In this document: positions 1 through 56,288 of the stretch, in pieces
Position numbering within the stretch: position 1 is the first letter of the stretch
How the letters are laid out: each line of letters starts with the position of its first letter
NCBI GenBank assembly: GCA_947311515.1
Contig: CAMZLB010000018.1
Span: 1-56,288 of the forward strand
Length of the DNA stretch: 56,288 nt
From: Candidatus Moraniibacteriota bacterium
GTDB lineage: Bacteria > Patescibacteriota > Minisyncoccia > Moranbacterales > GCA-2747515
Direction of reading: 5' to 3'
The notes under the pieces: model-generated
What the model saw: the letters and a program-made list of their open reading frames with translations, nothing else
Databases searched by the model: none
What the model was told of the DNA's origin: nothing
Program-made: the position numbers and the translations under genes

Positions 1-2
1 CA

Positions 3-164
3 AAAGGAACTGATTGGAGTAAGATAACAGATGAGGAATTATTGAAATCTGAATATTTGATTGATGCTAGACCACGTAAAAGACTAAATTGGAAAACACC
101 TGTCGAAGTGTTTTATGAAAAAACTGGAATTGATATTTATGGGTGTGTTGCAATAAAAGGTTGA
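3..164 (+). CDS. IS30-family transposase, C-terminal fragment (cut by window edge)
   Basis: Open reading frame entering from the left edge and ending at TGA 162-164; 53 residues are visible. The run RPRKRLNW-KTPVEVF matches the conserved end of the DDE integrase domain of IS30-type transposases, where 'NxRPRKxLxxxTPxExF' closes the catalytic core. The final codons and following bases (about 146-170, TGTTGCAATAAAAGGTTGAA) look like an IS30-type terminal inverted repeat overlapping the gene end, as is usual in that family. The left end lies outside the window, so completeness cannot be judged. Confidence 0.75.
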   Translation, partial: KGTDWSKITDEELLKSEYLIDARPRKRLNWKTPVEVFYEKTGIDIYGCVAIKG

Positions 165-181
165 ATGTAGCTAATAAATAT

Positions 182-209
182 TTGACTTTTTTTGTAGATG
201 TGCTATCAT
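182..209 (+). promoter_or_regulatory. Candidate sigma70 promoter just outside the IS30 end
   Basis: TTGACT at 182-187 and TATCAT at 204-209 with a 16-bp spacer. The same TTGACTTTTTTT start with a 16-bp spacer is seen at the atp promoter (4600-4627). No ORF of note follows before the hairpin and terminator at 217-325, so it may drive a small RNA or read into aroD. Confidence 0.4.
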
Positions 210-215
210 TATTAC

Positions 216-325
216 GTGGTATTTTTTCTTGTAAAATATGTTTATAATTTTTGGATCCTTTCTTGCATGAATTTGAAAAATACCACAACAACCTTATAAT
301 ATATATTATAAGGTCTTTTATTTTC
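216..325 (+). ncRNA. Possible small structured RNA (promoter, long-range stem, terminator)
   Basis: Between the promoter at 182-209 and the terminator at 291-325 there is no convincing ORF. The bases GTGGTATTTTTTC near 217-229 are complementary to GAAAAATACCAC near 275-286, giving an 11-12 bp stem around a loop of about 45 nt, directly followed by the terminator hairpin. This is the layout of a short independent transcript of about 100 nt. It does not match 6S, SRP or tmRNA patterns that I know. Alternatively it is just untranslated leader of aroD or a decayed IS target site. Confidence 0.25.
291..325 (+). terminator. Rho-independent terminator-like palindrome
   Basis: A perfect 24-nt palindrome (ACCTTATAATAT and its complement, 291-314) is followed by CTTTTATTTTC. 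The stem is GC-poor, so strength is uncertain. It separates the IS30 remnant from aroD. Confidence 0.5.
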
Positions 326-331
326 TAAGGA

Positions 332-361
332 TTGATAATTATATAGTAATATTTGTATAAA
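332..361 (+). promoter_or_regulatory. Candidate promoter of aroD
   Basis: TTGATA at 332-337 and TATAAA at 356-361, 18-bp spacer, placing transcription start about 15 nt ahead of the aroD ATG at 382. Weak match in a very AT-rich background. Confidence 0.25.
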
Positions 362-381
362 TTAACAAATTAAATTCAATA

Positions 382-1071
382 ATGAAAAATTTAAGGATAT
401 GTGTAGTGATTACTTGCAAAACATTACAAGAATTATTAAGTAATTTTAAAAAACTACAGAAATTAACTAATTTTATAGAAATTCGTATAGATTACATAAA
501 AAATATTACATATGATAAGTTAGAAAAAATTTTTGAAATCAAAAAAAATATTACAGAAGTCATAATTACTTGTAGAAGTGTTGAACATGGAGGCGAATTC
601 AAGGGTAATTCTCTGGAGCAGGAAAAGATTTTACAAGTTTCAAATGATTTGGGTTTTGAGTATTTGGATATAGATATTAAGTTAATTGACAAAATAAATA
701 TAAAAAATAAAAAATGTAAAATAATTTGTTCATATCATGACTTTGAGTCTACTCCTAATTATCAAGAACTTTCCGACATAATTGATTACATGAGAGAGTT
801 TGATCAAGTTGATATATGTAAGACTGCAACAATGGTAAAAGATAAAGATGATAATAAAGTTATTTATAAGATAATAAAAGAAAAAAAAGAGTTAACAGAT
901 GTTATTATCTTAGGTATGGGAAAGGAAGGTGCGGAAACTAGAACTAAAGGACTTGTTAAGGGTAATTATCTAACTTTTGCCTCACATGGAAATAATTCAT
1001 CAGCTTCAGGTCAAATGGATATAAAAAAAATGAAAGAATTATTGGAAGTATGGTATAATAAATTAAATTAA
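382..1071 (+). CDS. aroD: 3-dehydroquinate dehydratase, type I
   Basis: Converts 3-dehydroquinate to 3-dehydroshikimate (third step of the shikimate pathway) through a Schiff-base lysine in a TIM barrel. At 229 residues it has the family length. Visible active-site residues: substrate-binding Arg35 in EIRID, Arg65 in ITCRS, general base His119 in CSYHDFESTP, Schiff-base Lys147 in DICKTATM, Arg187 after GMGKEGAE, and Gln211 in SASGQM, all in the expected order. The first residues are a normal type I N-terminus, so the ATG at 382 is kept. aroC lies 1.1 kb downstream with an antiporter gene between; no other shikimate gene is visible here. Confidence 0.93.
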   Translation: MKNLRICVVITCKTLQELLSNFKKLQKLTNFIEIRIDYIKNITYDKLEKIFEIKKNITEVIITCRSVEHGGEFKGNSLEQEKILQVSNDLGFEYLDIDIKLIDKINIKNKKCKIICSYHDFESTPNYQELSDIIDYMREFDQVDICKTATMVKDKDDNKVIYKIIKEKKELTDVIILGMGKEGAETRTKGLVKGNYLTFASHGNNSSASGQMDIKKMKELLEVWYNKLN

Positions 1072-1126
1072 TAATTAATAATCTATATGTTCAAATTAGT
1101 GGCGTATTGATTTTAAAATATATAAT

Positions 1127-2191
1127 ATGGTATTAATGATGCACATAGTTATTTTGTTAGCTACATTTTATATTCTATCTATTATTTGCGATAAGTATTT
1201 TGTTAAATCTTTAGAAATATTAGCAGAAAAATTAAAAATGAATTCAGAAGTAGCTGGAGCAACACTTATGGCAGTTGGAAGTAGTGCACCTGAGCTTTTT
1301 ACTTCTCTTTTTGCAGTATTTAAGTCAGTAGAATCTCTTAGTTTAGGTGCTGGTACAATTGTTGGCTCTGCTCTTTTTAATATATTGGTTATAATAGGAA
1401 TTTCATCGTTTTATATGACTAATAAACAAAAGCTTTCTTGGCAACCAGTTATAAGAGATATGGTTTTCTACTCTTTTGCTATTGGATTATTACTATTTTT
1501 CTTTTGGGATGGTCAAATATTCTTATGGGAAGGCTTTGTGCTAGTTTCAGTATATGGTGTGTATGTATTTGTAGTAAAAAATTGGGCTAAGTGGCTTAAG
1601 TATGAAGTTCCCAAGTTTGATGAAGAATTTGATGTTGATGAAAACAAGGAGGATAGTTTCTTGACAAAAATGTTTTGCAGTGTTACAGATATTATAGTTC
1701 CAGACCCAGAAAAAAAGTATCTAACTAGCTTCTTGGTAAGTATTGTTATTATTGCACTTACTAGTTATTTTATGGTAGAATCCGCGGTTCATGTTGCAAC
1801 TATACTAAATATACCAGGAGCTATCATAGGACTTACAATCCTTGCTGTTGGTACATCAGTCCCAGATCTTATATCTTCTATTATAGTTGCAAAGAAAGGT
1901 AAGGCTGATATGGCTGTTAGTAATGCTGTTGGCTCAAATGTTTTTGATATTTTTATAGGACTTGGATTTGTGTATGTAGTGTATTTTTTGATTATAAATC
2001 CAGATGCAACCTCAGTGCCAATTGATACAAATAACTTAATGTCAGGTGTATTTTTGCTATTTGGTACAGTAGTTGCTCTCATTTTGCTCCTTATGATGCA
2101 AAAATGGAAACTTGGTAAATATTCTGGAAGTCTACTTATATCTATGTATGTTATTTATATAATATACAATATTTATATGGTATATAAATAA
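1127..2191 (+). CDS. Ca2+/cation (sodium) antiporter, YrbG/CaxA family
   Basis: Membrane protein of 354 residues in the Na+/Ca2+ exchanger superfamily; expected to exchange cytoplasmic Ca2+ (possibly with K+ co-transport) for external Na+ or H+. The two inverted alpha repeats that form the ion sites are clear: AVGSSAPELFTSLFAV with GSALFNIL in the first half, and AVGTSVPDLISSIIVA with AVGSNVFDI in the second. About ten hydrophobic segments surround a charged cytoplasmic loop near residues 160-190. In-frame ATGs at 1136 and 1139 are possible alternative starts. A second family member is at 21892-22821. Ion specificity cannot be read from sequence alone. Confidence 0.9.
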   Translation: MVLMMHIVILLATFYILSIICDKYFVKSLEILAEKLKMNSEVAGATLMAVGSSAPELFTSLFAVFKSVESLSLGAGTIVGSALFNILVIIGISSFYMTNKQKLSWQPVIRDMVFYSFAIGLLLFFFWDGQIFLWEGFVLVSVYGVYVFVVKNWAKWLKYEVPKFDEEFDVDENKEDSFLTKMFCSVTDIIVPDPEKKYLTSFLVSIVIIALTSYFMVESAVHVATILNIPGAIIGLTILAVGTSVPDLISSIIVAKKGKADMAVSNAVGSNVFDIFIGLGFVYVVYFLIINPDATSVPIDTNNLMSGVFLLFGTVVALILLLMMQKWKLGKYSGSLLISMYVIYIIYNIYMVYK

Positions 2192-2209
2192 ATATTTTTA
2201 TTTTGAAAT

Positions 2210-3301
2210 ATGACAGCAAATACAATAGGACAAAATTTTCGAGTCACTACCTTTGGAGAATCTCATGGTGGAGCTGTAGGATGTATAATTGATGGATGTC
2301 CAGCAGGCATTTTAATAGATTCAGCAGAAATCGAAAAAGAATTAAAAAGACGAGCGACTGGACAGAGTAAAATTACATCACAAAGAAAAGAGGTGGATAA
2401 AGTGGAAATATTATCTGGAGCTTTTGAGGGTAGAACTTTAGGCACTCCTCTGACCTTATTAGTTAAAAATAAAGATGCAAAATCTAGTGATTATGAATAT
2501 CTAAAAGATAAATATAGACCGAGTCATGCAGATTTTACATACAATCAGAAATATGGACGAAGAGCATGGACTGGAGGAGGAAGAGCGAGTGCTAGAGAAA
2601 CTACAGCTAGAGTTATGGCAGGAGTTATTGCAAAAAAAATATTAAAAAATATTTGTGATATAGAAATTTTGACATATGTTATACAAGTAGGAGAAGAAAG
2701 AGCTAATATAGAACTTGATGAAATAACTTACGAAAAAATAGAATCAAATATAATTAGATGTCCAGAGGAAGAGAGTTCTAGAAAAATGATTAAGTTAATT
2801 GAAGAAGTTAAGAGAGAAGGGGATTCTGTAGGAGGTGTGATTGAGTGTGTAATAAAAAATATACCTTCTGGATTGGGTGAGCCTGTTTTTGATAAACTGA
2901 GTGCTGATTTAGCACATGCTTGCATGTCTATTCCTGCAACTAAAGGATTTGAAATTGGTAGTGGGTTTGAGGGAGCTAAAATGAAGGGAAGTGAACATAA
3001 TGATTCTTTTTGTATTAGTAGAGGTAATATTAGTACGAAGACTAATTATTCAGGAGGAATCCAAGGAGGTATTTCAAATGGACAAAATATTATATTAAGG
3101 ATTGCATTTAAGCCTACCTCTACAATATTAAAAACTCAAGAAACGGTAAATGAATCAGGTGAAGAGATATTATTGGATAATGTAAGAGGAAGACATGATC
3201 CTTGCGTAGTGCCTAGAGCAGTACCTATTGTTGAATCTATGATTTTGATTACTTTAATTGATCATCATATGAGAAATGTAGCTCAAAATAATTTATTTTA
3301 A
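2210..3301 (+). CDS. aroC: Chorismate synthase
   Basis: Catalyses the last shared step of aromatic synthesis, EPSP to chorismate, using reduced FMN. The 363-residue protein begins at the canonical N-terminus (GQNFRVTTFGESHG, signature 1) and carries RRATGQS, YRPSHADFTYNQKYG with the catalytic His of SHAD, and GGGRASARET. The C-terminal FMN-binding part contains RGRHDPCVVPRAVPIVESM. No truncation is seen. It follows the antiporter by 18 bp, so the three genes 382-3301 may be co-transcribed. Confidence 0.97.
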   Translation: MTANTIGQNFRVTTFGESHGGAVGCIIDGCPAGILIDSAEIEKELKRRATGQSKITSQRKEVDKVEILSGAFEGRTLGTPLTLLVKNKDAKSSDYEYLKDKYRPSHADFTYNQKYGRRAWTGGGRASARETTARVMAGVIAKKILKNICDIEILTYVIQVGEERANIELDEITYEKIESNIIRCPEEESSRKMIKLIEEVKREGDSVGGVIECVIKNIPSGLGEPVFDKLSADLAHACMSIPATKGFEIGSGFEGAKMKGSEHNDSFCISRGNISTKTNYSGGIQGGISNGQNIILRIAFKPTSTILKTQETVNESGEEILLDNVRGRHDPCVVPRAVPIVESMILITLIDHHMRNVAQNNLF

Positions 3302-3317
3302 ATTTAAAATTATAAAA

Positions 3318-4085
3318 ATGTTTGAATACCGTAATTACAATAGTGATAAAAATATAGTAGAAAAACATACAAAGGAAATTGAAGAAATAAAGGACTTTAC
3401 AAGATTAGAGTTTGAAAGACGAAAATTTTTACTTAAAAGTGCTTTGAGTGATTTAGATATTTCAGAATCTTTAATTGTTTTAGCTCCGCCTCTTTTAGAA
3501 AGAACTGATTTAGGGCATAGTTTTGATTTAGAATTTATATTTTTAGGGAGTTTGAATCAACAATTAGAATTAGAGCGTAGATTATTGAATTTTTATAAAA
3601 TTTCACCTAATATTACTTCTATAAATTCTAACGAAATAAAAGACATGCATGATAATTTTCCAGAACTTTATGAATTAATTGAGGATAAAAATAATTTAAA
3701 TTCCAGTCATTTATCTAAAAGTATAATTGATTCTATTAATGAAAAATATTGGGATACTGCTCCTATCATAGAACAGAAAATGAGAAAAATATTAACCAAA
3801 GAAGAAAAAATAGAATTAAAAAAAGAAAGAATAGAAATAGGAGAAAAATTTATAAAGGAAATAGAAGAAAAAATGAGCGTAAGTGAATACATTTTTTCAG
3901 GTTCTATGATGAATAATATGGAAAGATTTGGTATTAACTCTGATATAGATTTAGAAGTTGTTTTGGATATTAAAAATGAACAAGCTAAAAAAAGTGCATT
4001 TTTATTAACTAGACTTTACTTGAAATGGAAATATATTAAAGAGTATGGTGTTGAAGTAGATTGTCATTATTCATTTGTTAATTAA
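3318..4085 (+). CDS. Nucleotidyltransferase-fold protein of unknown role
   Basis: I do not recognise a named family for this 255-residue protein. Its C-terminal third has the hallmarks of a DNA polymerase beta-like nucleotidyltransferase: Gly195-Ser196 in FSGSMM, then Asp209-x-Asp211 in NSDIDLEVVL, and a third acidic residue Asp248 in VEVDCH. The N-terminal 180 residues are charged and mostly helical, with a hydrophobic patch at 50-78 including DLGHSFDLEFIFLGS, which vaguely resembles a second, degenerate copy of the same core. The next gene starts 5 bp later and encodes a nuclease-like protein, suggesting the two act together. The core is intact enough to be active; substrate unknown. Confidence 0.55.
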   Translation: MFEYRNYNSDKNIVEKHTKEIEEIKDFTRLEFERRKFLLKSALSDLDISESLIVLAPPLLERTDLGHSFDLEFIFLGSLNQQLELERRLLNFYKISPNITSINSNEIKDMHDNFPELYELIEDKNNLNSSHLSKSIIDSINEKYWDTAPIIEQKMRKILTKEEKIELKKERIEIGEKFIKEIEEKMSVSEYIFSGSMMNNMERFGINSDIDLEVVLDIKNEQAKKSAFLLTRLYLKWKYIKEYGVEVDCHYSFVN

Positions 4086-4090
4086 AATTT

Positions 4091-4591
4091 ATGATTACTT
4101 TTACAGAAGCTTTGGTAAAGGGTAAAATAGCAGAAACGATTTTTGAACAAATGTTGAGAAATACTAAATTTAAAAATAAAAAAGGAGAGAATGAAAGTGT
4201 ATTTACAGTTCTTCACTTCGGATATGAACATGTTTTACCAGAATTAGCTAAAGATAGATATATAAGAGAAAAAGAGGGAAATATAGTTTTAGATGCTATA
4301 AGAACAGCGCCAGATTTTGCAGTTGTAAATAATCAAACCAAAGAAGTTAGTTTGATTGAAGTGAAATATAGATTTAAGCACGATGAACATTTTGTATTAG
4401 AAATTGCAAAAAAAATGGAGAAATCATGGATAACAGCAAAATTATTTTTAGCTACACCTGATGGATTCTTTTTTGATGATATTAAATCTATTATAAAAAA
4501 CAAAGGTAAAATGGAAAGATTGTTTCATCCTAATATTTCAAAAGAAATGCAACAAAAATATTTAAAATTATTAATTAAATATGAAAATTAA
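4091..4591 (+). CDS. PD-(D/E)XK nuclease-like protein
   Basis: A 166-residue protein with no signal peptide or membrane segment. An N-terminal helix contains Glu15 (GKIAETIFEQML), followed by Pro74-Asp75 in APDFAVVN and Glu90-x-Lys92 in SLIEVKYR: together these fit the E...PD...ExK active site of restriction-endonuclease-like enzymes. It starts 5 bp after the nucleotidyltransferase gene and ends just before the atp promoter, so the two form a probable bicistronic unit. Fold assignment is from motif spacing only; function could be DNA repair, restriction or RNA cleavage. Confidence 0.5.
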   Translation: MITFTEALVKGKIAETIFEQMLRNTKFKNKKGENESVFTVLHFGYEHVLPELAKDRYIREKEGNIVLDAIRTAPDFAVVNNQTKEVSLIEVKYRFKHDEHFVLEIAKKMEKSWITAKLFLATPDGFFFDDIKSIIKNKGKMERLFHPNISKEMQQKYLKLLIKYEN

Positions 4592-4599
4592 TAAAATAG

Positions 4600-4627
4600 T
4601 TGACTTTTTTTTAAATGATAGTATAAT
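4600..4627 (+). promoter_or_regulatory. Sigma70 promoter of the ATP synthase operon
   Basis: TTGACT at 4600-4605, 16-bp spacer, perfect TATAAT at 4622-4627. Predicted start near 4634 gives a leader of about 18 nt to the atpI ATG at 4652. It overlaps the end of the upstream gene region by only a few bases. Confidence 0.75.
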
Positions 4628-4651
4628 AAAAAATATTGTTACTTTATAGTA

Positions 4652-4939
4652 ATGTTTATGACATCAGAGAAGCATAGTAAAATTAGAAAAGAAATTTCAC
4701 TTATGTCGTTTACTGTAGAATTAGCTTTTATATTAGCTGTTCCTATGATTGTCTTAGCTTTTTTAGGACATATTCTAGATAAAGCTATTGATAGTGGTTT
4801 TTTATTTTTGATTATATTTACGACAGTTGGTATAATAATTTCAAGTATGATAACTGTCAAAAAGGTAACTTCTATACTTAATCAAGTTAATAAGGATTAC
4901 GAAGATTTACAAAAAGAAGATGAAGAAGAGAGAGAGTAA
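4652..4939 (+). CDS. atpI: ATP synthase accessory protein AtpI/AtpZ-like
   Basis: First gene of the atp operon; AtpI-type proteins help assemble the c-ring. The 95-residue product has two membrane segments (about residues 20-42 and 50-68) joined by a short loop with GHILDKAIDSG, and ends in a charged coiled-coil-like tail rich in Asp and Glu. Sequence similarity to AtpI/AtpZ is low as usual for this family, so the call rests mainly on topology and position before atpB. A second ATG at 4658 is possible. Confidence 0.75.
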   Translation: MFMTSEKHSKIRKEISLMSFTVELAFILAVPMIVLAFLGHILDKAIDSGFLFLIIFTTVGIIISSMITVKKVTSILNQVNKDYEDLQKEDEEERE

Positions 4940-4964
4940 CTAGACTTAATTTACGAATAAATTA

Positions 4965-5750
4965 ATGAGTGAATCAATATCACAACACACAAATACTGTA
5001 GCTGAGCATGTTGCAGGTCCTCATATCGCTATTGCTGCAGAGAAATTAGGTGAATTTTTTGGAATTACTATATCAAATACTCTTTTGATGAGTTGGTTTG
5101 TTATGGCTATATTGATTGTTATAGCAATTGTGGTTAATCGCTTAATTTCAGAGAAAAATCCAGGAAAATTACAAATGTTTTTTGAAATGCTTTTTGAATT
5201 TATATTAGATTTTATTGATGAAGTTTTTGAAAACAGGAAAATGACAATAGCATTTTTTCCACTTTTAGTAACTGTGTTTTTATTCATTTGGCTTTCGAAC
5301 TGGACTGAGTTTTTACCAGGAGTGAGTAGTATTACTTTTGAGACAATTAATGGAATTCAGCCGTTACTTAGAAGTGTGAATACAGACTTGAATGTGACTA
5401 TAGCGCTTGCTCTTATAGTGTTTGTTGTTATAGAGTGGACTGGTATAAAACGTCTAGGATTTTTCCAGTATGGAAAGAAATTTATAAATTTTTCATCGCC
5501 GTTAAATTTTTTCATAGGGTTAATAGAGCTCGTTAGTGAAATTGCAAAACTTATATCTTTTTCTTTTCGTTTATTTGGAAATATATTTGCTGGAGAGGTT
5601 TTGATTGCTGTTACAGTATTCTTCATACCATTTTTCTTACCTGTACCACTTATGATGTTTGAATTATTCGTTGGGTTTATACAGGCAGCAGTATTTTCAT
5701 TACTAACCTTATTTTTTGTTAAAATTGCTATTACAAAATCAGAACATTGA
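4965..5750 (+). CDS. atpB: ATP synthase Fo subunit a
   Basis: Membrane stator subunit forming the two half-channels for the coupling ion. The 261-residue protein has five or six membrane helices. The essential arginine is Arg202 in SFSFRLFGNIFAGEVL, and the partner Gln lies in VGFIQAAVFSLLTLFF in the last helix. The NWTEFLPG stretch (112-119) is the usual loop. Stops at TGA 5748-5750, immediately followed by an in-frame TAA, showing TGA is read as stop or at least backed up by a second stop. An 89-bp gap with a hairpin separates it from atpE. Confidence 0.95.
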   Translation: MSESISQHTNTVAEHVAGPHIAIAAEKLGEFFGITISNTLLMSWFVMAILIVIAIVVNRLISEKNPGKLQMFFEMLFEFILDFIDEVFENRKMTIAFFPLLVTVFLFIWLSNWTEFLPGVSSITFETINGIQPLLRSVNTDLNVTIALALIVFVVIEWTGIKRLGFFQYGKKFINFSSPLNFFIGLIELVSEIAKLISFSFRLFGNIFAGEVLIAVTVFFIPFFLPVPLMMFELFVGFIQAAVFSLLTLFFVKIAITKSEH

Positions 5751-5775
5751 TAAGTTTTGAATTAAGTTTTAGGCT

Positions 5776-5812
5776 TTAGGAATTAGTAATTTTCTCTGAT
5801 TCTTAATTCTAA
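5776..5812 (+). promoter_or_regulatory. Hairpin between atpB and atpE
   Basis: TTAGGAATTA at 5776-5785 pairs with TAATTCTAA at 5804-5812 (nine pairs with one bulged G) around an 18-nt loop, about 28 nt ahead of the atpE start. It lacks a U-tract, so it is more likely an RNA stability or translation element than a terminator. Confidence 0.4.
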
Positions 5813-5830
5813 CCCGTAATTCATAAATAA

Positions 5831-6070
<240 letters not shown>

Positions 6071-6080
6071 TTAATTACGT

Positions 6081-6127
6081 TACTATCAGGTTTAATTTTT
6101 ATTAAATGTCATGATAGTATTATTTTG
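6081..6127 (+). promoter_or_regulatory. Two-tier hairpin with T-rich tail between atpE and atpF
   Basis: Outer stem TACTATCA (6081-6088) with TGATAGTA (6112-6119); inner stem TTTAAT (6091-6096) with ATTAAA (6101-6106) around TTTT. TTATTTTG follows. It resembles a weak terminator or a 3'-end stabilising structure placed right after atpE, which would raise c-subunit output relative to the downstream genes. Confidence 0.5.
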
Positions 6128-6134
6128 AACTATT

Positions 6135-6629
6135 ATGGATATTTTTGGACAATTTGGAATTGATATAAAGTTATTAAGTATACAGATTTTTAACTTTATA
6201 ATTCTTTTAGTTATTTTACAAAGACTTCTGTACAAGCCTCTTATTAAGATTTTGGAAGATAGGAGAAAAAATATAGAAGAAGGCATAAAAAAACTTGAAA
6301 ATATTGAGAAAAAATCTAAAGAATTAAAAGATAAAACAGAGGATGATTTAATGGAAGCTAGAAAAAAATCTCAGGAAATTATTGCAAGAGCAGAGAGGCA
6401 AGCGAGCGAAACTAGAAAAAATGCCCAAGAAGATGCTCATGAACAGGCAAATGAGATAATTTCTCAAGCAAAAAAGTCGATTGCGTTAGAAAAAGAATCA
6501 CTTATTAACTCAGTACAAAAAGAAATAGTACAGTTAGTGGTGGGTGTTTCAAATAAGGTATTGGGTCACGAAATAAAAAATTCTCAGGAAGAGTTTATTT
6601 CAACAGAGATTAAAAAAACTCAATCATAA
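6135..6629 (+). CDS. atpF: ATP synthase Fo subunit b
   Basis: Peripheral stalk subunit, 164 residues. One N-terminal membrane helix (about 10-30, IKLLSIQIFNFIILLVILQR) is followed by a long charged helix with heptad-like Glu/Lys/Ala pattern, including RRKNIEEGI near residue 40 and ARAERQASETRKNAQEDA near 88-105. This is the standard layout of a homodimeric b subunit; there is a single b gene in the operon. Confidence 0.93.
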   Translation: MDIFGQFGIDIKLLSIQIFNFIILLVILQRLLYKPLIKILEDRRKNIEEGIKKLENIEKKSKELKDKTEDDLMEARKKSQEIIARAERQASETRKNAQEDAHEQANEIISQAKKSIALEKESLINSVQKEIVQLVVGVSNKVLGHEIKNSQEEFISTEIKKTQS

Positions 6630-6633
6630 TACT

Positions 6634-7038
6634 ATGAAATATTCTTCACAACAATACGCAGAAGCATTGTATAAATCAGCATCTAGTATTCCATCAAAAA
6701 ATAATGATGAAATAGTAGAGAATTTTATTGAAATTTTAAAGAGTCATGAAGTTCTGTATAAGTATAAATCTATACTAAAAGCTTATAGAACAATTCTTAT
6801 GAAAAATAATAAATTACCAGAGGTTATTATGACATGCGCATCAGATATTTCAAATGAAGTAAAGGAAGAGGTATTAGGAGCACTTGAAATAGATAAAAAA
6901 GTTAAATTACGATTGCGAGTTGATAAAAAAATGATTGGTGGTGTATTTGTTAAATATAATAATCGCTTATTTGATTTGTCGTTAGCTAGACGTCTTGCAC
7001 GATTAAATGGACGATTACTTGCAAGTAGTACAAAATAA
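6634..7038 (+). CDS. atpH: ATP synthase F1 subunit delta (short form)
   Basis: Links the b stalk to the top of the alpha/beta hexamer. Only 134 residues against about 175-180 in typical bacteria; the N-terminal helical domain (YAEALYKSA) is compressed and the C-terminal signature is kept (DKKMIGGVFVKYNNRLFDLSLARRLARL). It begins 4 bp after atpF. The short length is likely genuine because both ends align with family features and no frameshift is seen. Confidence 0.88.
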   Translation: MKYSSQQYAEALYKSASSIPSKNNDEIVENFIEILKSHEVLYKYKSILKAYRTILMKNNKLPEVIMTCASDISNEVKEEVLGALEIDKKVKLRLRVDKKMIGGVFVKYNNRLFDLSLARRLARLNGRLLASSTK

Positions 7039-7059
7039 AATAGTATTAAATTTTAAATT

Positions 7060-8571
7060 ATGGCACAAGCAGATAGAATTATAGAAAGACTTTCTAAAGA
7101 AATAGAAGGGTTTAAAGACGATGTTTCAGCAGAAAATGTTGGTACAGTATTGGAAGTTGGGGATGGAATCACAAAAATAGCAGGTCTTGATGATTTGGCA
7201 TCTAGTGAAATTGTTGAGATAGAAACAAAAGATGGTGAAAAAATTCTAGGATTAGCTCTTAATTTGGAGGAAGATGAAGTAGGCGTTGTTATTTTTGGTA
7301 GCTACAAAAATATTGCTGAGGGAGATGTCGCTAGAGCAACAGGTAGAATTCTATCAGTTCCAGTTGGTGATGCAATGATTGGTAGAACAGTGGATGCTCT
7401 TCTTACACCAATTGACGGAAAAGGTGAGATTAAAACAGATAAGATGAATCCAGTGGAAAAAGTTGCTCCTGGAGTTATGACTCGCGAGCCTGTTGGAGAA
7501 CCTCTTCAAACAGGTATTAAAGCTATAGATGCTATGGTTCCTGTGGGTCGTGGGCAACGTGAGCTTATAATTGGAGATAGACAAACTGGAAAGAGTGCTG
7601 TTGCAATAGATACTATAATAAACCAGAAAGGTCAGAATATTAAATGTATTTATGTAGCAATAGGACAGAGAGAAAGTAAGATAAGAAAAATTACAAAAAA
7701 ATTAGAAGAAGCAGGTGCTATGGAATATACTACTGTGGTATTAGCAGGATCAAGTACTTCAGCTGCTATGAACTTTCTTGCACCTTATTCAGGAGCTGCT
7801 CTTTCTGAATATTTCATGGAAAAAGGAGAAGATGTATTGATTGTTTATGATGATTTATCAAAACATGCTATGTCATATCGTCAAATGTCATTACTCTTAA
7901 AAAGACCACCAGGACGTGAGGCATATCCAGGAGATGTTTTTTACTTACATTCTAGATTATTGGAAAGAAGTGCTAGATTAAATGAAGCAAATGGGGGAGG
8001 ATCAGTAACAGCACTGCCAATTATAGAGACTCAAGCAGGAGATGTATCTGCTTATATTCCAACCAATGTTATTTCTATTACTGATGGTCAGATATATTTA
8101 GAATCAGATTTATTCAATAAGGGTATTAGACCTGCTATAAATGCTGGACTATCTGTTTCTCGTGTAGGTTCTTCTGCTCAAACAAAGATTATAAAAAAAC
8201 TTGCAGGGACGCTAAGACTTGATTTAGCTCAATACAGAGAATTAGAGGCTTTTGCTGCATTTGGATCTGATGTTGATGCTGACACAAAGCAAAAATTAGA
8301 AAGAGGTAAAAGAACTGTTGAAATTTTGAAACAAGGTCAATATGAGCCTTTGTCAGTTGCGGAACAAGCTATCATTATATTTGCTGTAACTGGTGGTTTT
8401 GCTGATGATATTGATGCTGATACTATAGTTGATTGGGAAAAAGGATTGCATAAGTTTGCTAGTAGTAATCATGGTGAATTGGTAGACGAAATAAATAGAG
8501 AAAAAATTATTTCTGATGATATAAAAGATAGAATGAAGCAGACTATTGAAGAGTATAAAGAGATGGTGTAA
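7060..8571 (+). CDS. atpA: ATP synthase F1 subunit alpha
   Basis: Non-catalytic nucleotide-binding subunit of the hexamer; 503 residues, full length. Beta-barrel N-domain, Walker A GDRQTGKS at residues 172-179, the signature region [17 protein letters not shown] with the catalytic arginine (VSRVGS) that reaches into the beta-subunit site, and a helical C-terminal domain. Conservation is very high throughout. Confidence 0.98.
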
Positions 8572-8591
8572 ATAAAAAATATTAATTTACT

Positions 8592-9533
8592 ATGGCTGGA
8601 ACATTAGATATAAAGCGAAGAATAAACTCTATAAGTAATACAAAAAAAGTTACAAAAGCTATGGAGGTTGTTTCTGCTGCTAAAATGAAAAAAGCGGTGG
8701 ATAGGGCATTGTCTTTAAGACCTTATGCAAAGGCAATGTATGAACTATTTGCAAATGTTGCTCCTCATGCCCATAAGGAGCATCCACTACTTACTGTAAG
8801 AGATACAGAAAATGTGTTAGTGATACTTATAGCTTCAAATAAGGGATTATGTGGATCATATAACGCATCACTTACTCGAACTGTAAGGAGTATGCTTGAA
8901 AAACCAGAAATTCTTGTAAGTTTAAATAAGGGAGAGATGATGGATGCATCACACGTTACTATTGATTTTATTACAATAGGTAAAAGAGCTGCACATATGA
9001 TTAAAATTCTTGGGAAAGATTCTATAGCTACGTTTCCAGAAATAGCAAAACAGAAAAATTCTGATAGTATTTCTCCGCTTGTAAAAATGATTTTTGAAAT
9101 GTATAAAGAGGAAAAATATGATAAAGTTGTTATCATTTATACTGATTTTGTGAATGCTTTAAAACAAAATCAAAAGATAAGACAATTATTACCAGTGTCC
9201 AAAGAAGATTTAGCTGAACAACTCACAGAAATGGACAATATTGCAAAGAAAAACAATATTAAATTAGGGGAAAATGTTAAATATTTGATAGAGCCTTCAA
9301 ATGAAATAGTACTTAAAGCATTGATACCTAAAGTAATCGAATCTCAAATTTTACATGCTCTTTATGAATCAGCGGCTTCAGAAGAATCATCTAGAATGCT
9401 TGCGATGAAGAGTGCTACAGATGCAGCGGGAGAGATTGTTGATGATTTGAAGCTCACATACAATAAGATAAGACAATCAAAGATTACGCAAGAAATTAGT
9501 GAAATATCAGCTGGTCGAGCAGCGTTGGAATAA
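8592..9533 (+). CDS. atpG: ATP synthase F1 subunit gamma
   Basis: Central rotor shaft; 313 residues. The N-terminal helix RRINSISNTKKVTKAMEVVSAAKMKKA and the C-terminal helix with MLAMKSATDAAGEIVDDLKLTYNKIRQ-type sequence are the conserved coiled-coil pair that penetrates the hexamer. The middle domain (residues about 70-220) contains SNKGLCGSYN. Somewhat longer than the usual 285-290 residues because of insertions in the middle domain. Confidence 0.96.
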   Translation: MAGTLDIKRRINSISNTKKVTKAMEVVSAAKMKKAVDRALSLRPYAKAMYELFANVAPHAHKEHPLLTVRDTENVLVILIASNKGLCGSYNASLTRTVRSMLEKPEILVSLNKGEMMDASHVTIDFITIGKRAAHMIKILGKDSIATFPEIAKQKNSDSISPLVKMIFEMYKEEKYDKVVIIYTDFVNALKQNQKIRQLLPVSKEDLAEQLTEMDNIAKKNNIKLGENVKYLIEPSNEIVLKALIPKVIESQILHALYESAASEESSRMLAMKSATDAAGEIVDDLKLTYNKIRQSKITQEISEISAGRAALE

Positions 9534-9558
9534 TATATTAATGAGATTTAAGTTATAA

Positions 9559-10959
<1,401 letters not shown>

Positions 10960-10972
10960 TTTTTAGAGTTTT

Positions 10973-11392
10973 ATGAAAAGAATAGATTTTATAATTATAA
11001 CTCCTACTGGAATAGTTCATGAGTCAAAACCAGTATCAATAACCGTAGATACTGCTGATGGACAATTAACTATTTTACCTGAGCATACTCCTATCGTAGT
11101 ACCTTTGAATGCTGGTGAGATAGTTATACGTACTGAAAATAATGAAGAAATTTTTTTGGCAGTGTATGGAGGTTTTTTGGAAGTTTTAAAAAATAGTTCA
11201 GTAAATATTTTGGCTGATGGAGCATTACATGTAGAAGAGATTGATGAGGACAAGGTAAAAGAAGCTATAGAGCGTGCAGAAAAATTAAAAGAGCAAGAAT
11301 TAGATAAATCATCGATAGAATATGCAAAAGTTTCTGCAAGATTGGAGAGAGAATTAGCAAAACTTAGAGTCACTCGAAAAAGAAGGCGGTAG
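10973..11392 (+). CDS. atpC: ATP synthase F1 subunit epsilon
   Basis: Last gene of the operon; 139 residues. The N-terminal ten-strand beta sandwich contains ITVDTADGQLTILPEHTPIV, the family signature, followed by the two-helix C-terminal domain (residues about 90-139) that can inhibit the enzyme. The tail is very basic (RVTRKRRR). A strong terminator follows. Confidence 0.94.
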   Translation: MKRIDFIIITPTGIVHESKPVSITVDTADGQLTILPEHTPIVVPLNAGEIVIRTENNEEIFLAVYGGFLEVLKNSSVNILADGALHVEEIDEDKVKEAIERAEKLKEQELDKSSIEYAKVSARLERELAKLRVTRKRRR

Positions 11393-11418
11393 ATTGGTTT
11401 TAGGTATTGATTTAAATT

Positions 11419-11467
11419 TAAGAATGGAATTATGCAAAATCCATTCTTATTTTAATATTTTTTTAAT
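11419..11467 (+). terminator. Rho-independent terminator of the atp operon
   Basis: TAAGAATGGA (11419-11428) pairs with TCCATTCTTA (11440-11449) around an 11-nt loop, followed by a T-rich tract ending in seven T. It separates atpC from the mreB promoter. Confidence 0.8.
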
Positions 11468-11488
11468 ATCAAATTGATATATTAAATT

Positions 11489-11517
11489 TTGACTTTAAAT
11501 GTATTTAAGCTTACAAT
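11489..11517 (+). promoter_or_regulatory. Sigma70 promoter of the mre operon
   Basis: TTGACT at 11489-11494, 17-bp spacer, TACAAT at 11512-11517. Start near 11524 leaves a leader of about 55 nt before mreB, which contains the hairpin at 11546-11566. Confidence 0.65.
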
Positions 11518-11545
11518 TATATTACAAAACAAAAATAATTCAAGG

Positions 11546-11566
11546 ATCAGTTTATACTGATTTTTT
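11546..11566 (+). promoter_or_regulatory. Terminator-like hairpin in the mreB leader
   Basis: ATCAGT-TTAT-ACTGAT (11546-11561) followed at once by a T-run (11561-11566), lying between the promoter and the mreB ATG at 11579. The stem is only 6 bp, so it would be a weak intrinsic terminator or attenuator. Confidence 0.4.
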
Positions 11567-11578
11567 AGGCATAAAAAC

Positions 11579-12670
11579 ATGAAAAAATTATTCTCACAAG
11601 TAAAAAAAAATATAGAAAATAAATTATTCAAATCATTTTCAAAAGATATAGGAATAGATTTAGGAACCGCAAATACTCTAGTGTATGTAGCTGGGGAGGG
11701 AATTGTTATGAATGAACCAAGCGTTGTAGCTATAAATGAAAAAACTGGTCAAATAGTGGCGATAGGAAAGGATGCAAAGAAAATGGTTGGTAAGACACCT
11801 AGTCACATAAAAGCTATTAGACCTCTAGTTGATGGAGTGGTAAGTGATTTTGAGATTACAGAAAAAATGCTTAGATATTTCATAGAAAAAGTCCATAAAA
11901 AGAAATTTTTTTCTTCATTTGTACATCCTAGAGTTTTAATAGGAATACCTTCTGGAGTGACGGAAGTAGAAAAAAGAGCTGTGATAGATGCAGCAAAAAA
12001 TGCTGGTGCTCGTGAAGCTTATCTTATAGATGAGCCAATGGCAGCGTCAATAGGTTCAAGATTGCCAGTTATGGAAGCTGGTGGAAATATGATAGTAGAC
12101 ATTGGTGGAGGTACTAGTGAAATAGCTGTTATATCTTTAGGAGGTGTAGTTGTATCTAGATCACTTAGAGTTGCAGGTGACGAGTTGAATGAAGATATTA
12201 TTAGATATTGCAGGAGTAATTATAACATACTAATAGGTGAACGAACTGCTGAAAGATTGAAAATCTCAATAGGAAGTGCTTATCCAGATAAAGCTTCTAG
12301 ATCTATGAAAATTAGAGGGAGGGACTTGATAACCGGACTTCCAAAAGAAGTTAATGTGGGTGATGAGGATATAAGAGATGCTATGGAACGTTCAATGAGA
12401 ATAATAGTCAACACAATAAAAACTATTATAGAAGAAACTCCGCCTGAACTTATTTCTGATGTTATGGAGCAAGGAATTATTCTTGCTGGTGGTGGCGGAC
12501 TCACTCGTGGACTTGATAAGTTAATTGCAAATGAAACAGGGATGCCAGTTCGCAGAATGGAAGATTCTCTTACAGCCGTTGCCAGAGGAGCAGGAATTGT
12601 TCTTGAAGATTTTGATAATTTACAAGAAGTTCTTATTGAGAGTGAATCACTTGGTCCGATAAAGGTTTAA
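11579..12670 (+). CDS. mreB: Rod shape-determining actin homologue MreB
   Basis: Cytoplasmic actin-like ATPase that forms membrane-bound filaments and steers the elongasome. The 363-residue protein has the phosphate-1 motif GIDLGTANTLVYV, phosphate-2 motif DIGGGTSEIAVISLGG, and adenosine motif LAGGGGLTRGLDKLI. The N-terminal extension of about 20 residues (MKKLFSQVKKNIENKLFKSF) is amphipathic and basic, a likely membrane anchor. First gene of mreB-mreC-mreD-mrdA. Confidence 0.97.
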   Translation: MKKLFSQVKKNIENKLFKSFSKDIGIDLGTANTLVYVAGEGIVMNEPSVVAINEKTGQIVAIGKDAKKMVGKTPSHIKAIRPLVDGVVSDFEITEKMLRYFIEKVHKKKFFSSFVHPRVLIGIPSGVTEVEKRAVIDAAKNAGAREAYLIDEPMAASIGSRLPVMEAGGNMIVDIGGGTSEIAVISLGGVVVSRSLRVAGDELNEDIIRYCRSNYNILIGERTAERLKISIGSAYPDKASRSMKIRGRDLITGLPKEVNVGDEDIRDAMERSMRIIVNTIKTIIEETPPELISDVMEQGIILAGGGGLTRGLDKLIANETGMPVRRMEDSLTAVARGAGIVLEDFDNLQEVLIESESLGPIKV

Positions 12671-12689
12671 AATATAAAAATAGCTATCT

Positions 12690-13505
12690 ATGCAATCACT
12701 GCATTCAAAAAAAATATCTCTTAGAATAATTATTGGTGTATTGAGTATTTTTATTTTTTTAGTATTAAATATATTTGGTGTTAGAACTTTCTTAAAAGGA
12801 CAGCTACATGACATACTAACTCCAATTTTATCACTAAGCTCTAATAAAGGCTCACAGGTTTCTCAGATATTAAATTTAATCTCAAATTTATCTTCTGTGC
12901 GAGAAGATATTGAAAAAAACAAAGAAAAAGTATTTAGTCTTGAGGCTGAAAATGCTTATTTGAGACATTTAAAAAAAGAAAATAAAGAGCTTAGAGAAAT
13001 TTTAGATTTGTCAGTATCTGTTGACAATAAAGGAACTGTTGTAGATATTATAATGAAAGATTTTAAGGGTGGTGAATGGATTCTTATAAATAAAGGCTAT
13101 TCTGATGGTATAAATGAGGGAGATATTGCAATTAGTGCTCAAAATGTGTTGATTGGTTCAGTTTATAAAGTTACAAAAGAGTCAGCATATATTCAATTAA
13201 CAACTAGTGAAGAAAGTGTTTATCATGTGTTATTATCTGGTACAGATAATAATGCTGTAGCAAAAGGATCACACGGAAATTCAATAAAAGTTGAGTATAT
13301 TGATTCTTTGGCAAAAGTACAAGAAGGTGACGTTTTTTTATACAATAACATAGAAAGTATAGAATTATTTGCAAAAAAACCGTCAATTGGAGTAGTTCAG
13401 GAAATATTTGTACCAGATGATAAACTTTCACAAAGTGTATATCTAGTGCCCCTTTACGACATAAAACTTTTAAATTATGTATTAATTTTTCATAAAAATA
13501 TCTGA
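12690..13505 (+). CDS. mreC: Rod shape-determining protein MreC
   Basis: Bitopic scaffold that links MreB to PBP2. Residues 12-32 form the membrane anchor, about 70-108 a coiled coil (VREDIEKNKEKVFSLEAENA), and the rest the double beta-barrel domain with GGEWILINKGYSDGINEGDIAIS. The length of 271 is normal. Its TGA stop (13503-13505) shares a base with the mreD ATG, indicating translational coupling. Confidence 0.92.
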   Translation: MQSLHSKKISLRIIIGVLSIFIFLVLNIFGVRTFLKGQLHDILTPILSLSSNKGSQVSQILNLISNLSSVREDIEKNKEKVFSLEAENAYLRHLKKENKELREILDLSVSVDNKGTVVDIIMKDFKGGEWILINKGYSDGINEGDIAISAQNVLIGSVYKVTKESAYIQLTTSEESVYHVLLSGTDNNAVAKGSHGNSIKVEYIDSLAKVQEGDVFLYNNIESIELFAKKPSIGVVQEIFVPDDKLSQSVYLVPLYDIKLLNYVLIFHKNI

Positions 13506-14014
13506 TGTTATTTACTTTTTTTTATTATATATTATCTATAATTTTGTTTATATTTCTACAAAATTTATTCGCGGAAATTACAATTCATGCAATATTTATA
13601 AGTATCACTATAATATTTACTATGAGTCAAGTACTATCAGATAAAAAATATTTAATATTTGTGGGAGTGTATGGATTATTTTTTGATATAATTTTTACAA
13701 AAACCTTTGGTTTATATTTTGTTATATTTATTTCTATAGCTTTTTTGTTTAAATTTCTAATAAAAAATATTTTAAATTCTGTAAATATGTCGATTTTTGG
13801 TACTATCGCTTTATTGTTTGGAGGAGTTTTTTTGGTTACGTTAGTACATGATCTAATTGTTGAGAATATTATAGATTTTTACAGAGATATTGTAATCATA
13901 TTTATGTGTAGTTTGTTTGCTATTTTTGAATTTTTAATTTTTAAAAAAATGTTAGAATTTTCAGAAAAGGTTTCAAATAGATTATCGAGTTCAAATTCAA
14001 AAAAACATGTATAA
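13505..14014 (+). CDS. mreD: Rod shape-determining protein MreD
   Basis: A 169-residue integral membrane protein with about five hydrophobic helices. MreD sequences are poorly conserved; the assignment rests on topology, length and location between mreC and the PBP2 gene, plus the start overlapping the mreC stop (TGATG). Confidence 0.82.
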   Translation: MLFTFFYYILSIILFIFLQNLFAEITIHAIFISITIIFTMSQVLSDKKYLIFVGVYGLFFDIIFTKTFGLYFVIFISIAFLFKFLIKNILNSVNMSIFGTIALLFGGVFLVTLVHDLIVENIIDFYRDIVIIFMCSLFAIFEFLIFKKMLEFSEKVSNRLSSSNSKKHV

Positions 14015-14034
14015 TATTATTTTAATAAAAATAT

Positions 14035-15942
14035 ATGAAGATTGATAAAAATAAAGGTTATGATGTAGATGATGATATTTTATCACTTGGAAGTGAAGGT
14101 GCTCAAGTAAGTGATTATGCATTTAATAGAAGATGGTTTAATATAATCTGGCTAATTATATCTAGTGTAATTTTTTTACTTATTACTAAGGTTTTTTACA
14201 TATCTGTAATAAATCATAATAAATATGTAAGTAAAGCTTCAGGGAATATTTTACACACATCTCCAATAATTGCACCTAGAGGAAGGATTTTTAGCAATGA
14301 TGAAAAAATTTTGGTGGATAATATTCCAAATTATAGTGCTACAATTTTATATGAATATATAGAAGATGATTGTAAATCTTTCGTGAATGAAATTTCAAAA
14401 ATACTAAAATTAAATAAGGATGATATAATAAATAAAATAAATATAGCAAGGGAAAATAGGGGTAATATTGTACTTAAAGAAAAATTGACGCATAATGATG
14501 TTGTGCTTCTAAAAAGTTCAAAAAGTATTCCGAAGTATATTCAAGTTGAAAAAAATGCTTTAAGAATTTATAATGATTCTACTTTATTTTCTCATATTAT
14601 GGGCTATGAAGGATTGATTCAACGTGAAGAATATGAAAATAGAAAGGATTATCTATTGACAGATAGAATTGGTAAAACTGGACTTGAATATCAATATGAA
14701 AATTTATTACATGGTACTCATGGATATAAAAAAACACTGCGTGACAGTAGGGGTAAAATTATAAAACAACTTGAAGAAGAAAAGGTGATTCCAGGTGATG
14801 ATTTATATACACATTTAAATTTTAAATTACAAAAGCATTTAACATATGCTATAAAAGAACAATTTGAAAAAGCTGGAACAAGTAAGGCAGTGGGAATTGC
14901 ACTTGATCCAAGAAATGGAGCAGTCTTAGCATTGGTTAGTCTGCCCTCATATGACAATAATTTGTTTTCTAATGGTATAAGTGTCGAAAATTATGGTCAA
15001 TTATTAAAAAATCCAGATAAGCCTCTTTTTAATAGAGCAATTTCAGGAGCTTATCCACCAGGATCTACAGTTAAACCACCTCTTGCAGCAGTTGCTTTAG
15101 AAGAAGGGATTATAAGTCCAGAAGCGAAAATTGAAAGTAGAGGAGGTCTTCAGTATGGTAAATTCTTTTTTGGTGACTGGAAGGCTCATGGATTTACTGA
15201 TATGCGTAGAGCAATAGCTGTTTCTAGTGACGTGTATTTTTATGTAGTCGGAGGAGGTTATAAAGACATAAAAGGATTGGGTATAGAAAAAATGCATGAG
15301 GGATATGAAAAATTCGGTTATGGAAATTTAACGGGAATAGACTTGCCTAATGAGATTTCAGGAATTAATCCAGATAAGAAGTGGAAGTTAGAAAATATAG
15401 GAGAGAGATGGTATATAGGAGATACATTTCATAGTTCTATAGGTCAAGGATTTATGACGGCTACACCTCTTCAGATTGCAACTTCTATAGTACCAATTGC
15501 AAATGGTGGAACTATGTACAAACCAAAAATTATCAAAAAATCTATATCTAAAAACGGAAAAGAGAAAATTTTTGAATCAGAAATATTAAAAGAAAATGTT
15601 CTTAGCGAGTATTCGTTACAAGTAGCAAAAGAGGGTATGAGGGAAACAGTTACAGAGGGAACAGCAAGAATGTTAAAAGACTTACCAATTAAAATAGCCG
15701 GAAAAACTGGCACTTCAGAATTTGGTAAAAAAGAAAAAGTACATTCATGGTTTGTAAGTTTTGCACCATATGATAATCCAGAAATTTTATTATTGATTAT
15801 GATGGAAGGTCAAGTGAAAAGTATTTCTACTTCCACTGTTCCAATTGCAAAAAGTGTGTATGAATGGTACTTTAAACAAGAAGAATTAGATAATTTAATT
15901 AATTTAGAAAATAATTTATCCCATAGGGATAAAAAAGAGTAA
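14035..15942 (+). CDS. mrdA: Penicillin-binding protein 2, elongation transpeptidase
   Basis: Class B PBP that cross-links new peptidoglycan during elongation. Of 635 residues, about 38-60 form the membrane anchor, followed by the pedestal (APRGRIFS motif) and the transpeptidase domain. Catalytic motifs: Ser344-T-V-Lys347 in PPGSTVKP, Ser397-Ser-Asp399 (in place of the usual SxN), and Lys557-T-G-T560. SSD in place of SSN is the common form in PBP2 of elongation type. The N-terminal 35 residues before the anchor are acidic. Twenty bp separate it from mreD. Confidence 0.95.
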   Translation: MKIDKNKGYDVDDDILSLGSEGAQVSDYAFNRRWFNIIWLIISSVIFLLITKVFYISVINHNKYVSKASGNILHTSPIIAPRGRIFSNDEKILVDNIPNYSATILYEYIEDDCKSFVNEISKILKLNKDDIINKINIARENRGNIVLKEKLTHNDVVLLKSSKSIPKYIQVEKNALRIYNDSTLFSHIMGYEGLIQREEYENRKDYLLTDRIGKTGLEYQYENLLHGTHGYKKTLRDSRGKIIKQLEEEKVIPGDDLYTHLNFKLQKHLTYAIKEQFEKAGTSKAVGIALDPRNGAVLALVSLPSYDNNLFSNGISVENYGQLLKNPDKPLFNRAISGAYPPGSTVKPPLAAVALEEGIISPEAKIESRGGLQYGKFFFGDWKAHGFTDMRRAIAVSSDVYFYVVGGGYKDIKGLGIEKMHEGYEKFGYGNLTGIDLPNEISGINPDKKWKLENIGERWYIGDTFHSSIGQGFMTATPLQIATSIVPIANGGTMYKPKIIKKSISKNGKEKIFESEILKENVLSEYSLQVAKEGMRETVTEGTARMLKDLPIKIAGKTGTSEFGKKEKVHSWFVSFAPYDNPEILLLIMMEGQVKSISTSTVPIAKSVYEWYFKQEELDNLINLENNLSHRDKKE

Positions 15943-15973
15943 TTTTGTAGTTTTTTCCTAATGGACAAATTTA

Positions 15974-17368
15974 ATGAAGAAAATGATAAAAAAACTAATA
16001 AATAAAGTAAAGTTAAAATTTAAAGAAAGTTTAGAAGAAAATGGTGGTAGTTATAAAAATTTAATATTACATAGTGCTTTAGCTCTAACTCTAACATCTG
16101 GATTTAGTTATATTTTTGGATTCATTAGAGATAGGGTTTTAATACAAGAATTTGGAGTGAGTAGGGAATTAGATATTTATTATGCTGCATTTGTACTTCC
16201 AGATATTTTATTAGCTATTTTCGTAACGACTTGCGTATCTGCTGTTCTCATCCCTATGTTTTCAGAAAAAATAAGCATTAGCAAAAATGATGCAAGAGAT
16301 TACTTCTATAACGTAGCATCTTTCATTTCTAGTATAATAATAGTCCTAGCTATTTTAATAGCAATTTTCCTGCCATATATCACAAAATTTTTAATTAAAG
16401 ACTTTAGTGAGTCTGACACGGAACTTTACATAACAATTGTTAGAATAATACTTATTTCTCCAGTACTTTTTGCCTTTTCTAACTTTTTTGGAGGAGTTCT
16501 TATAACTACTAAAGATTTCTTTTTCTATGGAATTGCTCCAGTTTTTTATAATCTAGGGATAATTTTTGGTGTATTTATGCTAGTTCCAACTTATGGAATT
16601 GAGGGAGTTGCTATAGGAACAATTATTGGAGCTTTTTTACATTTTTTAAGTAGAGCTTGTATTGGTTTTTTTCGAGTAGGATTACCAAAAATTAGTTTTA
16701 AGTGGGATTATGCAATTAAAAAAACATTTAGACTTATGTTTCCAAAAATTTTTCAAATAGGTGCATGGCAAATTCTTTTATGGTGGTTTATATTTTTGAC
16801 CAGTGGTATGTCTGAGGGAAGCGTAACTGTTTATTCGGTAGCTAGAAATTTTCAAAGTATGCCAGTTTCTCTCATAGGAATTGCTATAGCGATTAGTACA
16901 TTTTCAACATTATCTCATATAGCAATAACTAAAGATATGAGAAAATTTAGAAAAGTTGTAAATAAAAAAGTTATTTTAGTTATAATGTTAACTACTTTAT
17001 CTGCTATAATTTTGGCAATCATGGGGAAGTTATTGATAACTGTGTTATTTTCTGGAAAATTATTGGATACTAATGATGTGAATAGAATTGCAATATTATT
17101 AGCTGTTTATACTATAAGTATTCCTTTGGAAAGTATTATGCATATTCTTGCTCGTACTCATTATGCACTTCAAAAAACATTCATTCCATCGATAATACAT
17201 ATATTTTCTATATCTGTTACAATAATGATTAGTTGGTATTTTCAAGATATTGGAATATACATAATACCAATTTCTTTTGTAGTTGGTATATTACTACAAA
17301 ACATGTTATTATATATCTCATATATTAATTTAACAAAAAAATATGAGTTACGCAACTTTTGTAAGTAA
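15974..17368 (+). CDS. murJ: Lipid II flippase MurJ (elongasome copy)
   Basis: MOP-superfamily membrane protein that moves the peptidoglycan precursor lipid II across the membrane. The 464-residue protein has about 12-14 helices; the amphipathic N-terminus precedes FGFIRDRVLIQEFG and ELDIYYAAFVLPD, which carry the conserved Arg and Asp residues of the MurJ cavity. It directly follows the PBP2 gene, so this copy is likely the one serving wall synthesis. The gene end overlaps the next start by 26 bp. A second, longer paralogue is at 48939-50585. Confidence 0.9.
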   Translation: MKKMIKKLINKVKLKFKESLEENGGSYKNLILHSALALTLTSGFSYIFGFIRDRVLIQEFGVSRELDIYYAAFVLPDILLAIFVTTCVSAVLIPMFSEKISISKNDARDYFYNVASFISSIIIVLAILIAIFLPYITKFLIKDFSESDTELYITIVRIILISPVLFAFSNFFGGVLITTKDFFFYGIAPVFYNLGIIFGVFMLVPTYGIEGVAIGTIIGAFLHFLSRACIGFFRVGLPKISFKWDYAIKKTFRLMFPKIFQIGAWQILLWWFIFLTSGMSEGSVTVYSVARNFQSMPVSLIGIAIAISTFSTLSHIAITKDMRKFRKVVNKKVILVIMLTTLSAIILAIMGKLLITVLFSGKLLDTNDVNRIAILLAVYTISIPLESIMHILARTHYALQKTFIPSIIHIFSISVTIMISWYFQDIGIYIIPISFVVGILLQNMLLYISYINLTKKYELRNFCK

Positions 17369-17735
17369 TAAACTTACTTATGCAATAATAGGTGTTTCTC
17401 TTGACGTAAAAAAATTTGGAAATAGAGTTTTTTCTTATATGAAGGAAAATAAGTATAATGTATTTCCAATAAATCCAAAAGGAGGAGTAATCCTTGATTC
17501 AAAAATTTATAAATCAATAGATGAAATAGATAAAAAAATTGATGTGATAGTTTTCGTGGTTTCACCAAAAATAGCTACAGCTGTACTTGAAAAAGTTATT
17601 CAAAAAGGAATCAAAAAAGCCTGGTTTCAACCTGGAAGTGAGAGTTTGGAGGCTAAAAGAATTTGTGAAAAAAATGATATTGAATTTGTAATGGAAGAGT
17701 GTATAATGATAGAAAGTGAAAAAATGAAGCTTTAG
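17343..17735 (+). CDS. CoA-binding domain protein (YccU type)
   Basis: A 130-residue single-domain Rossmann protein. The N-terminal TYAIIGVSLDVKKFGNRV is the nucleotide/CoA-binding loop, followed by VFPINPKGG, DVIVFVVSP and KAWFQPGSES, in the order known from the YccU/CoA_binding_2 family. These proteins bind CoA but have no settled function. The start overlaps the end of murJ and the stop is 1 bp before rlmH, so it is translated with its neighbours. Confidence 0.85.
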   Translation: MSYATFVSNKLTYAIIGVSLDVKKFGNRVFSYMKENKYNVFPINPKGGVILDSKIYKSIDEIDKKIDVIVFVVSPKIATAVLEKVIQKGIKKAWFQPGSESLEAKRICEKNDIEFVMEECIMIESEKMKL

Positions 17736-17736
17736 T

Positions 17737-18168
17737 ATGAAAATTAATTTTGTAACTGTAGGAAGTCCAAATCTAAAATTTGCTCGTGATGGATTTGCTG
17801 AATATACAAAACGTATTCAAAAATTTCATAAAATTTCAGTAATTCACCTCAAAGAAAAAAACGCAACTAAACAAATGATTGAATTTATGAATGGTAAATT
17901 CAATGTAGTACTTGATGAACATGGTAAAGAATTCAAGAGTGTTGAATTGGCAAGTTTTTTGGATAAAAAAGCAATTGAGGGTATAAGTGAAATAACTTTT
18001 TATATTGGCGGTCCAGATGGGCATAGTAGAGATATTATAGATAGGGCGAATTTATTATGGTCACTTAGTAAGCTCACATTTCCACATGATATAGCAATAT
18101 TATTGTTATCTGAAGCAATTTATAGAGCAAGTACCATAAACGTAAATCATCCTTATCACAGAGAATAA
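17737..18168 (+). CDS. rlmH: 23S rRNA pseudouridine-1915 N3-methyltransferase
   Basis: SPOUT methyltransferase that acts on the assembled 70S ribosome. The 143-residue protein is slightly shorter than typical (about 155). The knot region is visible as EITFYIGGPDGHS (SAM site, usually IGGAxG) and the C-terminal LWSLSKLTFPHDIAILLLSEAIYRASTINVNHPYHRE, ending in the family's YHR(E). The stop shares a base with the next ATG. Confidence 0.93.
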   Translation: MKINFVTVGSPNLKFARDGFAEYTKRIQKFHKISVIHLKEKNATKQMIEFMNGKFNVVLDEHGKEFKSVELASFLDKKAIEGISEITFYIGGPDGHSRDIIDRANLLWSLSKLTFPHDIAILLLSEAIYRASTINVNHPYHRE

Positions 18169-18917
18169 TGAAAAATGAAATTAAACAAGAGGATATAAAT
18201 TTATTTCAAAAAGAACGTAAGGGTAATGATGATTTCGTTATAATTGAAGGTTTACATGCCTTTAAGCATGCAGTTAGATTTGGTGCAAAATTTGAAAAAA
18301 TTTATATATATAATGAAACTAAAATTCTGCAAATAGCAAAAAAATTTTTAAAATTTAAAGAATATAATTATTTGCAGAAAAATTATATATGTATATCTAA
18401 GAGTGATTTTGAAAGAATTGCACCAAATGCAATAAGAACTGGAATTGTAGGAAGGGCAAAGAAATTGATAAATTTGTATCCTGATAATAATGGATTTGTA
18501 ATTGTACTAGAAGATCCTAGAGACTTAAATAATGTAGGTGCTGTAGTACGTGCATCAGCTGCTAAAGGCGTAAATTCCATTGTAACTATAGGAGATACTA
18601 GCCCATGGCATACAAATGCAATTAGAGGGTCTGCAGGACTTCATTTTGCTCAACCTGTTTTATCTATGAATAGTATCAAAGAATTGTTGGATACTTTTCC
18701 AAATAGAAATGTTATTGCTGTAAGTGATGAGGGAGAAACTGTATATGATATTAAAATAAATTCACAAAGCATATTAATATTTGGTTCTGAGAGAAACGGT
18801 GTAAAACAATCTACAAAAAAAATATCAGATAAAATAATAGGACTACCAATGCAAGAGGGTGTGTCTAGTATGAATCTTGCTACGTCAGTCAGTGCTTTTT
18901 TGTACTCATCAAAATAA
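18168..18917 (+). CDS. SpoU-family RNA 2'-O-methyltransferase (RlmB/TrmH type)
   Basis: The 249-residue protein has an N-terminal substrate-binding domain (about 1-100) and a C-terminal SPOUT domain with the three SpoU motifs: DLNNVGAVVRAS with Asn122 and Arg128, LIFGSERNGVK, and GLPMQEGVSSMNLATSVSAFL. These support ribose methylation of rRNA or tRNA; the exact target (for example G2251 of 23S rRNA) cannot be fixed by eye. Translationally coupled to rlmH. A smaller SpoU protein is encoded at 43900-44385. Confidence 0.88.
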   Translation: MKNEIKQEDINLFQKERKGNDDFVIIEGLHAFKHAVRFGAKFEKIYIYNETKILQIAKKFLKFKEYNYLQKNYICISKSDFERIAPNAIRTGIVGRAKKLINLYPDNNGFVIVLEDPRDLNNVGAVVRASAAKGVNSIVTIGDTSPWHTNAIRGSAGLHFAQPVLSMNSIKELLDTFPNRNVIAVSDEGETVYDIKINSQSILIFGSERNGVKQSTKKISDKIIGLPMQEGVSSMNLATSVSAFLYSSK

Positions 18918-18948
18918 TTGCAAATAATTTTATGTAGTAGCTTAATAA

Positions 18949-19067
18949 CCTGTCTAAAATCTCTTAATTGCTAAAAAGTTCCTTATTTTTAACATATAAC
19001 TATCAAAGTTTATTAAATGCTGTTTAAAAATATAAAAATTTCGCAAAATAAATAGATTTTAGGCAGG
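18949..19067. repeat. 14-bp inverted repeat spanning a 91-nt loop
   Basis: CCTGTCTAAAATCT (18949-18962) and AGATTTTAGGCAGG (19054-19067) are complementary at 13 of 14 positions, with the remaining one a G-U pair as RNA. The 290-bp gap it lies in holds no credible ORF. It could fold a structured transcript after the methyltransferase gene. Confidence 0.5.
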
Positions 19068-19146
19068 CTCTAAGGAAAAACTGCGAATCTAATTTATCAA
19101 TTTTTAACAATAAGTTAGTTATATAGTTTTTTGAATAAATAGATTA

Positions 19147-19175
19147 TTGACAATTATATAATTTAATGGTAGTAT
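19147..19175 (+). promoter_or_regulatory. Promoter of the secreted Lys/Glu-rich protein
   Basis: TTGACA at 19147-19152, 17-bp spacer, TAGTAT at 19170-19175. Predicted start about 25 nt before the ATG at 19207. Confidence 0.5.
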
Positions 19176-19206
19176 TAAATTATTAATAGGTATTTATTAT
19201 AAATAT

Positions 19207-19875
19207 ATGAAAAAAATGTTTTTGGTAGTTTTATTGGTTTTTGTGTCTATTGGTATAGGAATTTTTATAGCATTTAGTGTAATGGCTAAAAAAAACGTAG
19301 TTATTGAGGAGACAGAAAATAAAGAACAATTAGTCAAAAAAGATTTCGAAAAAGAGGATGAGCAAATGAAAGATGAGAGAGCTAATAATAGTGAAAAAAA
19401 TGAAAAAGATAAAATTTCATATGAAATGAATGTGAAAAATGAAGAGAATGTAAAAAATGAAATTAAGAAGCAGGAAGATTTAGAAAAAGAGGCCTTGATA
19501 AAAAAAGAAGAGTTAAGAAAAAGGGATATAGCTAATAAAAAGAAGGACAATAAAAAGGCAGAGAAGAAACAAGTAGTTAAAAAAGTTAAAACTATTGGTA
19601 AATGGTATCTAGTTAACTATAATAATGAATATCATGAACTTCCAAAAAATGCTTCGGAATTAACATTTAGTGATGTTTGTAAGGAAAATAAAGGTGTTAC
19701 TACTTATTGTGATTATGATGATGACTTAGGTAAGTCTTCTGCAGAAGATTTAGGAGAAGAAAAATGTGATGGTGGAGGTAAATGTGACATAGGTGATAGT
19801 TGTCTTATTTGGTATGATGAAACTCAAGATAATGGGGATGTAGAAATGAAAACAGCAACTTATAAATGTGAGTAA
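19207..19875 (+). CDS. Membrane-anchored or secreted Lys/Glu-rich protein, unknown
   Basis: No family recognised. The 222-residue product has a hydrophobic N-terminal segment (about 4-26, MFLVVLLVFVSIGIGIFIAFSV), a highly charged Lys/Glu coiled-coil-like spacer (about 30-135), and a compact C-terminal domain (136-222) with six or seven cysteines, including EEKCDGGGKCDIGDSC and a final KCE. The pattern suggests an extracytoplasmic disulphide-bonded head held off the membrane by a stalk. No enzyme motif is seen. It stands alone with its own promoter. Confidence 0.6.
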   Translation: MKKMFLVVLLVFVSIGIGIFIAFSVMAKKNVVIEETENKEQLVKKDFEKEDEQMKDERANNSEKNEKDKISYEMNVKNEENVKNEIKKQEDLEKEALIKKEELRKRDIANKKKDNKKAEKKQVVKKVKTIGKWYLVNYNNEYHELPKNASELTFSDVCKENKGVTTYCDYDDDLGKSSAEDLGEEKCDGGGKCDIGDSCLIWYDETQDNGDVEMKTATYKCE

Positions 19876-20050
19876 TTAATTTTTATACTATAAAAATTAT
19901 TATTTAAGGAGAGCTTATAAGACTAACTTATTAGTAAAAAAAAGAAAACAAATCTAAAATATATTTTTAAAAAATCTTTATGAATTATATTTTGTAAAAA
20001 TAATAAAAAGAGTAATCTCTGGAGTCTTGTAAACTTTCTTTAATCAAATG

Positions 20051-20122
20051 TGATCCCACGGGGAATCGAACCCCGGTTACCAGGATGAGAACCTGGCGTC
20101 CTAGCCGCTAGACGATGGGACC
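20051..20122 (-). tRNA. tRNA-Glu (anticodon UUC)
   Basis: On the minus strand the 72-nt sequence begins GGTCCCATCGTCTAGCGGCT and folds as a cloverleaf: a 7-bp acceptor stem (with one G-U), D-arm with TCTAGCGGCTAGGA, anticodon stem CCAGG/CCTGG around TTCTCAT giving UUC, and T-arm GGGGTTCGATTCCCC. The discriminator is A and the 3' CCA is not encoded, so a CCA-adding enzyme is needed. It lies alone between two plus-strand genes. gltX, which charges this tRNA, is at 25933. Confidence 0.97.
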
Positions 20123-20187
20123 TTTTGTAAATTATGTATAAGTATGATTATAACAGACTAAAAAAAATATGCAATAGCTTAAAAAAC

Positions 20188-20215
20188 TTGATTTATTATA
20201 TATCTCAAGTATTAT
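20188..20215 (+). promoter_or_regulatory. Promoter giving a leaderless transcript of the 531-aa gene
   Basis: TTGATT at 20188-20193, 16-bp spacer, TATTAT at 20210-20215. The seventh base after the -10 box is the A of the ATG at 20222, so the mRNA would start at the start codon. Confidence 0.45.
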
Positions 20216-20221
20216 ATAATT

Positions 20222-21817
20222 ATGAACATTACACCACCAATCAAACAATTGATGGGGAGAATAGAATCTCGCTCATCGATTAGAACTAGGTTTAAGGCTG
20301 AATTGAATGAAGAGATTATATCTGTGGATAATATAGCTAGTAAATTGGCATCTCTGTATGAAAAGATGCGTAATTCTGTTGATTATAAAGAGGAACATCT
20401 GATAAGGAGAGGTGCTATAGAGAGAATGCTTAAGAGACAGTCTCACGAGTCATTTAGAAAAACCGATGTTTCTAGAACTTTAGTGGTGGAGCTAGTAAGA
20501 GCTGGATATTTACCAAATAACTCCCTGCCTTTAAGTATTATAGAAGATATAGGGAATATAATTTCTAAGTACACATTGCTCAAAAATTATTGTACCAAAT
20601 CTGCGCATGACATGGTAGGTGTTTCTGCTAAAATTTTGAGCTTAGAAGCTACAGAAATTGAAGAATATCTTTTTCCTCCTATCGTAGCTACTGCTACAGC
20701 TGATGCTTTTTATCTTACAATTCGTGACCTTATAAAGGTAAAAGATAGACAAGAGATATCAGAAGAAGAAAAAAATACTCAAACCTATATAGCATGCTAC
20801 AGAAGTTTACTTAGATATGATGAGGCAAGTTTATTTTATAGAATGTGGTTACTCAATCATCCTAAATGGACTAGTAGCGACATAGATGATAAATATATCC
20901 AAGCAGTTGCTTTTAATTTTCAATCATATAATTCTGAAATAGAAAACGATTTATCGAATCCTTTAAATTGGAGAATTACATATAAACTTAGAGATTATGC
21001 AATTTATTTTTCTCTTATTAAGGAATCAGTTGATAAGCAACCTGAACTTTGGACAAAAGATAGCTTAACTGAGAATAATATAAAAGAACAAATTTCTTCA
21101 CTTTTAGCATGGAAATATAAACAGGAAAAAAAAATTGTAGTCAAGAGTGTTACCCGTATGATAATATATGTAATTCTAACAAAAATAGTTTTAGCTTTTA
21201 CTGTGGAAATTCCGTTTGATTTAATTATTGAAGGTCATGTGAATAAAATAGCTCTTGCTATAAATGTTGTATTTCCTCCTTTACTCCTTTTTGTGGTAAC
21301 CCGTGTTATAAAGTTACCTAAAGATGATTCAAAGGAATATACAATAAACAGTATAATAGAAATAATAAAAGGGAAAGCTGATTTACCACAATTACAAATT
21401 TGGATAAAAAGAAGGAAAAGTTTATTTAGTATGATTCTTGGTATTATATACCTAGTAATATTTACTCTGATTTTTGGCATGATATCTTGGATACTAATTA
21501 CTCTTAAATTTAATATTGTAAGTGGGGGATTGTTTTTGCTATTTCTTACTATTGTTAGTTATTTTGGACTTAGAATTAGAAATCGTGCGAAGAAGTGGAG
21601 GATAACGCCTAAAAATACAACTACGAAAGGATTTGTAATTGATTTATTGGTTATGCCTATAGTTCATACTGGACAATGGATTTCAGAAAAATTTAGTTCA
21701 GCAAATGTATTTGTATTTACTATGGATTTTTTTATAGAAACCCCATTTCAAATAGTTGTAGAAGTATTTGAGGGATTTACTAAATATTTAAAAGAGAAGA
21801 AGGAAGAATTGGAATAA
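20222..21817 (+). CDS. Large membrane protein of unknown function
   Basis: The 531-residue protein matches no family I can name. The first 300 residues are soluble and helical with many charged residues, followed by four likely membrane helices near 308-330, 342-362, 400-426 and 430-448, then a 75-residue C-terminal part. No catalytic motif stands out. It lacks a Shine-Dalgarno site. The long cytoplasmic helical domain plus membrane part is similar in outline to conserved hypothetical proteins of Patescibacteria. Confidence 0.65.
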   Translation: MNITPPIKQLMGRIESRSSIRTRFKAELNEEIISVDNIASKLASLYEKMRNSVDYKEEHLIRRGAIERMLKRQSHESFRKTDVSRTLVVELVRAGYLPNNSLPLSIIEDIGNIISKYTLLKNYCTKSAHDMVGVSAKILSLEATEIEEYLFPPIVATATADAFYLTIRDLIKVKDRQEISEEEKNTQTYIACYRSLLRYDEASLFYRMWLLNHPKWTSSDIDDKYIQAVAFNFQSYNSEIENDLSNPLNWRITYKLRDYAIYFSLIKESVDKQPELWTKDSLTENNIKEQISSLLAWKYKQEKKIVVKSVTRMIIYVILTKIVLAFTVEIPFDLIIEGHVNKIALAINVVFPPLLLFVVTRVIKLPKDDSKEYTINSIIEIIKGKADLPQLQIWIKRRKSLFSMILGIIYLVIFTLIFGMISWILITLKFNIVSGGLFLLFLTIVSYFGLRIRNRAKKWRITPKNTTTKGFVIDLLVMPIVHTGQWISEKFSSANVFVFTMDFFIETPFQIVVEVFEGFTKYLKEKKEELE

Positions 21818-21820
21818 TAT

Positions 21821-21848
21821 TTGCATTTTATTTGTATTGTGCTATTAT
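21821..21848 (+). promoter_or_regulatory. Candidate promoter of the second antiporter gene
   Basis: TTGCAT (21821-21826), 16-bp spacer, TATTAT (21843-21848). Immediately downstream is a perfect palindrome ATGACA-A-TGTCAT (21855-21867), then a strong Shine-Dalgarno AGGAG (21881-21885) six bases before the ATG at 21892. The palindrome might be an operator or a 5' hairpin. Confidence 0.35.
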
Positions 21849-21891
21849 CATTAAATGACAATGTCATAAATTCTTTAAAAAGGAGTATGAA

Positions 21892-22821
21892 ATGATTAAT
21901 TCATACATAAATAATTTTCCGGAAGTAATGTTTATTCTTTCTTTGATATTATTATCAATATCAGCAGATAAAGTAGTAGAATATTCAGATGGTCTAGGAA
22001 AAAGTCTAAACATACCTGATTTTATATTAGGAAGTACCATATTAGCTTTTGGAACATCGCTTCCAGAATTAATAACGTCTTTACAGGCGATAAATGTTGA
22101 CAAAACATTGTTTCCTATAGATAATGTTGTAGGTTCGAATATAACTAATATTTCATTAATAGGAGGAATGATCCTTATATTTTCATCAGCTAAGGTTAAA
22201 CTAGATAAAATAGATATAGTTTTGCTTGTATTAGTTAGTGTAGCCTTCTCTGGAATGATTTTCAATGAAAAAATTAGTAGTTATGTTATCGGTATGCTAT
22301 TAATAGTATACCTACTAAGAATTTTTCTCTCAGAAAAAGAAGAGGAAGGTGAAAATCAAGATAAAGATAGTAACAATAATATTATTACTGTTATACTAAT
22401 AGTAATAAGTTTAACAATATTATTTTTATCGGCGGATTTACTAATAGATACTGTAACTAAATTATCTAGTAAATACAATCTCAGTGAATCAAGTGTTACT
22501 CTGATTATGGTAGCTCTTGGAACATCGCTTCCAGAATTAGTATTGTCTATAATTGCACTTATAAAAAATAAAGTCAACATGGCAATAGGAAACGTAGTAG
22601 GGTCTAATATCCTAAATATATTAATTGTTGTAGGAATAGCAAATACTGTAGAGAGTTTAGATATCTCTGGTATAAGTGAGGCTATAAACGCACCCTTATT
22701 AGGTGTAACAGCTTTGTTTTTAAGTATTTTTTTATTATCAGCAGTAAAGCTTCAGCGTATAGTAGGAGCATTATTAATAATAATCTACGGGATATACATA
22801 TATTATGCTTTAAGTTATTAA
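21892..22821 (+). CDS. Calcium/sodium antiporter, second copy
   Basis: The 309-residue member of the cation/Ca2+ exchanger superfamily has both alpha repeats, AFGTSLPELITSLQAI with VVGSNITNISLIGG, and ALGTSLPELVLSIIAL with VVGSNILNILIVVG. About ten membrane helices, with a short acidic loop around 145-160. Compared with the copy at 1127 it is shorter in the central loop. It has one of the few clear Shine-Dalgarno sites in this window and its own terminator (22831-22861). Confidence 0.9.
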   Translation: MINSYINNFPEVMFILSLILLSISADKVVEYSDGLGKSLNIPDFILGSTILAFGTSLPELITSLQAINVDKTLFPIDNVVGSNITNISLIGGMILIFSSAKVKLDKIDIVLLVLVSVAFSGMIFNEKISSYVIGMLLIVYLLRIFLSEKEEEGENQDKDSNNNIITVILIVISLTILFLSADLLIDTVTKLSSKYNLSESSVTLIMVALGTSLPELVLSIIALIKNKVNMAIGNVVGSNILNILIVVGIANTVESLDISGISEAINAPLLGVTALFLSIFLLSAVKLQRIVGALLIIIYGIYIYYALSY

Positions 22822-22830
22822 CTTAAAGTA

Positions 22831-22861
22831 GACACTCTTTATAAAGAGTGTCTTTATTTTT
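22831..22861 (+). terminator. Rho-independent terminator after the antiporter gene
   Basis: A perfect 22-nt palindrome (GACACTCTTTA and its complement, 22831-22852) followed by TTTATTTTT. The GTG at 22848 lies inside it, which argues against that codon being the lgt start. Confidence 0.85.
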
Positions 22862-22870
22862 GTTAAGTGT

Positions 22871-22876
22871 TATACT
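22871..22876 (+). promoter_or_regulatory. -10 box for a leaderless lgt transcript
   Basis: TATACT preceded by TGT (extended -10 form TGnTATACT at 22868-22876); no clear -35. The ATG at 22884 is eight bases after the box. Confidence 0.4.
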
Positions 22877-22883
22877 GTATAAT

Positions 22884-23699
22884 ATGAATTTTTATCAAAA
22901 TTTACCTCAAATAATAAATCCTATTTTTTTGCACATAGGTAGTTTTAAAATATACTGGTATTCTATAATGTGGATTATTTCTTTTTTAATTATTTATAAA
23001 CTACTCACTTATAGGATTAAAAAAGATAAAAAAAATATTTTAACCATAAATGAGCTAAATGACTTAATTTTTTATGCTTTGTTTGGAGCAATTATTGGTG
23101 GAAGATTGGGATATGTATTATTTTATAATTTAAATTATTTTATTCTAAATCCTTTAGAGATTATATCTCCATATAATTTTAGTACAGATACTTGGACGGG
23201 TATTTATGGAATGAGTTATCATGGAGGAGCTTTAGGTGTTATTTTTGTAATATTTTGGTATACACATAAAATAAATAAATCTGGATTTAAAGTTATAAAC
23301 TATGTGATACCTGCTATACCACTTGGGTATTTTTTTGGTAGGATTGGTAATTTTTTGAATAATGAGCTGTACGGTAGGATGACTGATAGCTGGATAGGGA
23401 TGAATTTTACAGATAAAGATTTTAGACATCCTTCACAATTATATGAAGCATTTGGGGAAGGAGTTATTTTATTTATAATTTTATGGAGTTTGAGGAATAA
23501 TAATAAAATTGAAAAATATCTACTTTCACTTTACATAATTGGATATTCTATGGTTAGATTTGTAATTGAATATTTTCGTGAACCTGATTCACATATAGGA
23601 TTATTATTTTTAGATCTATCAATGGGACAGATTTTATCTATCTATATGTTCATAATTGGATTTGTTATATTTTTAATTTCTTACAAAAGAAAAATCTAA
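22884..23699 (+). CDS. lgt: Prolipoprotein diacylglyceryl transferase
   Basis: Transfers diacylglycerol from phosphatidylglycerol to the lipobox cysteine of prolipoproteins in the membrane. The 271-residue protein has seven membrane helices and the family signature GRIGNFLNNELYGR (residues 152-165), plus the catalytic-region His113 in MSYHGGALG and Arg74 in GGRLGY. The start at 22884 is chosen because an upstream in-frame GTG (22848) lies in a terminator and because the Lgt N-terminus begins here. Confidence 0.95.
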   Translation: MNFYQNLPQIINPIFLHIGSFKIYWYSIMWIISFLIIYKLLTYRIKKDKKNILTINELNDLIFYALFGAIIGGRLGYVLFYNLNYFILNPLEIISPYNFSTDTWTGIYGMSYHGGALGVIFVIFWYTHKINKSGFKVINYVIPAIPLGYFFGRIGNFLNNELYGRMTDSWIGMNFTDKDFRHPSQLYEAFGEGVILFIILWSLRNNNKIEKYLLSLYIIGYSMVRFVIEYFREPDSHIGLLFLDLSMGQILSIYMFIIGFVIFLISYKRKI

Positions 23700-23769
23700 T
23701 ATTAAAAATTGAACAAAAATCATTATCATGTTAGTATATAAATATTAAAGAATTTACTTAAGATAAAAT

Positions 23770-24417
23770 ATGTCTTGCGAATTATCTCACATGAGGTTTT
23801 CTAGTGCTATAAAAAATGATTTAAAGGTTGTTGATAATAATAAGTACTTTCAAGGAGTAACATATCCAGACAGTAGAGTAGTTACTAAAGTTATTAGAAA
23901 TTTTACGCATAACATCAAATATACAAAAACAGAGTTTTTTGAAAGTGATGATTTCAAGAAAGGGTGGGCGTCTCACGTTATTTATGATATTGTCCACAAT
24001 AATGTTATGGAAGAAATGTTCTATGAATTATTTAAAAAAGAAGACTCTATAAATAATGGATATTCTAGTACAATTAGACTTGCGATTAAAATATTGCACG
24101 ATTTAGAAGATGCAAAAAAATTTGATTTTTCTCAATATTTACCACTTATTAATTATGATTTTTCTCCACAAGGAGAGAGTATTAACATGTTAAATAGATA
24201 TAATGATATCTTGTATGAATCCTATAAAAATTCAATGAATTTAACTGTTGAAGATTACAAAAAATCCTTAAAAAAATTTGATAATAAGCGAAATGAGTCT
24301 GCGGATATCATAGTAAAAAAAGTAATAGATCTTCAAAAAAGTAAAGACATTCAGGATAAGATAGAAAATATTTATAAAATATCACTGGAAGTCTATAAGA
24401 AAGATTTTTTATTATAA
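23770..24417 (+). CDS. Hypothetical protein, possible zinc-dependent phospholipase/nuclease-like fold
   Basis: A 215-residue soluble protein with no signal peptide. The arrangement of His and Asp residues (FQGVTYPDSR with Asp34, RNFTHN with His47, and KKGWASHVIYDIVHNN with His69, Asp73 and His76) resembles the metal-binding helices of the phospholipase C/S1-P1 nuclease superfamily, where 'PD...H...HxxxD' recurs. The last 60 residues are Lys-rich helix. This is a motif-level suggestion only. It precedes a LigT-like gene by 16 bp. Confidence 0.45.
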   Translation: MSCELSHMRFSSAIKNDLKVVDNNKYFQGVTYPDSRVVTKVIRNFTHNIKYTKTEFFESDDFKKGWASHVIYDIVHNNVMEEMFYELFKKEDSINNGYSSTIRLAIKILHDLEDAKKFDFSQYLPLINYDFSPQGESINMLNRYNDILYESYKNSMNLTVEDYKKSLKKFDNKRNESADIIVKKVIDLQKSKDIQDKIENIYKISLEVYKKDFLL

Positions 24418-24433
24418 ATACTTAACAAAAAAT

Positions 24434-24979
24434 ATGAATAAAAAAAAATTATTAATTGGAATTGATTTGGATGATTTTTTAAAAAAATCAATTCAAAAAA
24501 ATATAAGAGATTATAAAGATTTACCAGTTCGTTGGCATTCTATGGATAGTTATCATATTCCATTAATTTCACTTGGATGGGTTCCTGAGGATATGATTAC
24601 AGAACTTATAGAAAGTTTAAATGATTTTGCAATGGAAATGACAGAGGGTTATGTAGAATTTGTGAAGATAGCTTTCGTAGAAAATAAAAGTGGTTCAAAG
24701 AATATTAGAATAATTGGAAATGCTAGTGAGTATATGCGTGATCTTTATATAGACCTTATGGACTTTCTAGATATTCGTCATGGTGAAATAGGTAAGTTTT
24801 CTCCAGTTATCAATCTAGGTCATGTGCGTGCAAATGCTTGGAATGAATTAAGTTTAGCACCTATTATAGAAAAAGAATTTAATGTAGCTTACGATATTGT
24901 GACACTCACATTATTTGAAGATGGTAGAGGTGAGGACAAAAGAATATTAAATCCAATAGAAACATTTGATTTAATATGA
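24434..24979 (+). CDS. 2'-5' RNA ligase/LigT-like protein with altered motifs
   Basis: The 181-residue protein has the outline of the 2H phosphoesterase superfamily: LLIGIDLDD at the N-terminus, SYHIPLISLGWV at 39-50 in the place of the first HxTLxFLG motif, and FSPVINLGHVRAN later in place of the second HxTLGRV motif. The first motif keeps His41 but has Pro at the x-Thr position, and the second has lost its His, so cyclic phosphodiesterase activity is doubtful. Likely co-transcribed with the preceding gene. Confidence 0.55.
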   Translation: MNKKKLLIGIDLDDFLKKSIQKNIRDYKDLPVRWHSMDSYHIPLISLGWVPEDMITELIESLNDFAMEMTEGYVEFVKIAFVENKSGSKNIRIIGNASEYMRDLYIDLMDFLDIRHGEIGKFSPVINLGHVRANAWNELSLAPIIEKEFNVAYDIVTLTLFEDGRGEDKRILNPIETFDLI

Positions 24980-25198
24980 TTATGTTTACTTGTATGATAA
25001 ACTTGTTTCTAAATAAGCTTTTAGTTAAATTTTTCAATTTTTATCACAGTTTATTGAAAAAACTAATATTAGGATATTTCTAAGGTGATTTAGGGCATTC
25101 CCTCTAGCTTTGCAATTTATCTCAATTTTTTAACGGCGTTGTAGTAAAAACTAATTAAATTTTTATTCAATCTTATTTAGGGATAAGTTTAATACAAT

Positions 25199-25924
25199 AT
25201 GAATATAAAAATTTTCAAAACTAGAATTGATAATTATACAAAAAAAGAAATTTTAAACTTTGTAAATAATTCTTTGAATGGAAATAAAACTAAACAGATT
25301 GTTACTGTCAATGCAGAATTTTTATTGAAATCAAAAAAAGATAAAGAATTTAGAGATGTGTTAAATAGTTCTGATTTAAATATTCCTGATAGTTCTGGAG
25401 TGAATATCGCTTTTTGGAAAAATAAAAGGAAAATGAAGTATAGATATCCAGGCGTAGATTTAACTTTGGATATTTTAAAAGAACTGAATAATAGAAAAAT
25501 GAGTGTTTTTTTAGTTACAAATAAAAAAGGGTTAGTTGGTTGGATTGAAGTTGCTAATGCAATAAAAGATACTTTTCCTAAAATTAAAATAAGAGGAGAA
25601 AATTATGAATCATCTAAAAATCCTTCTGAAAAAATATGCAAAAAAATATCTGGAAGTGATGTTGTACTGTGTAATTTTGGAGCACCTCATCAAGAAATCT
25701 TTCTTTTTAATCTGAAAAATGCTACAATTAAAAATATAAAATTAGTCATCGGTATTGGAGGAACTTTTGATTTTTTGACTAACAAATTACCTAGAGCACC
25801 TATTTTTATGAGGAAAATTGGTTTTGAGTGGCTTTATAGAGTTTATGTCCAGCCTTGGAGATGGAGGAGGGTTATTGATGCAGTGATTATATTTCCAATT
25901 AAGATTTTAATAAGTAAGAAATAA
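25199..25924 (+). CDS. WecG/TagA/CpsF-family glycosyltransferase (GT26)
   Basis: Members add an N-acetylmannosamine-type sugar to a lipid-linked primer in wall or capsule polymer synthesis. The 241-residue protein shows TVNAEFLLK, the NIPDSSGVN substrate loop (Asp in IPD), LCNFGAPHQEIFL, GIGGTFDFLTNKLPRAP and GFEWLYRVYVQPWRWRR, in family order. The C-terminal basic/hydrophobic tail is a membrane-association element. It precedes gltX by 8 bp and belongs with the GT4 gene at 27377. Confidence 0.92.
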   Translation: MNIKIFKTRIDNYTKKEILNFVNNSLNGNKTKQIVTVNAEFLLKSKKDKEFRDVLNSSDLNIPDSSGVNIAFWKNKRKMKYRYPGVDLTLDILKELNNRKMSVFLVTNKKGLVGWIEVANAIKDTFPKIKIRGENYESSKNPSEKICKKISGSDVVLCNFGAPHQEIFLFNLKNATIKNIKLVIGIGGTFDFLTNKLPRAPIFMRKIGFEWLYRVYVQPWRWRRVIDAVIIFPIKILISKK

Positions 25925-25932
25925 AATAAGAT

Positions 25933-27375
25933 ATGAATACAGAAAATAAGGAGGTTGTAGTAAGATATGCACCATCACCTACAGGACTTATGCATATAGG
26001 AACACTTAGAACAATTCTTTATAATTATTTATTTGCAAAACAAAACAATGGAACAATCCTACTTCGCATTGAAGATACGGATCAATCTAGAAAAGTTGAT
26101 GGAGCAGTTGAAAGTTTGGAAAATTTAATAACTTGGGCAGGCATACCCTATGATAAGGGTCCTATATTTCAATCAAAGAGAGTTAAAGAAGGGATTTATA
26201 ATAAATACATAGATAAGCTTTTGAATAATGGAGATGCGTACTATTGTTTCTGTAGCTCTAAAAGATTAGATGAAATGCGTAAGCAGCAGATACTAGAAAA
26301 GAAGCCTCCCATGTATGATAGAAAATGTTTTTATTTACAGAAAAGTGAAGTACAAAAGCGTATTGATGACGGTGAAAAATATGTAATACGTTTTTTAATT
26401 CCAAAAAATAAAAATATTGAAATTAAGGATATAGTTAGAGGTAAGATTGTAATAAATACAAATACTATTGATGATCAAATTCTTTTAAAGTCTGATGGAT
26501 TTCCAACTTATCATCTAGCTAGCGTAGTTGATGACCATGAAATGAAGGTAACTCACGCAATAAGAGGTGAAGAGTGGGTAACTAGTACACCAAAACACAT
26601 ACTTTTGTACAATGCATTTAAGTGGAAGGTTCCTAAATTTGCTCATTTACCATTATTATTGAATGCAGATGGAAAGAAAAAATTATCAAAAAGACAAGGT
26701 GATGTAGCTGTTGAAGATTTCATAGCAAAAGGATATCTAAAAGATGCGATAATTAATTTTGTAGTTCTTCTTGGATGGAATCCTGGGTGTGGTAGTACAA
26801 AAGAAATTTTTAATTTAGAAGAACTTATAGAAAAATTTAATTTATCAAAAGTTCATAAATCAGGAGCTGCTGTTGATATAAAAAGGCTTGATTGGATGAA
26901 TGCTCAATATATTAAAAATATGAATATTGATGAATTGATTAAATTTGCATTACCTTACTTTAAAGAAAATTTTCCAAATGTTACTGATAATAAATTTATA
27001 AAAAAAGTATTAACTGTTGAGCAAGATAGACTTGAGCGATTTACTCAGGTAGGTTTGGAAAATCCTTTTTTCTTTGAGTCAGTTTCAGTAAATAAAGAAT
27101 TATTGAAATGGAAGGGAGCAGATGATTCTGAGACAAAAAGTCAATTAGAGAAGGCAATGCAAATATTGACAAGTATTACGGACTCACACTGGACACGCAA
27201 AAATCTAACTGAAATTTTAATGACTGCTGCAGGGGATAAAAAAGGAGATTTTCTATGGCCAATTCGTGCAGCGTTGACAGGAGAAAAATATTCACCTAGT
27301 CCTATGGATTGTGCATGGGTTATCGGAAAAGAAAAATCCTTAGATAGAATTAAAAAAGCGATACAGATATTTTAG
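25933..27375 (+). CDS. gltX: Glutamyl-tRNA synthetase
   Basis: Class I synthetase of 480 residues. The HIGH motif is H21-I-G-T24 in SPTGLMHIGTLRT, the second signature is K250-L-S-K-R254 in GKKKLSKRQGD, and the glutamate/AMP loops RIEDTDQSR and AIRGEEW are intact. The anticodon-binding helical C-domain (from about residue 320) is complete. A single GltX with one tRNA-Glu (20051) is seen here; whether it is discriminating or also charges tRNA-Gln cannot be told. Confidence 0.97.
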   Translation: MNTENKEVVVRYAPSPTGLMHIGTLRTILYNYLFAKQNNGTILLRIEDTDQSRKVDGAVESLENLITWAGIPYDKGPIFQSKRVKEGIYNKYIDKLLNNGDAYYCFCSSKRLDEMRKQQILEKKPPMYDRKCFYLQKSEVQKRIDDGEKYVIRFLIPKNKNIEIKDIVRGKIVINTNTIDDQILLKSDGFPTYHLASVVDDHEMKVTHAIRGEEWVTSTPKHILLYNAFKWKVPKFAHLPLLLNADGKKKLSKRQGDVAVEDFIAKGYLKDAIINFVVLLGWNPGCGSTKEIFNLEELIEKFNLSKVHKSGAAVDIKRLDWMNAQYIKNMNIDELIKFALPYFKENFPNVTDNKFIKKVLTVEQDRLERFTQVGLENPFFFESVSVNKELLKWKGADDSETKSQLEKAMQILTSITDSHWTRKNLTEILMTAAGDKKGDFLWPIRAALTGEKYSPSPMDCAWVIGKEKSLDRIKKAIQIF

Positions 27376-27376
27376 T

Positions 27377-28513
27377 ATGAATATTGGATTTATTGAAGAT
27401 ACTTATTTACGAGGTGGAACGCAAATATGGGTCGTGGAAGCGGTTAAAAATTTTATCTCTCAGGGTGAAAATATTATAGTTATTGCACCAAAAAATAGTT
27501 ATGTTGCTGTAGAATGTGAAAAAGTTGGAGCGGAAATTTTTGAATATGACTGGAAAAATATATCCTTAAATAAAGAAAAGTACAAACAAGTGTGGACAAA
27601 AGGACTTTCGAAAATGGATGTGGCTGTTTGCACCATTCATCCACCGAGGAATTATTTTCATTGTTCAGTATTTGCAGGGGAATGTTTGCGAGATGATGAT
27701 AATTTGAGCACAGCCTTAATTTTAAAAACTGGAACCATAGTACCTGAATATAAACGTGAATTTTATATTCCTAATAATAAAATTAATGTAGAGATTATAT
27801 GCATTACTAATTTTACACGTAAATATTTAATTGAAAATTACAACATACCTAGAGATAAGATACATCTGATTTATCAGGGGACAGAAATTGATAGATTTAC
27901 ATCTACAAAAAAAAGTAGAGAGGAATCTTTCAAGATATACCCATTAAGTGCTAATGTATCACCTGTACTTGCTTCGGTAGGCTCTTTGGAGAAACGTAAG
28001 GGACAAATTATTTTATTAAAAGCTATAAAAAAATTGATAAGTAATAATGAATTGCCTAATATGCATTTAATGATAGTTGGAGAGGGTCCAGATGAAAAAA
28101 TGCTTAAAGTTAAAACTATTGAAATGGGACTGAAAAATTACGTGACATTTTTTCCATTTACTAATAAACCTAATTATATATTTGATAGAATAGATATTTT
28201 GATATTACCTAGTCTATACAAGGAAGGTTTGCCAAATGTTTTATTGGAATCAATGTCTATGGGTGTGCCAGTAATCTCTTCTCATATTGCAGGAGTTCCT
28301 GAAATTATTTCAGATGGGAAAACTGGTTATATGGTGGAATCTGGAAATGTAGATGACTTGGCAAGAAATATTTTAAAGCTATGGTCCGATAAAGAAAACT
28401 ATCAAAAAATGAAAACAAATTCTAAATCTTTAATAGAAAAAAAATTTAATAAAAAGAAACAGTTTAAAGAATTCTTGAACTTTTTTAGAAAAAATAAACA
28501 TCTGCAAAGTTAG
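27377..28513 (+). CDS. GT4 family glycosyltransferase
   Basis: The 378-residue GT-B enzyme uses a nucleotide sugar donor. N-terminal domain contains RGGTQIWVVEAV; the C-terminal donor domain has GSLEKRKGQIILLKAI, IVGEGPDEKML, and the E-x7-E motif EGLPNVLLE followed by MGVPVISSHIAGVPEII, typical of GT4. It starts 1 bp after the gltX stop. Acceptor unknown; the context (GT26 gene two genes upstream) suggests surface glycan synthesis. Confidence 0.9.
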   Translation: MNIGFIEDTYLRGGTQIWVVEAVKNFISQGENIIVIAPKNSYVAVECEKVGAEIFEYDWKNISLNKEKYKQVWTKGLSKMDVAVCTIHPPRNYFHCSVFAGECLRDDDNLSTALILKTGTIVPEYKREFYIPNNKINVEIICITNFTRKYLIENYNIPRDKIHLIYQGTEIDRFTSTKKSREESFKIYPLSANVSPVLASVGSLEKRKGQIILLKAIKKLISNNELPNMHLMIVGEGPDEKMLKVKTIEMGLKNYVTFFPFTNKPNYIFDRIDILILPSLYKEGLPNVLLESMSMGVPVISSHIAGVPEIISDGKTGYMVESGNVDDLARNILKLWSDKENYQKMKTNSKSLIEKKFNKKKQFKEFLNFFRKNKHLQS

Positions 28514-28616
28514 TCTAAATAAATTTAATTATAAATATAAAGAAATAGGCTAATTACAAAGAAGTAAAACTACCAATTAAAAACTATGAACTTAACTTAG
28601 GGTATTTAAGTATAGT

Positions 28617-28657
28617 AATATCTTCTTGTTTTTGTATGTAGATATTTCTATTTTTTA
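28617..28657 (+). terminator. Terminator-like hairpin
   Basis: AATATCT (28617-28623) pairs with AGATATT (28640-28646) around 16 nt, followed by TCTATTTTTTAG. It would end transcription from the gltX/GT4 operon about 100 nt past the stop. Confidence 0.4.
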
Positions 28658-28769
28658 GCTAGGGACAAGTTAAATTGATATAATAAATAAAATGATTGTG
28701 CATGTTCTGTTTATCTATGTTGTATATATTATAATAGTAATTTTTTAAAGATTGGCACATACTATAATT

Positions 28770-28797
28770 TTGAAAATTTGGATTATTGGTATATAAT
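28770..28797 (+). promoter_or_regulatory. Promoter of the repeat surface protein
   Basis: TTGAAA at 28770-28775, 16-bp spacer, perfect TATAAT at 28792-28797. The leader to the ATG at 28865 is about 60 nt. Confidence 0.5.
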
Positions 28798-28864
28798 TAT
28801 AACATAAAGGTAATAAAGCTATAATTATTTAGTCCTTAGTAAAAATAAAATAACCATTGAAAAT

Positions 28865-31800
28865 ATGATTAATAAAAATAGTAAAATTTTAGTATTTGTA
28901 GCTAGTATGATAGTTTTTATGGGATTATTTTCTGTAGTAGATTTTTTTGTCGCACAAGCTACTTTTACGGAGCCGACAGATGCTCCACCAGGAGGAAATG
29001 TGTTGGGACCACTTACTACTGGAGCGGGAGCTCAGTGGCGTGCAGGTTCACTTGGAATAGGTACAGGAGCTCCTGCATCAGGAGCGCTTCTTTTGGATGT
29101 TGAAGGTGATGTAGGTGCTCAGCGGTATTGTGATGAGGATGGAAATAATTGTTCAACTCCTCCGTTTGGTGGCGGTGGAGTAGATGAGATAAATGATTTG
29201 TCAGATGGTCGCACTGGAGGGAATTCTGTATTTTTGGGTTCTGGTGCTGGAGTAAATGATGATTTGACAAGTAATAATAACGTATTTTTAGGTATAAATG
29301 CAGGAGAGACAAATACATCAGGTGAAGGAAATAGTGCGATGGGCTTTTACGCTCTTAGGAGTAATATAAGTGGTTCAGATAATACAGCAATTGGAAGTAG
29401 ATCTTTGTATGATAATACTACAGGTGATTACAATATAGCAATAGGTGCATACGCTCTTGAGACTAATACAACGGGTTTACGAAATACAGCAGTAGGTCAT
29501 GAATCTATGGAGTCAAATATTTCTGGAGAAAGTAATTCAGCATTAGGTGCGCATGCTCTCAGAGATAATACAACTGGTATAGAAAATACTGCCATAGGAC
29601 TAGATTCTATGAAAGATAATGTAAGTGGCAATTATAATTCAGCCCTTGGTTCACATTCTATGAATAACAATACGGTAGGAGCATATAATTCAGCTTTTGG
29701 ACATAACTCTATGAGGATAAATACTGCAGGAGGTCATAATTCAGCATTTGGTCATGAGTCATTAGGATCAAATACAACAGGAGAAGGTAATGTAGCTGTT
29801 GGTGCACATTCAACAGTTACAAATACTACAGGAAATTGGAATACTGCTATAGGTTATAATAGTCTAATGAATAATATAATGGGCTCTGAAAATGTTGTAG
29901 CTGGAGAGGGTGCTCTCTACACGAATACAATGGGTTCAAATAATACAGCAATTGGAACTTCATCTTTGTATTCTAATGCTGCAGGAGATAATAATGTTGC
30001 ACTTGGAGATGGTGCTCTCTACGCAAATACTGATTCAAATAATACAGCAATTGGAACTTCATCTTTGTATTCTAATACTACAGGAGATAATAATGTTGCA
30101 CTTGGAGAGAGTGCTCTTTACGCAAATATAACTGCTTCAGGTAATACAGCAATTGGAACTGAATCTTTGCATTCTAATACTACAGGAGAGTTTAATTCAG
30201 CGTTTGGATATAGCTCTTTGTATTATAATACTTCTGGAAATGATAATATTGCAATGGGTTTAGATGCTCTTATGAGTAATACAAGTGGTTCAGATAATGT
30301 AGCAATTGGACTTGATTCTTTGTATAGTCATACTACAGGTGATTACAATATAGCAATAGGTCGATATGCTCTTAGAACTAGCACAACTGCTTCAAATAAT
30401 GTAGCAATTGGAACTGAATCTTTATATTATAATACTAATGGCATTGAAAATACGGCTATAGGAGCTAATTCAGGTGATTCTATTACAAGTGGTGCTAATA
30501 ATGTTACAGTAGGTGCTAGTGCAGGAGATAATATAACAACTGGTAGTAGAAATATAATAATTGGAGAAAATACTAATGCATCTTCTCCTACAGGGGACAA
30601 TCAATTAAATATCGGAGATACGATATATGGATATACTGATACTGCTAGAATTAGTATAGGAGATGAAACACCAGATGGAGCATTGAAACTGGATGTTGAA
30701 GGACAAATTGGAGCGACTCATTATTGTGATGAAGATGGAAATAATTGTGTAGCTGCGGGCTCTTTTGGTGGTGGAGGTGGCGGTGGAGCAAATGAGATAA
30801 ATGATTTGTCAGATGGTCGTACTGGAGGGAATTCTGTATTTTTGGGTTCTGGTGCTGGAGTAAATGATGATTTGACAAGTAATAATAACGTATTTTTAGG
30901 TATAAATGCAGGAAATGCAAATACATCAGGTGAAGAAAATTCAGGAATTGGATATCAATCTCTATATTCAAATACTACAGGAAAAAATAATACAGCATTA
31001 GGTATCAATAGTTTATATGCAAATACAACAGGAGGTTATAATTCAGCACTTGGACATGATGCGTTAAAATTAAGCACAACAGGAGGTCATAATTCAGCAT
31101 TTGGACATAAGGCACTAGAATCAAATACAACAGGATATGAAAATGTATCTATTGGTGCACATTCTTTGAGTTTTAATACTACTGGAAGCGATAATGTAGC
31201 TGTAGGTTTTGAATCTTTATTTTCAAATACAGCTTCAAATAATACAGCAATTGGATATCAATCAATGTATACAAATACTACAGGAAGAGATAATTCAGCA
31301 TTTGGATATGAATCATTAGAATTAAATACAACAGGAATTGAAAATGTGGCTATTGGCACACATTCAGAAGCTCTAAACACTGCAGGAAGTTATAATGTAG
31401 CTCTAGGTGTGCAGTCTCTATATTCCAATGCAACAGGAGTATCTAACACAGCAATAGGTTCTTACGCTCTTAATGGTAATACAGCTTCACAAAATACAGC
31501 AATCGGAACTTCATGTTTGTATACTAATACTACAGGTAGTAGCAATGTAGCAATGGGTTATTACGCTCTTGTAAGTAATACAACTGCTTCAGGTAATACA
31601 GCAATTGGAACCGAATCTTTGTACTCAAATACTTCTGGAGGTGATAATACGGCTATAGGAGCTAATTCAGGTGATTCTATTACAAGTGGTGCTAATAATG
31701 TTACAGTAGGTGCTAATGCAGGAGATAATATAACATCAGGTAGTAATAATATAGTAATTGGTGCAAATATAGATATCGCATCTGCTACAGCAAGTGATCA

Positions 31801-32257
31801 AATAAATATTGGAAATGCTTTCAAGAGAGATAATAGTGGAAATATTGATATAGACGCAGGAACTAACGAAATAGATTTAACGGCTTTAACTATAAGGCAT
31901 AATGGAACTTCGATTCATAGTTCTGATAAACGACTTAAAAAAAATATAGAAACTGTTAATGGACTAGATGTTATAAATAAATTAAGAGGAGTTGAATTTG
32001 CATGGAAAAAGAATGACATAGAGTCAGCAGGTGTGATAGCTCAAGAGATTGAGGAAGTTTTACCAAATTTAGTTCACGAGAGTGAAGATTATAAAATGGT
32101 AGAATACAATGCACTTTCTGCGTATTTTATAGAGAGTATAAAAGAGCTTAGTGATGAGGTAGATAATTTAAATGATTATGCAGAAAAACAAGAAAAGATT
32201 ATAGAAAGTCAACAAAAACAGATAAATCAACTGTTATTAATGGTTGATTCTGAGTGA
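28865..32257 (+). CDS. Giant repeat surface protein with YadA-head-like repeats and C-terminal peptidase S74 chaperone domain
   Basis: The 1130-residue protein begins with a signal/anchor helix (about 8-31) and a TFTEPTDAPPGGNV region typical of patescibacterial surface proteins. Two similar modules follow, each with an LDVEG-YCDEDGNNC segment and EINDLSDGRTGGNS, then an array of 17-residue repeats of the form N-x-A-x-G-x-x-S/A-L-x-x-N-T-T-G-x-x: 26 copies (residues 139-579) and 18 copies (675-978). These are left-handed beta-roll repeats like the head of trimeric autotransporter adhesins. The C-terminus is a peptidase S74 intramolecular chaperone: SDKRLKKN with the Ser1020/Lys1025 dyad, GVIAQEIEEVLPNLV, and a terminal coiled coil. 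It should trimerise, self-cleave before Ser1020 and be displayed outside the cell. An IS or phage origin is not indicated by the neighbours. Confidence 0.85.
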   Translation: MINKNSKILVFVASMIVFMGLFSVVDFFVAQATFTEPTDAPPGGNVLGPLTTGAGAQWRAGSLGIGTGAPASGALLLDVEGDVGAQRYCDEDGNNCSTPPFGGGGVDEINDLSDGRTGGNSVFLGSGAGVNDDLTSNNNVFLGINAGETNTSGEGNSAMGFYALRSNISGSDNTAIGSRSLYDNTTGDYNIAIGAYALETNTTGLRNTAVGHESMESNISGESNSALGAHALRDNTTGIENTAIGLDSMKDNVSGNYNSALGSHSMNNNTVGAYNSAFGHNSMRINTAGGHNSAFGHESLGSNTTGEGNVAVGAHSTVTNTTGNWNTAIGYNSLMNNIMGSENVVAGEGALYTNTMGSNNTAIGTSSLYSNAAGDNNVALGDGALYANTDSNNTAIGTSSLYSNTTGDNNVALGESALYANITASGNTAIGTESLHSNTTGEFNSAFGYSSLYYNTSGNDNIAMGLDALMSNTSGSDNVAIGLDSLYSHTTGDYNIAIGRYALRTSTTASNNVAIGTESLYYNTNGIENTAIGANSGDSITSGANNVTVGASAGDNITTGSRNIIIGENTNASSPTGDNQLNIGDTIYGYTDTARISIGDETPDGALKLDVEGQIGATHYCDEDGNNCVAAGSFGGGGGGGANEINDLSDGRTGGNSVFLGSGAGVNDDLTSNNNVFLGINAGNANTSGEENSGIGYQSLYSNTTGKNNTALGINSLYANTTGGYNSALGHDALKLSTTGGHNSAFGHKALESNTTGYENVSIGAHSLSFNTTGSDNVAVGFESLFSNTASNNTAIGYQSMYTNTTGRDNSAFGYESLELNTTGIENVAIGTHSEALNTAGSYNVALGVQSLYSNATGVSNTAIGSYALNGNTASQNTAIGTSCLYTNTTGSSNVAMGYYALVSNTTASGNTAIGTESLYSNTSGGDNTAIGANSGDSITSGANNVTVGANAGDNITSGSNNIVIGANIDIASATASDQINIGNAFKRDNSGNIDIDAGTNEIDLTALTIRHNGTSIHSSDKRLKKNIETVNGLDVINKLRGVEFAWKKNDIESAGVIAQEIEEVLPNLVHESEDYKMVEYNALSAYFIESIKELSDEVDNLNDYAEKQEKIIESQQKQINQLLLMVDSE
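29184..29305 (+). repeat. Direct repeat copy 1, 122 bp
   Basis: Identical to 30792-30913 (offset 1608 bp) except at position 29212 (C here, T there). Encodes the EINDLSDGRTGGNS-to-NVFLGINAG stretch opening each repeat module. Confidence 0.95.
29279..30601 (+). repeat. First array of 26 seventeen-residue (51-bp) repeats
   Basis: Twenty-six protein repeats starting at Asn139; one copy (no. 15) is 16 residues long. At DNA level copies are diverged except neighbours such as nos. 14-18, where AATACAGCAATTGGAACT recurs. Confidence 0.9.
30792..30913 (+). repeat. Direct repeat copy 2, 122 bp
   Basis: Partner of 29184-29305 with one mismatch. A further near-identical pair of about 90 bp sits at the far ends of the arrays (about 30449-30538 and 31646-31735), marking the boundaries of a duplicated module. 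Confidence 0.95.
30887..31798 (+). repeat. Second array of 18 seventeen-residue repeats
   Basis: Eighteen protein repeats from Asn675 to residue 978; two copies (nos. 7 and 12) have 16 residues. The last copies (GANSGDSITSGAN, GANAGDNITSGSN) match the end of array 1. Confidence 0.9.
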
Positions 32258-32293
32258 TAAGGTAGACCATGTTTATATAAAAATATAAAAAAT

Positions 32294-33049
32294 ATGGAAA
32301 AAAGAATTTTGAAAGAGTTGGAAAGTAAGGATGGTGAAACTAGAGTTTTTATATTTTCCTTGATTATAATATCGGCAATAATTATTTTTTTTGGAACTGT
32401 TTTTATAATTGGAGGTAGTAAGATAAATAATTCAATTAAAAATGAGGAAATGCTACTTAATAAATCAGAAGTAGTCAATAATAAAAAATACAAAATTTTA
32501 TCAAATAATGCAAAGATTGAAGGAATGGCTGAGATGGATATGATAAAAAAAGATGGTTCTATAAATGTGAGTTATTTTATACATATTACAGAGAATTTGC
32601 CTGCAAATAAAAAATGTTTTGAAAATGATGAGGATACAGATGATAATTGTAGATATATTGATTTTTATAATTATGTAGTATCTATTAATGATGGTGATAA
32701 TGATAGGGGCATTATAGGAAGATTGTATCCTATATTTTGTTCTTCTTTTGCTAACTTGTCAGAATCAAAGACTCTTTATGATTCTTATACTAGTTGTTGG
32801 CAAGGAGAAAAAAAGAATAAATATCAACATACTGATAAATATTTTATAAAAATCGATACCTCATATGATACATTAGATGATTTTTTGGCTAGTAGTGTTA
32901 TTGATATATATGATGCAAAAGACTATACTGAAAGAACAAATATTACAAAAAATAAAATGACTACTAACACGGAAGTGATTCATGTAGAAAATGCAGTCAA
33001 AAATGGTAATGTAATAAAAAAATATAAATTTAAGATAGTTGAGTTATAA
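32294..33049 (+). CDS. Membrane-anchored hypothetical protein
   Basis: Unrecognised 251-residue protein: a charged cytoplasmic N-terminus, one membrane helix (about 19-41, FIFSLIIISAIIIFFGTVFIIGG), and an extracytoplasmic domain of about 200 residues with four cysteines (KCFENDEDTDDNC, FCSSF, SCWQG) that could form two disulphides. The acidic DGDNDRG loop near 138 might bind calcium. It follows the S74 surface protein by 36 bp in the same direction, so it may be co-transcribed and act with it, but nothing shows this directly. Confidence 0.6.
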   Translation: MEKRILKELESKDGETRVFIFSLIIISAIIIFFGTVFIIGGSKINNSIKNEEMLLNKSEVVNNKKYKILSNNAKIEGMAEMDMIKKDGSINVSYFIHITENLPANKKCFENDEDTDDNCRYIDFYNYVVSINDGDNDRGIIGRLYPIFCSSFANLSESKTLYDSYTSCWQGEKKNKYQHTDKYFIKIDTSYDTLDDFLASSVIDIYDAKDYTERTNITKNKMTTNTEVIHVENAVKNGNVIKKYKFKIVEL

Positions 33050-33151
33050 CAAATTTTTAAGTATAGTTTATCTAAAATTTCCTATTTCAGCTAAAATTAA
33101 AAAGTCTAGTAATAGAACGATATTTTATACAAGTTATGACATATTATATAT

Positions 33152-34486
33152 ATGAAACAAGACACTGCTTTGAATGTGCTTAAGTCAGGTGTGAATATTT
33201 TTTTGACGGGATCACCTGGATCAGGAAAAACTTTTGTTTTGAATGAATACATCGATTATCTTAAAAAGTATAAAATAAATTTATCAATAACGGCTTCAAC
33301 TGGTATTGCAGCTAGTCATATAAACGGAATAACGTTACATTCTTTTGTTGGGTTAGGTTTAGATATTGAAGTGACTGATAAGTTTATAAAAAAACTATTA
33401 TCTAAATACTATATAGCTAGTCGTTTGAAAAAGGTGAGAGTATTAATTGTGGATGAAGTATCTATGATAAATCCAAATGTTTTTTGTGCTGTAGATAAAA
33501 TTTTAAAAATAGTAAAAGAATCTTCTTGTGCATTTGGTGGTGTGCAGGTCGTTCTTAGTGGTGATTTTTTTCAATTGCCTCCAGTTAGAAAAGTAGGGGA
33601 TTTAAATAATGATAAAAAATATATATGGCAGACAAAAGTATGGCAAGACTTAAAATTGTCTGTATGTTATTTGCATGAAAAATTTAGACATAAGGATGAA
33701 GATTTTATAAATTTATTGGGAGAAATTAGAAGAGGGAAGATATCACAAAAATATTTAAAACTTTTAGAAAATTCCACACAAAGAAAACAAAATAATACTA
33801 AAAAAATAACTAAATTATACACTCATAATATGGATATAGATAGAATTAATGACTTGGAGTTGGCAAAATTAAAAAATGATGGTAAAATTTTTCAAGCAGG
33901 AACAAGGGGTGATAAATTACTTGTTAAAGGTATTTTTTCTTCAACGTTAGTTAGATTATTATTAAAAATAAAAATAGGCTCTCATGTCATTTTTATTAGA
34001 AATGATGAAGAAGCTGGATATATAAATGGAACAATCGGTGAAGTCGTAGGATTTGATGAATCTGGATATCCAATAGTTAAAACATTGGATGAAAATATAA
34101 TTGTAGCTGAGCCAAAAGAATGGTTGAGAGAGAATGAATCTGGAGAATTTTTAGCAGGAGTTAGACAGATACCACTTAAATTAGCTTGGGCACTTACTAT
34201 ACATAAGTCACAAGGTATGACTCTAGATGAAGCTGTTATAGATTTGTCTTATGCATTTGAGGTTGGACAGGGCTACGTAGCTTTATCACGTCTTAGAACT
34301 CTTTCAGGATTATTTTTAGAGGGGATAAATAATAAGGCTTTTGAAGTTGATGAGAGTGTGAAGGTTTTTGATAAAATTTTAATTAGAAAGTCAAGTAATG
34401 TAGAAGAAAATTTTAATAATAAAAATATTAGAATACTAGAAAAAGAGCAGGAAAAATTTATTTTAAAAATGAATGGAATTTTATGA
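33152..34486 (+). CDS. Pif1/RecD-like superfamily 1B DNA helicase
   Basis: The 444-residue protein has Walker A GSPGSGKT (residues 20-27), motif Ia ASTGIAASHINGITLHSF, Walker B LIVDEVSM, motif III LSGDFFQLPPV, and motifs V-VI in ALTIHKSQGMTLDEAVIDL and GYVALSRLRTL, in Pif1 order. It should unwind DNA 5' to 3', possibly G-quadruplexes or recombination intermediates. No nuclease domain is fused. It overlaps nth by 4 bp (ATGA), linking it to base-excision repair in one operon. Confidence 0.92.
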   Translation: MKQDTALNVLKSGVNIFLTGSPGSGKTFVLNEYIDYLKKYKINLSITASTGIAASHINGITLHSFVGLGLDIEVTDKFIKKLLSKYYIASRLKKVRVLIVDEVSMINPNVFCAVDKILKIVKESSCAFGGVQVVLSGDFFQLPPVRKVGDLNNDKKYIWQTKVWQDLKLSVCYLHEKFRHKDEDFINLLGEIRRGKISQKYLKLLENSTQRKQNNTKKITKLYTHNMDIDRINDLELAKLKNDGKIFQAGTRGDKLLVKGIFSSTLVRLLLKIKIGSHVIFIRNDEEAGYINGTIGEVVGFDESGYPIVKTLDENIIVAEPKEWLRENESGEFLAGVRQIPLKLAWALTIHKSQGMTLDEAVIDLSYAFEVGQGYVALSRLRTLSGLFLEGINNKAFEVDESVKVFDKILIRKSSNVEENFNNKNIRILEKEQEKFILKMNGIL

Positions 34487-35130
34487 AAAATATGAGTTTA
34501 GATAAAAAAAGGTTGGCGAACATGGTTTTAAAACTGCTCAAAGATGAATATCAAAGTACAGGTCCGTTTTTGGACTGGACTAATCCATTAGAGCTTTTGG
34601 TTGCTGTTTCACTTAGTGCACAGTGCACGGATAAAAGAGTGAATGAAGTAACTGAAAAATTGTTTAAAAAATATAAAAGTCCCCTAGATTATGCTAACGC
34701 TAACAAAGATGATTTAGAAAAATTGATATATTCAACTGGATTTTATAAAAATAAAACAAAAAATCTTATAGGTATGGGTAAGATTATCGTAGAAAAATTT
34801 AATTCAATAGTACCAAACAATTTTGAAGAATTACAAGAAATTCCAGGAGTGGGTAAAAAAACTGCTGCTATAATATTATCCAATGCATTCAATAAAAATA
34901 TAAGTGTAGCAGTAGATACGCATGTAAAAAGATTGGTGAATCTAATAGGAATAGTTGAAAGTAATAATGTAGAAAAAATAAGATTGAGTTTGAATAAGTA
35001 TTTAGAAAGTAAAAATTATGCTGTATTTAATGAATACCTTATAACGCATGGTCGTGCAGTTTGCGTAGCTAGAAAACCACAATGCATAAAATGTGTACTT
35101 GTAAATATTTGCAAAAATAATAGAGATTAA
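34483..35130 (+). CDS. nth: Endonuclease III
   Basis: DNA glycosylase/AP lyase for oxidised pyrimidines; 215 residues. The helix-hairpin-helix ELQEIPGVGKKTA holds catalytic Lys126, followed by VAVDTHVKR with Asp145. The [4Fe-4S] cluster motif C-x6-C-x2-C-x5-C is complete (Cys194, 201, 204, 210). Starts inside the stop codon of the helicase gene. Confidence 0.96.
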   Translation: MKNMSLDKKRLANMVLKLLKDEYQSTGPFLDWTNPLELLVAVSLSAQCTDKRVNEVTEKLFKKYKSPLDYANANKDDLEKLIYSTGFYKNKTKNLIGMGKIIVEKFNSIVPNNFEELQEIPGVGKKTAAIILSNAFNKNISVAVDTHVKRLVNLIGIVESNNVEKIRLSLNKYLESKNYAVFNEYLITHGRAVCVARKPQCIKCVLVNICKNNRD

Positions 35131-35145
35131 ATTTTTTAAAATTAA

Positions 35146-35171
35146 AAAGAGAGAAGTATTATTCTCTCTTT
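35146..35171. terminator. Bidirectional terminator between convergent genes
   Basis: AAAGAGAGAA (35146-35155) pairs with TTCTCTCTTT (35162-35171) around 6 nt. A-rich sequence before it provides a T-tract for the minus-strand gene ending at 35179; the plus-strand tail is shorter. Confidence 0.65.
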
Positions 35172-35178
35172 GATGTGA

Positions 35179-36288
35179 CTATTCTTCAATAGAAAAATAT
35201 GCTTTAATAGCTCTTCCAAGTTCTTTTTCTTTAGCACTATTGGGAATGTCAGTTTCATTATCTAGAAATTCATTTATTTCTTCTAATGTATGAAATTTTC
35301 CGATGTTTTTTGGGTCTCCTAGTAATGCATTTTGTTTGTCTAATAAAGCATTCATTTCGTCTAGTTCGCTCTTTGTTAAAGTAAAATCATAAGTGCCATG
35401 TACATAAATTTTTTCTGTAGAACTATCATTTTTATTTAATTCAAATTCATACATAGCATTATTAATTAATTTCGAATTTTCTGGATGCAAAAAAACCATT
35501 TTTCTCTCTTGGGAAATTACCACACCTTCTCCATAAGTATTTACAGCAGCTTCTTTTGCTTTATCAAAAGATTTTGTAAAATAAACTCTTTTCTTTATTT
35601 TACCGTTCCTCATAAAAGTTCCTTCTTTTGTAATTATAACATTATTGTTATGAGTACCGGTCATAGCTTCTACATGTTCTATGCCATCAGAATCAATTCC
35701 ACCAGACTCAAAATCTATTGTATGAACTATTTTATTTTCTTCATTGCAAAATAATATATAATACATATCACCTCTACCATGATCTTTTGTTGTATCTTCT
35801 ACTAAAGTGTTTCTGCAAATCTTCACATCACCAAGAGAATCAATGTCAAATCCATTCTCCTTTAATGTGATTGATAAAGTCTCAAAAGCAACTTCTTCAA
35901 TAGCCTTCTCTCTTTCTGATGCTTTTTTGCTTGATTTAAATTTGATATCAAAATCCTCCATGAAACCATCTAGGCAATATTCTTTGTTGTCTGTAGTATC
36001 TAAGTATTCAAAGCAATCATCTTCTTTGTAGAAAGGTATATTTAAATTATTAATATCATTTTCAGCAATAGAATCACCATCAGAATAGTATAAGTCATTA
36101 GACTTTGATTTTTTTGCAAATTTTTGTGTTATTTTAGTTATGACGCTTTCCTTACTATCAATATTTGCAGTGTTTGTAATATTAGTATCCAATTCAATAA
36201 CATCTTCATTGGAGTTAATAATTACATTATATGTGACAAATCCTATAAGTAGTCCTAATGCACCGCCTATTATTACATTTTTTTTCAT
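35179..36288 (-). CDS. Membrane-anchored or secreted hypothetical protein
   Basis: No family recognised. The 369-residue product begins MKKNVIIGGALGLLIGFVTYN, a single glycine-rich membrane anchor, followed by an acidic extracytoplasmic part with Cys in EDDCFEYL, KEYCLDG, KICRN and LFCNE. No catalytic motif is visible. A Shine-Dalgarno AAGGA precedes the ATG by about 7 nt, unlike most genes here. It lies 62 bp downstream of the C39-like peptidase gene in the same direction, separated by a hairpin. Confidence 0.6.
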   Translation of the reverse strand: MKKNVIIGGALGLLIGFVTYNVIINSNEDVIELDTNITNTANIDSKESVITKITQKFAKKSKSNDLYYSDGDSIAENDINNLNIPFYKEDDCFEYLDTTDNKEYCLDGFMEDFDIKFKSSKKASEREKAIEEVAFETLSITLKENGFDIDSLGDVKICRNTLVEDTTKDHGRGDMYYILFCNEENKIVHTIDFESGGIDSDGIEHVEAMTGTHNNNVIITKEGTFMRNGKIKKRVYFTKSFDKAKEAAVNTYGEGVVISQERKMVFLHPENSKLINNAMYEFELNKNDSSTEKIYVHGTYDFTLTKSELDEMNALLDKQNALLGDPKNIGKFHTLEEINEFLDNETDIPNSAKEKELGRAIKAYFSIEE

Positions 36289-36314
36289 AATTTTTCCTTT
36301 TAAAAAATTTTTCA

Positions 36315-36342
36315 GACCAGTTATATTTTATCATAACCGGTC
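36315..36342 (-). terminator. Hairpin between the two minus-strand genes
   Basis: GACCAGTTAT (36315-36324) pairs with ATAACCGGTC (36333-36342) with one G-U. On the minus strand it is followed by TGAAAAATTTTTTA, a poor U-tract, so it may be a partial terminator between the peptidase gene and the next gene. Confidence 0.45.
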
Positions 36343-36350
36343 TTTTGTTA

Positions 36351-37010
36351 CTAATCTTCTACAGAATATCTAGCATGGTCTCCAGCATATGGACGCCACC
36401 ATTTGCCAAAAAAGTCTTTTTTTTTGACTCTTGAGCCTATTTTTATAAAATCAAATCTAGCACTGCCACGCATACCGTTTATAGAATCATGGATATAAAC
36501 ATACTTTAGCTTGTATCTTCCATTCTTTTTACGAATTTTGGCACCATAGACTAATAACCAGTGTTGACCTGGGTGGTATTCTTTTTTGCCCTCTGCATTT
36601 ACATATACAGTTGTACCAGAGATTGCAATAGGTCTGCGTTGCTTTATGATTTCATTATAAAGTCTTTTTTCAGCACTCTCTATGTTTCTGTGTCTATCTC
36701 TCTGAAATTTTTTACCAGTATAAGATCTGAGAATTCTTCTTAACTCCCAAGCTTGGATTCCTCCACTATATGGATATGTGTCCCAATATAGAAAACTTTT
36801 GAATTGTTTTCTTAGTCTTGATTCAGCAGGAAGTTTCCTGTTTATTTGATATATCCACATTCTAGCGACTGCTAAGCCACATGAGACGCTAGTCTCCTGG
36901 GGAAAATGTGGTGGTACAGGGTAGATAACACGCCTCTTGTATTCACTAGATGAGAGGTTAGTTATTGCTAATAAGCTTGAAATAAATACCGTTGAAAGTA
37001 ATTTTTTCAT
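36351..37010 (-). CDS. Secreted C39-like cysteine peptidase
   Basis: The 219-residue protein has a signal peptide (MKKLLSTVFISSLLAITNLSS) and the active-site plan of the C39/papain-like peptidases: Gln38 (oxyanion hole) and nucleophile Cys44 in PQETSVSCGLAVARM, His150 in GQHWLLVYGA, and Asp175 in VYIHDSI. The mature part is unusually basic (many Arg and Lys). A Shine-Dalgarno AAAGGA lies 7 nt before the ATG. Base composition here is noticeably richer in GC (about 40% in the part I counted) than the surrounding genes, suggesting transfer. Substrate unknown; peptidoglycan cross-links or proteins are both possible. Confidence 0.7.
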   Translation of the reverse strand: MKKLLSTVFISSLLAITNLSSSEYKRRVIYPVPPHFPQETSVSCGLAVARMWIYQINRKLPAESRLRKQFKSFLYWDTYPYSGGIQAWELRRILRSYTGKKFQRDRHRNIESAEKRLYNEIIKQRRPIAISGTTVYVNAEGKKEYHPGQHWLLVYGAKIRKKNGRYKLKYVYIHDSINGMRGSARFDFIKIGSRVKKKDFFGKWWRPYAGDHARYSVED

Positions 37011-37033
37011 CTCTATATCCTTTCTTTTGCCGT

Positions 37034-37063
37034 ATTGTAAAGTGCGATAAATATTTATATCAA
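37034..37063 (-). promoter_or_regulatory. Promoter of the C39-like peptidase gene
   Basis: On the minus strand TTGATA (37063-37058), 18-bp spacer, TACAAT (37039-37034), about 24 nt ahead of the ATG at 37010. Confidence 0.5.
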
Positions 37064-37235
37064 ATTCAAAACATTGTTTGTATTATGAAAAATATTTATG
37101 TAATCATGATTAAATTTGATTACTCTTATAGTGTATATATATATTTATTGTCAACCCCCCCCAAAAAAATTCTAATTATCAATTACCAAAAATAATTTTT
37201 TTATGCTAAGCTTTAAGAGTATAATATTTATTGTA

Positions 37236-37241
37236 TATAAT
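37236..37241 (+). promoter_or_regulatory. -10 box for a leaderless alpha/beta hydrolase transcript
   Basis: TATAAT with the A of the ATG at 37248 seven bases after its end. The -35 region (TTTAAG at 37212-37217) is weak. Confidence 0.45.
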
Positions 37242-37247
37242 ATTTGT

Positions 37248-37880
37248 ATGAAAATTGTAAAAAATTTATTTACTCATGTAATTGCTATCAAAGATGGAAT
37301 TATGGGATTATTTGATGCAAAATATCCTAATCCACCATTTGATAGGATAGTTTTTATTTGTGGAATAAGTGCAAATAAGTATAGTCTTATTAAGTGGGAT
37401 AAAATGTTAAATAGATTATTTCCAAATACAGAAATAATTATAATGAGAAAATATTATCTATATACTCAAGAGAAAAATGTTAATCTCTTTATAGAAAATA
37501 TAGTCAAAACATTATCAGAGAATAAAAAAACTTTATTAATAGGATATTCGTTTGGTGGAATGCTAGCAAAGGCTTCTATTTGTAAATTGAGAAATATTGA
37601 ACATATTCTATGTCTTGTAACTTTAGCAACACCACATAAAATGTGTAACTTTGGGGTAAAAAAGGCAATTAAAGATTTTTCTATACCAGAAAGCGTTGAT
37701 GTCCCTACTATAACAATAGGAGGAAATTTGGATGCTATCGTGCCCTTAAAATATTCTAAAATGAAAGGTTCTGTGTCTCATTTTGTTTTACCATGTACTC
37801 ATTTAGCTTTTGTGCATATTAGAAAAACGAGGAAGGAAGTTGTCGATATTATTATGCACAACTGTACTAAATACAAATAA
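37248..37880 (+). CDS. Alpha/beta hydrolase
   Basis: A 210-residue serine hydrolase with the nucleophile elbow GYSFGG, acid Asp in GGNLDAIVP and final His in CTHLAFVH, the normal triad order. No signal peptide with this start. An in-frame ATG at 37203 would add 15 hydrophobic residues (LSFKSIIFIVYNI) but lies upstream of the -10 box, so 37248 is preferred; if the longer form is made it would be membrane-anchored. Substrate unknown. A strong terminator follows. Confidence 0.75.
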   Translation: MKIVKNLFTHVIAIKDGIMGLFDAKYPNPPFDRIVFICGISANKYSLIKWDKMLNRLFPNTEIIIMRKYYLYTQEKNVNLFIENIVKTLSENKKTLLIGYSFGGMLAKASICKLRNIEHILCLVTLATPHKMCNFGVKKAIKDFSIPESVDVPTITIGGNLDAIVPLKYSKMKGSVSHFVLPCTHLAFVHIRKTRKEVVDIIMHNCTKYK

Positions 37881-37968
37881 AGTTTTTTAAAAGTATATTA
37901 CTAGTTATTTCTATTGAAGGCTTAGTTGATAAATATAAATGACTTTAGATATGTTCTTGTATAAGTTA

Positions 37969-38005
37969 GACCTAGAAAAAAATTAGGTCATTTTTATTTT
38001 TTTTA
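37969..38005 (+). terminator. Rho-independent terminator
   Basis: GACCTA (37969-37974) pairs with TAGGTC (37984-37989) around a 9-nt A-rich loop, followed by ATTTTTATTTTTTTT. Ends the alpha/beta hydrolase transcript. Confidence 0.8.
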
Positions 38006-38076
38006 ATATTTGGATTTAAGAAATAATTTTTTATTTGTGTTAAAATAGAATAAAGGAGAATAAAACTAATAAAAAT

Positions 38077-40164
38077 ATGAAAAATGAAAAATCTATAGAG
38101 AAGTTACTTAAGCCACATTCTATAGCGATTGTAGGAGCTAGTGATAAGACTGGAAAAGTTGGTAATATGCTTGTCAAAAATATAGCTAATTCTAGTTATC
38201 TTGGTGAGGTTTTTTTTGTGAATAATCGGTCGCATGAGATAGAAGGTCGAGAAGTTTATAGTTCTGTTTCAGAAATTCCTAAAGATAGTGTGGATCTGGT
38301 TGTTATAGCCACACCTGCTTTTACGGTTTTGGATATAGTAGAGAGTGCATCAGAAAAATGTTCACAGTTCATTATAATAAGTGCAGGATTTGGAGAATCT
38401 ACAGAAGAGGGTCAAATTAGAGAGAAGAAACTTAATGAATTAGCAGAAGAAAAAAATCTTACAATACTTGGTCCAAATTGTTTAGGGATTTTATCACCTG
38501 AATGGGGGCTAAATGCCTCTTTTGCTCCTAGTCTGCCACCAAAGGGAGATACTGCATTTATATCACAATCAGGAGCTCTTGCTGTTGCACTCATAGATAA
38601 AGCTAAAGTTTTGAACGTCGGTTTTTCACATGTTATTAGCATTGGAAATAAGATGCATATTTCAGAGACAAATCTTATAAAATATTTTGCCAATGATAAA
38701 TCTACAAAAACTATAATTTTGTATTTGGAGAGTATTGTGGGTGGAATTGATTTCTTGGGTGCAGTTCGTGACGCTCGTTTGGCTGGAAAAAGGGTGATAA
38801 TACTTAAATCTGGAAAAAGTGATGAAGCTCAGGAGGCTATAGCACTTCATACAGGTTCTCTTACTAGTGGAGACGTAGTTACAGAGGCCGTATTCAAAAA
38901 AATGGGGATTATTAGAGCTCATACAATAAATGATATATTTGTGCTTGCATCTCTTTCTCATATATTACCAATTGGAAAGAAAATTTCAAATATAGCAGTA
39001 ATTACAAATGCAGGAGGACCTGGTGTTATAACTACAGATGAAATATCTATATGTAGAAATTTGCATCAAGCAATGCTTTCAGAAGAAAACATGAAAGAAT
39101 TATCAGAAAAATTACCAAATGCGGCATCAGTACATAATCCAATTGATTTATTAGGTGATGCAAAGCTAGGTAGATATATGGATGCAATTAAAATTTGTAT
39201 AAAAGATGAAAATATTGATGCTATCATGGTATTACTTACGCCACAAGACGGAACTCCTTCAGGTGAGGTTGCAAAATTTATAGTAGAAGAACAAAAAAAT
39301 ACAGATAAGCTTATAATAACTTCATTTATAGGAGGTGAGTCAGTGAAAAATTCACAAAAAATTCTTAGAGAAGGTAATGTATTTCATGTAGGGACTCCAA
39401 CTTGGGTTGTTGATGTGCTTAATGAATTAGTGGCAAATGATTCTTTTGAAATTCCTGAATTAAATGAAGTGAATCAAGAAGATGGCATAAACAAAAAAAC
39501 TGAAAAAATATTAAATATTTCTAGTAATGATAATAATAGGGGACTGTATTTTCATGAAGTAAAGGAGATTGCTAGAGAGTACAATATTCCAATAAGTAAG
39601 TCGTGGGATGTTACAGGAGGACTTGGAGTAGATACACATGTTGTGTATCCATGTGTTGTAAAGGTTGATAATCCGAATATTTTGCATAAATCTGATAGGG
39701 AAGGTGTAATACTTCCTATAAAGACTCCGCATGAACTAATAAAAGCTATAACATTATTAAAAAATAGATTTACAGAAAGTAATACTAAAATAATAGCTCA
39801 GCCACTTGCAAAAATTCAAATAGAATTAATTGTAGGTATGAAACAAGATCCAGTATTTGGTTCAATTGTGATAGTTGGAATTGGAGGTATTTATACTGAA
39901 ATAATAAATAAAACTGAAGTTTTTGTAACTCCTATATCAGAAGAAGAAATAGAAAAACGTATGATTACAGGGAAGTTAAGTTTCTTATTTGTTGGTGAGA
40001 GAGGACAAAGACCATATAATATTTCAGATGTGGTGGATATAGTAATGGCACTTCAGAATGTATCTATGAAAAATAAAACTATAAAAGAAATAGATATAAA
40101 TCCACTTTTAATTTATAATAATGGAACAAATCCAAATGCAGTAGATATGAAAATAGTTTTCTAG
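38077..40164 (+). CDS. Acyl-CoA (acetyl-CoA) synthetase, ADP-forming, fused alpha-beta
   Basis: Converts acyl-CoA + ADP + Pi to acid + CoA + ATP, an energy-saving step of fermentation. The 695-residue single chain holds the CoA-binding domain (IAIVGASDKTGKVG, residues 15-29), the CoA-ligase domains (GPNCLGIL, FISQSGALA), phosphate-carrying His258 in ALHTGSLTSGD, and a C-terminal ATP-grasp domain from about residue 480 (PCVVKVDNPNILHKSDREGV). Both subunits are fused in alpha-beta order, as in many archaea and Patescibacteria. A purine run AAGGAG lies too far (18 nt) from the ATG to be a normal Shine-Dalgarno. Acyl specificity is not predictable. Confidence 0.92.
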   Translation: MKNEKSIEKLLKPHSIAIVGASDKTGKVGNMLVKNIANSSYLGEVFFVNNRSHEIEGREVYSSVSEIPKDSVDLVVIATPAFTVLDIVESASEKCSQFIIISAGFGESTEEGQIREKKLNELAEEKNLTILGPNCLGILSPEWGLNASFAPSLPPKGDTAFISQSGALAVALIDKAKVLNVGFSHVISIGNKMHISETNLIKYFANDKSTKTIILYLESIVGGIDFLGAVRDARLAGKRVIILKSGKSDEAQEAIALHTGSLTSGDVVTEAVFKKMGIIRAHTINDIFVLASLSHILPIGKKISNIAVITNAGGPGVITTDEISICRNLHQAMLSEENMKELSEKLPNAASVHNPIDLLGDAKLGRYMDAIKICIKDENIDAIMVLLTPQDGTPSGEVAKFIVEEQKNTDKLIITSFIGGESVKNSQKILREGNVFHVGTPTWVVDVLNELVANDSFEIPELNEVNQEDGINKKTEKILNISSNDNNRGLYFHEVKEIAREYNIPISKSWDVTGGLGVDTHVVYPCVVKVDNPNILHKSDREGVILPIKTPHELIKAITLLKNRFTESNTKIIAQPLAKIQIELIVGMKQDPVFGSIVIVGIGGIYTEIINKTEVFVTPISEEEIEKRMITGKLSFLFVGERGQRPYNISDVVDIVMALQNVSMKNKTIKEIDINPLLIYNNGTNPNAVDMKIVF

Positions 40165-40190
40165 TATTTTAGCTAAAATATTTCTTTTTC
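40165..40190 (+). terminator. AT-rich terminator-like hairpin
   Basis: TATTTT-AGCT-AAAATA (40165-40180) followed by TTTCTTTTTC, starting at the first base after the stop codon. Stem of AT pairs only, so weak. Confidence 0.35.
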
Positions 40191-40257
40191 TGGATTTTCG
40201 TTATTTCTAATGAAAAATATAAAAATCTTAGTAAGAAGATGGGATATTATACAGACT

Positions 40258-41181
40258 CTAAGAAAACTTTTGGAAAATACTTACAACATTATTTACTTCA
40301 TTTTTTGAACCTAATACAAAACTTGCTGTTTGGTGATGATTAGTAACTTTCAAATCAAATAAAGAAATTCCATTTTCAGTTTTTGCATAACCTCCTGCGC
40401 ATTTAAGCACATATCCCAAAGGAGCTCCTTCATATAGCAATCTAAGTCTTCCATTTGGATTTTTTTCATCGGATGGATAAGTAAAAATTCCATTTTCCTT
40501 TAGTAAAATATGATTTATATCTGTCACGAGTGCTCCACTATAACGCAATTTTTTACCAGATGTAATCCAAATATCTAAAATATTCTTATAAGCCTTTGAT
40601 TTTATAGTAGCTTTTAAATTACCAGGTGCAAAAATTTTAATATCTTTATCTACTTTAAATTTATCTCTTACAAATAGAAAGTCACCAACTTCATTTAATT
40701 CAAATAAAGCCACAGTATTATCATTTATAGCAAATACAAATGTAACTCTAGGACCATAAAGTGTATAACAACTAGCTACTAAATTTTTGCCAATATTCTC
40801 ACCCATTGGGTCATTGGACCAAATTCCAAATATCGAACCAAATGTTATATTTACATCTCCTACAGAGCCTCCGTCATAAGGATCGTAGGCTACGAAATAA
40901 TCTTTAGTTGAGTTCGAATTAATTGCAAGATTTGGTTTTTCTTCGCTCGCTATAGTTTTTACTAAATTACTCTTTATAAGATGTTCATGTATTATCTTAT
41001 CCGATTCTATGTCTAGCGGGGACTGTATATCTCCTGAAGCATTTTCTCCTTCACATTTTTCTGTATCTTTCATTCTTATTTCCGCATTTACGTATTTACT
41101 AGCTCTGGCAAGTGACGTAATAATTTTTTGCAAATCTTGATTTATAGATTTTTTTTCTAAGTAACCTTCTAATGTAATCAT
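40258..41181 (-). CDS. fbp: Fructose-1,6-bisphosphatase, class I
   Basis: Gluconeogenic enzyme hydrolysing fructose-1,6-bisphosphate to fructose-6-phosphate. The 307-residue protein has the metal site: Glu80/Glu81 in IASEEKP and Asp100/Asp103 in VAYDPYDGGSVGDVN (family DPLDGSSNIDVN), and the C-terminal LLYEGAPLGYVLKCAGGYA with substrate Glu, followed by a shortened HQTASFVLGS. Some phosphate-binding residues differ from the classical enzyme, so a sedoheptulose-bisphosphatase role is not excluded. Divergent from the GH1 gene with only 37 bp between. Confidence 0.9.
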   Translation of the reverse strand: MITLEGYLEKKSINQDLQKIITSLARASKYVNAEIRMKDTEKCEGENASGDIQSPLDIESDKIIHEHLIKSNLVKTIASEEKPNLAINSNSTKDYFVAYDPYDGGSVGDVNITFGSIFGIWSNDPMGENIGKNLVASCYTLYGPRVTFVFAINDNTVALFELNEVGDFLFVRDKFKVDKDIKIFAPGNLKATIKSKAYKNILDIWITSGKKLRYSGALVTDINHILLKENGIFTYPSDEKNPNGRLRLLYEGAPLGYVLKCAGGYAKTENGISLFDLKVTNHHQTASFVLGSKNEVNNVVSIFQKFS

Positions 41182-41206
41182 ATGTGTAAAATTAATGTAT
41201 CTATAG

Positions 41207-41212
41207 TATACT
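41207..41212 (+). promoter_or_regulatory. -10 box for a leaderless GH1 transcript
   Basis: TATACT whose seventh following base is the A of the ATG at 41219. The site overlaps the divergent fbp upstream region, where the central GTATAC is palindromic and might serve both directions. Confidence 0.4.
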
Positions 41213-41218
41213 ACAAAT

Positions 41219-42436
41219 ATGAAAGATAAAAAGAATATAAGAAAAAATAAGAAGAATTTTATATGGGGAGTTACTCAAGTTGGACAGCAGGTTGAAGGTG
41301 GTTGCTGTTCTAATAATTGGAGTACTTGGGCTAGGAGGGGTTTAGTTCCAAAATGCGGAATTGCAAATGATTATTGGAATAAATTCAGAAAGGATCATGA
41401 TTTATTGGAGGAACTTAATGTGTCAGCTTATAGAATAAGTATTGATTGGGGAAGAATTGAGGTTTTTGAAGGTCAATATGAAAAAGAGGTAATTACTCAT
41501 TATAGAAGTATTCTGTTGGATATAAAAAATAGAAATATAAAAGTAGTATTAGGCTTATGGCATTACACAGTTCCAGATTGGCTTGAACAAAATTATGGTA
41601 TGGAAGATTCAAGAGTTGTTCAAAAATTTTTAAATTTTGTGAAAGTTGTTCGTGATGAGCTGGGGGATTTAGTGGATATGGTAATTATTTTAAATGAGCC
41701 AATGGTATATATTGGCACTAGTTTCTTACTTGGCGAAAGACCACCATTCAAAAAAAATCCATTATTAGCTATTAAAGTTTTGAGAAATTTGATTAATTTT
41801 CATAAGTTATCTTATAAATTATGGAAAGAGAAGTATAATGATATTCCAGTTGGTACAGCACATTTATGGAATGATTTGGGGAGAGTACATGACACTTTTA
41901 TGGAGAAAATTGCCGTAAAAGTTTCTCAAATGTTTAGGGTTGACTATCTTATCAGAAAACTTGATTTAACTAGTGATTTCTTAGGAATTAATTATTATAC
42001 GTCGGATAAGTTAAAATTTGATGGATTCAGCAATAAAAAAGATAATAAATTTTTTGCTTTTTGCGGAACTGCTAATTGGCCTGATCCTGATGTATGGAAA
42101 GTCTTTCCAGAGGGTTTATATAGAGTATTATTGAAATCAAAAAAATATAACAAACCAATTTATGTATTGGAAAATGGAAAACCTACAGATTTAGGGAGTG
42201 ATGATAAAAATAGACAACAATTTTTGATTGATACTATTGGATATGTAGAAAAAGCAATAGATGAGGGAGTGGATGTGAGAGGGTATTTTCACTACTCACT
42301 TATAGATGCTTATGAATGGACTAGTGGGTATGATTTTAGATTCGGACTTGTGGAAATTGATAGAAAAACTCTCAAAAGACATAAGAGAAATAGTTTTTTT
42401 GTTTATAAAAATATTATTAAAAATTCTAAATTATGA
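41219..42436 (+). CDS. Glycoside hydrolase family 1 (beta-glucosidase-like)
   Basis: Retaining beta-glycosidase, 405 residues, no signal peptide, so it acts on imported or internal substrates. Acid/base Glu160 in VIILNEPMVY and nucleophile Glu318 in YVLENGKP are present; the N-terminal FIWGVTQVGQQVEGG and the SAYRISIDWGRIE motif are standard. It is about 50 residues shorter than typical GH1 enzymes, mainly by loop losses. Overlaps the next gene by 4 bp (ATGA). Confidence 0.9.
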   Translation: MKDKKNIRKNKKNFIWGVTQVGQQVEGGCCSNNWSTWARRGLVPKCGIANDYWNKFRKDHDLLEELNVSAYRISIDWGRIEVFEGQYEKEVITHYRSILLDIKNRNIKVVLGLWHYTVPDWLEQNYGMEDSRVVQKFLNFVKVVRDELGDLVDMVIILNEPMVYIGTSFLLGERPPFKKNPLLAIKVLRNLINFHKLSYKLWKEKYNDIPVGTAHLWNDLGRVHDTFMEKIAVKVSQMFRVDYLIRKLDLTSDFLGINYYTSDKLKFDGFSNKKDNKFFAFCGTANWPDPDVWKVFPEGLYRVLLKSKKYNKPIYVLENGKPTDLGSDDKNRQQFLIDTIGYVEKAIDEGVDVRGYFHYSLIDAYEWTSGYDFRFGLVEIDRKTLKRHKRNSFFVYKNIIKNSKL

Positions 42437-42999
42437 GTAAAATTTCAAAAAGAAGTATTTTGATATGTGATAAAAATGTGAAATATACTCTAAAGAGAAA
42501 TAAGAATCAAAAAAATATAATATTAAAGATTAGAAGTGGTGAACTTATCATTTCTACTTCAAGATACGCTCTTATTTACGTAATTGAAAAATTAATTACT
42601 GAAAAAAAAGATTGGATTATAGCTAATATAAACAAAACTAAAATTAAAAATAATATAACTATAGATAATAATGTTTTAAATTATATAAAAAAGGCAAACT
42701 TAGAGTTAATCAAAAAGAAACTTGAGTATTTTAATGATTATTATGGATTTGAATATAATAAAGTGAACATAAGACAACAAAAAACTAGGTGGGGGAGCTG
42801 TAGTTCAAATAAAAATTTAAATTTTAATATAAAAATTATTTGTCTACCGAAGAAATTACAAGATTATATTGTTGTGCATGAATTATGTCATCTAAAAGAA
42901 ATGAATCATTCACAAGATTTTTGGAATTTAGTGGAGAAGAAGATACCAAATCAAAAAGAACTTAGAAAAGAATTAAAAAAGTGTAATATATTAATGTAG
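42433..42999 (+). CDS. YgjP-like zinc metallopeptidase (DUF45/M48-related)
   Basis: A 188-residue protein with the zincin motif H149-E-L-C-H153 and a further His159 in KEMNHSQDFW, plus the typical TRWGSCSS motif at 118-125. Family proteins are small cytoplasmic metallopeptidases, related to YgjP and SprT, with unsettled roles. Start overlaps the GH1 stop, implying coupling, though no functional link is evident. Confidence 0.88.
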   Translation: MSKISKRSILICDKNVKYTLKRNKNQKNIILKIRSGELIISTSRYALIYVIEKLITEKKDWIIANINKTKIKNNITIDNNVLNYIKKANLELIKKKLEYFNDYYGFEYNKVNIRQQKTRWGSCSSNKNLNFNIKIICLPKKLQDYIVVHELCHLKEMNHSQDFWNLVEKKIPNQKELRKELKKCNILM

Positions 43000-43200
43000 T
43001 AATTAAAAATAAATATAAAATTGATAATTACTTTAAAGTTACAATATTCCTAGAAAATATTTTACATAAGTATTTCAGATAGTGCATTTTAATTATTAGA
43101 GTTAAAAATAGTTTACGACAACATGGTAGGACGTGGGCTTTTACTTGTCTAGAAAGTATGGATGTTATACAATGAAATAACATAGATAAACAAATATATT

Positions 43201-43890
43201 ATGATGAATAGAGTTGTACTTGATATTGAATGTTCTGGAGTTTCTTGGGAGTCTCTCTCACACGAGTCAAAAACAAGTTTATTGAGGTACTGCAATAAAG
43301 ATGAAGAATGTAAAAAAAAAGAAAGAGAGAGTCTTGCTCTTTGGCCTGTAACTGGCAAAATTATAACTATAGCTGTGCATGATGTAGGTAGTGGAGATTC
43401 TCAAGTTTTTTTTGACTCAAGGGGTGAAATTAAGGAAGAGTATGAATTAAATAATGTAAAATATAAGTCTGGAGATGAAAAGCAAATACTTAGTTGGTTT
43501 TTTGAATATATAAAATATTCTGATCAGATTATCACATTTAGTGGACGTAGATTCGATTGTCCTTACATTATATTTCGTTCAATGCTATATGGATTGAAAC
43601 CTACATTTGATCTTATGCCAAACAGATATGGAAATAATAGAAAAGGTTACAATCCTCATTTGGATCTATCTGATCAATTATCATATTTTGGAGGAACTAG
43701 AAAGTTTAGCCTGCATTTAATTTGTGAGTCTCTTGGAATCACCTCACCAAAAGAAGGAGGGATTGACGGTTCTCAAGTGGAGAGCTTTTATAATAGAGGA
43801 GAATACAAAAAAATTGCAGAGTATTGTATGCGTGATGTATTTGCTACAGTGGAACTTATGAAAAAGTGGGATAATGTGCAGGTAAATTAA
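43201..43890 (+). CDS. PolB-type 3'-5' exonuclease (DEDDy)
   Basis: A 229-residue RNase H-like exonuclease: Asp8 and Glu10 in VVLDIECSG, Asp119 in FSGRRFDCPYI, and Tyr208/Asp212 in EYCMRDVFAT give the DEDDy set. The family is a stand-alone relative of the proofreading domain of family B DNA polymerases; a repair or nucleic-acid turnover role is inferred. The predicted -10 TATACA (about 43166-43171) leaves a leader near 23 nt. Confidence 0.85.
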   Translation: MMNRVVLDIECSGVSWESLSHESKTSLLRYCNKDEECKKKERESLALWPVTGKIITIAVHDVGSGDSQVFFDSRGEIKEEYELNNVKYKSGDEKQILSWFFEYIKYSDQIITFSGRRFDCPYIIFRSMLYGLKPTFDLMPNRYGNNRKGYNPHLDLSDQLSYFGGTRKFSLHLICESLGITSPKEGGIDGSQVESFYNRGEYKKIAEYCMRDVFATVELMKKWDNVQVN

Positions 43891-43899
43891 TAGTAATTT

Positions 43900-44385
43900 A
43901 TGAAAAAGAAAGAAATATCATTGATTTTACATAATATAAGAAGTGCTCATAATGTGGGTTCTATTTTCCGTACGGCTGATGCTACTGGAGTGAATCACAT
44001 ATATTTTACAGGATACACACCAAGACCTTATAATAGCACTCTTCCTTATACTACAAAACCAGAGAGGGGAATTATAAAAACTGCTCTTGGTGCAGAAAAG
44101 TTTGTGAGTTGGTCATCTCATGATGATGTGGATAAATTAATCGGGAAATTAAAAAAAACTGATGTTTGTATAGTAGGACTTGAACAAGACAAAAGAAGTA
44201 TAAATTATTCAGAATATAGGAATTCCTCTAATATTGCTCTAATACTTGGAAATGAGCCGAATGGAATTGACAGCTCACTTCTTTCGCAATGTGATGATAT
44301 AATAGAAATACCAATGTATGGTAAAAAGCAATCATTAAATGTTTCTGTTGCAGTGGGTGTGGCACTATATGAATTAATAAAATAA
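43900..44385 (+). CDS. SpoU-family tRNA/rRNA 2'-O-methyltransferase
   Basis: A 161-residue single-domain SPOUT protein with HNIRSAHNVGSIFRTADA (motif 1, Asn and Arg), LILGNEPNGID (motif 2) and IPMYGKKQSLNVSVAVGVALYE (motif 3). It lacks an extra N-terminal domain, like TrmL or other minimal TrmH proteins; substrate unknown. Nine bp after the exonuclease gene. Confidence 0.88.
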   Translation: MKKKEISLILHNIRSAHNVGSIFRTADATGVNHIYFTGYTPRPYNSTLPYTTKPERGIIKTALGAEKFVSWSSHDDVDKLIGKLKKTDVCIVGLEQDKRSINYSEYRNSSNIALILGNEPNGIDSSLLSQCDDIIEIPMYGKKQSLNVSVAVGVALYELIK

Positions 44386-44389
44386 TATT

Positions 44390-44530
44390 ATGGCAAGTAA
44401 GGAGTTGAATGATCATGTGGAAGACTGGCTTGAAAGAACTGTTTGGATTTGGTTGCCTTTTGTGGCATTTAGAATTCTTATAAAGGATATAATAGCTAAG
44501 CACTCAAAATCCAAAGATAATGATAAATAA
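44390..44530 (+). CDS. Small 46-residue protein with an amphipathic/hydrophobic helix
   Basis: ATG at 44390, TAA at 44528-44530, filling the gap between the SpoU gene (4 bp away) and the HAD gene (15 bp away) in the same direction. The protein begins MASKELNDHVEDWLERTVWI and has a Trp-rich hydrophobic stretch (WIWLPFVAFRILI, 19-31) between charged ends. Tight packing and the absence of any other frame support a real gene; it could be a small membrane-associated protein. Confidence 0.5.
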   Translation: MASKELNDHVEDWLERTVWIWLPFVAFRILIKDIIAKHSKSKDNDK

Positions 44531-44545
44531 TGGTATGAAGAATAT

Positions 44546-45208
44546 ATGATTAAAACAGTAATTTTTGATATGGATGGAATCTTAATTGATTCTGTACCAC
44601 TATGGAGAAGAGCAAAGAGGGAAATTTTTTCTGAACTAGGTTTTGAAATTATTGAAGAAGAACACAATAAAACAATGGGATATACTATAACTGAAACAGT
44701 ATCTCGTTGGTTTGAATTATATCTTTTTGAGAATGTCTCAGAAAGAGAAGTGATAGAAAAAATTGAAAATCGTATCATAGAGCTAATTGAGGAGGAAGGT
44801 AAAATGATTTCTGGCATAAAAGAAGTTGTTGATTTTTGTTATAAAAATTTTGTACAAATTGGGTTAGCATCTTCTTCATCACATAAGGTTATTGATACAG
44901 TTTTAACAAAATTAAATTTTAAAAATTATTTTCAAGTTGTATGTTCTGCTCAAGATGAGAGTTTTGGTAAGCCGCATCCTGCAGTTTATATAACAGCTCT
45001 AGAGAAACTGAGAGTTAAATATTATGATTGCTTGGTTATAGAGGATTCATTTAATGGTCTACTTGCTGCAAAAGCTGCAAAAATTAAATGTATTGCAATT
45101 CCTAATGAGTTTTCAATAAGAGATGAACGATTTGTAATAGCTGATTATGTTGCAAATTCATTAGATTTTTCTTCGGATATCATTAAATATATAAAAAAGA
45201 ATGTTTGA
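44546..45208 (+). CDS. HAD-superfamily sugar-phosphate phosphatase or phosphoglucomutase-like
   Basis: A 220-residue HAD protein: nucleophile Asp8 and acid/base Asp10 in VIFDMDGILIDS, Ser/Thr motif LASSSS, Lys in FGKPHPAVY, and acidic VIEDSFNGLLAAKAA. The helical cap of about 70 residues and the IDSVPLWRRA start resemble YniC/HxpB hexitol- or 2-deoxyglucose-6-phosphate phosphatases and beta-phosphoglucomutase. Precedes a glycosyltransferase gene, so sugar-phosphate metabolism is plausible. Confidence 0.85.
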   Translation: MIKTVIFDMDGILIDSVPLWRRAKREIFSELGFEIIEEEHNKTMGYTITETVSRWFELYLFENVSEREVIEKIENRIIELIEEEGKMISGIKEVVDFCYKNFVQIGLASSSSHKVIDTVLTKLNFKNYFQVVCSAQDESFGKPHPAVYITALEKLRVKYYDCLVIEDSFNGLLAAKAAKIKCIAIPNEFSIRDERFVIADYVANSLDFSSDIIKYIKKNV

Positions 45209-45237
45209 GGCTAGAATTAATGAAAATAAATAAAAGT

Positions 45238-46377
45238 ATGAAGATAGGAATTGATGCAAGATTTTTTGGTCCAGAAAGCAAAGGATTAGGAAGATACACA
45301 AAAAAACTAATAGAGGAACTGGAAAAAATTGATGAAGAAAATGAATATATAATTTTTCTTACTAAAGACAATTATGATTTATATATTCCAAAAAATTCAA
45401 ATTTTAGAAAAGTTCTTGCAGATTATAAATGGTATTCTTGGAAGGAGCAGTTATTTATGCCCTTTAAGCTCAAAAGGGAAAAATTCGATTTTGTGCATTT
45501 TCCTCATTTTAATGTACCTTTTTTGTATAGAGATAAATTTGTTGTTACAATTCATGACTTAATCCTTCTTAAGTTTCCAACTCATGAAAATTCAACTCGC
45601 AGTAAGTTTATGTATAAGATTAAGTTCCTTATGTACAAGCGAGTTATTCATCATGCGTTGAACAAGTCTCTAAAGATTATATCAGTTTCAGAATTTACCA
45701 AAAAAGATATACTTAGACACTATTGGAATATTTCTCCAAAAAAAATAAGTATAACACATGAGGCTGGACATAAGGCACATCTTACAACAGTTCCAGAAAA
45801 AATACAAAAAGAGATATTGAGAAAAAGTAAAATAAACTTTCCTTATATGCTCTATGTTGGAAATGCATATCCTCATAAAAATTTAAATAAATTAGTTGAA
45901 TCATTTAAAATTTGGCAAAAAAAATATTCTCAATCACAAGATATGGAGCTAGTTTTGGTGGGTAGGGATGATTATTTTTATAGAAAACTTAGAAAGTTTG
46001 TAAATGAAAAAAATATTGATAATGTAAAAATATTGCACACAGTTAAGGATGATTTTTTGCAAATATTATATAGGAATGCACATTTATTTGTTTTTCCTTC
46101 ACTTTACGAAGGTTTCGGTTTACCACCTCTTGAGGCGTGTTCATATGGAACTCCGGTAGTGTCTTCAAAAGAATCATGTATGCCAGAAATATTAGGAGAT
46201 GCTGTAAAATATACAGATGTTAAGGATGAGAACAAGTTTGCTAAAAATTTAAGTGAAGTTGTGAGTGATATTGAGTTGCGAAAAAAATTATCTGAAAGAG
46301 GCTTAAAGAAAGTGAGAGAATATTCTTGGAAAAAAACTGCTAATGAAACATACGAAATTTATAAGAACATGTTATAA
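45238..46377 (+). CDS. GT4 family glycosyltransferase
   Basis: A 379-residue GT-B enzyme starting KIGIDARFFGPESKGLGRYT, the usual N-terminus of mannosyltransferase-like GT4 proteins, with VTIHDLI, the donor site YVGNAYPHKNL, and EGFGLPPLEA (E-x7-E). An ATG at 45220 or a TTG at 45205 could extend it; 45238 is chosen from the family N-terminus. The upstream gene stops at 45208. The promoter of the next gene lies across its stop codon. Confidence 0.9.
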   Translation: MKIGIDARFFGPESKGLGRYTKKLIEELEKIDEENEYIIFLTKDNYDLYIPKNSNFRKVLADYKWYSWKEQLFMPFKLKREKFDFVHFPHFNVPFLYRDKFVVTIHDLILLKFPTHENSTRSKFMYKIKFLMYKRVIHHALNKSLKIISVSEFTKKDILRHYWNISPKKISITHEAGHKAHLTTVPEKIQKEILRKSKINFPYMLYVGNAYPHKNLNKLVESFKIWQKKYSQSQDMELVLVGRDDYFYRKLRKFVNEKNIDNVKILHTVKDDFLQILYRNAHLFVFPSLYEGFGLPPLEACSYGTPVVSSKESCMPEILGDAVKYTDVKDENKFAKNLSEVVSDIELRKKLSERGLKKVREYSWKKTANETYEIYKNML

Positions 46378-46378
46378 T
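46373..46378 (+). promoter_or_regulatory. -10 box for a leaderless DUF4012 gene transcript
   Basis: TATAAT overlapping the stop codon of the GT4 gene; the ATG at 46385 is seven bases after its end. -35 is not recognisable. Confidence 0.4.
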
Positions 46379-46384
46379 ACATAA

Positions 46385-48895
46385 ATGGATATAGTTTCAT
46401 CAAAAAATAAAAATATACATTTAAAACAAAAAAGAAAAGTTATCGAAGACATAAAAAAGAAGCAAATGTCTAGTATAAGAAAATCTTTTGTAGAAGTTAG
46501 TCATGGACGACATGTGAATGGTATGTCGGGTTTTTTAGATTCTAAAAATATGTCATCTAATAAAGAACTGGTGCATGAGAGACATAACAAAAAAGAAACA
46601 AAGTTTTCTGATTTAAAGAGCGTTGAAAAGAAACATTATTTTGACTTAGTGCAGGAAAAAGTAGATGAGCATAAAGATAAAGAACTTAATAAGGTCAAGA
46701 CTGTAAGAGGTAAAAAGAATTTTAGTGATAAAAAAGCTGAGAGTTTAGTTGATAATTCTAATAATCTTTTTTGGGAACATAGATTAAAAAGAGAAAATTA
46801 TTCAAAAATCAGAAAGTTGAAAGCAGAAGAACTCAGTAAGGAAAAAAGTACAAAAGCGATAAAAATTTATAAGTCTAAATTAAAAGAAAGGTTTGAAAAT
46901 AAAAATGAAAAAGCTATTAAATCTAAGCTTTTGAGAAAAATTTCTATTAATTTTGGTGTAGTTATTTTTGGGTTATTATTATTTGTTGGAGCTATATTTT
47001 TTGTGGGAGATGTTATGGCTATCAAAGATAAAATAATGTCTTCTAAAGATGAAGTAATTGAGTCAACTAAGCATATAGTAGTTAGCGTAAGAGAATCGGA
47101 TATAGATGCTTTTTATAGAGAAATAGAGAATTCTTATGAAATTTTATTTGAAGCTCAAAATGACTTACGGAGCATAGGTAGGCATATTATTTGGATATCT
47201 AGATATATACCAGTAGCTTCAAAGCTTGCATCTGGGGATGCCTTGTTATCTGCAGGAGTGGATTTAATTAGAGCAACAGAACTGATTATTGAATACGGCA
47301 AAGAATTAAAAGAACTAAATGTAATGAATGAAGAATATTTTAATTTTTTAAAATTTGCAAGTGAAGGATTAGATGTATTAGATGATATAAATAGGACTTT
47401 GATTTCGGCTCAAAAGCAGTTAGAAATAGTTAAGATAGATGATTTGCCAGCAGATGCTCAAAAATATGTTGTTGATTTACGTAGGATTTTGCCAAAAATT
47501 AAATCTCATATAAAAGATGTAGTAAAAATAAAGCTAGACATTGAAGACATGCTTGGAGCAAATGGTCCAAGGTCTTATTTGTTTTTATTTCAAAATAATC
47601 AAGAATCTAGAGCTACAGGTGGTTTTATTGGTAGTTATGCACTTTTAGATATTCTTGATGGAGAAATAAGAGAGTTTTATGTTGATGGAATATTTAATCC
47701 CGATGGACAATTGGCAGATAAGGTTGTTCCTCCATTACCTATTCAAAAAATATCGGCAGCATGGAGCTTGCATGATAGTAATTGGTGGCCAGATTTTCCA
47801 AAGAGTGCGAAAGTTGCAATGGATTTTTATGAAAGAACGGGAGGTAGAAGTGTTGATGGTGTAGTAATGATTACTCCTACAATGATGGAAAAATTGTTAA
47901 AAATAACAGGTCCTATATACATGAAAGAATATAATGTTACCTTAACTTCTGATAATTTTGTAGAGAAAACTCAATATAAGGTTGAAGTTGATTACGATAA
48001 AGAAGAAAATAAACCAAAGAAGATATTAAGTGATTTAATACCACTCATAGTAGATAAATTGAAGAAAGATTTTTCAGGTGATGTTGCTGTAAAGATTATG
48101 AGTATGATAGAAGAAGGATTTGATGAAAAACATATTATAATGTATGCAAAAAATAAAAAATTGCAGGATTATATAGTGAGTCACAGGTGGGGAGGTGAAA
48201 TTCAGGAAACTACAGGTGATTATATAAGCGTTATAAATACAAATATAAATGGTTATAAGACAGATGGAGTAATAGATCAAATAATATCTCACAATTCAGA
48301 GATTAAGGAAGATGGTAGTATCATAGATACAGTTACTATCTCTAGGGAGCATAGAGGAGGATATACAGGAAAGGAATGGTGGGATGCAGTAAATGCTAAT
48401 TATATGCGTGTGTATGTACCAAAAGGTTCAAAATTAATATCTGCAACAGGACATACGAGAGAAGTAAATGATGAAAGATTATCCTATGATAAAATAGGAT
48501 TTGAAAGATATGGATATATAAAAGATGAGGAGAAAAATACTGAAATTCATGAAGTTTCTGGTACAAAAATATATAGCGAATCAGATAAAACAGTTTTTGC
48601 TAATTGGGTTTATGTTTCTCCACAGGAAAAAGTGCATGTTACTTATGTATATAAACTTCCATGGAAGTTAAAATTTAAAAAAAATGATGATGGTAGATTA
48701 ATTTCTTCTCATAGTCTTTTGATGCAGAAACAATCAGGCTCTACTAACGTTGAAATGAATACTACTGTAAATTTTCCAAAAAATATTAATATAGAATGGA
48801 GTACACATGAAGCAAGTGAACATAGTCTAAACATTAAAAGTGATTTGGATAAAGATTATTATTATGGAGTAGTACTCACTAAAAATATTTTGTGA
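46385..48895 (+). CDS. DUF4012 membrane protein
   Basis: The 836-residue protein has a very basic, Lys-rich cytoplasmic N-terminus (1-190), one membrane helix (about 193-214, NFGVVIFGLLLFVGAIFFVGDVM), and a large extracellular part. Residues about 395-510 are DUF4012 (LGANGPRSYLFLFQNNQESRATGGFIGSYALLDI, WWPDFPKSAKVAMDFYERTGG), a relative of LytR-type phosphotransferase-like proteins common in Patescibacteria and Actinobacteria. It may attach or assemble surface polymers; not shown. Neighbours are a GT4 gene and a MurJ-like flippase. Confidence 0.85.
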   Translation: MDIVSSKNKNIHLKQKRKVIEDIKKKQMSSIRKSFVEVSHGRHVNGMSGFLDSKNMSSNKELVHERHNKKETKFSDLKSVEKKHYFDLVQEKVDEHKDKELNKVKTVRGKKNFSDKKAESLVDNSNNLFWEHRLKRENYSKIRKLKAEELSKEKSTKAIKIYKSKLKERFENKNEKAIKSKLLRKISINFGVVIFGLLLFVGAIFFVGDVMAIKDKIMSSKDEVIESTKHIVVSVRESDIDAFYREIENSYEILFEAQNDLRSIGRHIIWISRYIPVASKLASGDALLSAGVDLIRATELIIEYGKELKELNVMNEEYFNFLKFASEGLDVLDDINRTLISAQKQLEIVKIDDLPADAQKYVVDLRRILPKIKSHIKDVVKIKLDIEDMLGANGPRSYLFLFQNNQESRATGGFIGSYALLDILDGEIREFYVDGIFNPDGQLADKVVPPLPIQKISAAWSLHDSNWWPDFPKSAKVAMDFYERTGGRSVDGVVMITPTMMEKLLKITGPIYMKEYNVTLTSDNFVEKTQYKVEVDYDKEENKPKKILSDLIPLIVDKLKKDFSGDVAVKIMSMIEEGFDEKHIIMYAKNKKLQDYIVSHRWGGEIQETTGDYISVINTNINGYKTDGVIDQIISHNSEIKEDGSIIDTVTISREHRGGYTGKEWWDAVNANYMRVYVPKGSKLISATGHTREVNDERLSYDKIGFERYGYIKDEEKNTEIHEVSGTKIYSESDKTVFANWVYVSPQEKVHVTYVYKLPWKLKFKKNDDGRLISSHSLLMQKQSGSTNVEMNTTVNFPKNINIEWSTHEASEHSLNIKSDLDKDYYYGVVLTKNIL

Positions 48896-48901
48896 AATTT
48901 T

Positions 48902-48930
48902 TTGACATAGAGATGTATAGGTAATATAAT
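48902..48930 (+). promoter_or_regulatory. Perfect consensus sigma70 promoter of the second flippase gene
   Basis: TTGACA (48902-48907), 17-bp spacer, TATAAT (48925-48930). The expected start near 48937 leaves only about two bases before the ATG at 48939. Confidence 0.85.
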
Positions 48931-48938
48931 ACCATTAT

Positions 48939-50585
48939 ATGTTTTTAAGAATACGTAAATTTATAAAGGATAAGCAATCGTCTTCTATAGCTGTAGCAGC
49001 ACTCATAGTATCCATATTTGGGATAGTTAGTAGAATATTGGGACTTATTAGAGATAGGATACTTTCCGCTCATTATGGTGCAGGGGATATACTTGATGTT
49101 TATTATGCGGCATTTAGAATTCCTGATTTCATATTCGAATTGTTAATTGTAGGTTCTTTTTCTGCTGCATTCATACCTATTTTTACAAAGCTTAGAGTTA
49201 GGGATAAAGAGAAACAATCTTGGCAATTAGTGCAGGATTTATTACTTTTAGTTACCTTAGGAATTACTTTACTTGTAATAATAGGCATAATATTTGCACC
49301 TAGCTTAATGCATATTATAGTACCAGGATTCACGGAAGAGAAAATTGGTTTGTCTACAGAATTTATGAGGATTATGCTGATAAGTCCTATGTTTTTAGCA
49401 GTATCTGCAATTATAGGTGGAGTACTGGTTTCCCTTAAAAGATTTGTTTTATATGCTAGCGCGCCTTTATTTTATAATATTGGAATTATCATTGGTATTA
49501 CAATACTTGTTCCATACCTTGATAATCCAATTGGTTTAGCTTGGGGCGTTGTACTTGGAGCTTTTTTGCATTTTGTTATTCATTCCTTTGCTCTTAGAGG
49601 AATTGGTTGGAAATTTAAATTGCCAAGTTTTAATTTTTATAAAAATCCAGATGTTAAAAATGTAATAAATTTAATGATACCTAGAATTTTTGGAGGTGCT
49701 TCTAATCAAATTTCACTCATATTTGTAACAATGTTTGCCTCAGGACTTTCTTCAGGTAGTTTAGTAATTTTTACTTTTGCTCAGAATATTCAAGGTGTCA
49801 TACTTGGTCTTATTGGCACATCATTTGCCTTAGCAGTTTTTCCAACACTTAGTGCAAAGTATGCTAGAGGTGATATGGAGAAATTTACTTTTTTGTTTGA
49901 AAAAACATTTAAAAGAATACTTTATTATGCAATACCTTTGAGTGTAATATTTTGGATTTTGCGAGCGCAAATTGTGCGTGTGATTTATGGAGCAGGTAAT
50001 TTTGATTGGAGGGCTACAGAAATAACTATTGAAGTACTAGGTATTCTTCTGATATCTTCTTTTGCACAGACTTCAATTCCTCTTTTGGCGAGAGTCTTTT
50101 ACGCTATGGAAAATACAAAAATACCAGTATATACTGCAATTTATAGTCAGATAATTAATTTATCGTGCATTGTTTTTTTTATAAAAGATTATGGTATAAA
50201 AGCTATTGCAGCAGCTTTTACTATTTCTACATTTTTTAACGTGATTGTTTTGCTTGTAATTATAGGTAGATATTTAGATGATATTATTTTTAAAAAAGTA
50301 ATACAAACATTTTTATATATAGTAGTTGCTTCTCTTGGTGCCGGATTTATCACTTATGCTGTTAGGGATTTAATAGGGGCTAAGTTTTCTTTATTCTACG
50401 TTTGGGAGGTTTTTTTGCAATTAGTTTTATCTGGAATTTCAGGGATATTTATGTATTTTGGACTTAGTGCTTTATTTAATATCCAAGAATTTGAAACAAT
50501 AAAAAATAATATAATAATGAAAATTTTTGGAAAACCTATTGTAGCAGGAGAAGAGCAACACCATACTACAGGAACTAGGTCTTAA
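48939..50585 (+). CDS. MurJ-like lipid flippase, second copy
   Basis: The 548-residue MOP-superfamily protein contains LGLIRDRILSAHYGAGDILDVYYAAFRIPD with the conserved Arg/Asp set, and about 14 membrane helices. It is about 80 residues longer than the copy at 15974 and ends in a hydrophilic tail (GEEQHHTTGTRS). Located beside the DUF4012 and GT4 genes rather than peptidoglycan genes; it may move a different lipid-linked glycan, or simply be the general MurJ. Own consensus promoter. Confidence 0.88.
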   Translation: MFLRIRKFIKDKQSSSIAVAALIVSIFGIVSRILGLIRDRILSAHYGAGDILDVYYAAFRIPDFIFELLIVGSFSAAFIPIFTKLRVRDKEKQSWQLVQDLLLLVTLGITLLVIIGIIFAPSLMHIIVPGFTEEKIGLSTEFMRIMLISPMFLAVSAIIGGVLVSLKRFVLYASAPLFYNIGIIIGITILVPYLDNPIGLAWGVVLGAFLHFVIHSFALRGIGWKFKLPSFNFYKNPDVKNVINLMIPRIFGGASNQISLIFVTMFASGLSSGSLVIFTFAQNIQGVILGLIGTSFALAVFPTLSAKYARGDMEKFTFLFEKTFKRILYYAIPLSVIFWILRAQIVRVIYGAGNFDWRATEITIEVLGILLISSFAQTSIPLLARVFYAMENTKIPVYTAIYSQIINLSCIVFFIKDYGIKAIAAAFTISTFFNVIVLLVIIGRYLDDIIFKKVIQTFLYIVVASLGAGFITYAVRDLIGAKFSLFYVWEVFLQLVLSGISGIFMYFGLSALFNIQEFETIKNNIIMKIFGKPIVAGEEQHHTTGTRS

Positions 50586-50898
50586 AATATTTCTTATATT
50601 ATTTTCATTTAATAATTGAATAGAATAAAAGGATAGAATGTGTTAGAGAATAAAATTATAGCTAGTTGTGGTAGTTGGAAAATTCGTAGAGAAATTGGTA
50701 CTAAAATGCAAAATTACTTCTAATTAATAAAAAAGTTTATCTTGAAGGGTCTTTTTCTGTACAAGAATTAGATAAGAATTTGAAACAAATTTATAATTTT
50801 AAAATAACTAAATTTATTTTAAAAAAAGGTTGATATTTGTGTTTTAAATGTACAAAGAAATTGTAAAAATAAAAAATTTGCTGATATTTAGCTTGAGT
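50586..50898. other. 313-bp gap between convergent genes
   Basis: Contains the decayed coding-like stretch at 50640-50830 and otherwise AT-rich sequence without a clear terminator. Confidence 0.4.
50640..50830 (+). pseudogene. Possible decayed gene remnant
   Basis: A GTG at 50640 is preceded by AAAGGA at a Shine-Dalgarno distance and starts VLENKIIASCGSWKIRREIG, which stops after 27 codons; the reading then continues after the stop as KKVYLEGSFSVQELDKNLKQ and further, with another stop at about 50830 and protein-like composition in a shifted frame beyond. No family is recognised, so this may be chance in AT-rich DNA. Confidence 0.25.
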
Positions 50899-51300
50899 CT
50901 ATATAGATTTATCTGAATTAGGTAAATTTAATGAATTTATTATTATATAAATTAAAAATGTAGATATAGACATTAGTAAAATTTTTAAATAAACAGGAAA
51001 GGATTTTAAAGATAAAAATACAAATGGTGTTATGAAAATTAATATTATAATTTTTTGTTTCATTGAGGACTTGCTAGTTTCATAATCTATTCTCTGTACA
51101 TTTGATATTGCTATAGTTGTAATTATAAAGAAAATAAGAAGTATAAACAGTGTTCCAACTGAAATATAAGAGGATATAATACCTTTTAAAATAAAATCAG
51201 ACATAAAAAAAATAGATATAATAAAGAGTAATATAGTTATTACATCTATTAATATTTTGTATAGAATTTTTGATTGTATATTTTTTAAAAAAAATGACAT
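50899..51300 (-). CDS. Small integral membrane protein, unknown
   Basis: A 133-residue protein with four hydrophobic helices (about 16-36, 40-62, 82-100, 103-122). Last gene of a three-gene minus-strand set with 1 bp between it and the previous gene. No motif recognised; may be a partner of the GT-C-like protein two genes upstream. Confidence 0.6.
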   Translation of the reverse strand: MSFFLKNIQSKILYKILIDVITILLFIISIFFMSDFILKGIISSYISVGTLFILLIFFIITTIAISNVQRIDYETSKSSMKQKIIILIFITPFVFLSLKSFPVYLKILLMSISTFLIYIIINSLNLPNSDKSI

Positions 51301-51301
51301 A

Positions 51302-52237
51302 TTAATTACTTCTAATAGTTATTAAATTTTTTATTTGAAACAGTCTTTTGGCTAAATTTTCTTTTGATTTCTTTGTGTAAAAGACAGTTTCTATTTCTTT
51401 TATCTGTGTGGGAATTAAATCTGCTGTGTAAAAAATAAAACGTTTTCCAGGAAAATTTAGTATATTTTCTAAATTAAAATTACAGGAATATGTATTAAGT
51501 GGTAGTATTTTTTTATTTAATATACAGGTTGAGTGTATTTTTTTAGATTTTTCTTTGACTTTTATTATATTTATTGAGCTGCTTTTATCTATTTTAATTA
51601 TTTTTTTATCGTCAGTTACTTTAAAGTAATTATTTGTATCAGTGGCATGAAATATTGTATTTGGTATATGATAGTCAGATAGTGATAGTAAGTTGCCTTT
51701 TTTATATAGAGAACGTTCTTCTTTGGTTGTTTCTATGATGTTATTGAAGTTATAACCACTCATAATAAGAGTTTCTACTGAATCAAATGGGAATTTTTCA
51801 AAATTACTTGAAATATACACTGAATTCTTAGAAGAAAATAGTGAATTATCAGGAAGAGGTTTAATATCTGAATGATTGATAATATCGTTTTTTGCAGTAG
51901 AAATATTGTAGAAAAAAGCTCCATAAGATTTGTATAAATTAATTTCTATACGTTCTGGTAGAGTTGAATTTTTATCAAGTTTCAAATATAGTTTTAAGGA
52001 ATCCATTTCTCTAGGTGGGACTATGCTAAATGTAGTAATATTATCTTTAAGTCTAGGTTTTTCTATTCTATATCTGAAATCACCAGTTAAATTTTGGCGA
52101 CTAGTCGGAAAAGCCAGTTCTAGTAAAAAAAGAAATGCTAAGACAAAAAATATAAAAATAAGCACTATTCTAAGGATAAGATAGGTATTACTCTGTTTTT
52201 TTGACAGTATTATATTTTTTGAAAAATCTAGAAACAT
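51302..52237 (-). CDS. Membrane-anchored hypothetical protein
   Basis: A 311-residue protein with one membrane helix (about 20-44, LILRIVLIFIFFVLAFLFLLELA) and a beta-rich extracytoplasmic domain of about 260 residues with many Ser and Asn and two cysteines (STCILN, YSCNF). No family recognised. Four bp after the GT-C-like gene, one bp before the next; the trio is probably one operon and may concern surface glycan assembly. Confidence 0.6.
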   Translation of the reverse strand: MFLDFSKNIILSKKQSNTYLILRIVLIFIFFVLAFLFLLELAFPTSRQNLTGDFRYRIEKPRLKDNITTFSIVPPREMDSLKLYLKLDKNSTLPERIEINLYKSYGAFFYNISTAKNDIINHSDIKPLPDNSLFSSKNSVYISSNFEKFPFDSVETLIMSGYNFNNIIETTKEERSLYKKGNLLSLSDYHIPNTIFHATDTNNYFKVTDDKKIIKIDKSSSINIIKVKEKSKKIHSTCILNKKILPLNTYSCNFNLENILNFPGKRFIFYTADLIPTQIKEIETVFYTKKSKENLAKRLFQIKNLITIRSN

Positions 52238-52241
52238 TTAA

Positions 52242-53978
52242 TTATTTTAGTTTAAATATATAATTTTTTACAGTTATGTTTTTATGAATAAATGAAATAG
52301 GATGTGACTTCTGAGGAGGTAGAAATGATGTATTAAATGTGAATGTATCATAAGGTATTAAGTTTTTAATTAAAGAACTGTATAATGAAGTGTCATTCTT
52401 AGGGACGACTAGAAATACGTTTTGAAATTTACTTTTATTAATTTTGGAATAGTCATTTTCATTGAAAAAATAGACAGCATGTAAGTTGTACTCAGTTCTA
52501 AGTGGTCCACTAAGCATGTAAAAGCCATCACCTGACACATTTTGAGATAATAATATTAAGTCGTTATTTGAGAACTTTTTAGCAAGAATTTCAGTACTGT
52601 TCTGAAGGTTGATATGATTTTTATTTGATAACAATGGAACTGTAGATGACAAATTTAGTATGATAAAAAATATAAATAAAACATTTGGTAAATATTTAGA
52701 TTTATTGTGTGATATAAGAGCAATGAATGCTGTAGTATAGAGAAGTGTTATGGGAATAAGCACAAATACATATCGTCTAAGCATCCAAGGAGCATCCTGA
52801 GAAATATTTGGGTTCAAGTAGTACACAAATATAGGTAATACTAAAAATAAGGGAAGAAGGATAATTTTTTTGATTTCTTTTCGTATTGATATATGAAAAA
52901 CATATATAGCACAAAAAATAAGTGGAACAAAGATGTTGAAGGTTAAAAATACATCTATCAAAAAAGAAAATTTATCTTCACTAGATGCACTGTGAGTAAA
53001 TGTTGGCAATTTACTTATAAATACTCCAAATAATGTTTTATAAAAAGAAAAGTTAGTAATTAATGCTGCAATGGAGACGGAAAAAAAGAAACTTGTAAAT
53101 AGAGTGGTAATTAGGGTATAATTTATGATTATTTTTTTTAAAGTCTCTTTATCTCTAAAAATTAAATACAGAGTTATAAACAGAAACCAGAGTCCTTCTA
53201 TTCTAGTAAATGTAAGAATACCTACTGTTAACAGTAACAGAATTAGTGTTAAATTATTTTTTTCTTTATAATAAAATAAGAATAAGATTATCAGAGAAAA
53301 AATTAAAGTTGATGCAAGATTCTCAGATAAGGAAAAAGATGTGAAATATAAAGTAGGAGCTGATGTGATAAGAATTACTAAAAACCAGTATATATATTTA
53401 GTAGATGGAAGTATAAATCTAGATATAGATACGATAATTATTATAAAGGAAAAAAATAAGGTTGCATTTGCAATTGATATACCAAGAAGTCCAAAAATAC
53501 CAATAAAACCAGCTAAAAATGTAATATATGGAAGTGGAAATTGAGTCGTTAATGCTCCAGTTGCATTATAATGAAATCCAGGGAAATTAAGAGCTTTTCC
53601 TGCACCATAATGTTCAAAAAACATATCAGATTCATCTGTATGAAAAAAAGCACTATGATGTTTGTTTAGTTGAATGGCTGCATGACTTATAGAACCCTGA
53701 TCTCTTCCTGTAAATATTGTAGGATTTGAATTTAATATTATAAACCCTCCTAAAATACTAGATATGATAATTGTGTAGAATAGTGTTTTGGAGGGTTTTG
53801 GAAATTTTATGATTTTTTTGTAGATAAATATGGCATTTAATAAAATCCAGATACTCCATACTAAGTTAATATAAAATATACCAAGCAGAGTCAAAAAAAA
53901 TGCAATCCAAGTATAAGAAATGATCAATATTATAATAGATTGAATGATTGATATGTCATTTTTACAAAAGTTTTTCAT
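52242..53978 (-). CDS. GT-C-type membrane glycosyltransferase-like protein
   Basis: A 578-residue protein with about 11-12 membrane helices. The first extracytoplasmic loop has FTGRDQGSISHAAIQLNKHHS, which fits the acidic catalytic loop of GT-C enzymes (GT39/ArnT/PMT-like) that use lipid-phosphate sugars; a C-terminal soluble domain of about 130 residues follows the helices. Start: a TTG at 53993 is in frame but lies inside a -10 box; the ATG at 53978 is exactly seven bases after that box, so it is preferred. First gene of the three-gene operon. Confidence 0.7.
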   Translation of the reverse strand: MKNFCKNDISIIQSIIILIISYTWIAFFLTLLGIFYINLVWSIWILLNAIFIYKKIIKFPKPSKTLFYTIIISSILGGFIILNSNPTIFTGRDQGSISHAAIQLNKHHSAFFHTDESDMFFEHYGAGKALNFPGFHYNATGALTTQFPLPYITFLAGFIGIFGLLGISIANATLFFSFIIIIVSISRFILPSTKYIYWFLVILITSAPTLYFTSFSLSENLASTLIFSLIILFLFYYKEKNNLTLILLLLTVGILTFTRIEGLWFLFITLYLIFRDKETLKKIIINYTLITTLFTSFFFSVSIAALITNFSFYKTLFGVFISKLPTFTHSASSEDKFSFLIDVFLTFNIFVPLIFCAIYVFHISIRKEIKKIILLPLFLVLPIFVYYLNPNISQDAPWMLRRYVFVLIPITLLYTTAFIALISHNKSKYLPNVLFIFFIILNLSSTVPLLSNKNHINLQNSTEILAKKFSNNDLILLSQNVSGDGFYMLSGPLRTEYNLHAVYFFNENDYSKINKSKFQNVFLVVPKNDTSLYSSLIKNLIPYDTFTFNTSFLPPQKSHPISFIHKNITVKNYIFKLK

Positions 53979-53984
53979 GTGTAT

Positions 53985-53990
53985 ATTATA
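53985..53990 (-). promoter_or_regulatory. -10 box for a leaderless transcript of the GT-C operon
   Basis: TATAAT on the minus strand (53990 to 53985), with the A of the ATG at 53978 as the seventh following base. No clear -35. Confidence 0.45.
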
Positions 53991-54047
53991 CAAGATAAAG
54001 TGAATAATTGCACTTTAATATAGATAAGGAGATATGTCTAAAAATAA

Positions 54048-54072
54048 ATAAACCCAAGAATATTGGGTTTAT
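54048..54072 (-). terminator. Rho-independent terminator
   Basis: ATAAACCCAA (54048-54057) pairs with TTGGGTTTAT (54063-54072) around 5 nt. On the minus strand a TTATTTTTAG tail follows, so it ends the 54150-54527 gene before the GT-C operon promoter. Confidence 0.75.
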
Positions 54073-54149
54073 GAGAAGAAGTCTTTGTTATAAAACTTCA
54101 AAAATTACTCTTTTTAATCTTTATTACTAGTTAATTTTACAGTTTTTCC

Positions 54150-54527
54150 TTAAAATAAGGATCGCATTCCATATAGATATAGACCAAACGCAACAAGTGT
54201 TGCTAGTAAATATAGAATATTAAGATATCCCCCTTTTTTTTCTTTAAGGCTAGTATTGTAAAAATTGTAATATAATATTCCAGTTAAAATGTTTAACACA
54301 AGTGTTATTGTATATACAATAGATATTTCTAATTGGTATAAATTGTACAATATTTGAAACATTAAAATAAATAGAATTATATCAAAAAAAGTTATTATAA
54401 TTACATTTTGTAATAAGTCTCTGTATTTATCATTGTTATATATGACAAATAATGTAAATAATCCTAATATTAGTAATGGACTACCATTATCATGTGTTGT
54501 AAATGTTAAAAAACTAGAGAATTCCAT
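54150..54527 (-). CDS. Small integral membrane protein, unknown
   Basis: A 125-residue protein with four hydrophobic segments (about 15-31, 41-62, 67-88, 101-120). It has a clear Shine-Dalgarno AAGGA seven bases before the ATG, one of few in the window. No family recognised and no partner gene in the same operon. Confidence 0.6.
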   Translation of the reverse strand: MEFSSFLTFTTHDNGSPLLILGLFTLFVIYNNDKYRDLLQNVIIITFFDIILFILMFQILYNLYQLEISIVYTITLVLNILTGILYYNFYNTSLKEKKGGYLNILYLLATLVAFGLYLYGMRSLF

Positions 54528-55261
54528 TTTAAATCCTTTTAGAAATTTGGAAATAGGTTTAGGTAGTTGAAATTAAGTTTTTATGAATAATTTAACTAAC
54601 AATAAAAGTTTAACATATCACACAAAACTTTACAAATATCTGATACATGACATGCTAAAATCATGTGTTGTAGTTTCGGTTCACAAAATAAAAAAGTATA
54701 AAAAATGTTTCATGAAATGCAAAATGTTTAATAGTTTTGATTATTTTGCAATACACTTTCCAAGAACCTAGCTAAATGTCATATTTTATCTATAAGGATT
54801 CTATTTTTGTGGGATTTTATATAGAAGATGAAAATGGGTATTTAATTACGATTTTTTGTAATATTTTTTGTAAAATAAATTACATTTAGAGATTCTATTG
54901 CATTACACGTAGTAGTTTTAAATGTGTAAGTAACTTATAAAATAGTTAAAAATCTAGTTAAATTTAGTAAAAAATAACAAAGATTACTTGTAAATTTTTA
55001 TTTAAAAGGTATGATGTTCAATAGTAGTTACTAAATTTATTAAATAAAAGTATAAAAATATTAGTAGAAAATATATTATACAAAGTAAGTATTATTAGAA
55101 AAAGTTTGATCTTTGAAGTAATGTATTATTTCTTTTCATGTTCAATTCAGTGCAGAGTACGTTTTTTATGGATAAAATCTTTCTAAAAATAATAGGTTTT
55201 GAGGTTTTCAGATTTGCTGATAAATGTTTATTTTCATTTAAAACTTGTTTGAAATTTATAA
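54528..55261. other. Long intergenic stretch upstream of hrcA
   Basis: About 730 bp without a convincing gene. Short ORFs on the plus strand (54583-54771, 55138-55338) have ordinary AT-rich composition and no family likeness, and the second crosses the hrcA promoter. TCATGTGTTGTA occurs at about 54662 and within the preceding gene at about 54490; no other structure was seen. Confidence 0.5.
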
Positions 55262-55288
55262 TTAGCACTCTATTGACAAGACTGCTAG
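55262..55288 (+). promoter_or_regulatory. CIRCE operator (HrcA binding site)
   Basis: TTAGCACTC at 55262-55270, exactly nine bases, then GACTGCTAG at 55280-55288. The left half is a perfect CIRCE half-site and the right half matches GAGTGCTAA at seven of nine positions. It overlaps the -35 box of the hrcA promoter, as expected for autorepression. Confidence 0.8.
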
Positions 55289-55301
55289 TGTCATATATAA
55301 T
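55273..55301 (+). promoter_or_regulatory. Consensus sigma70 promoter of hrcA
   Basis: TTGACA (55273-55278), 17-bp spacer, TATAAT (55296-55301); start near 55308 gives a leader of about 35 nt. The -35 box lies in the CIRCE spacer. Confidence 0.85.
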
Positions 55302-55342
55302 TGAATTAGTGTTCGAAAATTATGGAATGCTAAGATAAAAAT

Positions 55343-56089
55343 ATGAAAATATTAAATGAACGTCAATTAAAAATTCTCTCTGCTGTGGTAGAAGAATATA
55401 CAAAAACTGCATTACCAGTCGGTTCTTCTGTGCTTAGTAAAGAATATAATTTTAAAGTTTCTAGTGCAACACTTAGAATTGATATGGTTAAACTAGAGAA
55501 AATGGGTCTCTTATATCAACCACATACTTCAGCTGGCAGAATTCCTACTGATACAGGATATAGATATTTTGTAGAGGAGGTAATGACTGATAGGGAGTTA
55601 TCAAAAGAAGAACAAATATCTTTGCAAAAAGAATTATTACAACTAAGAGCACAAAATGTCAAACTTACTCGCACAACTGCAAAATTATTATCCACAGTAT
55701 CTGGATATGTAGCATTTAGTGGAGTTCCTAGTAAAGGGGAATTTAATGAATTTGGACTCAAGAGTCTCATGGAAGGAGATATCACTGATTTGGATGATTT
55801 ATGTAGACTTACAGAAGCTCTTGATTATATAGATGAAAAATGTGATGGTTTATTGAAAGAATTATCTGATGGAAAAACAAAAATTTTTATAGGAAAAGAT
55901 AATCCTATATCAAATTCAGAAAATTATTCCATGGTTGTGAGTAAATATCAACATGGAAAAGAAGAAGGAATAGTTGCTTTAATAGGTCCAAAAAATATGA
56001 AATATGAAAAAAATAAATCACTCATAAATTATATAAAAAAAATTAAAACAGCAACAAAGAAAGAAAAGAAAAAAACCGACAAGGAATAA
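55343..56089 (+). CDS. hrcA: Heat-inducible transcription repressor HrcA (short form)
   Basis: Represses chaperone genes by binding CIRCE; activity depends on GroEL. The 248-residue protein is about 90 residues shorter than typical HrcA, mainly in the central region. The N-terminal winged helix is well conserved (LNERQLKILSAVVEEYTKTALPVGSSVLSKEY, SSATLRIDMVKLEKMGLLYQPHTSAGRIPTD), and the C-terminal domain retains FIGKDNPISNSENYSMVVSKY and VALIGPKNMKYEKN. The tail is Lys-rich. grpE/dnaK would be expected downstream, but the remaining 199 bp carry no recognisable gene start. Confidence 0.93.
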   Translation: MKILNERQLKILSAVVEEYTKTALPVGSSVLSKEYNFKVSSATLRIDMVKLEKMGLLYQPHTSAGRIPTDTGYRYFVEEVMTDRELSKEEQISLQKELLQLRAQNVKLTRTTAKLLSTVSGYVAFSGVPSKGEFNEFGLKSLMEGDITDLDDLCRLTEALDYIDEKCDGLLKELSDGKTKIFIGKDNPISNSENYSMVVSKYQHGKEEGIVALIGPKNMKYEKNKSLINYIKKIKTATKKEKKKTDKE

Positions 56090-56288
56090 AAGAAGAAAAA
56101 CTTAAAGCAATAAATAGACAGAGAAACAAATTAGAAATGAAGAGAGAGGCAATACCCCCTTGCGTAAATCACCTAACCAAGTTCTTTGAATAGTTAATAA
56201 ATTGCAATTAAAACTGTAGTTTCTCTTAATGTCAAATAAAGAAATGTAATAATAAGAATAATAAAAGACGAAGACCAAAATAATGATA
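56090..56288. other. Purine-rich tail after hrcA, cut by the window end
   Basis: No ORF above about 20 codons and no CIRCE site. The last ATG (56283) may open the next gene but only two codons are visible. Confidence 0.4.

What the first reader, a model, noticed from the sequence alone, without database searches (positions are those of the whole stretch)
28865..32257. Giant adhesin-like protein combining 44 beta-roll repeats with an S74 self-cleaving chaperone
Peptidase S74 domains are best known from phage tail fibres and endosialidases, where they trimerise and then cut themselves off. Here one is fused to two arrays of YadA-head-like 17-residue repeats behind a bacterial signal/anchor, in a genome region without phage genes. 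A chromosomal trimeric surface fibre used for host attachment by an episymbiont would fit.
Basis: partly seen in the sequence, partly recalled or inferred. Interest (0 to 1): 0.65.

Follow-up and report, generated by a model that had tools for sequence, protein, structure and literature searches.

The report
Secreted self-cleaving trimeric surface fibre
A Patescibacteria genome encodes a long exported fibre whose last part probably helps three copies fold together and then cuts itself off; this is a common design, shared with phage tail spikes and predatory-bacterium adhesins, and not a new kind of protein.

Summary
ORF 28865-32257 (1130 aa) has an export signal, 44 in-register 17-residue coils (26 + 18) in two arrays, and a Peptidase_S74 domain (E = 3e-15) with an intact SDxxxK motif (S1020, K1025) followed by a long C-terminal helix. 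AlphaFold models the coils and chaperone confidently; nearest solved folds are the S74 chaperones of MyRF and endosialidase, and the trimeric adhesin CbpF. The flanks are housekeeping and envelope genes. The N-terminus matches no phage in the collection searched, so this is a cellular exported fibre, not a prophage tail fibre.

It is not unusual. Coils fused to S74 occur in phage tail spikes (SPO1, P-SSM2, Roseobacter phages) and in many bacteria. S74 is found in 92 of 380 Patescibacteria genomes sampled. Bdellovibrio MAT fibres are an experimentally studied precedent. Host attachment is plausible but untested.

What looks undescribed is the setting. Related genomes share the same N-terminal module on fibres with S74 or other C-termini. 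The fibre gene usually sits beside a 'GWxW/GWIS' secreted protein and small one-pass membrane proteins. This resembles a Patescibacteria counterpart of the MAT repertoire. In the window genome the GWxW gene is on another contig.

The parts
28865..32257 (+). fibre gene, 1130 aa
   Evidence: GC3 0.13 against 0.16-0.22 in nine window genes
28865..28960 (+). signal peptide aa 1-32, SPase I-like site AQA|TFTEP
   Evidence: sequence; Ala at -1 and Ala/Val at -3 before [WF]xEP in most of the 18 relatives listed
28961..29062 (+). conserved N-module 'FTEPTDAPPGGNVLGPLTTGAGAQWRAGSLGIG', aa 33-66
   Evidence: HMM built without the window protein finds it, E = 1.3e-12; no phage match for aa 1-112
29063..29227 (+). 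stalk 1 with CDEDGNNC (aa 89-96)
   Evidence: motif repeated at aa 621-628 and in L063 and L242
29228..30604 (+). array 1, 26 in-register 17-aa coils plus an imperfect first coil, aa 122-580
30605..30832 (+). stalk 2 with second CDEDGNNC, aa 581-656
   Evidence: internal duplicate of stalk 1; aa 106-147 vs 642-683 are 123/126 nt identical
30833..31804 (+). array 2, 18 in-register 17-aa coils plus an imperfect first coil, aa 657-980
   Evidence: predicted strand per coil, pLDDT mostly above 90 from aa 760 on
31805..31921 (+). short segment before the chaperone, aa 981-1019; model partly uncertain
   Evidence: pLDDT below 50 over most of it
31922..32077 (+). Peptidase_S74 domain aa 1020-1071; S1020 codon 31922-31924, K1025 codon 31937-31939; predicted cleavage before S1020
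   Evidence: fold match to MyRF ICA 7dc3 and 3gud
32105..32251 (+). 49-residue C-terminal helix aa 1081-1129, probable trimeric coiled coil
   Evidence: equivalent helix drives trimerisation in MyRF (PMC8326128)
32294..33049 (+). single-TM protein, 251 aa, possible partner, 36 nt downstream
   Evidence: one TM segment; homologue in one congener that lacks the fibre

Best explanation
The gene encodes a secreted homotrimeric surface fibre. Shown by sequence: an export signal, a conserved N-terminal module, two long arrays of 17-residue coils and a C-terminal S74 chaperone. Inferred from S74 proteins studied elsewhere: after export three chains are brought together by the C-terminal coiled coil and S74 domain, the coils fold into a trimeric beta-roll rod, and correct trimer assembly triggers S1020/K1025 self-cleavage before S1020. 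The ~110-residue chaperone is released and a mature fibre of about 987 residues per chain remains. Inferred and unproven: the fibre stays on the cell surface through the N-module and its distal end binds a host or neighbour glycan or other surface.
For: PF13884 at E = 3e-15 with SDxxxK intact. AlphaFold model of aa 760-1130, pLDDT 87, coils mostly above 90, chaperone mostly 92-97, 49-residue C-terminal helix. Best PDB folds: MyRF ICA domain (E = 1.2e-3, prob 1.00), trimeric adhesin CbpF (5.3e-3, prob 0.99), endosialidase chaperone 3gud. N-module with signal peptide found by independent HMM and absent from 50,697 phage records. No phage genes in the flanks. A full-architecture homologue exists in the same family (L063). 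Bdellovibrio Bd3182 shows S74 self-cleavage abolished by S782A, and MAT fibres were localised on the predator surface (PMC10769870). MyRF shows cleavage only when trimeric (PMC8326128).
Against: No trimer could be modelled (monomer prediction only). The PDB fold matches are above E = 0.001. No surface anchor is identifiable: the Pfam scan gave no YadA barrel and no cell-wall anchor domain. The congener G001 has no match, so the gene is accessory (that genome is 92% complete). No binding target or expression data.
Confidence: 0.75

Rival explanations
1. It is a prophage or remnant phage tail fibre/spike gene.
For: The repeats plus S74 match 434 phage records, nine of them covering at least 80% of the query, annotated as tail spike or tail structural proteins; PHROG tail spike and virion families score up to 3e-130.
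Against: No phage genes around it; N-terminal 112 aa match no phage but match a secretion-signal module in 21 other genomes of the relatives set; GC3 is like that of its neighbours; the full-architecture homologue L063 also sits among cellular genes.
Confidence: 0.06
2. It is a released or matrix protein, or a structural S-layer-like rod, and not an adhesin: the fibre is exported and processed but serves spacing, biofilm or shielding.
For: No surface anchor found; repetitive low-complexity rod without a recognised binding domain; the 17-aa coils are Asn/Gly/Ser/Thr-rich.
Against: S74 fibres with known function bind glycans (endosialidases, T5 fibre) or recognise prey (MAT), per PMC10769870; tips vary between close relatives (L063 vs L242), as expected for binding specificity.
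Confidence: 0.3
3. The S74 domain acts as a chaperone only, without cleavage, so the coiled coil stays at the fibre tip.
For: Cleavage cannot be tested by sequence; no call bears on it directly.
Against: S and K of the catalytic dyad and the surrounding SDxRLKK and GxIAQE motifs are all intact.
Confidence: 0.1

Closest known systems
Bdellovibrio bacteriovorus MAT (mosaic adhesive trimer) fibres, S74 subgroup (Bd3182)
   Same: Chromosomal, signal peptide, fibre ending in self-cleaving S74 with SDxxxK; family with S74 and non-S74 tips on a shared N-terminal part (PMC10769870).
   Different: MATs have a ~130-aa conserved beta-rich domain after the signal peptide and beta-helical stalks; here a ~34-aa PPGGN module and long 17-aa coil arrays. 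N-module not found in three Bdellovibrionota S74 proteins tested, none of them an HD100 MAT.
Phage tail spikes with 17-aa coils and S74 (SPO1 gp2.52, P-SSM2 tail fibre, Roseobacter phage CRP-1)
   Same: Same coil arrays followed by S74, up to 87% of the query covered at 30-38% identity in the full-length matches.
   Different: Virion proteins; the signal peptide and N-module were not found in them.
Trimeric autotransporter adhesins (YadA, CbpF)
   Same: Predicted beta-roll coils resemble the CbpF adhesin fold.
   Different: No YadA beta-barrel anchor and no YadA head profile match; trimerisation and maturation by S74 instead.
MyRF ICA domain
   Same: Best solved fold match of the C-terminal domain; Ser-Lys dyad cleavage in trimers.
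   Different: Eukaryotic membrane transcription factor; cleavage frees the N-terminal fragment from a membrane.

Membership tests
Peptidase_S74 / intramolecular chaperone auto-processing proteins | PF13884 domain above gathering score near the C-terminus | tested here: met
   56.7 bits vs 22, aa 1020-1071
Peptidase_S74 / intramolecular chaperone auto-processing proteins | SDxxxK Ser-Lys dyad | tested here: met
   S1020, D1021, K1025
Peptidase_S74 / intramolecular chaperone auto-processing proteins | C-terminal helix forming a trimeric coiled coil | tested here: inconclusive
   49-residue helix predicted; trimer not modelled
Peptidase_S74 / intramolecular chaperone auto-processing proteins | self-cleavage before the catalytic Ser | not testable with these tools
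   needs expression
Trimeric autotransporter (type Vc) | C-terminal YadA beta-barrel anchor | tested here: not met
   no such Pfam hit at E < 1
Trimeric autotransporter (type Vc) | left-handed beta-roll head coils | tested here: inconclusive
   one predicted strand per 17-aa coil; CbpF hit E = 5.3e-3, prob 0.99; no head profile hit
MAT fibres | signal peptide, fibre and S74 with SDxxxK | tested here: met
MAT fibres | conserved ~130-aa beta-rich N-terminal domain | tested here: inconclusive
   no similarity to three Bdellovibrionota S74 proteins, two of them cut at the 5' end; HD100 MATs not compared
Phage tail fibre | lies among virion genes | tested here: not met

The most novel reading that the evidence does not exclude
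The gene belongs to an undescribed, order-wide modular surface-fibre system of Paceibacteria-type Patescibacteria: a shared secretion/N-terminal module (WTEPxxxPPGGNxxAPLN) carries exchangeable bodies and tips (S74 and non-S74), and is made together with a conserved secreted GWxW/GWIS protein and one-pass membrane proteins. It would be a Patescibacteria counterpart of the Bdellovibrio MAT repertoire, used for recognising host cells.
Probability: 0.4. Interest if true: 0.6.

Novelty: new member of a known kind. Interest (0 to 1): 0.35.

Why it matters
How Patescibacteria attach to hosts is largely open. A self-processing fibre family with a recognisable N-terminal module and a conserved neighbour gene gives named candidates to localise and delete or block in cultivable relatives. 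The protein alone adds another member to a large and partly characterised S74 fibre class.

Tried and rejected
Prophage origin: rejected from flanks and N-terminus. Sequence-level YadA head or anchor: no Pfam hit. NCBIfam: no family. A conserved fibre-partner role for the gene 32294-33049: it has a homologue in only one of 16 family genomes, and that one lacks the fibre, so unproven. Single-sequence AlphaFold of aa 33-352: pLDDT 53, not used. Literature searches for S74 or endosialidase chaperones in Patescibacteria: no relevant papers in the library held. Recent horizontal transfer from composition: GC 0.35 is above the window's 0.29 but GC3 is not elevated, so this reflects the amino-acid make-up.

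Full report
Observation. The ORF 28865-32257 (+) encodes 1130 aa. Pfam gives one significant domain, Peptidase_S74, at aa 1020-1071 (E = 3e-15). Between aa 122 and 980 two arrays of 17-residue units stay in register: 26 units in the first and 18 in the second, 44 in all. The two arrays are each preceded by a stalk with CDEDGNNC. The two modules are internal duplicates, and aa 106-147 versus 642-683 are 123/126 identical at DNA level, a recent duplication or conversion.

Export. The first 32 residues form a signal peptide with an A-x-A site before TFTEP (sequence reading; no signal-peptide predictor was available). The following ~34 residues are a conserved module, consensus AWTEPxxxPPGGNxxAPLNTGxxxQxKxGGL. 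An HMM built from 18 relatives without the window protein finds it at E = 1.3e-12. The first 112 aa match nothing in 50,697 phage records. How the mature chain is held on the cell is unknown.

Chaperone. S1020, D1021 and K1025 are conserved in practically all aligned relatives (the set is partly selected on this motif). AlphaFold on aa 760-1130 gives pLDDT 87 overall, most coil residues above 90, the chaperone fold, and a 49-residue terminal helix. Foldseek against the PDB puts the MyRF ICA domain first (7dc3, E = 1.2e-3, probability 1.00). The trimeric adhesin CbpF (9gh4, E = 5.3e-3, probability 0.99) and endosialidase chaperones 3gud/3gw6 follow. These E-values are modest, so the fold match for the coils is suggestive. 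Viral predicted structures match strongly, 244 at E <= 0.001.

Cellular or viral. Repeats plus S74 occur in 434 phage records, nine covering at least 80% of the query, including tail spikes of SPO1 and P-SSM2 and Roseobacter phages among the best matches. The neighbourhood here is Lgt, WecG/TagA and GT4 glycosyltransferases, Glu-tRNA ligase, a PIF1-type helicase, endonuclease III, FBPase and MurJ, with no virion genes. Together with the N-module this makes it a cellular protein that shares a building plan with phage spikes.

Distribution. S74 is present in 31 of 57 near relatives and 92 of 380 Patescibacteria genomes. The 17-aa coils are in 41 of 380, and several genomes carry both in one frame, for example G101 (8840 aa), G147, G202, G166, G154, G111, G279, G241 and G430 (searches compared). 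Among 80 named bacterial and archaeal loci with S74, ten have at least three such coils. So the combination is recurrent. The window genome has one S74 gene; the congener G001 has no match to the protein.

A modular family. L063 (G011, same family) has the same plan: N-module, CDxxGxxC stalks, two arrays, S74, helix. L242 (G013, same family) shares the N-module, six such stalks and two arrays but ends in a different tip without S74 (Pfam finds no S74 in it). Across relatives, the N-module is in 22 of 57 genomes; eight of the listed proteins, the window protein included, end in S74 and the others do not. Phylum-wide it is in 22 of 380, concentrated in the same class.

A conserved neighbour. In most loci examined the N-module gene lies beside a secreted protein with GWxWGG, GWIS, GYAWS, GWARI and GGWxGWI motifs and next to small single-TM proteins. 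Over 57 genomes the N-module and GWxW genes co-occur in 19 (22 and 24 carriers; Fisher p = 1e-7, not corrected for relatedness). By coordinates they lie close together in about 16 of these. In the window genome the GWxW gene is on contig C22 next to smpB, not at the fibre. In the sister-genus loci L063 and L242, smpB, GWxW and the fibre are together. The fibre gene therefore seems to have moved, or been acquired separately, in the window's genus.

Mechanism. By analogy with S74 proteins studied in vitro, three chains assemble through the terminal coiled coil, the coils fold as a trimeric rod, and S1020/K1025 cleave before S1020, releasing the chaperone. Bd3182 of Bdellovibrio shows this cleavage and its loss in the Ser-to-Ala mutant, and MAT proteins appear on the predator surface, one of them binding surface glycans (PMC10769870). 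MyRF shows that cleavage needs trimers (PMC8326128). Steps shown here: export signal, conserved dyad, coil and chaperone folds. Steps inferred: trimerisation, cleavage, surface retention, binding.

Verdict. A real, cellular, S74-terminated fibre; a new member of a known kind. The wider modular locus is the most interesting lead and is undescribed in the papers searched.

Noticed in passing
L060:5671-6876, L056:3375-4520, L063:7591-8658, L242:381-1454, L273:2685-3719, L271:3372-4484, L275:3399-4460: Conserved secreted GWxW/GWIS/GYAWS protein family next to N-module fibre genes and single-TM genes; not recognised by Pfam apart from Big_2 domains in L060.
   Followed up: partly
L242:1667-7858: Frame of 2064 aa with the same N-module, six YCDxxGxxC stalks and two coil arrays but a non-S74 tip ending DGTSWWVK: apparent tip exchange with L063.
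   Followed up: partly
window 29180-29305 and 30788-30913: Intragenic duplicate, 123/126 nt identical (aa 106-147 vs 642-683), suggesting recent duplication or gene conversion.
   Followed up: yes
L153, frame starting near 5292: Bacteriovoracaceae S74 protein whose N-terminus looks like a type IV prepilin (GFAIVEVLIAAALLGG), a pilin-S74 fusion.
   Followed up: no
L035, L038, L041, L043, L045, L050 and others: Second S74 group in the order: giant proteins (up to 4025 aa) with ~300 residues after the S74 motif and a different N-terminus (LTYHGKLTD in several).
   Followed up: no
L232 (G101:C7:585000-600000): 8840-aa open frame with the same coils and an S74 domain.
   Followed up: no
window 36351-37010 (-): Secreted protein with a sequence resembling C39-like cysteine peptidases (FPQETSVSCGLAVARMW); no Pfam hit.
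   Followed up: no
L270:1155-9239: Tandem cluster of four N-module genes with GWxW-like and single-TM genes repeated between them.
   Followed up: partly
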